A stretch of 64,000 nt of DNA, taken from Ceratodon purpureus (taxonomy: Eukaryota > Streptophyta > Bryopsida > Pseudoditrichales > Ditrichaceae). This document shows, one piece after another, positions 1-64,000 of the stretch. The stretch lies in assembly GCA_014871385.1 (NCBI GenBank), contig CM026433.1, positions 16,003,808 through 16,067,807 on the forward strand. The letters run 5' to 3'. Under the pieces are notes generated by a model that was not told the DNA's origin, ran no database searches, and saw only the letters and a list, made by a program, of their open reading frames with translations. A program made the translations under genes and the position numbers. The stretch's first letter is position 1; every line of letters begins with the position of its first letter.

Positions 1-171
1 TGAATCTTTCGTTGTCTGGACATCTCTTCTTCCTGTTGCAACAATGATGCATATAAATGTGCTATGTGCTGAATAAATGTTCAGACTGATCGGTTCTTTA
101 ATACTTATATGTTATAGTGGATGATGGTTCAAAAAGAAAAGTAATTAATGTCGCACGGGTCTGGGCAACAG

Positions 172-1591
172 GTTTATGAGCACAGCAAGACAGCTGGCTG
201 TAAAGCTGGACGCGCCCATGGTCAATGATCTCGGCTTTTCAAAACGCTATGTCCGCTGCTTGCAGGTACTGTTATCAGCCAACATGTCTGTGCATGTGAT
301 TGAGTTTGTACCAGAAACTCTGTGTGGCCGTCTCATGCTTACCTCATCGATAGATTGCTTATACTTAAGTAGCTGGATAATCTTGCTGTGGGACACTTGA
401 ACAACTATTTTGCTGTGAGGACAGATTTCCGAAGTTGTGAACAGTATGAAGGACTTGATATCATTTGAGAAGAAGACCCGTCTCGGCCCTTTACGTACGT
501 TTTTTTAATCATAGTGTTCTGCTTTTCTGGTTCTCTGGGAGTTTTATTTGTAAGGCAAGATGTATTGTTACGTGGTTGGTGCATATCATCAAAGTACATG
601 AATTCTTACAAGTGGTACTAACTGCTTATTCTTGCCATTCAACAGAGAGCTTGGCCGAGTTTCCAAGCGCTCGAAAATTGCAGCAGGAAGGGTTGCTCAC
701 GAACTCTCAGCTCTCACTTACCGCCCTCATAAACCACTTCACCCAAGGCAGCCCTCGCCAGTCCGTGCCTCATCTGCAACAACAGCAAGGGCAGATGACG
801 AGACAGTCTGGTGGGCAAGCTATGCTGGAAGTGGGCAGCAGGGCCCTCCTCAACTTCCAGGTCACCTAGCCAGTCAGCTCCAACCTGGTGCTGCGGCACA
901 AGTGCACAGAGATCCGAACGTTTTAAAGGCCGCACAGTTTTCGAATCAGATGCAGCTCGCACGGGGCCAAATGGATTCTCGGAATTTCGGGTCAGTACAG
1001 CCAGGGCAAGCATACAGTAACCAGATGCAGCCTCCTGGACCTCTGCACCTGTCTGGAAGTTCGCAGGCTCATTCCGGAAACTCGAACCCCGGCAACGGGA
1101 TGTCGGGTCAGCTACAGGCTCGAATGGCCTCGCCGGGACTTCCGCAACCACAAGCTCAGGCCTCTGTGCAGGCCCTGTCGGGTGGTGGTGGTGGGAACAC
1201 CCAATCTTTCTCTGGGAATCAGGTGCATCTGCAGCTCAACCACGCGCAAACACTCTCCCAGCTTCAGGGCCAGTCGACGCTGAACCAAGCTCCATCACCT
1301 GGGCTAAGTGGGAGGTCGCACCTCACCGGCGTTCAATCAGCCGTCACAGCAGACGTTTCAATCACTAGCGAAGCAGCCAACAGCACAGCCAACAGGCCAG
1401 GTCCACTCGCAATCGCATTCCTGAATAATCAACCGATGGTGAATGGGGGTCAGCAGAGCCTGCCCGGCACCCCTCAGAGCGAAGCCAGCGACCTAAGGTC
1501 AAAATGCATAGAGCTCTTCAGTCGATCGACAAGGACGATGCTTGGGCGTTCTGAACCTTGGTTGCCCCTTCCATTGGTGCGTTGTGTATAG
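172..1591 (+). CDS. SEU: SEUSS-like transcriptional co-regulator, C-terminal part (5' end outside window)
   Basis: Three exons are visible: 172-265, 425-494 and 646-1591, with AG acceptors before 172, 425 and 646 and GT donors at 266 and 495. The first two encode FMSTARQLAVKLDAPMVNDL, a KRYVRCLQ stretch and SEVVNSMKDLISFEKKTRLG. This is the conserved C-terminal end of the LIM-domain-binding (LDB-like) domain of SEUSS and SEUSS-like proteins. These are nuclear adaptors that join LEUNIG-type corepressors to MADS and other transcription factors in plant development. The last exon is rich in Gln, Ser, Gly and Pro, as expected for the family's disordered tail, and stops at 1589-1591. That exon is not one open frame: it starts in the frame giving SLAEFPSARKLQQEG and switches to another frame somewhere between about 780 and 869. 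Exon phases agree at both visible junctions. The family call rests on recalled motifs and no search was run. Confidence 0.85.
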
Positions 1592-2290
1592 TTAGAGGGG
1601 TTTTTGGGCTTTTGACATGAGTTTACGTTTCTTATGACACCTTGTCAGTTCGGTAGATGTTCTATTGAAGGAGTTCCCGAGTGGGACCAGTTTCTTGGTA
1701 TGTTGTTGAAACACTTCCAAGGATCAGAGGTTAGTTTAGTGTACGGTATGTTTGTATTAGAGAGTGTTTTTAGAGGCAGGAGGAGGTAGTATCGATCCAA
1801 AAGATGCAGGTTTAATTTTTGTAACTTCCATTAGGATAGGGTGCAAATTGAAGTGAGGAGCGGATAATAAGTCTTTCTGGGGACGTCAACCCTGGTTGCT
1901 GGTTTGGATATAACCGCCGAATACTGAGCAACGACGGGTCTTCTTGCCGACACCATATAATATCTGAACGATGTTCTTCGGCATGGCAGCTTCTGACAGC
2001 AATCTTGTGATCTCCATTCTCCTTTTCAGCCTTATCTGTATCTTTCATCTGTTGTATATCAGTTTAACGACTACGTGAGAAACAAAATAACAGTTGAAAG
2101 TTTGGAAATAATCGTGCCAGTGCACTGAAGTGGCCTCATGTCTTGACGTTACAAACATAATCTGTACAGTCTTTATTTGTGGATTAATTTAGAATTTGTA
2201 CTAGAAATATTTGAGTTCGTTTGCAAGGAAAAGCTGGAGAATGAAGTGTTCGTTGTGAATAAAGTGCCCATAGGACATGTCTTTTTTGAT
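1592..2290 (+). other. Probable 3' UTR of the SEUSS-like gene
   Basis: This non-coding stretch follows the SEUSS-like stop codon. A canonical AATAAA lies at 2258-2263, and base composition turns strongly AT-rich soon after, so the transcript probably ends near 2280. No ORF here resembles a protein I know. Confidence 0.45.
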
Positions 2291-4550
2291 CAGTACTTTG
2301 TCACCCATCGGGAATAGACACCATACAATGGAAACCAAAAAATTGAATTAGGTTACTTATATCTTTTGGCTCAGGGTTTGGGCCCGAATTGGGAGTTCAG
2401 GCCAAAGTAAACCTTGTCCCAAATGCATCACTAAGGTCCAAACATTTTGTCGACAAAATAGTACCACATAAAATGCTAGATAGAATAAATTGAAGTTCTC
2501 CTTAGGCCCTAGTATAAAGCCCAAGTTGGGCTCGATTTGAAAAAATCAAATAATCCTATAGGTTAGAAATTGAAGAGTTTGGATTGGCCGTGAATAATCC
2601 AGCCTCAAGTATATACTTTGGCCTTTGTTCGTTAATTGGCGAGTGTGTTTGCCATATAACTAGACAAGGTTTGAACCAAATTGGACATATTAGACAATTA
2701 TTGTATTATCAGTGAATTGTGTCTAATAAAAAATCAAAGGCAAAAATAGCAATGTACCAATTAAAGTTGAATTAACTTATTCCAATAATTTGATTTATCG
2801 ATATTATTTCACACTAGCTAATGATAAAATGATGTTTTATCCTAAGTTGATAGTTTTTATAATAAATACAAAATCTTCCATAAATTGTTTTCCCATCATT
2901 CTAAATTTCTACATTTTTTAATATAACAATTATTTTTGATTTTTGATTTTTTTCAATTGGCTCTTCCATGTCCAATGTATGTGATATTAATTTCATATGA
3001 CAATACCCTACATTGATCATTTATATTCTTCTAAGAAATCTTTATATTTCAATGCTCTAGGTATCTTGCTTTCTAAATAGTAAATTTTAAAGAGTGTGAA
3101 TCAAACAACGGGTGTATGTCAAAGAAGTGTAGTAATTGTTCCTTTGTACCTAGTCATTGTCAATGAGTAAAGTGATGAGTGTATTTTAGAATGGACTCCC
3201 CGTATGGTTGCAGTGCACTTGAATACCTTGAGCCTGGGCATCTTTAACTTTACAAACCTCTAAAAAATGGTGTAGAAGAAAGTAACATCATCTACACCAT
3301 GATACTAGTGTAAAATTAAATCAATATAGTGAAAAAATTTGACACAAAGACAATTTAAATTTGACACAAAGACAATTTAAAATTTGATGATCATCCATTC
3401 GGCCCTTGGGTAGAATAATCTGGAAATTTAGTCATTTATTTACTTCAAAGTCTACAATCTTCCAATCCGAGCCATCAAATTTAATAAAATTCTTCGTGCA
3501 TGATATTCTTATTAAGCAAGATCCTATGGTTGAAAATGTAAATAAAGCTGCATTTATTTCCGCTCTTTTGCTCTTTGCTATGAAAGTGACAATTTTGGAG
3601 TAACTTTGTTGAAACATGGTCAAGGAATTTCACAAATAAAAAATATTTCATTTTCATTTTATTTTCAATTGAATTAACATATAATATGCAAGACTATGTT
3701 CAACTTAATACCTAAGTTCAACCTATTGGCACTATAAACCACTGAATTCCTTAATCTAATGGAGTTAAAAATATATCTTCATGGCACATTTACAAGTCAA
3801 ATTCCTGCAGCACGCTTAACAATCAGCTGCATAAATCCACAAAGCCGCTGAAGTTTGAACCACCGGCCAGGGCTCGTGACAAGGTCCAAAATGTGACCAT
3901 TCAATTGAAGTTATCATTCTGATTGTAACTTCAGTTTGAATCTGTAACAAGTGACTTGAAGCTGTAACTATGTACAAGCTTTCCCAATCAGCCTGTGCGC
4001 TTGCTGCGCTCACATTCAGGCTTCAGCTAGTGCTGCAATTCTAATGGGCACTCAAATAAATATTATGTGTACTACTACATGCATGATCAGCGTCCAAAGT
4101 TTATGGGCCAGCATAAATAATTTGACACACTTGAATCTGAGTGGATCACAAGCTAGAGATTGCCATCCTCTTTACCAGTAGTGCATCATTTAGCCAATGT
4201 GGCATTCAACGATTGAAATGCCTGAGTTCATATTATGCAGGCTACAAAATTTATATATTATGCTTCCCAGTGTCCAGAGATTCAAGCCTGCCTGCCTTCA
4301 AAGTGCATGATTCTGTAGCTAGATTGTTAATTTCGTGAGTGATATTCACGTCGCATGGATCGACAAGTTGTTCTGAAATTCGTGAATCACTGCGCTAGTA
4401 CTGCAGAATCGCTGCAGCGCTGGGAGCCTGGGACGCTTGAGGAATTAGTTGAGCAATGGCGCCCATACTTTGATCATCGCGCACTGCCGGGAATTGTTGC
4501 AGACTCTGAGGCAATTTATAACTTGCCATATTGCTGCTGCATCGGCTAGG
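2291..4550. other. AT-rich intergenic DNA with short repeats
   Basis: No supported gene. A 22-bp unit (ATTTGACACAAAGACAATTT plus AA) is repeated head to tail at 3337-3358 and 3359-3380. The stretch at about 3400-3640 resembles by eye the 3' half of the MITE-like copy at 55670-56575. A short open stretch at 4355-4549 is moderately GC-rich but resembles nothing I recognise. Confidence 0.5.
3337..3380. repeat. 22-bp tandem duplication
   Basis: Two identical 22-bp units stand head to tail (3337-3358 and 3359-3380). Confidence 0.85.
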
Positions 4551-4717
4551 GCGCGGAGGCAGCGTCGACGACCTTAACAGCTCGTTCTTATGATCAACCA
4601 GCTTCTGCTTCTTGTGCTTCAGCTTGTGCCGCTGGTGTTGGACTCCGAATATATGTGGAGAGAAGCTTTCTCTTACAAGTAAGTCTTACTGTGTACCTCA
4701 TGTGCAGCTGCCTGATC

Positions 4718-4744
4718 TTGATCAGCTTGATCAGCTTGATCAGC
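4718..4744. repeat. TTGATCAGC x3 microsatellite
   Basis: Three copies of the 9-base unit TTGATCAGC, overlapping the region of the possible 71-aa ORF. Confidence 0.8.
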
Positions 4745-4955
4745 TGAGGCTGGTGCTGGTGCTGCTTTGCCTTCTTGCCAGCATGGTCAGCATGCATACG
4801 GCAAGGAAGCCTGAGGAGGAGGAGACCTTGCCCTTGGCGGCCCCAAATTCCATGTCCTCCGGAATGGATGGCAACGTATGCTCATAGTGCCCCTTCCGCA
4901 GGCACCATCTGTGATCCTTGCACTTCCCAAGCAAACGTCCTGCGACTCCTGCCAT
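4740..4955 (-). CDS. Possible small protein, 71 aa, unrecognised
   Basis: A minus-strand frame runs from ATG at 4955 to a stop at 4740. It begins MAGVAGRLLGKCKDHRWCLR and contains a Cys- and Lys-rich N-terminus, an acidic turn (PEDMEF) and a hydrophobic stretch (GFLAVCMLTML). Directly upstream on the minus strand is a CT-rich microsatellite (4957-5007), a composition common in plant 5' leaders. The region is clearly more GC-rich than its surroundings. The other strand is also open over much of this interval, so the ORF could be chance or a remnant. No function is proposed. Confidence 0.2.
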   Translation of the reverse strand: MAGVAGRLLGKCKDHRWCLRKGHYEHTLPSIPEDMEFGAAKGKVSSSSGFLAVCMLTMLARRQSSTSTSLS

Positions 4956-4956
4956 T

Positions 4957-5007
4957 GCGAGAGAGCGAGAGAGGGAATGAGAGCGAGAGAGAGCGAGAGC
5001 GAATGAG
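4957..5007. repeat. GA-rich microsatellite
   Basis: Imperfect (GA)n/(GAGC)n run of about 50 bases. Confidence 0.85.
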
Positions 5008-5029
5008 ACAAGTGAAACTGAATGAGTGA

Positions 5030-7390
5030 ACGGTTGGTTTAAATTGTACCATGCCCAGTTACTTGTTTTGCAAGTTTAAATCTCCTAGTTAATTTAGCCT
5101 TAATATATGTCTAATTTTTCATCTTCTTTTGTAACCCCTACAGTCAAGTAAATGTTCCAAGTTACTAATTTTTTAGGAACTTCCGGGTTCTTTAAATTTG
5201 AATTAATTTTGTGACCTTTTCATTCACCTTTTCCAAGTTTCATCTATTTTGTTCAATTCAAGTAATAAAACTTATTCATCCAATCTATTAACGAAATTTC
5301 TCATTGTCAAAATAGTTGTGTATTCCAAACAATTCACATTCTAATAAGGTTGTGAAATATTGAGTTCTATTTATTTGACGTGAAAATTTCCATAACAAAG
5401 TAAAAAACATAATCTCATCATCTCATGTTAAAATGTACATTTTGTGGTAATACATATAATTGTATGAAAATTTTCATGATGTGCCAAAACCTTTTTGCAT
5501 TTTGACTATTAGTTTTAGGTTGAATTTACATTTTAAAAACGTATGAAATTTGGGTGTGTTTTGGTCATGTTTACATCCATTCCTTCCAACTAATTCGTCT
5601 TAGGTTCTATCTTTCTTTGTTACCTTTTTTCATCCTCTTCCAATTTTCATCTATTTTGCAAGCTAGGCCAATTGCCATAGAATTTCAAACTTTAGTGTAT
5701 GGCGATAGAGAAAGTGATTGTTTAGTGTACTCCATGTCATCACTCTCAGTTCTAAGTATATGTAATCGTGATTTTATATTCAATTTCAACATTTTTCATC
5801 ATTCATCTAATCTTATTTCATAGTATTCTGACAAATAGGCAATATAATTTTGTTTATATATGATACTTTTATTTGGAATTATTTTTTGCCAAAGCTGCCC
5901 CTAACGTACGATATAGATGTTTTTTCATTAGACTTTAGAAAAGTAGTTATGCTCTTGACATGAATATTTCTCAACAAGGGGCAACTTCAAAACTTTCTTA
6001 CAAGGATACCTTTGAGAGTTTTTACACGTAACTAACATGATTGCTGTTGAAGATGTCTAATAAAATCTAATTTGGTTTTGCGACGGTGGTTTCTCTTGTT
6101 GTATGTTTCACTTTATTGCAATGGAAGTTCACCATTTGACTCAAAAAAATAAAATCTAATGCATGGTACAAAACCTTATTTTATAAAAAGTTGAAAAATT
6201 TCACCCCTCTTGGTCTAGGAAGCACAAATCATTTTTCTTCTATTTTTTATTTTTTTTTTTTTATTTTTTTTTTTTTTTTTCAGAAGAATATATTTAAAAC
6301 TTAGATTTTTTGATAGAATGGATTCAAATACTATAAGTTGCATCAACTTAAAAATGTGTATTGGCAAAATTATGAATCTATGTCTCTTTCACAACTTATT
6401 TCACAATGCTACACCTCATTGTCCAATTCAGAATGTCGACTTAAATTGTTTAATGATTATTAATGAGTAATTAAAGAATGTTTGTTGAACAATTATAGAT
6501 TTCAAGAATTACAAGGTTGCCATGTTTAGGATAATTTGATAAAATTGGCATTAGAAGTGCCTTCTTTGCTCTAAGATTTTTTTGTATGTTAGATTAAACA
6601 TTAGATGAATAATTGAAGGTCTAAGTAGAGTTGACCGTTTGATTTGAATTTTGATAGAAAATCCCTATGTAAATTAGTGTTGTGAGTGGGTTTCATAATT
6701 ATTTAAATTCTTGATTGATAATAGATTTGTTAATTAAATTCTTTAGGCTTGACTTGGGGGGGCACTACATGTGTAAATTGGTACCACCTGCGTTCAGAGG
6801 GTATTTTATGGGGGGTTACTTAGCACCTATTTTTGAATTTATTAGACCATTACCTTAGAAAAAAAACGATTTGAAGAGCATTTTTTAGACCTTATCTTAC
6901 TTGTACTAAAAACTGAGGCTGACTCATTGTTTGCACCATATATTACTATATGAATCTTAGAAAAACAACCATAGAAGATAAAGAACACTATTAAAACACA
7001 GAAATTTATCATTCATTCATATGGACATAAATTATTCACAAAAACATACACAATGGCAGCAAAGGAAAATTGGAAGTAAAGACCTTTAATTGGCCTTAAT
7101 TACTTCCCATGCTAGGGTTCTCTTGGAACCTCTGAAATTCAAAATGCATTGCACATTAAAAGTTCATAGTGGCATTTACAAAGCAATGTTCAAGGTCACA
7201 GCAGGAGAAAAGTCCCTCATGAATCTGCTACGAATCTGCTACTCCTAACAACTCCTACGCAACATGTGTCCTGCAAACGGACTGTACTGAATCCGTTAGA
7301 ACTATCTTGAAAGAGTCAATCAATTTTTGTTGGAAACGAAGGTATCAAAAGAACTTGCATCAGAATCCAGGCTGTACATTTTCGTAGCAG
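5030..7390. other. AT-rich intergenic DNA
   Basis: No gene supported. It contains an almost pure T run at 6240-6281. The stretch at about 5890-6190 shares phrases with other AT-rich stretches in the window (near 21890-22030 and 26390-26450), including 'gtaactaacat', which suggests decayed copies of a dispersed element. Confidence 0.5.
6240..6281. repeat. Poly(T) tract
   Basis: About 40 bases of nearly uninterrupted T. It could be the poly(A) end of a minus-strand retroposed copy, but no adjoining coding remnant is visible. Confidence 0.8.
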
Positions 7391-7392
7391 AA

Positions 7393-8554
7393 CTATACGT
7401 CAACGCTACACTTGATATAATGGACGTCCATCCAATTGGAGTCACTGAGATCATACCTGAATTTGAGCCGACCTGGGCCCCTCGAATAATAGTTCAAGTA
7501 AATCTGGATGCCAGACTCCGAAGCTCCTTTCTTCCCGGTTGACGATGGCAGATTCATCAAGTCAATTGGATGTTTGAGAATACCATAACCTCGTCCTTTG
7601 CGTCTTCTGATCCTTTGCACCCGGCCTATCCACCAGGATCCCTTCTCCACCGCTTGGGATACTCTCACTGCTACAACACCTCGCGGCTGTTTTTTCGTGG
7701 TTCGTTTTGAGCCGTAGTCACAGTAGGAACGTTGTGGTGATCCTGCACCTAAGAAGTAGATGCCGCAGTCGCTACCACACCCTATCAGCATCTTCGAATT
7801 CGATGAGCGGCACTAACGTAGTCGTCAGCGTTTGAAAAAGATTGAATTCTTCACTCGTGTCAATCGGTCCTTTGAAAATTGAAAGGAATGGATTCGCATT
7901 CAACTGAGACACCAAGGTGGATTTGTAGATGGTTTTGCCAGCGTACATGACATAGGGCAGTATCTTCACGCTCCTGCAGGTGTTCTAATCTCCTCAGACT
8001 CGTTTAGGAGCTCAGTGATCACATCTCGGGTCTCCTGCTCAATAGTACAGGGCAATCCATCTTGCTCATCGACTTGATCATTCTCCGGCCCTGTTTCATC
8101 CTCGCCTTCCTCGTCAGATTCCACTCCTTCACGGTCGGGCAGGGTTGTGATCTCACGCATTACCTCCGAGTCGCCATCCTCACCTTCAACTGGTTTCTTG
8201 TTTGGCACAAAAGCAAAGTGCCTCGTGTCTGCCAACTCACAGGTCCAGGGACTGCTGAACCACCGTGAACTTTGAGTGTTTGCACCAGGACGAGGACCCA
8301 TGTTGAGAGCCTAAGAAGACGTTGAGCCTCTTCAACCCTCTTTCAGTGCTGCAATCACATCATCATTAGTAGAAATGAGGGAATAGTTCCCCAAGTCGCA
8401 TGGAGACTCTTTTGCTGCCAACGGATGCAAATCAGCCCACACGTTCGTCATTTTGTTATGGACCCGATTAAATTTCAGACCATTAGCCCCATACTCAACT
8501 GCCGCTAATCTGTTTACTGTATTAGCTGTATTTACAAGCTCGTGAAAATCGAAT
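7393..8554 (-). pseudogene. Frameshifted remnant of an unrecognised protein gene, truncated by the LTR element
   Basis: Read on the minus strand from 8550 downward, coding-like sequence continues through several frames. It begins FDFHELVNTANTVNRLAAVE and continues through NVWADLHPLAAKESPCDLGN to a stop near 8334. An acidic linker (EGVESDEEGEDE) follows at 8301-7966. The 7969-7772 frame gives KILPYVMYAGKTIYKSTLVS, and after a shift DRLTRVKNSIFF. The last frame, 7791-7393, contains LIGCGSDCGIYFLGAG, KGSWWIGRVQRIRRRKGRG, an IDLMNLP patch, QIYLNYYSRGPGRLKFRYD and NWMDVHYIKC. The WW-containing basic block and the Tyr-rich block look like folded, conserved domains. Stops and shifts near 8334, 7966 and about 7860 argue for a pseudogene, though unrecognised introns could explain some. 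I do not recognise the family. The coding remnant ends abruptly at 8554, where the retrotransposon begins. Confidence 0.5.
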
Positions 8555-8926
8555 TGTGGAAAGTGATTTCCACGGTTGACACACGGAATACTAATTCCGG
8601 TAGGAAAATGATAAAAAAATTAAAAATTTTATGTTAGAAATACGGAAGTACTAAGCCTATAAGTAAAACAACCGGTTAAGCCGGTCGGCTGAATAAATAA
8701 GACCGGAAGGCCAGCCGGGTGAGATCCGGTCGTCTGCGGTGGAGGAGAGACGGTGCACCATATACAGAGCCCTGACCCGGCAGACTTAAGGATAACCACC
8801 AAAAGGTACAACGCACACGGGGATAATGGCTGCAACCATTAAAACGCCGCCGGTCGCGACCGTCCAATGATGAGGGGCTACGACCGTCCGTCATGATGAG
8901 CTACGAACGGGTGGCGCGAGGGCAGG

Positions 8927-8934
8927 TATAAAAG
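8927..8934 (+). promoter_or_regulatory. TATA box of the 5' LTR
   Basis: TATAAAAG lies in a purine-rich context 372 bases into the LTR. Transcription would be expected to start about 30 bases downstream, near 8957, which would put the LTR ORF inside the transcribed R region. Confidence 0.65.
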
Positions 8935-9133
8935 GAGGAAGAACCGCCATGCTCCTCCTTTCTCTTTGTCATTTTGTGGCACGACGGGTCCTTGCGCTCT
9001 AAGGCGGAGGGCGCAGTTAGGGTTAGACGGTAGGAGAGAGACGGTGAGACGGAAGTGTTTCCGTTAGGGAGAGATTGTGGTGAGGATCGTGCGTGCAGGT
9101 GTTACCGGAGTGACGGAGAGGAGGACTTAGCAA

Positions 9134-11000
9134 ATGGGTAGGAAAGGGAAGGAACCGGCGGCGGAAGGACAGTCGTTCAGGGTACAACGGGTAATGCCGT
9201 TGATACCGGCCGGCGAGAAGGAGAGAGCTCCTCCGGACCGCCTTAGAGTCTATGAGATGTGAGGTCCTACTGGACAAGGCATGGGGTTGGAAGCTTGCCC
9301 TTCCGGCCCAGGAGATCCTCGTCAAGAATCCCGAGAATCGAGGAACCATTCGGGGAGAGCCGGATAGTGGACGGCACAACTCTGGAGGAGACGTATGGTT
9401 TCAAGAACTCCGGCGAGGTCTCGACGCCGGAGCCCCGGGACTTCGTACACCGGTATCTCAAGGGGGCCGGAGACCCGAGAGAAGGATGGGGGCTGGATGA
9501 CATTGCGGATCCGGAGGCCCGGAGAGTAGTAGGGTTTATGAACCCTATTTCCATCCGGAAAAGCCCAAACGGATCACCAACAAGTGGGCGTCCGTTTTCA
9601 TTGGGGCCATGATCGGTGAATTCACGGTGGACTGGGGGGTCATGATGAAGACGATAGTCCCGACAGGTGGCCAATCTCCGGAAGACCAAGAAGCAGGCCA
9701 CCTGCCTTCCGTCTTTCCTCATTCACCTCTACCGTACTAAGGGGCTGTTGAGTGCTGAGGAGGTCCGGGAGTACGATGAGCTCTTAAGCTATCAGCAGTT
9801 CGCTGAGCCGGAAGAAGTGTCCGACCAGGACGACGATGATTATGTTATTGAGGTCTCCCCCACGCCGGCTAAGAGACCCCGTCCTAGCCCGGAAAAGGGA
9901 CAGCCATCCGGATCACCTCGGACTCCCGTACCGGCCAAGCGAACCCTGAACACGGAGATCCAACAGCCCACCGGACCACCGGAGCACACCGGAGATCCGT
10001 ACCAGGACTTAGTTAACCTATCGGAGCAGCGACGACGTATGCCCGGTTCTTACAGTCGACTAGGAGGCGGAGGGCCGGTTGGCTAGGGAGGTAATGATCC
10101 TTACGGGTTCGGACCGGTTGGAGGATTGCCTGAGTATTCTTCGCAAGCACCGGGACTTGGCGGTCTCCAGGAAAAGCACATGGACCGGCTAGCGAAGACC
10201 GGGAGACGAATCGGAAGCTCGAGGAGGAGGTGCGTGATGCCCGGAAAGATTTCAATGACGCCGTGACCGGGTCAGTCGAGGCCATCCGGTCGGTTCGCCG
10301 AGATCAAGGCCACTTTAGGCTCTTCCGGTAGATGTGGCCAACCAGTGCGCCGTTTACCAGGCCTTCCTGACCCGTCAACCGGATCCGACTATGAAGAATA
10401 TAATAAAGTTCATGCACGACCGGACGCAGGTGATGAAGGACACTTGGATGATGATGAAGAACCTGGTGGAAGTCCTCGGTTACGCAAGGCCGGTCCGTCA
10501 TCAGGGCCACCGGCAAATCAAGAGGATCCCAGACCACCGTCCCCAACCAGGGAACCGGCACCCGGGTACCACCCTCCAGCCTCTCCGATACGGTCGGCCA
10601 TCCGGCCAGCCCAACAGGAGGTAGGACACCCGCTGGAGGATCCTATTCCGGATACCTTGAGCAGTCTGCACACTCTACCCAACTTGGATGGAGTCGAGAC
10701 TGTTAACCCCGGAAACATTCCTTTGGACCGGACCAGAGACCACCACCGGTAGATTTTATACCGGTACAAGGGGATCTCCGGAAACGCTCCAGGTGGATCT
10801 CAGCGCAGTTCCGGTGGCGCACGATCTCCATCCCCGGGCAGTTCAAGTAGACCGATCCCGGAAGTCCATGCAAACCGTCAGCATCTGAGGCTCCGGAAGA
10901 AGGCCCCTCGTTGAAGAAACTGAAGGCGGCCACAGAAGAAGGAACGGTTGGGACGGAACCTCGGCACAGTCCCCGGCTCGATAAGCACAAGGAAGTAGGG
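9134..11000 (+). pseudogene. 5' LTR copy of the LTR-encoded ORF, frameshifted
   Basis: This is the counterpart of the 621-codon ORF at 18500-20365. The start context (gcaaATGGGTAGG) lacks one A relative to the 3' copy. The frame is broken repeatedly by small indels, leaving fragments such as the piece at 9667-10086 (MANLRKTKKQATCLPSFLIH...) and pieces around 10334-10888. Nearly all bases otherwise match the intact copy. The breaks may be decay or consensus error; comparing the two LTRs cannot settle which. Confidence 0.8.
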
Positions 11001-12062
11001 TTTAGGGATAAGGAACCGGATAAAATGGCAGCGACTAACGATGGGGCTCCAGTGCAACCCGGCTTCCAATCCGGATAAATAGCGGCAGTAACTAGGAATA
11101 GAAGGCGGCCACCGGTCCGGGATTCCCGGATCCAAGATCCGAATTTATTGGATCTCGGTGGCCACTTGGTCGCTTTAGGAACCGATAGGTTTAGTATTTA
11201 AGTTAGACGTTTTTCCAAGGCCGGGGCCTTGTTTTTGTACGCCGTTTGTTGTTGCAATTGAGAATATACTTTTGGATTTGTTGTGTCAACCGGCTGCTGA
11301 CGGGTCCGTTGCGTATGGTTGTGGTTCTATTGTCTTCAGTAGTGTTCCGGAGGAGTGTTGAACAGTAGGAAGGTCAGGAGAGCGCCCGGAGAGACTGGGG
11401 AGGTGGTCAAGCGTCGAGTGTTGACGGTTTCCAGTCCCGGAAGGAGCCCGTAGGGAAGGAGAGACGTATTGCAGTAGGGCTGGTAGTCTCAAGGACACGG
11501 AGAGCCGTGTGTACACCGGGACCCGGAAACGGACCGGTCGCTTCCTGTAGATGGGATAAAGCGGATGTCCTACTGGCAACCAATCCGGAAGGGAGATAGT
11601 ATAGTAGAATACTGTGCAGCCGTAAGGTGATGTCATTGTAGTATGATTTCCGTATCCGTAACCGGCACTGAGTAGTTATCCGGGACCGGTCCATAGCCGT
11701 ACGGAAGGGATTATTACTCCACTTCTCGGGTGGTAGATAGGAACAGTGGGGTGTCCAGCCACTATAAGTCACGGGACGGTGGAAAAATCCAGCCACTTGA
11801 AAGGATAGACGGATCAGTGGGAACCGGCCACTAGTCTAAAAAGCCGGAAATAGGAACGAGGCAAAAACTACCGGATTGTCCAACAGGCTGTAAGACGGTG
11901 TACGGTCGGACACGGGTGGTGATTTCCGTTAAAATCTAAAAGGAATAAAACTATAGGTCTTCGTGGGAACGAACACGGAGTGGTTTACTTTGGAGGGTAT
12001 TTAGTGTCAATTAAGTGCCTTCCGGAGGAATACTGATACCACGTCGTGCTACATGTGATTTT

Positions 12063-12079
12063 TGGCGCCGCTGCCGGGG
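12063..12079 (+). other. Primer-binding site, tRNA-Asp type
   Basis: TGGCGCCGCTGCCGGGG starts 10 bases after the 5' LTR end. It is complementary to the 3' end of plant tRNA-Asp(GUC) (CCCCGGCAACGGCGCCA), with one C:A mismatch at the centre. Primes minus-strand DNA synthesis. Confidence 0.8.
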
Positions 12080-12147
12080 ATCTATATGATTTTCTTTCTC
12101 CGGATTTCTACGGTTGTCACTTACCCAAGTCAGGTTGTAGAAAACGC

Positions 12148-13700
12148 ATGAATCCGAATTCTGAGCCGGAAGGAGTACGGAGGTCTAGTAGAAGAAGAAG
12201 GGGTGATCAGGAGACGGAAGCCAGACCATTCGTCACATTAGAGCAGAATTCATTGAAGACACAGATCAAGAGATAGCCGGGACTTCCGGATCCGGAGGTC
12301 AGGGTTGGACAGTACCATCCGGGCCGTTGGCCGGAGGACCGGGTAGCGGGTCTTCCTATGGCCCGGACGTTCTCCAGACTGAAGTATCGGAAGTTCAGGG
12401 GCGATGGCCGGGAGGACGTGGACGAATGGCTAAGCGAGTTCAACGCCACGGCTGCTGCCAACCAAGAGGACGAAGCAATCAAGTTACGGTTGTTCCAGGG
12501 ATTACTCAAGAAGGAGGCACTCCAGTGGTACCAAGAGGAACCGGACAACGTGCGAAGGAGTTGGGGTTTGCTATCCGATGCCTTCCGGAGGGCCTTCCGG
12601 GAGGTAGGAGGAGAAGCCGCACATTGGGAAAACTTAGTAAAATCCGGATGGAGCCGGAAGAGTCAGTCCGCCGGTACGGACAGAGGGTTAGGAGTTTAAT
12701 TCATAACTAAGTCCCGGAATTGCAAACAGTATCCAGGTAGAATGGTACGTCGCTGGGTTACCGACCGGATGGGGTTCCAAGTAGGCAGATCCGGCCACAG
12801 ACTTTACCGGAGGCCATGGAGGCCGCCCAGAACTATGAAAACTCCAAGCAGTCCATACGGCAGTACCGTAAGCAGGGAAGACCTCTAGACGTCTACGAAA
12901 GGTCCGTAGGAACCCGGATTCTAGTTCAGAATCCAGTGGATCCGGCTCCGAAGATAGCTCGGAAACCGGAAGCAGCAGCAGTGAGGAGGACGCTCACGAC
13001 GAAGGCGTCAGGTAGCAAGGGCTACCGGAAGGACAAAGGAACGGACGATAGTCCGAGTAAAGGAGGAATACCCATCGGAGAAACGGATGATCAAAGATCT
13101 GGTGAACAGCCATTGAAGAACTCAAAGTCCAATGGCGGAAGAGAAGAAAGCACGGAAAGCGCTGCCCACCGTCCGGGAACAATGTGTGGGCACCAACTGC
13201 GGAAAGCCGGGACATACAACCGGGAATGCCCACACGGAGCGCCCAAGAGAGTGCAGGTTGTGGATGAAGAGGGTCAGTATTCTTTGCGGAACCTGCTTAT
13301 GAAGAGGAGGAAGTGGAGATGCTACCGGTTTACCAGGTAAACCCGGCCTATGGCCGTGGACGGATGATACAGCCGGTTATCAGACCTCGACCCGGAATGG
13401 GCTATCCATCGGTGGACATCCGGCCCCCGCCGGCACGACCACCGGTCTCAGTGGAACGGCAGTTTGGATGCTGTTATATTTGTGGAGAAGCCGGTCATTA
13501 TGCTAACCAATTGTCCACACCGAGGAGGTCAAGGCGCACCGTTGGAACTTCCGTGTCAAAACTGTGGTCAGTACGGCCATAAGTCACCCCAATGCCAACA
13601 ACCGGTTAGACCTAGGGCTATCTATAAGCAAGTGGAAGAACCTCCACGGGAGCGTACCGGGCTCAACTACGGTCACAAAGACGGGGTAGAGAATCCGCCA
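12148..13700 (+). pseudogene. gag: gag region (capsid and three zinc knuckles), frameshifted
   Basis: A likely start is ATG 12148 (MNPNSEPEGVRRSSRRRRGD). After a shift, the capsid-like Retrotrans_gag core lies at 12358-12699: KYRKFRGDGREDVDEWLSEF, then KLRLFQGLLKKEALQWYQEE. It continues in another frame near 12640-12710 with RMEPEESVRRYGQRVRSLI. Nucleocapsid zinc knuckles follow. One lies near 13190-13235 (CGK.GH...C, with a shift inside it) and one near 13470-13515 (CYICGEAGHYAN then a shifted C). The third, near 13550-13590, is intact (CQNCGQYGHKSPQC). Gag forms the particle and binds template RNA. At least four small frameshifts interrupt the gene. Confidence 0.8.
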
Positions 13701-13715
13701 AGTTGACGGTTACCG

Positions 13716-14207
13716 GTGGAACCACGAGGAGAGACCGGCGTGGGTATCCATCAGGTCAGTTCGCGTAGTTCCACCCGGAGACAGGATTCAGAAAAGAAGA
13801 AGAGGAAGTCTGGTGTTCGGACCAGGTCACAGAGGAAAGAGAGTAGCCGACCGGAATCTTCAGAAACTTCCGGGGAATCAGAGAAGGAGGTGCCCCCGGA
13901 GACGGTCCCGGTTGAAAAAGGGGTCAAGACCCTACCAACCATGCCGGACATTGGACCGGAGGTAATTGCTGGGTTACCCCAAGTACAGGAGGGCCGGAAG
14001 GTGACATTCAGCGAGATTCCGGAAATAATCCAACCGGAGGTCCGGGCGAAAGCCGACAGATACGACATCCTTCAAGATATTCAAGCCCAGCCGGCCAATG
14101 TCACCATAGGACAACTGTTACATGATAATCCTAATTATCAGAAGCAGGTTAAGTCCGGCTTAATCCGGACCCGGAACGGAAGATTAGCTGCCTTCCGTCG
14201 CAGTTAA
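13716..14207 (+). pseudogene. gag-pol linker segment, basic and charged
   Basis: An open stretch of 163 codons joins the zinc-knuckle region to the protease. It is rich in Lys, Arg, Ser and Glu at first (DSEKKKRKSGVRTRSQRKES). It then becomes more ordered (KADRYDILQDIQAQPANVTI, HDNPNYQKQVKSGLIRTRNG) before a stop at 14205-14207. The following protease frame is offset, so a frameshift or a translational recoding step separates them. Similar short motifs precede the protease in many plant gypsy polyproteins, which I infer rather than match exactly. Confidence 0.6.
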
Positions 14208-14217
14208 TTTTGCCGAG

Positions 14218-15939
14218 ATGGAGGATTTCGGGGCTCCAGAAATAGCTGTGGAGATCGACGGATGTATTATCCAGAAGGTACCGGTAGATGGAGGATCCGG
14301 AGTAAATCTACTACTGGAGAGTACGGCCAACGATTTAGGGTACACTGCCTTTGAGCCTACCAATCAGACCCTACGGATGGCAGACCAGTCTCGAGTAGTA
14401 CCAGTGGAAAAACTGTCGGCAGTACCGACAAAGATTTCCGGACTCACTTACCCGCTCAACTATTTGGTTATCCGGGTGGAGGAAGGAAATCCGTTTCCAC
14501 TGTTACTCGGACGGCCGTGGCTATATCTAGCCGGAGTCAAGGTAAATTGGGCGAAGAAGGCTTTTACTTTTGGGGATCCGGCTGTTTTGCTATCGTGGAA
14601 ACCGGAGCTCCATCTGGGGGAAACAAGTGAGACGGATGGTTACACTTCCGATTGGACAGGGTCAGAAAACTCGGATTCCCTGCAATCGTATCATGTTCAA
14701 GAGTTCCGGGAGGTATCAGAAGAAGATCTGGGATTCCGTAACCCGGTACCTGAACAGAAGCCGGATGGAACCGAAGTACCGAACCGACCGCCGGAAGGCA
14801 GGAAGGAAGATGACAGGGCCTTAGGAGAAGCAAACGTTCCATTGACCTCCGAATGGATTAGAGGACAGTTCGCAGATGGGATAATCAAAACAGGAATATC
14901 CGGGTCAAGGACCAGTGACTTACCCTGGTCAGCCCTTCCGGGGTCCGTAGGAACGGATGCTAGCGAACCGGTCAAGAATGTGGTAGCACCGGAAGATTAC
15001 GAAGCAGTGAAGACGGGAGCCGGTAGGGCTTTCTATTTGGGAAAAGGACTGACGGACCGGGAGCGGGCACAGTATTTGGAACTGCTTACGGAATATGATG
15101 ACGTCTTCGCCTGGCTCCCATCGGATCTGGTGGGTATACCGCCGGAATTGGGCGAACACCACATCGACCTAATGGAGGGAGCGGTTCCGGTTCGCCAAAG
15201 GCAGTACCGGCTCAACCCAAAGTACTCCATGATGGTGAAGGAGGAACTAGATAAACTGCTGGAAGCCGGTTTTATTTATCCAGTGAATAACTCCGAGTGG
15301 GTGTCACCGATTGTGGTAGTACCAAAGAAAACGGGTCCGGATGGTAAAGTCAAAATCCGGGTATGTCAGGACTTCCGGAAGCTGAATGCAGCCACGAAGA
15401 AGGATCATTTCCCTTTACCCTTCATCGACATGGTGCTCGATCACGTGGCCGGTCAGGAATGCTTCAGTTTTCTAGATGGGTTTTCCGGATACAATCAGGT
15501 GTCCATCCGGAAGGAGGACCAACTGAAAACTACTTTTACCACCGATTGGGGTACCTACGCTTTCAACCGGATGCCTTTCGGATTGTGCAATGCTCCCGGA
15601 ACGTTTCAACGGTTGATGATGGACATCTTTCAGGATTTCTTAAAACACTTCCTGGAAGTTTTCATTGACGACTTTGCGGTGTTCAGCCGGTGGATGGAAC
15701 ATCTGGACTATCTCCGGAAAACGTTCCAGCGATGCCGGGAGACTAAACTCAAGCTCCATCCGGGCAAGTGTTTTTTTTGGTATGTTAGCCGGACTATTGC
15801 TCGGACACATAGTCAGCCGGAAGGGAATAGCAGTGGATGTAGCAAAAGTGATAGTCATGTTGGCCCTTCTTGCTCCCACCAACCTCCGGGAACTCAGAGG
15901 ATTTCTGGGGTGTGTGGGATACTACCGGAGGTTCATTGA
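14218..15939 (+). pseudogene. pol: pol part 1: aspartic protease and reverse transcriptase
   Basis: The retropepsin-like domain lies at about residues 1-130. Its active site is VPVDGGSGVNLL, with Gly where most retropepsins have Ser/Thr (D-S/T-G), and the conserved C-terminal piece is LLLGRPWLYLAGVKVNW. An acidic linker follows. The reverse transcriptase begins near DVFAWLPSDLVGIPPELGEH and carries VRQRQYRLNP, GFIYPVNNSEWVSPIVVVPK, RVCQDFRKLNAATKKDHFPL, FLDGFSGYNQV, FNRMPFGLCNAPGTFQRLM and the catalytic box VFIDDFAVFS. The frame departs from RT at a run of eight T residues (about 15771-15778), after which the translation is meaningless up to the stop at 15939. The true RT continues in the overlapping frame that starts upstream of there. 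Confidence 0.9.
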
Positions 15940-17899
15940 GAATTATGCCCGGTTGGCAATGCCACTAACGGAGCTACTCAAGAAGGAAGAAGAGTACCTC
16001 TGGACGGAAATCCGTCAACAGGCTTTTGAAGAACTGAAGAGACGGTTGGTCACAGCCCCTATACTAGCACCACCGGACTGGTCGAAATCTTTTCATGTCA
16101 CTTTGGATGCATCCGGTTGGTGTGTGGGAGCTATCCTATGGCAATTTGATGACGAGGGCCGGGAACGACCCATCTATTATGCCAGCCGGCAGATGAATCC
16201 AGCCGAGAAGAATTACACAACAACCGAACGGGAGGCTCTAGCCGTCATTTATGCGTGCAAGAAGTTTCGCCATTACCTATTGGGGTACAAAGTCATCTTC
16301 CATACGGATCATGACTCGCTGAAGTATCTAGTCAACAAACCGGATCTGTCCGGAAGGTTGGCCCGGTGGATATTACTTCTTCAGGAGTTCAACTACGAAG
16401 TTATTGTCAAATCCGGGAAGTCTAACCTCAATGCAGATTATTTGTCGCGACAACGGGGAAAAGAGAGCAAGGAGGAGATATCTTCAGAGTTTCCGGATGA
16501 ATTTCCGGAGGAATACCCGGTTGGTACCAGTATACAGGATATACCGGACCCCCGCGACCTTCCGGTCGTAGGAGGGACGTCTTCCGTCTACCGAATTCAG
16601 GAGGACGAAGGGGAAGACCAGGATTTTCAGCGGATTAAGAACTATCTCCAGACTCAGAGGTATCCGGAAGGCCTGAGTAGGGAGGAGAAAAGTGTGTTTC
16701 AGCACCGGGTGGCACCGTACTTTCTGGTCGGAGAATTGCTTTTCAAGCTAGGGGCGGATGAAAAACTCCGACGCTGCCTAGAACCCATCTATCGCCGGAA
16801 GGTCATCCGGGCTCTGCACGATGGACCGGCCGGAGGACACTATGCATCCGTCATCACCGTACAGAAGATCCGCGAGGCCGGATACTGGTGGCCACACCTT
16901 CACCGGGATGTTCATCAATTTATAAAAGAATGCGATCCCTGCCAACGGATAGGAGCTCCGGCCGTACGGCATCACTGGCCGTTAACTCCCATTGTTCCAC
17001 TAGCACCGTTTGAAAAATGGGGAGTGGATTTTATTGGGCCAATTCAACCGTTAGGCACTCAGAGGCACCGGTACATCATTTTGGCGACGGACTACGCCAC
17101 GAAGTGGGTAGAAGCCAGAGCCACCCGGAAGAATGATGCCGAGACATCCGCCCGGTTCATATTCGAAAGGATAATGATGCGATTTGGCCATCCGTTGGAG
17201 ATAGTGAGCGACCGGGGAACACATTTCCTGAACGAAGTGGTGGCCGGTCTGACCAACCAGTACGAGGTCAAACACCGGAAGACCACACCGTACAATCCTA
17301 AGGCGAACGGATTGACGGAACGTGCCAACGGAATAATCTGTAAGATTCTGACCAAGGTGGTGACCTCACATAAGACGGACTGGGACCGGAAACTGACATC
17401 GGCGGTCTATGCGTACAACACGGCACACAAGAGTACAACCGGACGGACTCCGTATTATCTGGTATACGGACAGGAGGTACTTCAGTCCATCGAGACGGAA
17501 GTAGAGACGTTGAGGGTACTCGCAGCCAACCACGGAGATAAAACGGATGCACTCGACGACCGTCTACAGGTCATCGACCGGATGGAGGAAGACCGGATGG
17601 AGGCATTGGAACGGACAAAGGAGGTCCAAGCCAAAAGGAAGGAAGTGTATGACAAGCGAATCACAACGGATAAAGGAATCGAAGAAGGAGGATTGGTTCT
17701 AGTCTATGACAGCCGGTACAAGAATTTTCCGGGTAAGTTACATACTCGCTGGATGGGACCGTTCCGGGTTGATAAGATTTATTCCAATGGGTCATTACAA
17801 CTTTCAGATCTAGAAGGATATCCAATGGATACTAGGGTGAATGGATCCCGGGTCAAACTGTACAGACCGGATGACGTCCGCGAGGACGCTCACGGGTGA
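15775..17899 (+). pseudogene. pol: pol part 2: end of RT, RNase H and integrase
   Basis: This frame carries the RT end (GHIVSRKGIAVD, LRGFLGCVGYYRRFIENYA). RNase H follows with HVTLDASGWCVGAILWQ, EKNYTTTEREALAVIYACKK, FHTDHDSLKYL and NLNADYLSRQ. Integrase has the HHCC zinc finger (HDGPAGGHY ... CDPCQ) and the catalytic triad Asp in WGVDFIGPI, Asp in IVSDRGTHF and Glu in NGLTERANG. The C-terminal part ends with GGLVLVYDSRYKNFPGKLHT, RWMGPFRV and VNGSRVKLYRP, a GPY/F-type module. No chromodomain is evident. The stop is at 17897-17899, just before the polypurine tract. Integrase inserts the cDNA copy. The whole 2.1-kb frame is open, the longest intact piece of pol. Confidence 0.92.
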
Positions 17900-17910
17900 A
17901 AAAGGGGTAA
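17898..17910 (+). other. Polypurine tract
   Basis: GAAAAAGGGGTAA abuts the 3' LTR. It primes plus-strand cDNA synthesis. It overlaps the end of the integrase stop codon. Confidence 0.75.
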
Positions 17911-18290
17911 TGTGGAAAGTGATTTCCACGGTTGACACACCGGAATACTAATTCCGGTAGGAAAATGATAAAAAAATTAAAAATTTTATGTTAGAAATAC
18001 GGAAGTACTAAGCCTATAAGTAAAACAACCGGTTAAGCCGGTCGGCTGAATAAATAAGAGACCGGAAGGCCAGCCGGGTGAGATCCGGTCGTCTGCGGTG
18101 GAGGAGAGCCGGGTGCAGTCCATATGACAGAGCCCTGACCCGGCAGACTTAAGGATAACCACCAAAAGGTACAACGCACACGGGGATAATGGCTGCAACC
18201 ATTAAAACGCCGCCGGTCGCGACCGTCCAATGATGAGGGGCTACGACCGTCCGTCATGATGAGCTACGAACGGGTGGGCGCGAGGGCAGG

Positions 18291-18298
18291 TATAAAAG
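18291..18298 (+). promoter_or_regulatory. TATA box of the 3' LTR
   Basis: TATAAAAG lies 380 bases into the LTR and about 200 bases upstream of the LTR ORF start. This promoter could drive the ORF directly, and could also read into the flanking DNA after 21422. Confidence 0.65.
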
Positions 18299-18499
18299 GA
18301 GGAAGAACCGCCATGCTCCTCCTTTCTCTTTGTCATTTTGTGGCACGACGGGTCCTTGCGCTCTAAGGCGGAGGGCGCAGTTAGGGTTAGACGGTAGGAG
18401 AGAGACGGTGAGACGGAAGTGTTTCCGTTAGGCGAGAGATTGTAGTGAGGATCGTGCGTGCAGGTGTTACCGGAGTGACGGAGAGGAGGACTTAGCAAA

Positions 18500-20365
18500 A
18501 TGGGTAGGAAAGGGAAGGAACCGGCGGCGGAAGGACAGTCGTTCAGGGTACAACGGGTAATGCCGTTGATACCGGCCGGCGAGAAGGAGAAGGAGCTCCT
18601 CCGGACCGCCTTAGAGTCTATGAGATGTGAGGTCCTACTGGACAAGGCATGGGGTTGGAAGCTTGCCCTTCCGGCCCAGGAGATCCTCGTCAAGAATCCC
18701 GAGAATCGAGGAACCATTCGGGGAGAGCCGGATCAGTGGACGGCACAACTCTGGAGGGAGACGTATGGTTTCAAGAACTCCGGCGAGGTCTCGACGCCGG
18801 AGCCCCGGGACTTCGTACACCGGTATCTCAAGGGGGCCGGAGACCCGAGAGAAGGATGGGGGCTGGATGACATTGCGGATCCGGAGGCCCGGAGAGTAGT
18901 AGGGTTTATGAACCCTATTTTCCATCCGGAAAAGCCCAAACGGATCACCAACAAGTGGGCGTCCGTTTTCATTGGGGCCATGATCGGTGAATTCACGGTG
19001 GACTGGGGGGTCATGATGAAGACGATAATCGACCGACAGGTGGCCAATCTCCGGAAGACCAAGAAGCAGGCCACCTGCCTTCCGTCTTTCCTCATTCACC
19101 TCTACCGTACTAAGGGGCTGTTGAGTGCTGAGGAGGTCCGGGAGTACGATGAGCTCTTAAGCTATCAGCAGTTCGCTGAGCCGGAAGAAGTGTCCGACCA
19201 GGACGACGATGATGATGTTATTGAGGTCTCCCCCACGCCGGCTAAGAGACCCCGTCCTAGCCCGGAAAAGGGACAGCCATCCGGATCACCTCGGACTCCC
19301 GTACCGGCCAAGCGAACCCTGAACACGGAGATCCAACAGCCCACCGGACCACCGGAGCACACCGGAGATCCGTACCAGGACTTAGTTAACCTATCGGAGC
19401 AGGCGACGACGTATGCCCGGTTCTTACAGTCGACTAGGCAGGCGGAGGGCCGGTTGGCTAGGGAGGTAATGATCCTTACGGGTTCGGACCGGTTGGAGGA
19501 TTGCCTGAGTATTCTTCGCAAGCACCGGGACTTGGCCGGTCTCCAGGAAAAGCACATGGACCGGCTAGCGAAGTACCGGGAGACGAATCGGAAGCTCGAG
19601 GAGGAGGTGCGTGATGCCCGGAAAGATTTCAATGACGCCCGTGACCGGTCAGTCGAGGCCATCCGGTCGGTCGCCGAGATCAAGGCCACTTTAGCTCTTC
19701 CGGTAGATGTGGCCAACCAGTGCGCCGTTTACCAGGCCTTCCTGACCCGTCAACCGGATCCGACTATGAAGAATATAATAAAGTTCATGCACGACCGGAC
19801 GCAGGTGATGAAGGACACTTGGATGATGATGAAGAACCTGGTGGAAGTCCTCGGTTACGCAGAGGCCGGTCCGTCATCAGGGCCACCGGCAAATCAAGAG
19901 GATCCCAGACCACCGTCCCCAACCAGGGAACCGGCACCGGTACCACCTCCAGCCTCTCCGATACGGTCGGCCATCCGGCCAGCCCAACAGGAGGTAGGAC
20001 ACCCGCTGGAGGATCCTATTCCGGATACCTTGAGCAGTCTGCACACTCTACCCAACTTGGATGGAGTCGAGACTGTTAACCCCGGAAACATTCCTTTGGG
20101 ACCGGACCAGAGACCACCACCGGTAGATTTTATACCGGTACAGGGATCTCCGGAAACGCTCCAGGTGGATCTCAGCGCAGTTCCGGTGGCGGCACGATCT
20201 CCATCCCCGGCAGTTCAAGTAGACCGATCCCGGAAGTCCAGCAAACCGTCAGCATCTGAGGCTCCGGAAGAAGGCCCCTCGTTGAAGAAACTGAAGCGGC
20301 CACAGAAGAAGGAACGGTTGGACGGAACCCGGCACAGTCCCCGGCTCGATAAGCACAAGGAGTAG
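18500..20365 (+). CDS. LTR-encoded 621-aa protein, retrotransposon ORF1-like
   Basis: A single uninterrupted ORF lies entirely inside the 3' LTR. ATG 18500 is the first good start after the TATA box (18291). The N-terminus is basic (MGRKGKEPAAEG). A folded-looking region runs to about residue 220: KAWGWKLALPAQEILV, TYGFKNSGEV, ITNKWASVFIGAMIGEFTVD, MMKTIIDRQVANLRKTKKQA, TCLPSFLIHLYRTKGLLSAE. Its pattern (G..VD.G.II...I....KK....PSLI..L) resembles the 'putative plant transposon protein' domain found in extra ORFs of plant gypsy elements such as Ogre; I infer this and have not run a search. A Pro/Ser-rich acidic linker follows. A coiled coil lies at about residues 320-410 (RETNRKLEEEVRDARKDFND), then a second Pro-rich linker. 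The basic C-terminus (KKLKRPQKKERL) could be a nuclear signal. It shows no gag, protease or polymerase motif. Confidence 0.75.
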   Translation: MGRKGKEPAAEGQSFRVQRVMPLIPAGEKEKELLRTALESMRCEVLLDKAWGWKLALPAQEILVKNPENRGTIRGEPDQWTAQLWRETYGFKNSGEVSTPEPRDFVHRYLKGAGDPREGWGLDDIADPEARRVVGFMNPIFHPEKPKRITNKWASVFIGAMIGEFTVDWGVMMKTIIDRQVANLRKTKKQATCLPSFLIHLYRTKGLLSAEEVREYDELLSYQQFAEPEEVSDQDDDDDVIEVSPTPAKRPRPSPEKGQPSGSPRTPVPAKRTLNTEIQQPTGPPEHTGDPYQDLVNLSEQATTYARFLQSTRQAEGRLAREVMILTGSDRLEDCLSILRKHRDLAGLQEKHMDRLAKYRETNRKLEEEVRDARKDFNDARDRSVEAIRSVAEIKATLALPVDVANQCAVYQAFLTRQPDPTMKNIIKFMHDRTQVMKDTWMMMKNLVEVLGYAEAGPSSGPPANQEDPRPPSPTREPAPVPPPASPIRSAIRPAQQEVGHPLEDPIPDTLSSLHTLPNLDGVETVNPGNIPLGPDQRPPPVDFIPVQGSPETLQVDLSAVPVAARSPSPAVQVDRSRKSSKPSASEAPEEGPSLKKLKRPQKKERLDGTRHSPRLDKHKE

Positions 20366-21312
20366 GGTTTAGGATAAGGACCGGATAAAATGGCAGCGAC
20401 TAACGATGGGGCTCCAGTGCACCCGGCTGCCAATCCGGATAAATAGCGGCAGTAACTAGGAATAGAAGGCGGCCACCGGTCCGGGATTCCCGGATCCAAG
20501 ATCCGGAATTTCTGGATCTCGGTGGGCCACTTGGTCGCTTTAGGAACCGATAGGTTTTAGTATTTAAGTTAGACGTTTTTCCAAGGCCGGGGCCTTGTTT
20601 TTGTACGCCGTTTTGTTGTTGCAATTGAGAATATACTTTTGGATTTGTTGTGTCAACCGGCTGCTGACGGGTCCGTTGCCGTATGGTTTGTGGTTCTATT
20701 GTCTTCAGTAGTGTTCCGGAGGAGTGTTGAACAGTAGGAAGGTCAGGAGAGCGCCCGGAGAGACTGGGGAGGTGTCAAGCGTCGAGTGTTGACGGTTTCC
20801 AGTCCCGGAAGGAGCCCGTAGGGAAGGAGAGACGTATTGCAGTAGGGCTGGTAGTCTCAAGGACACGGAGAGCCGTGTGTACACCGGGACCCGGAAACGG
20901 ACCGGTCGCTTCCTGTAGATGGGATAAAAGCCGGATGTCCTACTGCGAACCAATCCGGAAGGGAGATAGTATAGTAGAATACTGTGCAGCCGTAAGGTGA
21001 TGTCATTGTAGTATGATTTCCGTATCCGTAACCGGCACTGAGTAGTTATCCGGACCGGTCCATAGCCGTACGGAAGGATTATTACTCCACTTCTCGGGTG
21101 GTAGATAGGAACAGTGGGGTGTCCAGCCACTATAAGTCACGGGACGGTGGAAAATCCAGCCACTTGAAAGGATAGACGGATCAGTGGGAACCGGCCACTA
21201 GTCTAAAAAGCCGGAAAATAGGAACGAGGCAAAAACTACCGGATTTGTCCAACCGGCTGTAAGACGGTGTACGGTCGGACACGGGTGGTGATTTCCGTTA
21301 AAATCTAAAAGG

Positions 21313-21318
21313 AATAAA
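21313..21318 (+). terminator. Poly(A) signal of the 3' LTR
   Basis: AATAAA lies 105 bases before the LTR end, with a matching site at 11943-11948 in the 5' LTR. It defines the likely R/U5 boundary. Confidence 0.55.
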
Positions 21319-21422
21319 ACTATAGGTCTTCGTGGGAACGAACACGGAGTGGTTTACTTTGGAGGGTATTTAGTGTCAATTAAGTGCCTTCCGGAGGAAT
21401 ACTGATACCACGTCGTGCTACA

Positions 21423-22741
21423 TATACTCCATAGTTAATAAGATTCACTTAAGATTAGAAGTGAAGAAAACTCAATCGAGAAAAGTGGAGTTGAGTTCTT
21501 TTAAGTTTATTTTAAAGTATACATGTTGATCTATGTTATTTTCAGACTAATAATTTTTTTATATCATTTGGGTATTTAATTTGGTGGATTCCTTAATTGT
21601 TGGTATGCAAAGCACTATCTACTTGCAATAAACAATTTGATTCAAACTTGGTGGGATTGAAGGTAAGTCTAATAAACATGTTTATTTCTAATTTAAGTTT
21701 AAATATTATAATATCTAAATTCTAGTCTACTAATCTTTCATTTACATCTTATCCCCTAAAAGGTCAAACTTCTAAAATGGGCTTTTTGAAAATTCGGGCA
21801 GGTTTCTACGATGTCAGTTTAGGATGTGAGTTTCTGATTTTTTTTGTAGACATAGGGAATTGCAAGAGCTTTGGAGGAGTATAATCTTTTTTTGCACTAA
21901 ACATTGAAGAAAATATTTATGGTGCCCGAAGCGGTTTTTTTTACTTCTCGAGCACCTCCAAAATTTTGATACACCCTTCAACTACCTTTGGGATTTTTAG
22001 TGCAAGTAACTAACATAATTGGTTTTGAGGTTATAAAATAAAAATCTTATATTGTGGAAGATTTTCATTCTATAAAGAGCCAAAGTTTGTTCATTTTTTT
22101 TGGTCAAGCTTGAAAAAAACTTTTTCTTTATCAAATAAAAGATAAAACATTTTGTTTTTTATTTAAATTTTTTAAATTTTTATGGAACCTCTAGAGTGCG
22201 CATACACTCCCAACATTGAGAACGCCATATTCCTAGAGATCACAATGATGTGGAGGTGTAAGAAATTCCAGGGTGAGGCTGCGGAGACAAGGGCTCAATT
22301 CCCTGCGGCCACAGGGTCGATAGCCATCGATGTCAGGTCTATCAGCTTTACTGCGAGGTTGGTAATTATTAGGTGTTTGTTTGTTCATGGTGGTGCAATT
22401 TCTTGTTTCAGTCTAAGCGGTTTTTTTCGGTTTCGGATGCTGTGTGGAGAATTGGACTGATGCTAATTTGGCTGTTGTAGCTGAATTGGACATTTGTTGT
22501 GCTCTCCTTGCTATGGAAATTGCACTCTTCGGGATTGTCCCAAGTTACTACTGAGTGGCGCACTAATTCCTAGTAAGTGAGGAAGAGCTTAACGTTTTGC
22601 CACGAAGACGATCTACATAAACCCACTTCATCAGCAGAACCGTTATTTGATTTTTGGTGTTATTCGATTATCTAAACTGGGAGCTGAGATCACACAAGCT
22701 AGTGCCTAAGGATTTGCTATCTGGGGGTGTTCACTTTGAAC
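21423..22741. other. AT-rich intergenic DNA with one coding-like patch
   Basis: It is mostly AT-rich, with phrases shared with the dispersed AT-rich repeats elsewhere in the window (for example 'gtgcaagtaactaacat' near 22000). A patch of higher GC at 22250-22360 reads CKKFQGEAAETRAQFPAATG then SIAIDVRSISFTAR on the plus strand. It ends at a GT that could be a donor (22358-22360). It may be a captured exon fragment; I do not recognise it. Confidence 0.35.
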
Positions 22742-23584
22742 TTAACCCCTAAACGGCCATTGTCCTAGAATGAGCGTTTTTGGACTTTGGGTAGGTTCCT
22801 AAAAATTCAAATTTACTTGTTTTTTGGAATTGTTTTGTGGAAAACAAATCAATTTGAATTGTTTGTGGAAAAAAAGGTTTTACAAGAGGTTTATGGGGAT
22901 ATTTTTTGGATGAAGTGAGGAAAAGTTATGGGACTTAAAAGATTTTAGCCAATCTTTGGGCAGGCTCCCAGCCATTGTGAATGCTGCAATTTCCCAAAAT
23001 CTGCCAAAATCTGCCCGAATTTGCCTAAGAAAAAACTTTGAAATTCCACCAAAAATTGAGATTTTAGTGTTTTCAAAAATAAAAAATCACTAAATAGAAG
23101 AGGCACTAGAGCATGTTTCTACGGTTTGGATTTTCAATCTAAGAATGTTTCGTATGCTATTTTTATAATTAAAAAACGGCCTTTGTATGTGAATTTCTGC
23201 ATACCCCCTTGTAGAAATTGATGATTTTCTCAAGATTCCACACCTTGCATGGGCATGAGATTCGTGGACATGTACCTAACTCACCTAGGAACAAGAATCT
23301 AAAGAGGCTCATTCTAAATCTACTCAAAAAAATGGTTTTCTTGGACCCCAAAAGACTGTTGTCCCCTTTTCGAAGGTTAAAAAACTTTTTCTTCAACTTT
23401 GAATGTTATGATCTTTCAAATGTAAGAAATGAGAGTGTGAGATTTGGTAGGCATATAGACATAGAAGTTAGATACAAGATCTTATGGTTGGAAATACCAA
23501 AATTGGTTCCGATTTTGTATTATCCGGCTTGCTTTCAAAAGGGACTATTTTGAGCAAAAATACCATTGGGCCTTTAGGGGTTAA
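22742..23584. mobile_element. MITE-like element, TTAA target site and CCCCTAAA ends
   Basis: TTAA at 22742-22745 is followed by CCCCTAAACGGCCATTG. At the other end GGGCCTTTAGGGG precedes TTAA at 23581-23584. The inverted ends therefore read CCCCTAAA(C)GGCC and are bounded by TTAA on both sides, the arrangement of piggyBac-type elements (TTAA duplication, CCC-starting TIR). The interior (about 835 bases) encodes no transposase that I can recognise. Confidence 0.55.
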
Positions 23585-24262
23585 TGTTGCTGAAAGCATT
23601 GCATGCAGTTCGGAGATGTAATTTATAAGATATACCGGGATGCATTGAGAAGAGTGAGATATAGTAAGTGGCATAAAAACCGCTCATATTTAAGATTGGT
23701 AGGCTCGGTGGGGAGTTATTAAAGAAATCAAATTTTGGAAGATGTTTAAAGTATAGAGAAAATTGGACCAAGTGGAATAATTAATTTTAGATTAATACTG
23801 AATTAATTATGAATTTTGGAAAGAGAACTTGTAGGTGGCTCAAACACCGCTCAGCCTAAAATGTACACTACAAATACATAGAAATTCGAAATTGGAATCT
23901 ATAATGTACCTCCTGCTTGGACATGTGTAGACCACTATTCGGGAAGTTTCTAATACAATCTAGCTATTATCCCCTTTTCCATAAAAGCATTCGATAAATT
24001 TTTATGATATCTACATGATACCTAGGTGATACCCATGTGATACTTAGGTAATATTTAAAATACGAGTCGGAAAAAATCCTAACTCTTTCAAATTGAATAG
24101 GTAATTTGACAACTTCATTCGGTTGATTTACAACTGATTGCTGGATCTCCCCAATCATTGGTGTAGTCTGCGGTTTCTAGTGCCGCGCGGGTTTTGAGCC
24201 ACCTACTCTAGTTGAAGGTCACAATGGAAATTTGATGGATGGATAGTTACAGCTGTTGTAAG

Positions 24263-24839
24263 TTAACCCCTAAACGTCCTCACCTATGTCCAATTTAGGT
24301 AGTTTTGCAAAGACACATTAAAAAATGCAATTAATATGAATATTTAGAACTTGATGTATGAATAAAAATTGTACATTTTGATTTTTAGATTCTATCTATA
24401 CGGTTAGATCTATGACTTCTATTACTAATCTTTATTTATAAATTTTGAAACATAATATAAAAAAATGTTTTATAATTCAATTACGAATAAGATATTGACA
24501 AGAAGTAGATGAAATTTGTTGTGATGGGTCAAAATGTAGTACTTTAGGTGTAGTGATTTTTGGAGATTTTTTGGATGCTTGATTTTATGAGTTTATTTTT
24601 TCAAGAACACTTTTAGACTAAAATCTTCAAATTTTTGGATGAAACACTGCAACACAAAATGAAGCATAATTTCTTCAAAAATTGTTTCCTTTTCGATCGG
24701 ATGACACATACATGAAGCTAACTTCCCATAAAAAATTCAATAAAAAAATCACACCAGAAGAAGTGCATGATGAATGAGAAAATGCAAATGTAACATGTAC
24801 ATCAGGTCAAAAGGGCTTGCTTGGGCAGTTAGGGGTTAA
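24263..24839. mobile_element. MITE-like element, second TTAA/CCCCTAAA copy
   Basis: TTAA at 24263-24266 followed by CCCCTAAACGTCC, and GGGCAGTTAGGGG before TTAA at 24836-24839. Same ends as the copy at 22742, with a shorter interior of about 570 bases. AT-rich and non-coding. Confidence 0.5.
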
Positions 24840-25445
24840 TCTCTTCACATGGTCCAATTCTACAGCTCAATCTGGTGCATTAGTGTTTAGTCTTGCACTT
24901 TGATCAGAATTAAGATACCATTGTTTTATTTCCTGATTTATTGCTCTAGCGCAACTTGATTTAGTTACAATTTAGAGTGAACAGGGTGTGGAAGTCAAGT
25001 GTCAGGATGCAAATTGGTAACGAGTTCCAAGAGGTAGCTTGTCAATGAGCAATGGCATGTGCACATGTTGGAAAGATGAAGGATTGAATTACAGATGGGA
25101 GTTCAAAAATAATAAGAACTGGTACAGCTTTGAGTTTTGAATTTGGTGTTGAGTTAAGATGAGATGAATGGAAAGCCTTCTCAAAAGGAAATTAAATGAA
25201 GGAGCGAAAGAATTAAATGTCAAATTGAGTTCCATATGTCATTGTATCATTTCTTACTAAGGAACAAGCTCTCTAGCTTGGTCCATAACTTTTACATTAT
25301 TCTTTAATCAGGCCCTGAACCTTTACATTCATATCCAATTATGAAAATTATGAGATCGCTAAATAAGCCTACCAGTATCGTTTTTTTGAAGGCGTCCCTT
25401 TCTACGCACATTAATTCCAATTGATTGTATCGGTTCCATTCCCTA
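24840..25445. other. AT-rich intergenic DNA
   Basis: No gene or clear repeat boundary seen. Confidence 0.5.
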
Positions 25446-26214
25446 ACAAGGCCTGTGAGACCTCAAGGTTCACCTACAAATACAAAACTTGCAGAAAGTC
25501 GAAACTAAAGTATATGGTTCTAGGTTAGAGTATGAGCATATACAAGTTGAGAAAGAAGTGCATCAAGCCAACATCAAATATAAGCAAAATCATGTAGCAT
25601 GGTCAATTGAAGCAAAGCACTACATTTGTATTTAAAGAATTAGAAGTAGAACATCACAAGGTAGAAATTACACAACACAAATTACAAATAGAAAATTGTT
25701 TACAAAATTGATCAATGAAGTTTTGATCACAACATATTCTTAAAGTATTTGTTACTTGTCCAAGCAAAAAGACCTAGTGTACTCAAAAGATAGTGGCTAT
25801 TTGAGTCTAATGTCTAGATCTTTTAAAACGAGGTTGAAAGTTTTGAAGTTCTTCTAGTTGAAATGAAATTGTTGCAGTAAGAGTTGATGTAGTTTTTTGC
25901 TCCCATGATATAGTGTTTGAGTCCTTCAATTCTTTAAGAAGAACTTGGGCATGCTATAAATTCACAAATGAACAAATTATATTGGTAACGTATCACAACA
26001 TACATTGATGATGAAACCAGTATTTATATTGCAAATTTGTCACAAAATTTTGGGACCATGAAACCCTAGAAATGCAAAGTCGTCAGTTGTTGGCTTGATG
26101 CACTACTTTTTCTACTTGTATATGCTCATACTCCTACCTTGAACCCTATACTTTAGTTTCAACTTTCTCCGAGTTTTTTATTTGTAGGTGAAGCTTGGGG
26201 TCCCATACGCCTTG
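25446..26214. mobile_element. Foldback (long terminal inverted repeat) element
   Basis: The left arm 25446-25572 and right arm 26089-26214 are reverse complements at roughly 85% by eye over about 125 bases. Landmarks in both are CAAGGC at the tip, TTCACCTACAAATA, GAAACTAAAGTATA, AGTATGAGCATATACAAGT and TGCATCAAGCCAAC innermost. The spacer of about 515 bases is AT-rich and non-coding. No clean target-site duplication was found at the tips, so the superfamily is unknown. Confidence 0.75.
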
Positions 26215-26722
26215 TTTTTTTTACTTCAAGAATAGACATATATCTTTGTTTTGACCGCATGGATTTTTATTGTAACAAACAATGGTTTATCAAAAAAATA
26301 AAATTAGTATTAAAAATAACATGAACATGTGTTCATTATACAATGTTTTTCACAATGCTACGCTTTTTATTAAATCTAAAATTTGGTGCACAAGTAACTA
26401 ACATCATGTACATCATTTTGGTACAAAACCTCCAACATGTATAGTGCAAAAAAATTACTCAAAGAGAAGTCAAAGTCAGCTCATCATGTTTTGAAAGAAT
26501 AAAAAAGAACAATATTTCTTACTTCAAACTCTATAATTTTCTAATTCACGCGGTCAAATTTATTGAAATTTTCTTGTCCATGATCTTTTAGAAGCCTTAA
26601 GTCAACTCCTGCGGTTAGAGATGCAAAAAGAGTTTAACTTTTGGTTTGTTCACTCTTGCTTCTGAAATGATAGTTTCTGGAGTGTTTTTGATGAGAAATG
26701 GTCATGGCCGATTAGGGGTTAA
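26215..26722. mobile_element. Partial MITE-like copy ending in TTAGGGG-TTAA
   Basis: It ends GGCCGATTAGGGG then TTAA at 26719-26722. Its body resembles 56090-56575 by eye (shared phrases: 'caaaacctccaa', 'ataatgcaa/atagtgcaa', 'actttgacc/ttttgacc'). Its left end was not located; the foldback element lies immediately upstream and may have inserted into it. Confidence 0.4.
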
Positions 26723-28300
26723 TATTGGTAAATTTTGTTATTGTTGTAACGTGGATCAACAACTACTTTCAAATCTTTCTAAAACTGCAACTAGAAATAT
26801 CAGAGGTAAGCTGATTATGAAAACATATTCATGTTTTTGTATTAAAATTGGAATACTTATGATTTTGAATCTATTAATGATATTTTAAGTCAAGATATTA
26901 GTAGATTTTTAATATTGCACCATGAAGCACAATCTTATTTCAAAAAAAAATCAATTCAATTGAGAACCTTGGAGGTAAGTTTACCATATTTGCTTTGTTT
27001 TATTTTAAACTTGAAATAGCTGTATTTTTTAACCCTAAACCCTAAACCCAAAATTCATAGTATGTGAATTTTTTAGTTTTCTTAGTTTAATGATTGATTA
27101 ATGCATGCATGTAACAAATGTATCAATGTAGTTACTAACATATGTTATCCAATGCAAGTCTCACTTAAAAATTGCAACATTAAGAATTTCACGCCTAAAA
27201 GTCTCGATTAAAACATGCATAATTAAGAATTACACTCATAATAATCCTCCACAGTGAAGTGTAGCGCTTTTTAATTCTGCCACAATTAGCAGTCACACAA
27301 TTAAGAGTCCACAATCTTAAGAGTCCAAATGACGTATCTAAAAGAGCAATGCTGTTATGTGTAGCCTAGATTCAGAGTGAATGATTCAACTCTCTTATGA
27401 ATGGTTAAACTTTGTAATGAATGATTCAACTAGAAAATCACAATCATCTTTTTTTGTTATAAAAATGTATTTAAATTTGAATTTGGTGGATGAAAAAACC
27501 TACATACAAATGTATCTAGTTTTCATAAACAAATGTAAAGTCTAAAATATGATCTTATTTTAGTTTTAAAAAATTTGCTAATAAGAAGTTGGTTGATTGG
27601 ATTTTCTAAAAAAAATGAAAAGACAAAGGTGATTCTACATACCTTTCAACCACAAGAATTTCCATAAATCAAGTGGATTTGTCTAAAATATTTTATTTTC
27701 TATATATGTTATTTTGCACTTTATAATTTGAGATGAAGACTAGATTGACCATCTTCCATGTTTGTGAAATGAACCATTTTAATTATTGAATTACCATTTA
27801 CAAAGCTTTGAATTATTATTGATCAAGACTCATCAAGACACCAAAATGATCTAATACTATTTAGATTCACAACATATACATTGTTGGGGATTATAGTACA
27901 CACTAGAGTACACACACATTCACAACAACACCTTTATCTTTTAGTTAATTATAAGATAAAATCAAGCGGTTACATGTTTGATTTTTGTTTCGTACTTTGA
28001 TTTTCTTAGTGATTATGTATAATGGTATTAGAATCTTTTAAAGCTCAATTTGGATATACTAAAGGCATTTTGTTATGTGAACAATCAATTGATATCTTTT
28101 CCAATTGAATTTATTTTTAAATTTAAAGAATTCAAATAAGTAGGTGCTCAATACTATTTCATGTTTCATTTAGTTTCTCACGTTTTTTAAAAGATCTATA
28201 TCGAAAGCAGCTACATCTTAGGAGGAATTTCAGTCGTAGATTTGTATGATAGTCTAGAGGTGGAAGTTTGTTTGTAGTGTTTGTAGAGAGAGGGAAGGGG
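26723..28300. other. AT-rich intergenic DNA with a short telomere-like tract
   Basis: No gene seen. AACCCTAAACCCTAAACCC at 27031-27049 is two to three units of the plant telomere repeat, too short for a telomere. Confidence 0.5.
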
Positions 28301-28315
28301 GTGGATTAAGTTATT

Positions 28316-28672
28316 CTATTTGGAGCTTTTATTTACTCCAATGGTTTCAGTGGTGGGGGATGCTTGTTGTAGTTGTGTATAAGGAAGGTTACGTAATGTC
28401 GTTAAGGTAAGGAACCAATATGGTTGTTTTCGTGATGAATGCAGTATATATGGAGGGCTAAGGGTTTTTTTGTAAGGGCCAGTGTGCAATGATGAGTTTT
28501 TGTACCAATTTTGATGAGGGATGGTCAATATAGTGATGGCTGAGGGATATTCTTGGGCAGCTAGTCTGGCCCAATGTAGAGTTTGCTGTGCAGTTTGCTC
28601 TGTATGAGGATGTGCGTGTCCAATGCCTAACCATTTGAATTGAAAGGTGTTTTTTACCTTTTTCCCTTGCAA
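28316..28672 (-). other. Unclassified minus-strand ORF, 118 codons
   Basis: This is an open frame rich in Thr, Pro, Gln and His: FQFKWLGIGHAHPHTEQTAQ, then ITILTIPHQNWYKNSSLH and RKQPYWFLTLTTLRNLPYTQ. It is longer than most open frames in this AT-rich stretch and has a residue mix unlike random AT-rich translation. A second minus-strand open stretch of similar character lies at 29734-29919. Both may be parts of a decayed mobile element. I do not recognise a domain, and chance remains possible. Confidence 0.25.
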
Positions 28673-28680
28673 TGAATTAC

Positions 28681-31320
28681 TTACTTTGCTAAAAATAAGA
28701 AAAAGTAAAAAAAAAGTAAAAGAAAGAAAAGAGGTGTTTTTTGAGGATTCAAAAACTTTGTCCCTTAGAATGAGGAGAAAATGTTTTTTTTGTACTTTAG
28801 GAGCATGTGATGGAAATGAGAAATATGAGTGTCTTATGTCAAAAGGTAATGTGCATTTGGTTTGGTTCCAGCAGGCCTAAGGAGAAATGGGCTAGTTTGA
28901 GTGGGTGGTTTTTTGGGGTACAATATTTATATATTTTGTGTAGCCATATTAATTCAGTTTCAAAGGATTAGTGGGAAGTTCTATATTGATTGGGTTTTGG
29001 AAGTGAAGAATGGTATTGTTCCCACAACTAATTGAGTTTTGCATTCCATGCACTCCAAACATGCACTCCCAACAGAGCACTCCCGATAGCTGTCCTCCTC
29101 ATGTTGGCATCACAGGGAGCACTGTCTAGAACCAACAGGCAAAAGTCATTGGTGATAACTTAGATAGAAGCCTGAAGTTTGGAACCCCTCCTCATTGCTG
29201 TTGCTGCCACTATTCCGTATGTATGGATATGCTGTCTTACGGAACCAACAGAAATGATAAGTGCTAGTGCTAGTGCTAGAACTGAACAGTCGTGTTGTAA
29301 AGGGGGCATGGAAGAAAGCAAATTCAGAGACATGTCAGAGAGAGAACTTGGTAGGAACGCAACCTAGCTCGGTGAGTTACCAACTTACCACCTGGATTTG
29401 TGGCTCCAACACCGTACACATGACAACACACATGTGAACATGAAAGTGGAGAAAAATATTTTGTATTGTCAGACCCTGCATCAGAGCACCCAACTCTATT
29501 TTCATTTTATCACTGACATTGCCCTAAGGCAAAGACTCATAATATGCACAGTACAGATTCAGAAGTTTTCTTAGCCAACACTGGCTCCCTTGACGATCTT
29601 CTTCACCACTAACTTAAGTTATCATAGACTGACTGTCTATCATGAAGCAGTTGTTTCTTGAGGTTGAGTATGAACATTCTAAAGTCCATCACCACCCATT
29701 ACAAGACCTAAGAGTGTCACCAATGGATCCTCGTCATGTGCTCCCTCCAAAGGGCCTTGGCGGGGTCTCTGTATGGTGAGTTGGCTGCTTGGCGAGTCTC
29801 GGCCAATATGATTGTTCTTTCCTAGTTCCTTCAGGAGCTATTTGAGAGGGAGAATGAATGTTTTTGTTATTTGTATTAGAAATTAGATGAAAAGGGATAG
29901 CATTTCTACGTCCATCCACCGAGTTGGATCCGGATGAAAGGACTCCTCATTTTGGGTTTGAAACATACTTTGGAAGTGACATTCAATTAAATCCAATATA
30001 ATAGTCTCAACTAATTTTGAGTATTTCCATATAACATCAGTTTTACCAATGGTCTACTCACTTAAACACTATAGACCTTGACATCTAAAGTTGAAAGTGA
30101 ATTGAAAAACTAATAAGGTGCTTAGATTAAATGTAATGCTTAGGTTGAACAAAATGGCAAAATAAAATCAAAATAAATATTTGTGAAGAATACAAAATAT
30201 GGCTATAAATACCTAACTTAACTAAATTAGTTTCTAAAATTTGCCTTGATTTTGATATGTTGATTTTGCCATTGTCTAATCAAATTTTGCACTTTATTTA
30301 ATAAGCAAGCTAAAAGGTGATAGAGTTGTTGAGAGGCTAGTGGTACCTCATCTTTTGATTCCAACTCATGTAAGGGAGGAGGTAGTCTTGTGGACTTAGA
30401 TCTAATGGTCCCTAAGTAGACATTTTATTCACATACGTTTTCTTGGAGACCAAAATTATTGTTCTTTACTCTTCTCTTGCCTCTCTAAGATTTGATATTT
30501 ATGGTAACGTATAGTGTTTGTTGTCATTTTCACAAGATTTCATTTGAGATTTTGCTGTAAAATAGCATTTTTGTTTATATTTCCAATGCATCTAATCCTT
30601 CTTGTTATTGGTGCAAACCTGCAAATATTTTTCTATAAAGACCTGGTTACAACATTCATCTAAAATTTTTAATTTCTTAAACCACTAAAGATACCAAAAA
30701 CAAATTCTAACACTTTATCTAACTCAATTTCTAAGAATATGTTTCCCCTTCAACCACAATTCAATTTCAACAAATTTTCATCAAAACTTGATGGTTAGGT
30801 TCCAATTGAAGTCTAGTTTTCATGGTAGTATCTAATTGTAATTTAAGATATCATTTAGATTTGGCAAGCATTTGATACAAGGGGGTTTAGTTTTGGAACC
30901 TTTTTGTTGTGAAAAACTTAGGCCATTTTGTGTACACTATAATGTTTTGTCCAACATGTTTTTTGAAACATTGTTGTTTGAATTTTTTATAAAACAAATC
31001 GAGTTAGAGGTTAAATTGTTGGAAAAAGATAAGGAACAGAAAATCAATTACAAAGTGCGAGCAACAAAATTTTAGAATCAAATTTTGACATGCGAAAATT
31101 ATGGTCTTCCAATCCATTAAGCTTCAAGATGCAGATTTTGATCTTCATCATCTAGAAGTACATCTACAATAAATTTACTATAAAATTGTATGGTTGAAAT
31201 TTCTATGTTTTACTTCCAATAATGCCTATGACACTTTAAAAGCAGTTCAACTTGTTTTAAGTAAATTAAATCCTAAAAGGAATTGAAGAACTAAGTAATA
31301 GGTCAATTTCAATAACTTCT
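28681..31320. other. Intergenic DNA, no supported gene
   Basis: Mixed composition, with a somewhat GC-richer patch at 29040-29400. No domain, RNA gene or clear element boundary recognised. Confidence 0.5.
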
Positions 31321-31327
31321 GTAGTTG

Positions 31328-31384
31328 ATTGACGTAGATAGAACCCTAATTGACGTAGATAGAACCCTGATTGACGTAGATAGA
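31328..31384. repeat. 21-bp tandem repeat, 2.7 units
   Basis: The unit ATTGACGTAGATAGAACCCT plus one variable base recurs with period 21 (GACGTAG at 31331, 31352 and 31373). Confidence 0.85.
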
Positions 31385-32370
31385 CCTCCAGAAGGAAATA
31401 AATGAGGAGAGTGGGAAGTTAGTATAAGGTCATCTAAACAAAATGGCCAAATTGCCTATTGAAATTCCTTGTTTTAGGTTGAAATTTGAATAAAATTTGA
31501 GATAGATTATATTCATGTGAGGTCAAGATGAATAGGTGTTTCAAACCAATTGTTTTTTTTTAAAATAGAGGAAGATTACTAATTGTCTTGGAAAACCCCC
31601 CATTCACTACTTCAAGGTTTCAGCTTTAAGGTTCAAGAAATGAGTCAAAACAAAGAAACAAATGCACCGCATTTCTTCCATTTAATTAAGTTTATGTTTG
31701 CGTTTTCAAAACATTCACAGCACCAGATACATATTCATACCATGGCAAATGCATGTACGCTAAGTCTAATAGAAGATTTACGACTTCAATTTCATGACCT
31801 TAAGAAAGACCATGAAATTTTACAGTTTGAAAACTTTAATAATATAATGATTTCCTTGATAGAGTGATAAGAGGAAATTTTAGGAGCATTATATAAAAAT
31901 CAATTTGTGTTATAGTAATTATTAAATATATATTTTAAAGAAAAACATAAATTTTATCTCAACTTTACTGATTGAAGATTCCAGTAATGGTATAAACCGG
32001 TCAATATTGCTATAAGTGATAGTTCAATGTCGAGGAGTTGAAAACTTTGAAGCGTTTTCAAAATTTTCATGTTTAAACATTTATCAACTAATTTTCCAAA
32101 GGTATTCTCAAAATTTTAGAAAGGAAATGTTTATTCTTTGCAAGTGCTAGGGGAAGAGCGTTTTGGAGTGTGCCACTGGGAGTGTGAGTAGGCTGTCACC
32201 TGACAGGTTCTAATTCAGAAAATCACCCATAGTTAACTGTCAAGTGGGATGGAAACCAACATTCATGCAGTTTGAACGAAATATACAGTTTTTGATCATG
32301 TGTTGTTACTGCTCCTGTTTTATGGAAAAAAATAGGAAAATGAATCAAAAAATGAAATAAAAAATTAATT

Positions 32371-32630
32371 AGGAAAATGAATTAGTTGAATTCAGAAAAT
32401 GAATGTATTGAATTAGGAAAATGAATTAATTAAATTAGGAAAATGAATGTATTGAATTAGGAAAATGAATGTATTGAATTAGGAAAATGAATTAATTAAA
32501 TTAGGAAAATGAATGTATTGAATTAGGAAAATGAATGTATTGAATTAGGAAAATGAATGTATTAAATTAGGAAAATGAATTAATTGAATCAGGAAAATGG
32601 ATTAATTGAATTAAGAAGATTATTTAATTA
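32371..32630. repeat. 22-bp minisatellite with higher-order pattern
   Basis: About 12 units of AGGAAAATGAATNNATTNAA plus TT. Two unit variants, one with TAATTAAATT and one with GTATTGAATT, alternate as variant A, B, B, and this trimer occurs twice in succession. The array directly abuts the 235-bp duplication at 32633. Confidence 0.85.
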
Positions 32631-32632
32631 TG

Positions 32633-33098
32633 AGGCCTTTCAAACCCATCGAGCGGAGCGAGAAGGGTTTGAATAAGGGCAACGGGTCCGGTAGGTCCCG
32701 TTGCCCGTTAAGTAATTTTAGGGTTTACTCAAAACAACGATAGCGGGGTAGCTAGGGTTGATCTCATTTAATTTTGGGTTTTATAGCCCCTATTTATCAT
32801 CCAAATAATGTTAATATAAATAAAACTCAAAATTATCAAAATCAAAGAATTAAGATGCAAAAATATAAGGCCCTTCAAACCCATCGAGCGGAGCGAGAAG
32901 GGTTTGAATAAGGGCAACGGGTCCGGTAGGACCCGTTGCCCGTTAAGTAATTTTAGGGTTTACTCAAAACAACGATAGCGGGGTAGCTAGGGTTGATCTC
33001 ATTTAATTTTGGGTTTTATAGCCCCTATTTATCATCCAAATAATGTTAAATATAAATAAAACTCAAAATTATCAAAACCAAAGAATTAAAATGCAAAA
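32633..33098. repeat. 235-bp tandem duplication containing GC-rich hairpins
   Basis: Copies at 32633-32863 and 32868-33098 are near identical (a handful of differences). Each has a GC-rich head in AT-rich surroundings. The head contains AAACCC...GGGTTT arms around GAGCGGAGCGAG, and a palindrome at 32677-32706 and 32912-32941. In the second copy the palindrome is perfect: 13-base arms GGGCAACGGGTCC/GGACCCGTTGCCC around GGTA. The first copy has one arm mismatch. No ORF. Confidence 0.9.
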
Positions 33099-36000
33099 AA
33101 CCATTTATACAAAATCACTTGATCCAATCAATCATATTAATTTTTCATTCTTAGAAAATCCCAAATGTAATTGTTAAATTGCTAAACGTTAATTTGTAAA
33201 TATTTTCATTGTAAATTTTATCATTAAATTATTTAATCAAAATATTCAGTGCATAAAGCAAAAATAAAAAATAAAAAATAAAAAATCAGTGAGTAGTAAG
33301 GTTCTGGCTTCACAATGGCAGTTGGGATCAAATTTTCATTACTGACTCAGTTTCCGTCAGATTTCTGTGCCTTACAGCTCCACCCATCTGGTCTATAATG
33401 CAACAGAATCAGGCTACGAAATCCCTCGCCCACCCTGAATGACCCACTCCCAAAAGACTACCTCCAAGTGCTAGTGAGATTTCAAATTCAATTCCTTGTA
33501 GAACCTTCACCTGAAACTGGGTTGAATCCTTTTGGATATAAATTTGGGTCAGTTTCTCTTCAAGTTAGCTATGAGAAATGCATTCAAATCATCTGTAGAA
33601 AAAATGAGGTGAGTCATGCTACGGAACATTGATTAAAAGGAAAGAAAAAGAGAAAGCCCCAGTTATAATGTGTCATTATGACTCAAGAATCCCATATATT
33701 TTTCACTCTCCCAATGATACAAAGTTACCCAATTTTCATCCAAATTAAAGGGGGTATGGAAAAACTTTGGTGAACTACTACTGGAGAGCGAATACAGCAT
33801 GAATTTACTAGAAGGGTAAGTTACTGTGCAGTGAGCAGCTTGGGAAGTTGGAACTCCAATTTGGCCAACACAGATTCCTTACTGTAGTTGAACCCACACA
33901 TGTACTATTCAGCATTTTCCCAATCAGGAAGTGAGGAAGGTCATGATTTTTTCCTACACGAGAAGTATGGCAACTTTTGCCATGAATTAGAAATATAAGA
34001 AAATCTAAGAAAAGTAATATCCTACACAGAAGAATGTCCGGTCATCTCTATCACATGTAAGGTAGTGGTATTGAAAACCAAGTGAATTTCAGGTGTGCAT
34101 ACTTAGAACAGTGGCACATAAAATCTAGAATTTTTAGATGGTCTGCAAGGCTAGTGCAAGTCCATCCCAAAAAAAAACACATTTTTTGACTAAGTCTCTA
34201 ATTTCCTATGAATTTTTGAGTGTTAAGCCTTAGGTGGGCCACAAACTGAGCATAGAGTCCTGACGTTCATGAGAGGTTGGATTTTGAAAATAAAGCGCTT
34301 CTGCACCAATCAGAAGCATTTAGTTTTTAAGGCATGGACAGTTTTAGCAACACTCTTGAACAATTTCTGGGAAACAGTCTACACAAGTTTTTGGGACCCT
34401 ATACTAATGGCTACTGCTCGGTTTTTGGAGCCGCTCGGTTTTCAGTACCACTGCCTTACTTCACTGAAACAAGTTTGGGTGGAAACTCTCAAAGTTAGCT
34501 GGAATGCTTTGTACGCTTATGACTTTCCATATAGAATCACCAAGCAACAATATCATTATCATTGGCAGGAGAAGAAGCAAAGTAGGCTTTTCACCGTCAT
34601 GTGCAAGACAATAAGCTTTTCTCACACCACACAATAGCACATGGGGCAGACACAGGCCACATCATGATGAACTAACGCCATATGCAAATGCAGCCTCTGA
34701 CTGTCCTTCAGCACTGACTTAGGATGTCCGTGTAGCGTGTGCTTTCAGTTCAAATTTGCTTCAAGCAATTGGGGTCTGAAGGAAGTCATTCCCAATTCAG
34801 TCAAGCAGCATTTCAACCTTCCTCTATCAACAGACTGTTAAGTTTAAGCTGCCATGTATAGATGAACTTTCACACATGATGTGTGCTACTTTTTTACTTT
34901 GAAGGTTTTGTGTACCTGTGCACCAAAGGCAGTTAGTTATATTTACGTACCTACAATATCAGATCCTTCCATCTCAATTAATTGTGAGGTAAACCTCACC
35001 CAAACAAACTACTGCCATTGTCAGTAGGTACGATATTGTGAGTAGTGAGCAACAATTGTGTGAGAGTAACTTATCTCTTACCAAAGTTGCAGCCAAACAT
35101 GACCCATGTGAATCAAGTCTTTTGATGTTAGTGCTACTACACATTGATGCCATTGGGACCTTGGTAAGGTTGCACCACCAAATACAAACACTTCTAAAGC
35201 CTCTCTAGTAGTTAATTGGCATAGTTGATGTGGAAAAAATACACGTACCACACACAATATTAGAGAACATGAAAATATAAAATCCAATTTATTAGACTTA
35301 TACTAAATTTTTCATGAATTTTTAAAGGTCTAAAAATCAAAGTTCTAGTAACCAATATTAGTACTTATAAATATAAATACTAACAAGCTTCTAAAAGTAA
35401 GAATATTGAACTATTTTGTAGACCAATGAGAAGCTGCTAACGCAATTTGACATCGGTGTCATATGGCTATTAATAGATGTATAAAAACACATTATTATTG
35501 GTCATGTCTTTACCTTCATACATGTTATCTTCTTCTTAGAGTTAAAATACAATAATATCATATTATATCATAACCATGTTGTGTGTAGTATTGTGTGTAG
35601 TATCATTGATCAAACACTCAAGAAGGTTGAAACTAAAAGAAAATATCTTGCATTTGAAATTTTAATGTTTATTTTGTACCATATATTTTGTCTTTATATA
35701 ATAGATCTTAATTCTTTAAGATTTTATGAATTCTTTTTTAAATCTTCAAACATGCTAATTCACCAACCATATTTATCTGCTGTGCAATGATTTTAATATC
35801 ATGACAATGTAGACTATGCATGTCATTTTAATTTTTTTTAATTTTTTTAATTTGTTTTTTGTTTTTTTGGTTAATATAAATTTAAATATAGAGAATCACA
35901 ACAACTCATACAAGTCAATTACATCATACGTGTCTATCCAAAAGAAAATATATGCTAATATAAAAGAATAGTTAAAACTCTAAATAAGCTCACATTTCCA

Positions 36001-36947
36001 GTAAAGTCAATTATACAAGATCATGGTTAAAAAGAAAAAGGACAGATTCTTTTACGGAAGAAAAAAGAAACTATCAAAAAGAACTATACACATACATCAT
36101 TGAACAAAAATATTTCATATACTCAGCAGTATGTTAATTTTATAGATTTTGCATTTCTAGAATTTCACACATCTATTTTATATATACCAGTTAATTCTAT
36201 ATGAAGTCAATTTAATGATAGAAATCAAGTGATAAGATTAATTACAAAAATTAATTATTTTTGAAGCAAATAGGTTAGAAAAATGGAGTAATACCTGCAA
36301 AATAAACAAACAAGACGAATCAAAATATGATGATTTGAAATTATTTTTATTTTTATTTTTTTAAATATCTCTTAGAAGAAGAAAAGAATAGAAAACCTAG
36401 TGGTAAAACATGTAATAGTAGAATTAGAATCCACTGGTGAGAAAAAGTCAACCAAAGAGGAATAAAAATTGGAATAATCCAATCATTGTTATGGTTACAA
36501 CAAATGTATACAATCTGTATTCAAACAATCAACAACGATCTCTTTGTTCTCAATTGACTTAAAATATTTGACTGGATCCAAACCGAACATTTGAAGTTTT
36601 ACGTCCAGTTTTCCATGATATCAGTTAACGATTTTAGGTGTTTTCATGTGTAGAAAAAGGATACTACAACAAACAATTTATGAAGAGTCTAGTAAACAAG
36701 AAGGGGGATTGACGAATTTCCCACTTTGAAAAATTGTAGATAATTATTTACAGGGAATAAGAACACGATACAAGTTGTATTCTTCATCTCAAAAAAAATT
36801 TCACATAATTTCTAACTCCATTCCTTCTGGTTGAATCACCTTATTTTCACGGTTTTTGGTTTTTCTACCTTACATGTGTTTCAAAAGTATAAAATTGAAA
36901 CTTAGACTAATTGAAGAGCACATTGTGACGTGGGCACTGGGCTTTGG
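33099..36947. other. Intergenic DNA, no supported gene
   Basis: The stretch 33100-34900 has near-neutral composition and 34900-36947 is AT-rich. The longest open frame (34269-34637, plus) has no recognisable motif and I treat it as chance. Confidence 0.5.
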
Positions 36948-37706
36948 TTGACCCCTAAACGCCTAAACGACCAAAAACTCGTCGATCTCATTTTTCTAAG
37001 TTCCATAACAGTCATCTAAATGACAATTTTTCATCCAATTTTTTTTTCATGTTGTAAAGTTGTGAAGAATCTATCTAATCTCATTAATGAATTCTCAAAA
37101 TAAAAATTTCATAAATTTTGGTGCCTCCTTAAAGTCCAAAACATCAATACCATGTGTGTATTCAAAAATTTCTTGATACAGACAGCTGAAACACAATTTT
37201 GACCATCGGGATGATCTTTTTTGCTGCTGAGGTAAATTAATGAAATTTAGTTTGACAAATCTATTTATTATTCCAATTAAAAATTTTGAAAAATATCTAA
37301 AACTGAGTGATTTATAGCTGTTACAAGATGTAGAGGTATAGCCATGGCTACTTCTTGATTTTCCACAGTTTTAGGTTTTTTCATCATATTTTTGAATCTT
37401 AAATTTTAGAGCAAGGTAACTAGTATAAGGTTTGTGGTTGTCATATACATCTATGGTAAATGTTTTGTAATTATTTAGTATACACTATATTTGATATGAA
37501 TTTTCTTTGTTTGTTTTAATTGGAAAATCCATATTAATTACATAATGAAATCATTAATTTTGATAAAATTAGTGCTTATAGATAACATGTGTATCTAGCT
37601 AAGAAAAATTAAAAATTAATATTTTATATTATTTATAGTAGCAAAATAGAGCATCTAAAGTCAAAGTCTATTTCCTTGGTCATAGGCTCAGGCATTTGGA
37701 GGTTAA
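36948..37706. mobile_element. MITE-like element, third TTAA/CCCCTAAA copy (degenerate)
   Basis: TTGA at 36948-36951 (one mismatch to TTAA) is followed by CCCCTAAACGCCTAAACG. At the other end CAGGCATTTGGAGG precedes TTAA at 37703-37706, giving inverted ends CCCCTAAACGCC versus CCTCCAAATGCC. The interior of about 750 bases is AT-rich and non-coding. Confidence 0.4.
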
Positions 37707-37786
37707 GGTAGCTAGCAGTTGTTGAGCTTACTCAGGATTATATGCAAGGTAGCTAGCAGTTGTTGAGCTTACTCAGGATTAAATGC
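37705..37786. repeat. 41-bp tandem duplication
   Basis: Units at 37705-37745 and 37746-37786 start AAGGTAGCTAGCAGTTGTTG and differ at one base. The first unit starts within the TTAA that ends the neighbouring MITE-like element. Confidence 0.9.
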
Positions 37787-40430
37787 AAGCGTGCAAGTTC
37801 TCCAACTTGGGTGGACTGTGTGTTTAAAATACAAATCATGGGAAATAATTGATTCTTGGTTTCTTCTTGTAAACGTCTTGACCTTTAAAGGTCATCCCTA
37901 GCCCGAAGGGCTGGATTTCACAGAATCTTCTCAATAGCTCTTTATGTACTCAATTTTTCACTTATTTTGTTTACATCATTCTAATCACCTCCTTATGATG
38001 CATTTACAAAGTGAAATTTTACAATTCAATTCACAATTTGTATCAGTAATTTGTGCTTTGAAAGGATTATAGTAGGTAGGTTGACGTTGCACATAACCTT
38101 GTAGGAGATTGCAAGCTCATCATTAATTGAATCATTCATGATGCCCAAGTACAAAAAATGTCGTGATCCGATTTCGGTATGCCTTCTCTAGAGTCAGGAC
38201 CCAAAATGACCTTTAAGCAGCGTTTAATTTGCTAGCAAATTTTTGCTTAAATCTTACTTGGTCCAGGTGTTGGCTACTGATATACTAAAAAAAAATGAAC
38301 AAAATTTTGGATGAAATCGCCAAAATTGTCTACAAAATTAACCAAATTTGCCACTGTTTGGATGAAAGTACCTTATTTTAGATAATTGTGTGGATGATTA
38401 CATTCAAATGGATGAATCTGTACCGTTACTTTTCTTACCTGGCTTCATTCCTAGGTGCCTGTCGCACTACTTCTAGAAAAACAAAATATAAATGCTGCCT
38501 TTAAAGGGTTAAGCTTAGTTAGTTTGTATGAAGAACAATAGGCCTAAATTAGGGATCTGTCTAATTTCCCCATCAAGCGGTGCTTTGGGGGTGGGTCGGT
38601 GGCCAAGCTCGGAGGGTGGGGAGGGGAGGGGGCAAATCTCTGCCCCTATTATTTGCCTTGAGTGGAGGTCCTAGTGATCTCATGAGGACCTCACAGGGGT
38701 AAGTTGAGGCCTACGGCCCCAAATTTATAAAAAATAAACCCCAAAAAAGACCCCAGGACCCCACAACTGGGAGGGGCAGCAAAATGGAACGCACTGAGCC
38801 TAGCAAGTGAACCATGGGTTGCACCTCTGGATGGGGGAAAACAAAGAGACCCCTAAATTAGTAATGCATCACATGAAGTGGTCAGTTCCTTCATAGTAGC
38901 TGTCTTGAAACAGGTTTTTCATTTCTTTAAGTGAAGTTTCGCTTGTACCAAGTTATAAAATACTAATACGTGATGAAATAAAACTAACCTTCCATATCTG
39001 TCAAAATAAAAATGATAAATTCAATCCCATAATAATAAAAAGAAATTGCTACAGTAGGTTCTGGCATCTGCTCTTGCAGTGACAAAAGTTAAAACTCATA
39101 ACTGCGCAGCGTTGACCTGTATGTACGTAGAGTTTTGAGAAAAGTTGTTGCTACTTTATTAACTTCAATTACCGGTCAGCTTTCTCAATTTGGCAACTAT
39201 GAATCTATGATATGCACAGCTTTACCTCTTTGTCAACTATTTCCAGTCTTTTCCTCTGCGGATGAACTATGAAGATAACGAAAAATGATTGCACCACAGC
39301 TTAGGATTATTCTTCATTTAAATAACTTGTAATTACTACTTTATATTCAAACATCAAAAATCCTTTTAAAATTAGATAATAAAATAGATGTTGACAATCT
39401 ATGGTGAATTTTTTAATAACGGATTAAAACGTCACATCCTGATAGTGGTAATTTTTCTACAGATTCTCTTGGTTGTTTAATTTTGTGAGGTAATTCCTTA
39501 AGATTGTTTTAAAAAACTAAAATCTTAAGAGTTTATGGACAAAATGAAGTTTTGAAAATTCACATATCATCCCCTTTTGGTCATTTTTGTACGTGCACAA
39601 AACTAGCAAACCATAACTAGTCAAACATCAACAGGGGCAGCATAAGTCTGGATTAAAATGAAACATGAAAAATATCATTACTAATCACAAAGTTTTTGCA
39701 CAGCTACACTCCCAGCCCATGCTTGCTACGGTGTGATTCCTGAAATGCCATGAACTAAGTTAACTTAAGTTGTGTTTGCAGTGGATCCAAACCGAACATT
39801 TGAAGTTCTGGAGGATTGGCTTTTCGTCAGAGACATGCAATTTTACCTGCCATTTGAATATTCTTGCAGTATGTTTTCTTTGCAATAACATTGTTGCTTT
39901 TAAGTACAGTATGTGTATCATCCGCTTGGAGATAGATACTGTAATGTACTACAGTGCAGGGTTCCTTTTCCTTTACATCACTATATGTTACATTCCCAGG
40001 TCCCATACACCTTCAATAATTCTTCAAAAGCGCCCACCTGTGAATACTTTTGCTTTCCAAATTGACTGTAGCATTGGCAGGGAGCACACATCTGTCTGCA
40101 CATGGAGGAGATGATTTTCTTAAAAGTTACTGCACCTTTCACCACCTCGACTGTCCCCACAGGAAACTCGAAACTCAAATGGCATCATTCTTCTAGTCTG
40201 TGACTGAATACACTGCTTGCGGTGGCCATCCGGTGTTGTTTACAATGACATGATCTTGTCAACATGTACATTGTGGGTGCCAGGGTGGGATCACTGTGGG
40301 ATGCCAGTGTGGAATATATCCCAGAAGTAATGATCATTATTAGCAACACAACGTCTAACATTGTGCCACAAGTTTTCACAAATTGTATATGTCGACCTGA
40401 ACCCGAGATGTCACAAATTTATTTAGGGAC
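37787..40430. other. Intergenic DNA with a G/C-rich patch
   Basis: No gene supported. The stretch 38570-38830 is unusually rich in G and C runs (GGGGTGGG, GGGGAGGGGAGGGGG, GGCCCC). Similar run-rich DNA appears inside a receptor-kinase intron at 62490-62760. The bases 39782-39807 are identical to 36573-36598. Confidence 0.5.
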
Positions 40431-40439
40431 GTAACCCAA

Positions 40440-43400
40440 CCTCACGCTTGTACTGTGCAAACTGCAATATCGATCGTCGTAAGTGAAGTGGTGGAGATGG
40501 AAAAAGGCAAAGGCACTCAGGAGCCAGCTGGAGAGGCGACAGCAAGACTAGTGGGTGGGTGAGAAGGGAAGGGAAGGGGATTACACACCGGGGAGGGGAG
40601 GGGAGGAGGCGTACAGGATAGTACAGGGGCCACTGTAATTAAGTTAGTAGTGAGAGAGAGAGAGAGTCAGAGAGGAGTATACAAGGCAGCTATGTAGTAT
40701 GCAGGCAGGGACTCAGGGAGCCAACTTAACTGCAGTGCCCACACTAAACTAAACTAAACTAACCGAGAAGTCATTCAGTCAGTCAGTCGGGCAGTCGTGC
40801 AGTCGGTCATTCAGGACTCAGGAGGGGAGCCGGACTCATGAGGGGACTCAGGGGAGGGAGGGGGCAGATGAACTGGAACTGTTTGAAGGTAAGTTGTTAA
40901 TTGGGGGGAATGAGTATAACGTAGTTACCATGTGGGAGTGGGGAGTGGGCGTGGATTCAAAACCGATACATGTACAGTAGTACATTACAGTACAGCAGAG
41001 GAAATTAAGGGGAATCATGCAAGAGTCGGGACTCGGGAGCAGGCAGCCAGGCTCATACAGCCAGATCGAGGAGGAAGCTAACTTAGCTAAGTTAGTAGCG
41101 ATCGAGGAGGAAGGGCTTCAAAGTTAACATAACTTAACATACAGTAACTTAAGTGAAGCTAACTTGACTTTACGTTAAGTGCAGATGGCTGGCTGCCTGG
41201 CAAGCTCGCAAGCTAGCAAGCAAGCTAGCTGCCTTGGGGATTGAGATCATGGGGGGAAGGGAAGGGAAGGGAAGGGGAGGGAAGGGAAGGGAAGGGAAGG
41301 GAAGGGAAGGGAAGGGGGGCTCGTAGTACGTACCGAGGCACACTTGGGGAGCCTGGTGCTGATGCGAGCTTGCAACTAATGCGGGGCACGCGACGTCGTA
41401 ATCCGAGCCAGCTTTCGCACAGACACACAGACAGCCAGCCACCCAGCCCAGCCCAGCCCTGCCCAGCCCAGCCCAGCCACACTCACACCCAGACAGACAG
41501 ACAGCAGGAGCACTTGGACGTGGCTATGGTGACCGCAGCTGGCTCCCAGGCTCATTCACTGCGCTGCTGCTGAAGCTGCGTTGTACTATACTTTCTCGCC
41601 AAGAGTGCTCCACAACTCACTACATTTGCTACAACGGAACTCTTTGCAGTCGATCTGTGAGCCTTAGCTACATATATAGATAGGAGGCCGCCTGCGTGCC
41701 TGCCACCTCGGGGCCGGCGTGGTATTGCTGCTAGTGTGGATCATCGATCGACTCTGCCACTCCAGCATATTCCTTCGCACTCCACTCCCTCCTGCATGTG
41801 CCTGTTGCTGCACCACCACCACCACCTCCGAGCTTGAACTTACTCCCTACCTTCCGCTCCTGATGCCTTGTTGCCAGTCACCACGTCCAATTTCTGCTCG
41901 CAGCCTGGAAAAGCAGAAGCGCCAAGTCGTTCGGAGCGTGTACTGGTGCGAGCCGCCTGGAAGGTTTCCTTCTGCTGGGAGCTTGCTTACTGCCTTCATG
42001 TTGCACTCTTGGACATGATTGCTCACTTGTAGAGATGCTTGCTTGTAAGCTTGTAGCTTTACTTTGCAGAGCCTGAGTGACTGACTAAGTGAGTGTGGCG
42101 AGCTAGGCGAGCATGTATGTATGTTGGGGTTTGGAGCTGGCCTATTTCATACCCGGTGTGTTTTTGCGAGGCTTGATCACGTGATCCGGCCATGTGTTTG
42201 GGTGTTGTGTCGATAGATTGGTCAATGGGTTGAGTTAAACAGCAGTTCAAGCTGGGATTAGGGGTGTTAATGCGGCTTTGTGTAGTCAGGAGGAGTTTCA
42301 TCTGATTCCCAAGTTTTTGTAACCTTGGCTCAATGTTCTTTTTGGTGTTCGTCTGGTCTCCTTCAAATTTGCAGCTGTGATTGGTGAGGCAGTGGGTCTT
42401 CGTCGAGTTATGTGGCAGTGTGGCTCCAAACTTGTGATCAATCTCGAAAGCTAATTGACTGATTGGTCGCGTAGCGCATGCGGAAGGTGGAGAACGGGAG
42501 GTTGGTTAGAGCGTATAACGACTATTTTGAGGTGGTTTGGTCGGCAGGGTGCATTCGGTACAATGATCTGTGATTGAGATCATTAAAATTTCTGCTGTGC
42601 ATTTCCGCGATGTCGTTAACGAAGTGGGATATGGCTCAAAGAATAATTGCTGAAGTTAGCTCGTGTCGATTCCAGCAGTCTTTGTTCGAGCCTTGGACAA
42701 GAGTTGTTGCTATTACTATTAAATCGTTCAAACTTGTGTTACAACGTTTGTAGATTAGCCTGTTGTTGCAGCATTTAGTGATCATTAGCGATCGTGCAAG
42801 GTTGTTACATAATCAACCAATGCAGGGTTGGCGCTCCTGGTCCATGTTCTTCGCTTTCTCTGGATGCTCAATATAAATTTCAGTTTGGAAACACGTTTAT
42901 GGTGCCGATCGCGACTTTGTCTTTGTCGCCACCATAGCCAACCATCGTTTTCTGACCCAGTTTCAGTAATGGGTAGTGGCAGTTATGGGAATGGTTTCCA
43001 TCTATGGTTTGTATAAGTTTTTTGCTCGGATTTGACGCATCTTCGAAGTGGCTTTGTAGATCGCAAATCATCGTCCATCGTCCGACTTTTTTCTACTGTG
43101 CGTGCGAGGGTCTGTTAGTGCCCAACATCACGTAATCGTTCAGTTGTTGACTGTCGTCCTCGGTCTGAGACGGATGCGCCAAATTTAGATTAAGCACTGG
43201 CCAGGGGTCACGCGCTTTTTGTGGAGGTTGTCATCTTTTGATCTCGTATTGGTCCTACTTCCTCAACGCTTTTAGGCCCCAACTAATTCAATCCCAAGTA
43301 TCCGGGTACTCTAGTTTCGTCGCCATTTTGTAGTGTCCCTCCCTACAGTCCAAGTGCACTTCTTAGACTTCCTACTCCGTTGATTGTATTCGCGAGTGTG

Positions 43401-44337
43401 AGGATTACTTTCTTCATGAGATGCAGAGGATTGCATTTTGGTGTGTGATGAGTGTGTGCACTGGGTTCGAAGGTTTCATCTCTGCTGTCTTTTCTGTTCA
43501 ATGTGGCGTCTAGGATAGTTTTCTGTCTACCTTCCAAAAGCTCATTTCTATCTACTGTGTCCATCAAGTCCCGGGCAATATTCTCCATACTGCATTCCAC
43601 TGTACCGAAATTGTTGTTCCTTATTGAATTTTCTTTGTCTCTTTGGCTTTCGATTTCTATGATAGCTAGTGCAAAATTCCAGCTGGAGGACGAACCAGAC
43701 TCTCGTTTAATACTGACTCCTGTTAACTCGCTTTGGCTACAGGATTGAAGATAGAACGACTTGAGGCCAGCTCGGGAGTAAGGTGAACGTTAGATCTAGC
43801 CACCAGTCATATGGGTTATTAGCATCTAGATATTCCCGTATCAAACGTCTATTTTCACGTCGTGTTTGTGATTCATGGTGACAGTCGGGGTTGGCCAATG
43901 GGTCCCCTAGCAAGTACTGTCAACTTTGTGAAAAGTGATAAACTGGTTTAGAGTTCTAGAATTAGTTGTGTCTTTGAGAAGATTCCGGAGTACACCAAGA
44001 TCACGGAGTTCAAAGCATGTCGTGAACTTTATCGAGAAGGTGGAGTGTAAGGTAGCCAATGTGCTGGATCTTTGGATCACGGAAAACTATGCTTGCCGTT
44101 ATCTATTCGTAGGTGAGATTCGGAATGTAATGTTCTGATTGAATCGAGTGCACGCAAAATCGACCAGAGTTGCTGATGTAAGTGTTCACAATGAGCGCTA
44201 TGAGTTTTTTCATGATTTCCTCCGTTTGATCTTTTGTAACCGTACTTTCTATTGAACATTGTCCTGGTGAGGAAATATTGCAGGATCTAGAAGCAGATTA
44301 GAAATCGTAACCGCGATAGTATCGAACAACTTCAATC
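40440..44337 (+). promoter_or_regulatory. Upstream region and probable long 5' leader of the FPP gene
   Basis: Composition changes at about 40440 from AT-rich to balanced, with microsatellites: ACTAA repeats at about 40745-40763, CAGT repeats near 40778-40815, GGGAA repeats at 41251-41319 and CCCAG repeats at 41441-41478. A splice acceptor TATTGCAG precedes 44282, shortly before the start codon at 44338, so a 5' UTR intron is likely. I could not fix the donor or the transcription start. Many short ORFs occur but none looks coding. Confidence 0.5.
41251..41319. repeat. GGGAA microsatellite
   Basis: Roughly 13 units of GGGAA with some extra G, a purine-only tract with many G runs on the plus strand and potentially able to form G-quadruplexes. 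Lies about 3 kb upstream of the FPP start codon. Confidence 0.9.
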
Positions 44338-47300
44338 ATGGAGAGGTCCTTCGAAAAGGAGACCTCCAGGCGGAGCTGGCCTTGGAAGAAGAAGTCAAAT
44401 GACAAAGTATCAGCTGCTTCCGACGTTGGTCCCTCTCCTGTCCCATCTAAGTCATATGACAACCACCAGGTTTGACAACTTACAAGGCCTAGGTACCTCT
44501 GGATTTTGCCTACCTGGGCGTTGGATTTTCATTGCAAATTTAATTCCAGTCGATTTAACAAACTTGCATTTGAAAAGAAATTAGTGCTTCCTGGATTTAG
44601 GCTACATCAATATGTTTGTGCTTTCAGAGATTATAACTCACGGTTTCAATGTGACGGGGCTGATGGTAATTCAGATATGGGAGTATCAGCAACCAGATGT
44701 ACCCAGCCATCAGCGACAACTGTCACCCATGAAGGCCTCAGGGCTTCAGGATCGCAGCCGACTGGCTGTGGATGAGGCCAGGGGTCAGTGGTTGCAATCA
44801 GAGGAGAGAGCGAAAGTTCTATCTGAGAAGCTTTCCAATGCGCTTGGTGAAATCACCTCAAAAGACAACCTCGTCAAGCAACACGTCAAAGTCGCTGAAG
44901 AGGCAGTCTCTGGTATGATCTTCCCCTGCTTACTGAGTAGACATAAAAGAAGATCATTGTACTTATTTTCTGTGCGTCATCCATTATATTCTCATGTATG
45001 CTTACCTTTTTGGACGACTTTAATACATATTTGGCACCGTGAATATACATGTCTAGAGATACTAGTGTATATCATCATATTAGATTACTAACAGTAAAAT
45101 ATTTTCGATCATTTCATTGCAGGCTGGGAGAAAGCCGAAGCCGAAGCGGTGTCATTGAAAGTACAACTTGATGCTGCACTTCAACAGAAATTGGCAACTG
45201 AGGATCGAGTGGCGCATTTGGATGGGGCTTTGAAGGAGTGCATGAAGCAGCTCAGGCATCTTAGGGAGGAAAATGAGCAACGCATTCACGATACCTTATT
45301 GAAGAAAACACGAGAATATGATAAACTTCGACTGGAGATGGAAGCAAAGTTGGCAGAGTCTTCCCACTTTTTGGCTCAATCGCGATCTGAGCTTCTGGAA
45401 TCACGAGCCGAAGTGACTGCTCTTGGCCATGCCTTACAGGTGAGAGCCTCTATGGATGTGCATTAGAGGAGCATACATGGGCGTCATTTTGCTTGCCAAT
45501 AGCTTATTAAAATTCAGAAGCGAGGAATAAATATCTGTTTGTTGTTGAAAACATCAGGAGCGTTCGCGAAGTATTGTGGAGATGAGTGAAGCCAAAGGAC
45601 GAGCTGAAACTGAAATCAAAGTACTTCAGGTATGTCTTGGGATCATTAGAAAGAGTTACTTCAGTAGATAGTTGTAGCACTTAATTATTTAAGCAACTCA
45701 CCTCTTATAAAGACATAGGGAAATCAATTATTCATTGTACAGTAGATGATTGAATTGCTATCTTCATGCCTAACGAGCCAAGGACGAATCAGTCTGGAGG
45801 TGGACATTATTTGAATTCAAGAAGTTGAAAAGATAACTTCTGACAGATTATTCAAGCTTTAGTTTTTGATTTTCATATGGGTGCAATTGGTCTGTGTCTG
45901 GTGTTCAATCTAGGTGAGACTGGAGACAATGGAGAAGGACAACTCCCAACTTAAATACGAGGTACATGTCCTGAACAAAGAGCTCGATATTCGAAGCCAA
46001 GAGCGGGAATATGAACGTAAAGCAGTGGAATTGGCCTCTAAACAGCATCTTGAGAGCGTGAAGAAGATTGCAAAGCTCGAGGAGGAATGCAATCGCCTTC
46101 GGCTCTTAGTTCGCAAGAAGCTTCCAGGTATTATTCCTAATTCTCTCTTTGCTGGTCATTAATTCTGACATTTTTCCTCAAAATGATACTCTTTCGTGAA
46201 AATGTAAAACCATCTTCTTTGAAAAATATTAGATCATCTCAATTTGTATAATATTTTAATTTACTAGAAGGTTAACAATTTTTTAGTGCGTTGAGTGATG
46301 CTGTTTTTGGAGCTTTGCAAATCTTCAAGTCGAGTAGGGGATGCTTCAAAGATCCAAATTACACCGAGGACTCCAGATCTTCATGTAGCTGATCTAGTCA
46401 TCCTTTAATTTGCAGGTCCAGCAGCAATTCAACGAATGAGAATGGAAGTGGAGGGTGTATCGAAAGATCCGTCCGAGAGGAGACGAAGGTCGATGAGCCG
46501 AAGTGGTAGCAATTTGGACATTTCAGCTGTGAACGATGCTATGCAAGAAAATGGACACGATGGGCACACACACGAAGCACAAATGTTGGCAGAGCGAGTG
46601 GTGGCCATGGATGAAGAAATGAAGATGCTGAAGGAAACTCTTTCACAAAGAAATGGGGAAATTCAATCTGCTCGTCTCATGTGCTCCAAAACCACAGCCC
46701 AGCTTTCCGTTGTGGAGGACGAACTCAAAAAGGCTAAACAGCAAAATGGTACTAGCCCGGTCATTGCTGCTGTCATTTTAAAGTTAAACATGTCAAATTT
46801 TATTCGAAGTTGTTTCTAATGTACGATGGATAAGAGTTCTGCAAGTTGTAAGTGGACCTTTGAAAACTACACGAGGTCAATGTTTTGCTTGATTTGGTCA
46901 GTATTCGTATCAGGAGTAGTGATAGTGAGCGTAGGTGATTATGCTTTCCTTCAACGAATAGGACATTAAACTGATGTTTAAAAACGAATGCAGAATCATT
47001 GAAGTGCGCCTCCAATAGGCCACCGAGCAGCGGCTTCTCCCAGGATTTTGCAAGCAAGAAGAGTGGGTCATTGTTTGCGATGTCTAGAAACTCTATCAAA
47101 GCCAGAGGTAACGACCAGTTGGAAAACAGGAGAGAGTCTCAGAACTTTGAACTGATGGACGACTTTGCCGAGATGGAACGTTTGGCCATGAGCACGACCC
47201 TGTCTGAACCCCTCCCTACGACACCCAAGAAACTAGTTCAGGACTTGGAAGAGGCCTTGGGATCAAGGACCCGGGAGCTGGAGGCCAAGTCGCAAGACCT

Positions 47301-50210
47301 AAGAGTGGCAGACCAAATGTGTCAGGACCTCAGGGCAAAGCTGAAGGAAGCTGAAAACCAACTCACTGGGCTTCGCTCTCAGAATGCAAGCAATGAGGCC
47401 TCCATCGTGAATATGCAAGAGCAGCTGGATCTGTTGTCTCAGCATGAACGAAGTCGAAGTGGTAGCCAGCCCAAGGGGCTTTCAGGATATACCTTGAAAG
47501 ACATCTTGGGGAGGGCGAAGACAAACCAAGATGGAAGAGTAACCCCTCAGGCTAGCTCCTCTGAAGGGATGATGCATGACGAGCAAGCCTCCTTTTCAGA
47601 TGCTGAGTCGAAGGTGAGACACTCTAGTTATTACATGCCTCCACCGTATCTGTGCACAAAATTTCTGATGCAATGCTAGGAGCTCTATGTTTTTGGTTTA
47701 TTCGAATAGTGTACTTGTTTTTGTCGCTTATCTCATTCCCACACCAGATTCTAATGTTTCTAGCTTGGCTGTTACATTTCAAGGGAGTTAAGCATGCTGA
47801 ATCAATGCTGAAGCATTGTTAATACTATTGAGATCGCAGTGGAATGACTATTGGTGATAGACAATCTTTATGCGAGTTTTGCGTATCTAGTTGTCATCTT
47901 TACTAATTTTTTATTACCTATGGTTCTTACAACGTGATTTTCTATTTTCTTTTTTTGCAGCCAAGCACCGCTCACTTAGAGCTTGCGATTGCAGTACGTA
48001 AAATTGTCCATATTGTGGAGATGCTTGCTCAGACAAGTGGATTCGAGTACACTGAATCCCTCATGGTCGCATCAAAGTCCGCAGATAGTGAGATATTCCT
48101 TCAGCTAGAGTGGGAAAATCGTGATTTGAATTCCATCATGCGAAATCTAGCGCATGCAAGCAACAAGGTTTTACAGGGAAAGGCTGACTATGTTGACTTT
48201 ACAATTGAGCTAGGAACAGTCTTGGATTATATTTTGACATACAGGCCATTGATCAACACTGCGCGGGATTCTACCCAGGAAGATCTAAAGTCCATGCGGG
48301 AACAATGCGCAAATTTTGATGTGGAGCTTGATCGTCTCAGATCAGAGAAAGCGGAAATCTTTTCCCAGTTGGAGAGGGATGTCGAACAGGCTGAATCTGT
48401 TAGACCTCAATCAATAAATGGCAAGCTTCTTCTTACATATGGAGCCTTGCAATTTCAGGTACATATAATTATTCCCTGAAGTTCGCCCTTCAAGTAATTT
48501 AGCCGCATACATGAATGCCCACTTGTTCAACAATTCTTTAGAGTGTCATCAAGTCCCCTTCAGAGCTGCAGCAGGTAGTAAAGAACACCTACTGGACAAG
48601 CCATGATGTGATCGAAGTTTACATTTATCACCGATCCTCGCTGCTACTCACAAATCGGGATGTCTATGCTACTTATTTCCAACACGTATGTGGGTTATTT
48701 CACAGCATGGTGGTGATTCTCCAAGGGCCAAGAGCAGGAATGAGGATGATAAGATTGAAGAGGAGCTTATGGTTTTGTCATCTCCAAATCCTGCACTTCG
48801 AGCTGCAAGCGGGGAGCTGACGAGATTGCGGGATAGAGTGGCTGGTTTGGAAAGGGAGCTGCAAGGGGAACGACAGCGAAACCAAGGTGCCGTTACCAAG
48901 CTAGGAGACCTACAACATCAGGTCCACAGGTATATTTGTATCTTACTGGTCAACTCACTCGCCGTGTAGAGTATTGTTCGACCTATCTTGGAAGATCCTC
49001 AGCTCGCTATGGTATTCACTATGGATTTTCATATGAGTATTTTGCTATTGACAAGGGGACATGTCAAAGTTCTGATCTAGTGGTAATTTTTCAGGGAAGG
49101 CATGGCCGTTAGCAGTGAGATGTCCGGTGGATCACACAGAGATTTGTCTAGTCACTCGACCTCCGAAGACGAAGATACCAAATCTGAAAAGGTACCATTC
49201 AGTGGATATCTTTCATGTTGGCATCAATTGCGTGCATTTTAAAAACCTACCAAGTTGATTGTGCTACAGAATCTTGAACCAGGATGATCCTTGATATTCG
49301 ATAGTCTAACAAAGAAGCTGCATGATAACGTGGTTACAATGAGCTGAATAAAATATTGAGGAATTGTGGCTTGTGGTGAACAGTGACGTAGAACAGTCCC
49401 TGTACTGGTTAATCCTCACCATTGCACGTGTGTCACATTCCGCAGCTGTTAATTCGTCACTCCATGAAGCATGAGCGACAAAATCGCGACGTTGAAGCAG
49501 CAGCGCTGGCTGAGTGCCAAAGAACCATTCTAGCTTTAGGGAAGCAGCTCAAGGGATTGGGGACAGTTAATTCCCAGGGCCAGGAAGAAAGGGAGACCTC
49601 GCCGAAATCCGCGAACTCGTCAAGATCTCTTGAAAAAATGACGGGAAATATGGAACTGCTACGATGGCAGACTGAGTTGGCAGCTGAGGATGCCGAAGCC
49701 CCTTCTGCCAACCACGACAGTAACACTTACAATCTGACGACTATGGCACTTCGGGAGCATGGAAACAGACAGTGGGTCAGTCCCAGCCCACGGCGAGTCC
49801 ACCGGAGCCCAAGCCCAGCTGGTACTCGACGTAACAGTGGGAATGGAATGGTCTATCCTCCATCCATGCGCACCAGTGACTCTGGCATGTATAGCCGAGG
49901 TGAAAGTGGGCATGCAGCAGGAGCACTTGAAGGTGCTGGAGAATCAGTCAATGGGCACTACAGATCTCGAATTCCCTCGCCGGCCCGGTCAGAGATGTAT
50001 GGACAGAGTGCAGGGTCTGTGCCGGGGTCCCCACCCCGCTCTTCAGCCACCACGCCCTGGGTCTTGAGAAGTACCACACGTTCCAAATCTGACATATGCA
50101 GTGAGCCTGCACAGACAGATTTCGATGCATCTGTGGAGAAGAGTTCTCGCAATAGTTCCAGCTTCAGTCGGTTCTACTCCAGGACCAGAAGCGGCAGCAT
50201 CGGAGGGTGA
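44338..50210 (+). CDS. FPP: Filament-like plant protein (FPP), about 1164 aa, 11 coding exons
   Basis: Coding exons: 44338-44469, 44690-44912, 45123-45439, 45558-45629, 45914-46127, 46416-46748, 46994-47613, 47961-48458, 48706-48929, 49095-49191 and 49446-50210. All have GT-AG borders and phases that add up to one frame of 3495 bases. Exon 2 could instead start at 44675. The N-terminus MERSFEKETSRRSWPWKKKS is the FPP signature. It is followed by long coiled coils with the family blocks LVKQHVKVAEEAVSGWEKAE, AHLDGALKECMKQLR, KIAKLEEECNRLRLLVRKKLPGPAA, the central LELAIAVRKIVHIVEMLAQ and ECQRTILALGKQLKGL. The tail FYSRTRSGSIGG is also typical. FPPs are plant-specific coiled-coil proteins linked to the cytoskeleton and nuclear or membrane surfaces; precise roles are unclear. 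The length fits the family. Confidence 0.93.
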
Positions 50211-50850
50211 GGCTGTTCCACAATCCAGGCCAATTTTCACCGAATTATACTGGCAAGTGTTCGCATTCGATTGCAAGGCGACCTTCACCGTAGCGGAATT
50301 TCAGGCAAGACTTAAAAGGGGACTTAAAGGGTTACATTCTCATTGAAAAGTTTTTCTATCTCTAGACGTTGTGTGTTTTGAGCGTATGTTGGTTGCCTTT
50401 GGATAGAAATTATGTAGAGTTTCTCTATCTATGGATCGAGTTAGCATTTCATAAAGTGTTACTCAAGTTTGTGCACTTGTTAGCAGCGTCTGCTGAAGTT
50501 GAGGCGAGCTGTAGGTGAAGGAGCTTTTTGTGTTGGAGCTGGGACTATAAATTCCACTTTGATGGTTTGCCACTCAAGCCAGAACCAAATACTCAGCCAC
50601 GGACGTGAAATAGCTAGCTGCCAGATGGATTTTGTCCATGATCAATTAGAAAAGAATTGGTAACTTCACTCAGACTCTTTCAATTTGATCTCATGATGTA
50701 ATTATGAAAGGGTGTTTTCAACACCGTACTTTAAGGAGCCCTGGAACTACCTAAGCTTTGAGAGTAGTTTCAGTGGACCAATTAGTATCAGGAAGTTAAT
50801 ATAGTTTGTAAGTTCCTGTCAAACTGATATTCAATAAAGTAATATTTGAC
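50211..50850 (+). other. Probable 3' UTR of the FPP gene
   Basis: Follows the stop at 50208-50210. AATAAA lies at 50833-50838. No other feature seen. Confidence 0.45.
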
Positions 50851-51252
50851 TGAAGCTGCATTCACTGGACCACAGCTAGTAAGAACTTATTATTCTAGAG
50901 CATGCTTGATCCTTAAAGTTCTTGGGACCACATTGCAGTCGTAGCACATTTGGGCAGGCTATTTTAAGATACAATTTCTTTTAGAATTTTCTAATTTTTT
51001 AACCACATACCTTTTACGGGTAGCATTCTAATGACACAATTTTTAAGGTATATGAAGTTACGATATAGAAGTAATGAATTTTAGAATTTGCTTTCAATCT
51101 AGGCAATTGGTAACCAATTAGAATCTTATTTTATATCATATTTTGAAATATAAATTCTTATTTTCTGCCTATAGCAACGCATTGTTTTTTTTGCGCATCA
51201 TTTTTTTGTGATCAACAAAAGAATTGTAACCTCTTTAATGAACCCAACTAAC

Positions 51253-51703
51253 ATTTTGGCGACCATGCTAGGGATGGAATTTTGAGAACAAACTAGAAAG
51301 CACAGACGTAGTAGTAGTGCATAAAACAAAATGCCACCTCAAAAAGTTGCATCGGAGGTTGCTTGAAATAAAAAATGCCACCTCAAAAAGTCGCATTAGA
51401 GGCTGCTTGGAATAATGATGCTGAAGAAATCCTTGCTCAAGACGATTCAAATTACACGAAGGAATTCATGCAACGGATGAAACAATAAATGATTGATTTG
51501 GCGGCAAAGAATGTTGCCACTAATCCTAAATTGGAAGCTTTGAGTACACACTGACCAAAATCTCCAAGGTAGTCGTACTAATGAAGCCCTAAACATGTCA
51601 CTCCAAGGCCAAAATTCAGAAGCTCTAGTGGAAGCCTTGAGATTGGCCTCGGTACCTCACGACAACCCTACTAGGCGACTTTACGACTTTTAGAAATCTC
51701 TCG
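51253..51703 (+). mobile_element. Old LTR-retrotransposon remnant: PBS-like site and gag start
   Basis: CCAACTAACA (LTR-end-like) is followed by TTTTGGCGACCATGCTAGGG at 51253-51272, a common arrangement at the 5' border of plant retrotransposon interiors. Gag-like coding then follows with many breaks: MPPQKVALEAAWNNDAEEIL, KEFMQRMKQ, LAAKNVATNPKLEAL, LVEALRLASVPHDNP. It is interrupted at 51703 by the solo-type LTR, and coding-like sequence of similar style resumes at 54963. Confidence 0.5.
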
Positions 51704-54700
51704 TGTCACGACTTTCCGTGATTTTATGTTTAAACTTTGTTTTTTGATTAAGAGCAAGGAAAAGGATAGAAGTTATAGGTTACTTAGAAACAATTGTAGA
51801 CATTAGGTTAGAATGTTAGAAATAGAAATAGAGGAAAAATAAAAAGTGTTAAATTAGTTTAAAACACTTAATTAGTATTATATTAGAACTCCCCTCAAGG
51901 TTTCCACCTTGAGGTAGAAGTGGCGGAAACTAGGAGACTGGGCCGCGGCGAGGAGTGGAGGAGTTTTTCCATGGCGGAGCATGATCAACGAGGAAAGTGG
52001 AAAGTGGAGAGGTTGATAACCGGACCACGTAGGATCCGACTCTCTCCTTTTCCAGGTTTCAACCAAGGTATTGGAAAGGCGGCTAGGGTTTAACTCCATC
52101 AACCTTCCAGGTTGTTTCCCGGGTACCGCCGCGACCTTTTCTAGAAAGTGGACCGGTGGAACCACCATGTGTCCCGTGGAAGTTGAAAGGCAGTCAGTTG
52201 AGCGTCGCCACCTTCTTCGGACGGTGGGCCAAGTGGATTGCCACATGCCCCACTTGTCGCGGACTTTTCGCAGGTCAGCCAGTTGACCACCCCCGTGGCG
52301 ACGGAGAATGCGGAGGTCATGGGCCAAAATGGAGACGAATCCGGGACACGTGTCGAGACTGGGCCACTGTCGACTCCACTTGCTCCTTCGGTGGCGTTGG
52401 GCCGCAGCGAGAAGCGGAAGTTGAAGAAGAAGGAGGCCAAGGAGCGAAAGAAGAGGGGCAGTGGGTAGATTTTAGGAGATTATGTTTTGAGTTCCTTTTG
52501 GTAGGAAGTTTCGGATGCAAGTTGTTTTGGTAGGTAGTTCAAGGTAGTTAGACTTTGCATTTTTGTCTTTTTGTTAGTTTCGGGCCTTAGCTCTTTGGGT
52601 AGCGGAGAGTCAGCCTACTGCCACGTGGCTCGTGATTATGATCACGCGGCCCGTGGCTCAGTAGCTTAAAAGGGAGAACCCTTGGGGTTTTCTCTCACCA
52701 TTTTGCGATGTTAGTGTTCTTTTGTTCAATTCAGGCTTTATGTTTTACTCCACATTTGTCTTGAGTTGTTTCTTGAGTGCATGATCAAAGTGAGTGGTCC
52801 CTCTTTCCCATTCTTGTTTGTTTCCGAGTTTCCACCTCCCCCTATCACTGTGTAGATTAGCTAGGTTAGTATTCCGTGTTTGGTCAGTTTGGGCTATGAG
52901 CCTCTATTAAACAAGGTCTAAACATCCCTAGTTCAAGCCGTTGCTCTCATGCAAGGGGCTACCTGGTGAGGTAGCAGCCGCCCCTGTTTAGGATTGGTGT
53001 ACTCATTTAATTGGTTCGGTATCACCCCTTGTGCGGAAGGTGCTAGACGGAGGAATACTAAAGGCGGAAAGGAGGAGAGGGCGGAAAGTGGAATTGGAAG
53101 ATACCAACTTGGGGTGCGGAGGGGGTACTTTGGCACAAGGATACTTGGGGATTCGGAGGGGGTACTCCGGTACAAGGATAGGACTATTACCATTTCCACA
53201 TTCCACCCCAGGGACCGACACAGAAAGGTCGTGGGCCAACTTGTCAGTAGTAGGGGGAGGATCTGGCTTGGGGTAATTCCGATGCCCATGTGGAAACACA
53301 TGGAAGGTCCAGACCAGTGTTGCACTGGTATGTGTCCTACACCCTAGTCTCCAAAAGGGTACGTGCACTGGTATTTGATACCAGGTTGGCCTGGTTTGCA
53401 AAACACACATACCAGCTTGATGCCCGGGCACTGGATTGGAACAGTCATGTGATACCTGGTAGCAGACCCGTACCTTGGTAAATCATTGCATTTCAAACCC
53501 TTAAACATGCACGTATGTGGGTCATTAAGCCTGCCCTTGTCAAGGTACTGGTCTGAGTTATGCACATGTAGTGGAGTTTATTGGGTTGCTTGATGTTTAG
53601 TTGATGGGCTTTAAGGATTATTGGTGCTTCAAGAACGTGAGATTTAGCTTTTGACAAATTGAACTTTGTTGAATTAAACTCATGTTGGAGGCAGTAGTCT
53701 CTGCCAATCAGTTTCATGAATGAATTGTTTTAAACTATTTTAAAAATCCATTGTTCACTATGGAAGTTGTCTGTTGGTAGCTAGGAGTGTGATAGAGTTA
53801 GAATTTTGAGTGTGGGGAGTCTGTGAGGGTGGGTTATTGTGATAATGCAAATTATTGTTTCAAAAATGATTTGGTGACATATCAGACCCATGCACTGGGT
53901 AGGCCTGGTATATGATTTAAAATTGATATTACATACACGTATTCCACAATTTAAGAATCCTATTGGACCACATACACGTACCATACTCTGGAAATACAAG
54001 ACTTGTGCATAACAGTATCTCAATGTTCTATATTTCCAAGATTTTATTAAAAACCGGCCCCCCCCTTGTGCAATTTATAGCATACCAGTGCAACACTGGT
54101 CCAGACACTCGTGCGCCTGCCATTACCTGACGCTCGGTCCCTACGGTGGATGGTAGGAGTAAGATCCCTATCCCTGAGTTAGCCCCCATAATCTCGGAAA
54201 CGTGGAAACGTGGCCCTACTCTGTGTGACCTGCGGAACACATCATTGTACCCGTTGTGAGGGTAGTGGCCCGAGTCTGCATTTCCAGCCCTTTGGGGAAG
54301 TAGTACGTGACTTGAGTGGGACGATTTTCCGCGGGAAGACTGCCCCCATCGAAACACCAGGCGAAGAGAATATTAGTTTGTAGGAAGATGTGAAGTAGGG
54401 AGAAAACCCTGAGAAATCAAATCAGTGGGCAAAATCCCCGGAAATAACTATAAAGCCTCTTGGAGCATTCTAGATTAAACCTCTAGAATTATTATCTCGG
54501 TTACGGAAATCTGTTGGTGACGGAAAGGTAGAGCAGCAGTTAAGATTCCAGTAGTGATCTCGGAAATGCTGTCATAGAGTAGCTAACTACGATGGGTTTT
54601 CTGGGACGTATTTGTACATAGTTGTGGGCTATAGGGTCGGGATTCTGGACCTGTAGTTTGTGTTAGGGTAGAATGTGTTTCTTGTAGTTCTTCGGGGATA

Positions 54701-54962
54701 GATAATGTACCACTTTCCACCTTTGGATAGTGGAATTTTCCGGGATAGGGGTTATCCGGGATTTATCAATTCCTCAGATTTTGTAGCCTTGGGTGTTTCT
54801 TGGGTTTGTGTTTGGGATTTTTATGTCTTTTCTTTAGATTATCTCTTCTCTCAGTTGTGTTTACAACCGCAGGTTCCTCATGGGAACGAACTTGGCGCGG
54901 TTTTAACGTGTTACGCGTTATTTAGGTTATTTAGCTGAATACGTTATCGCCGTGCTACGACA
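51704..54962. mobile_element. Solo-type LTR, interrupted by a hAT element
   Basis: It starts TGTCACGACTTTCCGTGA and ends CGCCGTGCTACGACA. The 3' end resembles that of the 8555-21422 element, with the shared layout 'GGGAACGAAC...', 'GGAATAC/GAATACG' and 'CGTGCTAC(G)ACA'. This points to a related family. GC content is higher than in the neighbours. A frame at 52238-52468 ends KRKLKKKEAKERKKRGSG, a basic tail reminiscent of the LTR ORF tail of the other element. AAATC occurs at 54963-54967 directly after the end and at 51694-51698, five bases before the start, so a target duplication is possible but not clean. Confidence 0.55.
53315..54098. mobile_element. Non-autonomous hAT-type DNA transposon
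   Basis: A perfect 18-bp terminal inverted repeat CAGTGTTGCACTGGTATG is present at both ends (53315-53332 and the reverse complement at 54081-54098). The element is flanked by an exact 8-bp duplication GTCCAGAC (53307-53314 and 54099-54106). An 8-bp duplication with CA-starting TIRs is diagnostic of the hAT superfamily. The element is 784 bases long and carries several ACTGG/CCAGT subterminal motifs, and no transposase is seen. Confidence 0.92.
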
Positions 54963-55120
54963 AAATCCAATTTGTCCAAACCAAACTTTCTAAAATACCA
55001 TACCCGATATTGGATAAATACGGTGACCTAGATTACCATGTTCGAAGGTTTAAAGTCATCGCTTGCATTTATCTTTAAGGAATGCTAGGATGATGAATTG
55101 AACGGATTCGGTTTTTTTTG
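54963..55120 (+). mobile_element. Continuation of the old gag remnant
   Basis: The frame KIPYPILDKYGDLDYHVRRF then KVIACIY has the D..GD.DYH.RRF.V pattern seen near the start of the Retrotrans_gag core in gypsy elements. It lies directly after the solo-type LTR and probably continues the coding sequence interrupted at 51703. Confidence 0.45.
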
Positions 55121-55190
55121 GTTTTTTTCTAAACATTGTTTTAATTAAATTTGCCGCATTGATGGTCATCCTATAGCTCCTAGGTAAAGT

Positions 55191-55236
55191 GATTTTGTAT
55201 CTAGGATTGTAGTTGATTTTGTATCTAGGATTGTAA
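55191..55236. repeat. 24-bp tandem duplication
   Basis: GATTTTGTATCTAGGATTGT occurs at 55191 and again at 55215. Confidence 0.85.
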
Positions 55237-55669
55237 TGACCTTGATTCTATTGATGACGGTGTCTGATAGTTTTATGTCGCAATGAATTAGATGGTATGT
55301 GATGGAAAGAGAAGGGGAAGAGCGAAATCATTTCTAGAGCGATTCCATCTTCAACTTTGTTTCGGTTGCATTCCTGGTTAAAATTGCACGCATGGCAAAG
55401 TAAGATCCTTATCTCAAGATTAGATTCTTCATAATCCTCTCGTATTACATTCTTCGTCACATTAAAAGATGGGCATATCCTTTAAATGTTATATTTCCAT
55501 TACATATGGCGATTGATGCGATTTTGTAAGAAGGTTTTGTCGAATAAATTTTCCAACTTTATGGTTGCACTTAGCTATTTGTTGCGATCAACATGTCCTC
55601 AGTTGCTTACATCTGTCCATTGACCGGTTGCTAGATCTTTGGAATGACATTATTTGCATTTCGACCTTT

Positions 55670-56575
55670 TTAACTCTTAAAAAGCAATTGTCCTAGAATG
55701 GAAATTTTTTAGATATTTAATTTTGTTTTTTTGGTGCATGTAGTCCATAAGAAGAACTTTGAGGGAATATATATATATTTTTTCAATTAGACATTTAAAA
55801 AAATGGTTCTGGTACCCAAACTTCAAAGTCAATTTTATATTCGATGGGCAATTTGGGCAGCTATGCTAAATACATCTATTACCTCTAAAATTATTTTTAT
55901 AAATACTAAATGTTGTCATCTTTAAGATTTCTCAAAAGAAAAACTCCTTTTAGTACAAAATGATTACTTAACAAAATACCAAAGTTTCCTCACCGTTTCG
56001 GGCACTGTACTAAAAAACTTCTTCTTTCTCTTATAAAAGTTAGATTTTTTTTATATATTTAGGTTATTTCTTTTTTTCACTTAAAAGATGGACATCAATC
56101 TTTACTTTGACCATTTGGATTGGAACTTTATAAAATGATTGAATTTCTAAAAAAATAAATATGAATCAGCATTCTTATGTATCCAACTTAATAAAAATAT
56201 TCTTTTCAACATGCTACACTTGTATTTTGTGTGTAACTTTTTTATACAATTAGCTAATCTAGATGTCTTGGTCATACACCAAAACCTCCAAAATCCATAA
56301 TGCAAGAAACCCAAGAAAAAAAAAGTTAGAGTGTGTCAATTTAGTCAAAAATCTTGTCAAAAAAGTCTGTTATAAATTTCAATCGCTAGAATCTTCTAAT
56401 CTCTACGGTCAATTGTTAAGAGATTTATTGAGTTGTTTGCTACATTAATCTAGTTAAAGATCTTACGGTTAGAATTAGGTAATAACGATTTTTGATCATT
56501 CCTGCTTTTTACATTGGAAATGGCATTTTTAGAGCGTACTTTGGTGAAACATAGTGAAAGAACTTTAGGGATTAA
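55670..56575. mobile_element. MITE-like element, fourth TTAA-bounded copy (diverged)
   Basis: TTAA at 55670-55673 is followed by CTCTTAAAAAGCAATTGTCC. The string ATTGTCCTAGAATG is shared exactly with the copy at 22742 at the same distance from its end. The right end CTTTAGGGA is followed by TTAA at 56572-56575. About 900 bases, AT-rich, with no transposase. Confidence 0.45.
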
Positions 56576-56811
56576 GTAAGTGACTTTGTTTGTTGTTGCA
56601 GAGTTTTGTTATATAACAAGAGTTGCAATAGGTGGCTTTTTGTAAACTAAGGATTAGATGGTAGATTCATCCGCTATATTTGGAATGGTGTGTAGTAATC
56701 ATGCATTTGAAGATTACATTGGTTAGATTTAAATTGAATATGTTTGTTTTACTTGCCAGATGCAATGCAAGAAGTGAAATTACTTGAATGTTTAAACTCA
56801 AAAGTCTGGAT

Positions 56812-57250
56812 TCAAAAGCATCAACTTGAAAGCATCAACTCAAAAGCATTCATGTACATATTTTTACAATTGCTCAAAAGACTGAATTCAAAAGCTTAAA
56901 CTCAAAAGAATGAATTCAAAAGCGTCAACTCAAAAAGCTATCAATGGGATTTTTTATTATTTTTAGACTTTTACAATTATTCAAAAATGTTCATTCGAAA
57001 GCATTCACATTTTCTGTGTTTTTTACATTTTTGCAATTTCTCAAAGGCATTCACATTTTTTCAAAGGTTTTTTCCAAAAGAATTTGTTCAAAGGCATTTA
57101 CTCAAAGTTATTTGTTCAAAAAATGTATTGCTCAAATATTTATGATGAAAGGCACTCATTCAAATTATCAACTCAAAATACATATTTTCAAAAGGTGTTC
57201 AACAATATGCATTTGTTCAAAAGTTAATTTTTTATAAGATCTTTTTCAAA
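56812..57250. repeat. Degenerate TCAAAAG-type minisatellite
   Basis: The motif (C/T)TCAAAAGCATT(C/T) and close variants (TTCAAAGGCATT, CTCAAAAGAATG) recur more than 20 times at irregular spacing of about 12-20 bases over some 440 bases. The array gives a spurious 97-codon ORF at 56944-57237. Confidence 0.65.
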
Positions 57251-57689
57251 AGCTGTCAATTTAAGATTTTTACGAGTAGATTTTTTTACATCTAATGAAT
57301 TAAAATTAGAAAAAATGTTGACTTTTTGTATGACATCTAGTGGTTTGTACTAATATCATCAACAATTGATAAGAATAGAAAGATTAATTTTTATTTGAGT
57401 TTCTGCATTATATTCAAGAAGATTCAAATTTTTTTAATGAAGATTCAAAATTTTTAAATGAAGATTCAAACTTTTAAAAACAAATTGGATTGTAAAAAGT
57501 TCGATCAATTCATAAACGTAGCAATTACCAAGTGGATGTTTAAAATAATTGTGTAGTAATTATGTACTTCATTCTATGTCATTTTAAAAAAAAAGAGATA
57601 GAGCCATGACGGTTCCACCTTCTTCTTGTTTGAATCATTTTGGTGAATCGAGGTGCAGGCAGGAAGGGTGTTGTTACAAGCATGGGGAA

Positions 57690-57733
57690 GGGGAACGGGG
57701 GAACGGGGGAACGGGGGAACGGGGGAACGGGGG
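57690..57733. repeat. GAACGGGG microsatellite
   Basis: Five units of the 8-base repeat GAACGGGG, about 260 bases upstream of the prohibitin start codon. Confidence 0.9.
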
Positions 57734-57734
57734 T

Positions 57735-57743
57735 AAACCCTAA
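57735..57743 (+). promoter_or_regulatory. telo-box upstream of prohibitin
   Basis: AAACCCTAA at 57735-57743 (continuing to AAACC) is the plant telo-box, known from promoters and leaders of growth-related and translation-related genes. It lies 248 bases before the prohibitin ATG. Confidence 0.5.
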
Positions 57744-57990
57744 ACCTCTGCTTGCTGTCTGTGTCTCTGGCTCTTTCTGTCGTTGCCTCCGCGGGGGCTT
57801 GTGGCGTGACTTTGTGTCGTCGATGTGTTATGGGTTGTGCGCTGTGGGTTTCGCTGGGCCATTGGGTTGCTGAGTGCTTCTAGTCTGGACTCCTTGCTTT
57901 GCGCCCCTCCTGACATCCCTCTCCTCTCCTCCCCCCCCCCCCCACAAACCACTCACACCCCATATTTTCGTCGCTCCCACCGCTACCACC

Positions 57991-58845
57991 ATGAACGGCC
58001 AGACGCCGCGAGCGGTGGCGCTCTTGCAGAACGTCGCCCGTGCGGCCATTGCGTTTGGCGTCGGTGGCAGCTTGCTCAACACCTCGCTCTACACCGTCGA
58101 TGGCGGCCACCGCGCCGTGCTCTTCGACCGGTTTCGCGGTATTCTGGACGAAACCGCCGGCGAGGGCACGCATTTCTTGATTCCCATCTTGCAGAAGCCC
58201 TACATCTTTGATGTTCGCACCCGGCCCCGCAATATCACCACCGTTACTGGCACCAAGGATTTGCAGATGGTCAACTTGACTCTCCGTGTGTTGTCCAAGC
58301 CGGACCCGTCCGAGCTGCCCACCATTTTCAAAACCCTGGGTACCGATTACGATGATCGCGTGCTGCCTTCCATCGGTAATGAGGTTCTCAAGGCTGTCGT
58401 GGCGCAGTTCAACGCGGACCAGCTTTTGACGGAACGACCTTACGTGTCTGCGCTTGTGCGGGATGCGCTCATTAAGAGGGCCAAGGACTTCAATCTTCTC
58501 TTGGACGATGTGGCCATCACCCATCTGTCGTATGGAGCGGAGTTCTCCCGTGCCGTGGAGCAGAAGCAAGTCGCGCAGCAGGAGGCGGAGCGCTCAAAAT
58601 TTGTGGTGATGAAGGCAGACCAGGAGCGGCGGGCTGCCATTGTGCGCGCAGAGGGAGAGAGCGAGGCTGCGAAACTTATCTCAGATGCAACTGCTAACGC
58701 TGGTGGTGGCCTCATTGAGCTCCGTAGAATTGAGGCGTCCAGGGAAATTGCTGCTACTCTTGCTAAGAGCCGGAACGTGGTTTACTTGCCTTCCGGGAAT
58801 AACATGCTGTTGGGCATCAACCCGTCCATGTCGAGCTCGTCGTGA
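57991..58845 (+). CDS. PHB: Mitochondrial prohibitin, PHB3/PHB4 type (284 aa, intronless)
   Basis: ATG 57991 sits in CCACCATGAAC. The frame is open upstream to 57874, but the start is set by homology ([20 protein letters not shown] aligns with prohibitin N-termini). Features in order: a hydrophobic inner-membrane anchor at about residues 15-35 ([18 protein letters not shown]), then the PHB/SPFH domain with [47 protein letters not shown] [16 protein letters not shown] and [21 protein letters not shown] coiled coil with [19 protein letters not shown] and [20 protein letters not shown] follows. Prohibitins form ring-shaped assemblies of two paralogues in the mitochondrial inner membrane that stabilise respiratory and protease complexes. 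The length matches the family (about 277-290 aa). It has no coding intron. Confidence 0.96.
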
Positions 58846-60565
58846 TAGCCAGGTATGCCCTGTGGTGCTTCTTTGACCTGCTTGGGTTTCTTTTGCACCA
58901 CGGGAAAGAAAATGAGAGGAGAGGGCCAGAAGCAGATGTCAAAGCTGCACAATTTTTCAGTTGCATGAGGTGAAGTCTTCCTACTCATTGGCAACGCAAC
59001 GAATTATTGCCTGCTAGGGTGTGGGAGCTCCCTTGAAGTTTGATGTATAGTCCATACCTGAGAACGAGTTGTAGTATGCGGATTGGAAAATGGTATCAAA
59101 GGAGAGACGACTGGTTTACGAGCTGTCTACCACTGTTGCATCTTTTAATAAGAAAACTACTTAGTAGTTGTTGTTCAATGGGTTTTCTCTAGAATTAAAT
59201 GATGATGGCATGGAAGACAAACTACGGTAGTATTCATGCTTGCAATTGAGGTTTTAGGGCTGTTTTCGTTTCACGCAGTGCGCTTGTCTTTTCAATGTTC
59301 ACTTCCCTCGCGGTGCATTTAAATTTAAGATAAGATTCATTAAGCCTTTTAACTTCTGTTATTCTTGGCAGTCAGATGAGAGTTTGGTTGTGGTAGAGCT
59401 GGTATTTTCAAATTTCCTGACATGCATGGTGTACAAAATGGTTCATCTGAGTGAGGAAGGTTCTAGAATGTCTGTCGTGTAGCAAGTATGGTGTAAAGCT
59501 TTGATCTAGGTGCTTGCTAGTTTTGATTTCAGAGTCGCAGTGAACAGGTTTGTAAGGAATTTATCATGACATCCACGCAAATTCTAAATCTAATTTCAGT
59601 GACAAATCAAGCTGAATTTTGCGCATTCCTGGTGATACCTTGGCTTGACACATGTGATGAAAAGCATGCTAATATTTTATCTGGTTGTTGAGTAGCTCAT
59701 GCAACCTTCACGCAAGTGGCAAATGTCTCAGTTATGTAATAGGTTGTGTTTGCTGTAGATGTTATAATTTAGATCTTGGTCCCATTCAGAAGCACCACAA
59801 TGCAGCCTGTTGGCTTTCAGTTTCTTTTAGCAAGGATTCCTCGTGGGATTTCGGGTAACTTACTGCAACACAGGAAGGGCTTGGCTCGGCGGAGTATCTA
59901 GCATGTAGCTATGCATATAAAGAATTCATGTTTTATAAGTCGGTCAATTATTGGGCAAGAACAGCATTCGACCTTCTTTTTAAGGGAGAGGTGTGTTTAG
60001 AACTTGACATGATCATAGTTGAGTAATTTAAGCACGCATCATAAAATACACTTCCTAAGGATGGACTCTGTCGAAAGGTTGATTTATATAAATGGTGTAC
60101 ATTGTCTACCGAGTTGCCTCAGCAAGCTCATTTGTGCTGTACTTTACTGTACTGTTCAAGAAATCCCGTGGCAACCTGTTGAGAATTCTAATGCACATGT
60201 TGAGACAAGTTCTTCCTGAATTGGTTGATTTGTGCCGACGATAATCCAAGCAATTTCAATCTGCGTTTTCTATGAAGGTAACCCCCAGGCTTGAATCTGA
60301 GTTAAGGGTGCACCAATAGTCCCTAACTCCAATGTAATACAAATGTGCAGTATGGTCTGGATGTGAGGAACATCGTCAGGGGGGTTTCCCAAAATGCACG
60401 AGCTGGTTTGCCAGTGGAATTTAGATGAATTCACTGTACTATTGAGAAACCAGGTGGCGTGGGCTGGTTGTTTTTGAAGTAATGCCCTTGTAGCCGGAGA
60501 CCCCTCTTGTGATTCAATACTTCATCCTTTTGGAAGCTTTAGACTGTTAAAATTAAACCGGAATA
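58846..60565. other. Convergent intergenic region: 3' UTRs of prohibitin and the receptor kinase
   Basis: The prohibitin (+) and receptor kinase (-) genes point towards each other here. No other gene, repeat or RNA gene seen. Confidence 0.5.

Positions 60566-64000
<3,435 letters not shown>

Follow-up and report, generated by a model that had tools for sequence, protein, structure and literature searches.

The superantigen gene sag of MMTV is described as lying in the 3' LTR (PMC3026287). The extra ORFs of plant LTR retrotransposons are assigned to the internal region in the sections of a 2020 review that deal with them (PMC7264820); these include the env-like ORFs of Athila and Bagy2 and the antisense ORFs of Grande, RIRE2 and Retand. 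TRP28, the Transposase_28 protein of Retand and Grande, is described as being encoded in antisense between pol and the 3' LTR (PMC11963269). The rice elements Retrosat2, RIRE3 and RIRE8 have LTRs at least 3 kb long, together with an additional ORF, ORF0, which the passages on these elements describe as being located upstream of gag-pol and not as part of the LTR (PMC3485330). In the VANDAL transposons, the element-encoded anti-silencing protein VANC goes together with a short motif that is greatly enriched in the element, and the VANC motifs are reported in tandem repeats of non-coding DNA (PMC5735166).

The locus analyzed here lies in a window of 64,000 nucleotides from the moss Ceratodon purpureus (contig CM026433.1, positions 16,003,808 to 16,067,807). 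The analysis shows a Ty3/gypsy-type family, each 3.5-kb LTR of which bears a protein gene under selection, at the same place in paired, solo and diverged LTRs; an LTR is an unusual place for a protein gene. By its arrangement, a protein gene inside the unusually long LTR of a reverse-transcribing element, the locus can be likened to MMTV sag, but MMTV is a vertebrate retrovirus with an LTR of about 1.3 kb, and the moss ORF follows the LTR's own TATA box, a position in R being favoured over one in U3. It shares with the Athila, Bagy2, Grande, RIRE2 and Retand ORFs a conserved, possibly regulatory extra protein beside gag-pol, and differs from them in sitting in the LTR, on the sense strand; unlike TRP28, it gives no Transposase_28 match. 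Long LTRs and an extra ORF upstream of gag-pol are common to the rice elements and the moss family. The likeness to VANC lies in an element-encoded protein accompanied by an enriched short motif, here CCGG, which is spread evenly over coding and non-coding DNA, in contrast to the VANC motifs, and the binding of which by the LTR protein is putative. Our literature search, which lay mostly outside the subscription journals, found MMTV and other retroviral cases, and no plant LTR with an ORF inside it was recognized.

Architecture of the element in the window

The window contains a Ty3/gypsy-type LTR retrotransposon at positions 8555–21422, with LTRs of 3499 and 3512 nt ending in TG..CA (Table 1). 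The Pfam matches RVT_1, RT_RNaseH, Integrase_H2C2 and rve follow each other along 14218–17899 in the Ty3/gypsy order, and paired TG..CA LTRs, a primer binding site, a polypurine tract and 5-bp target duplications (the latter in other copies) were all found. The primer binding site is presumably of the tRNA-Asp type. No match to Pfam Gag was obtained in the gag region, none to a chromodomain in 15665–17899, and none to Rfam within the window. The gag region starts only about 95 nt beyond the 5' LTR, and the start of gag-pol is more than 1 kb downstream of the LTR ORF. Elsewhere in the window, there are a 319-codon ORF (632–1591, no Pfam match at E 0.01), an array of 11.4 copies of a 22-base unit (32318–32669, Tandem Repeats Finder) and pieces matching a filament-like plant protein family with a score below the family cut-off, which suggest a land plant or a relative of one.

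Table 1. Features of the retrotransposon and of its LTR gene, in window coordinates
Feature	Position	Strand	Evidence or remark
5' LTR of the window copy	8555..12053	+	Pairwise alignment; many one-base indels, ORF version frameshifted
Primer binding site TGGCGCCGCTGCCGGGGATC	12063..12082	+	Sequence; directly after the 5' LTR
gag region	12149..13706	+	ORF list; several broken frames in the window copy
Zinc knuckle within the gag region	13464-13706	+	Pfam zf-CCHC
Protease region (by position, unmatched) and reverse transcriptase	14218..15939	+	Pfam RVT_1, 2.2e-24
End of reverse transcriptase, RNase H, integrase	15665..17899	+	Pfam RT_RNaseH, Integrase_H2C2, rve, in order
Polypurine tract GAAAAAGGGGT	17898..17908	+	Adjoins the 3' LTR; also in other 3' LTRs, some of them differing by one base
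3' LTR, 3512 nt, TG...CA	17911..21422	+	Pairwise alignment, sequence
23-bp imperfect direct repeat upstream of the TATA box	18220..18269	+	Tandem Repeats Finder; mostly kept in diverged LTRs
TATA box TATAAA, predicted LTR promoter	18291..18296	+	Sequence
Predicted 5' leader, ATG-free	18321..18499	+	Sequence
LTR gene, 621 aa, ATG start	18500..20365	+	Wholly inside the 3' LTR
DDDDDVIEV and PAKRPRP motifs	19202..19258	+	Sequence and alignment
Second basic patch KKLKR	20285-20299	+	Sequence
Conserved block TGCAATTGAGAATATACTTTTGGAT	20620..20644	+	Invariant in the window LTR and 4/4 further LTRs
Conserved block near the LTR end	21316..21368	+	Invariant runs 21316-21342 and 21345-21368 in the window LTR and 4/4 further LTRs

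The sequence-only reading of the window had reported that the 5' LTR carries the same gene with frameshifts. This is literally so (25 indels versus 2 substitutions in the ORF stretch), but as a biological feature it is most likely an artefact. The two LTRs of the window copy differ by 51 one- or two-base indels, 36 of which adjoin an identical base, and by only 9 substitutions, and no target duplication was found for this copy. The element and its 3' flank to position 26316 form an inverted near-copy of a locus about 115 kb away on the same contig (G000:C13, 15.89–15.91 Mb). One aligned stretch of 9931 columns shows 73 gap openings and 14 mismatches, and another of 4100 columns shows 19 gap openings and 0 mismatches. 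The twin locus (L001, L003) is flanked by a proper TATAC duplication and shows no frameshift, and there is a stop at codon 314 in its 5' LTR. Because the differences are rich in indels, the target duplication is missing and the twin is free of frameshifts, the best reading of the frameshifts and of the left junction is that they stem from assembly errors or from a recent, poorly sequenced rearrangement. The whole stretch 8555–26316 is a probable misassembly or recent inverted duplication.

The LTR gene and its product

The intact long ORF read inside the 3' LTR is present there, and in the window copy it stands between a TATA box at 18291 and an AATAAA at 21313, as had been noted. When this LTR was shuffled 500 times with a first-order Markov model, the longest ORF had a mean of 128 codons and a maximum of 262, and chance was rejected as the source of the 621-codon ORF. 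Codon usage was not decisive, since the frames of the LTR tail correlate with pol too.

The predicted protein consists of a conserved N-terminal domain (residues ~20–225), an acidic and proline-rich linker, a predicted long helix (332–398), a strongly conserved block (398–450; 85% identity to the protein P0002 and 70% to P0004) and a proline-rich basic tail. The motif DDDDDVIEV, which is missing from P0004, we take to be SUMO-interaction-like, and PAKRPRP to be nuclear-localization-like. The protein belongs to no Pfam family at its cut-off. Identity with Transposase_28 was rejected, no match being found at E up to 10; a resemblance to Transposase_32, which we assumed as a lead only, was dropped in the absence of a Pfam hit, and so was an origin from gag, as there was no significant match to the gag piece. 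The structure models were poor (mean pLDDT 42 and 47). The product would be a nuclear accessory factor acting in trans.

Distribution of the gene in the assembly

Searching the LTR protein against the assembly that contains the window (362 Mb in 151 contigs, one of 110.5 Mb) yielded 2664 first-look candidates, the best 71 of which were scored; this list, being ranked by protein, favours copies with an unbroken ORF. In all the 71 best matches, residues 1–621 were matched in one frame at 95–100% identity. Other copies do carry the ORF at the same LTR position, as had been predicted, and no family member lacking it was found among the copies examined. There was no internal stop in 59 of these matches and a stop in 12, and 21 pairs among them were spaced 9.30–9.45 kb apart, as expected of LTR pairs.

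Fifty loci were fetched, 30 to begin with and then 20 picked among the lower-scoring matches. They comprise 20 5' LTRs, 20 3' LTRs, 8 solo LTRs and 2 truncated copies; L027, the polypurine tract of which has a variant base, was re-assigned by eye to the 3' LTRs from the script's 'solo' class. All 8 solo LTRs have identical 5-bp flanks (low-complexity GGGGG in one case), and the ORF is open in 6 of them: the proposal that solo LTRs keep the gene thus held among the loci fetched. L057, a diverged LTR that brings the number of solo LTRs to nine, is flanked by ACATC at either end and carries 2 stops. The ORF is complete in both LTRs in 10 of the 14 LTR pairs, one of which (L046/L047) lies on two short contigs and was paired by its matching flank. 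In another element (L021/L022), both LTRs have an identical stop at codon 469, and the LTR gene was probably already broken when this element moved, which suggests that it received help in trans. Three LTR genes on the same strand, in equal steps of 9374 bases, were also observed at G000:C6:2710476-2731086, in what looks like a tandem LTR-internal-LTR-internal-LTR array.

Selection on the ORF and diverged relatives

Among 35 insertions, dN/dS was 0.35 (dS 0.049, dN 0.017, 595 pairs), or 0.34 without L034, which may be the same insertion as L037; within the 14 LTR pairs it was 0.40 (25 changes, 11 of them synonymous and 14 non-synonymous). Since these two values are so placed, 0.35 versus 0.40, and the list favours intact copies, the close copies alone do not separate selection along the lineage from sampling.

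Divergence offers a stronger test. Three diverged LTRs, L055, L057 and L056, were taken from the matches of a search with P0004 (72 scored) on account of their difference; their proteins show 70%, 67% and 49% identity, respectively, to that of the window ORF. In all three, the ORF is preceded by the same TATA box and followed by the same LTR tail and end; the flanks of L056 nearly match, and L055 is without its LTR start. The ORF lengths (1860 nt in L055, 1893 in L056 and 1875 in L057) are all multiples of three. In the nine comparisons involving these LTRs, dN/dS was 0.21–0.37, and in a tenth, between the window ORF and the closer L058, it was 0.41. Neutral simulations including strong transition and CpG bias, which were matched to L055 and L057, gave mean values of 0.55–0.96, with 0.46 in the lowest single run, and 17.5–19.0 stops on average versus 2 and 2 observed in L055 and L057. 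All three ORFs contain stops, and L056 is decayed, with eight in its matched part. In a nucleotide alignment with cheap gaps, only 2 of 14, 5 of 14 and 29 of 98 ORF gaps in L057, L055 and L056 were multiples of three; in the MAFFT alignment, by contrast, all the printed gaps were. The non-coding LTR tail evolves more slowly than the ORF.

Three metagenome relatives were recovered among 5.8 billion proteins, at 80%, 98% (truncated) and 41% identity. Those at 80% and 41% are open over 621 and 612 aa, and none of 300 neutral runs was free of stops at either divergence; for the relative at 41% this argument is weakened, since the entries of a protein database are open frames from the outset. A regional protein search recovered P0002 and P0003, not P0004, and searches for relatives in viral_contigs, genome_contigs and plasmids led nowhere. 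Judged from these sequence comparisons, the ORF is a real gene under purifying selection. A dN/dS below 1 had been anticipated and was observed over the diverged subfamilies, below the neutral values of the two matched cases, and no value near 1 was found in the copies examined.

Promoter, RNA ends and the position of the ORF in the LTR

TATAAA occurs once in the LTR, upstream of the ORF, and this TATA box is kept in all 34 insertions with sequence at this place, as well as in 4 of 4 further LTRs. The direct repeat preceding it is a possible enhancer. Transcripts would start at about position 18320, and the leader, which is without ATG in 33 of 35 insertions, leads to a start codon in the context AGCARAATGG. 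The AATAAA at 21313..21318 (+ strand), which had been taken for the poly(A) signal, did not stand up to comparison: apart from the window copy, only the near-identical twin has it among 35 insertions, 32 of which read AAGAAA at this position, and each of 4 further LTRs examined reads AGGAAA or AAGAAA.

The block at 20620–20644 is a candidate plant-type poly(A) region or second promoter; the T/G-rich stretch before it resembles, in our estimation, a plant poly(A) region. No invariant run of the tail exceeds the one in the block near the LTR end (permutation p 0.021); when the 35 insertions were compared, the longest low-diversity run of the tail did not reach significance (p 0.26). A scan for promoters of the sigma-70 type, with a model not meant for plants, led nowhere. 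A position of the ORF in R is favoured, if unproven, because of the invariant TATA box upstream of it.

CCGG enrichment

The element (window 8555–21422) contains CCGG at four to five times the expectation from base composition, in coding and non-coding parts alike and with sharp borders: there are 22–29 sites per kb in U3, the ORF, the tail and gag-pol, versus 1.2 per kb elsewhere in the window, and one site in the 179-nt leader. The non-coding LTR has 36 sites, as compared with 10.8 in dinucleotide shuffles (the highest of 2000 having 24), and the ORF and two pol stretches have 54, 46 and 29 sites versus 29.5, 20.1 and 17.9, respectively, in synonymous-codon shuffles. The three diverged LTRs have 18.6, 12.9 and 18.3 sites per kb; 27 of 34 sites are kept in L055, 27 of 34 in L057 and 11 of 34 in L056. 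Preferential conservation of CCGG was not established, and among the family copies it is kept no better than other tetramers (0.92 versus 0.92–0.96). The excess may reflect a binding motif or a mutational bias. It is conceivable, as a speculation to which we assign a low probability, that the product of the LTR gene recognizes the CCGG-rich DNA of its own family as a sequence-specific factor, either anti-silencing or activating, and that the R-borne gene in paired and solo LTRs forms a dispersed bank of trans-acting genes keeping the family awake.

Discussion

The explanation that we regard, taken as a whole, as reasonably probable is that the LTR promoter, with the TATA box at 18291, would give an RNA whose first long reading frame is the LTR gene. 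The gene of the 5' LTR would then head the genomic RNA, and that of a 3' or solo LTR would be a free-standing gene. With a transcript end downstream of the ORF, the latter would lie in R and be copied to both ends of each new insertion. Gag-pol might be translated by way of splicing, reinitiation or a second promoter. The product would be a nuclear accessory protein serving the family in trans, by regulating transcription, silencing or RNA handling; such a role would fit the helical and basic make-up of the protein and the element with the same stop in both LTRs.

It is also possible, with a lesser though appreciable probability, that the ORF lies in U3, the genomic RNA being made from a second promoter downstream of it and the ORF being a separate, TATA-driven LTR gene, as in the case of MMTV sag. 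A start downstream of the ORF would give a leader of normal length, given the distance of about 95 nt between the LTR and gag; the blocks at 20620–20644 and 21316–21368 could serve as signals of a promoter or an RNA end, and the AATAAA at 21313 is not kept across the family. The sole TATAAA of the LTR, however, is the invariant one upstream of the ORF, and neither a second TATA box nor an upstream repeat was found in the LTR tail. Placement in R, as set out above, is the reading that we favour.

That the ORF might come from the host by capture, or be a mere passenger, without a role in the element and open by chance or by recent spread, seems very improbable to us: the dN/dS of 0.21–0.37 over deep divergence versus 0.55–0.96 under neutrality in the matched cases, the open relative at 41% identity and the presence of the ORF in 3 of 3 diverged subfamily LTRs examined all argue against it, even if the protein is unrelated to the transposon domains of Pfam, most copies are young, as judged from their 95–100% identity, and one element (L021/L022) was duplicated despite the stop in its gene. 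An assembly artefact might be suspected from the window element itself, an indel-noisy inverted near-copy of a locus 115 kb away that is devoid of a target duplication of its own. We give this almost no credence, in view of the dozens of other copies in this assembly that have target duplications and of the relatives in independent metagenome collections; for the family, an artefact of the noisy window locus was rejected on the strength of the other full-length copies.

The usual view of solo LTRs is that they are lifeless regulatory remnants. With a protein gene under selection in the LTR, they would count as genes, and a family of elements could be sustained by its own relics; a retroelement would also be seen to have a means of duplicating a gene each time it inserts. 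As hundreds of insertions may be compared in one genome, the role of the extra ORFs of plant retrotransposons would become directly testable in this family.
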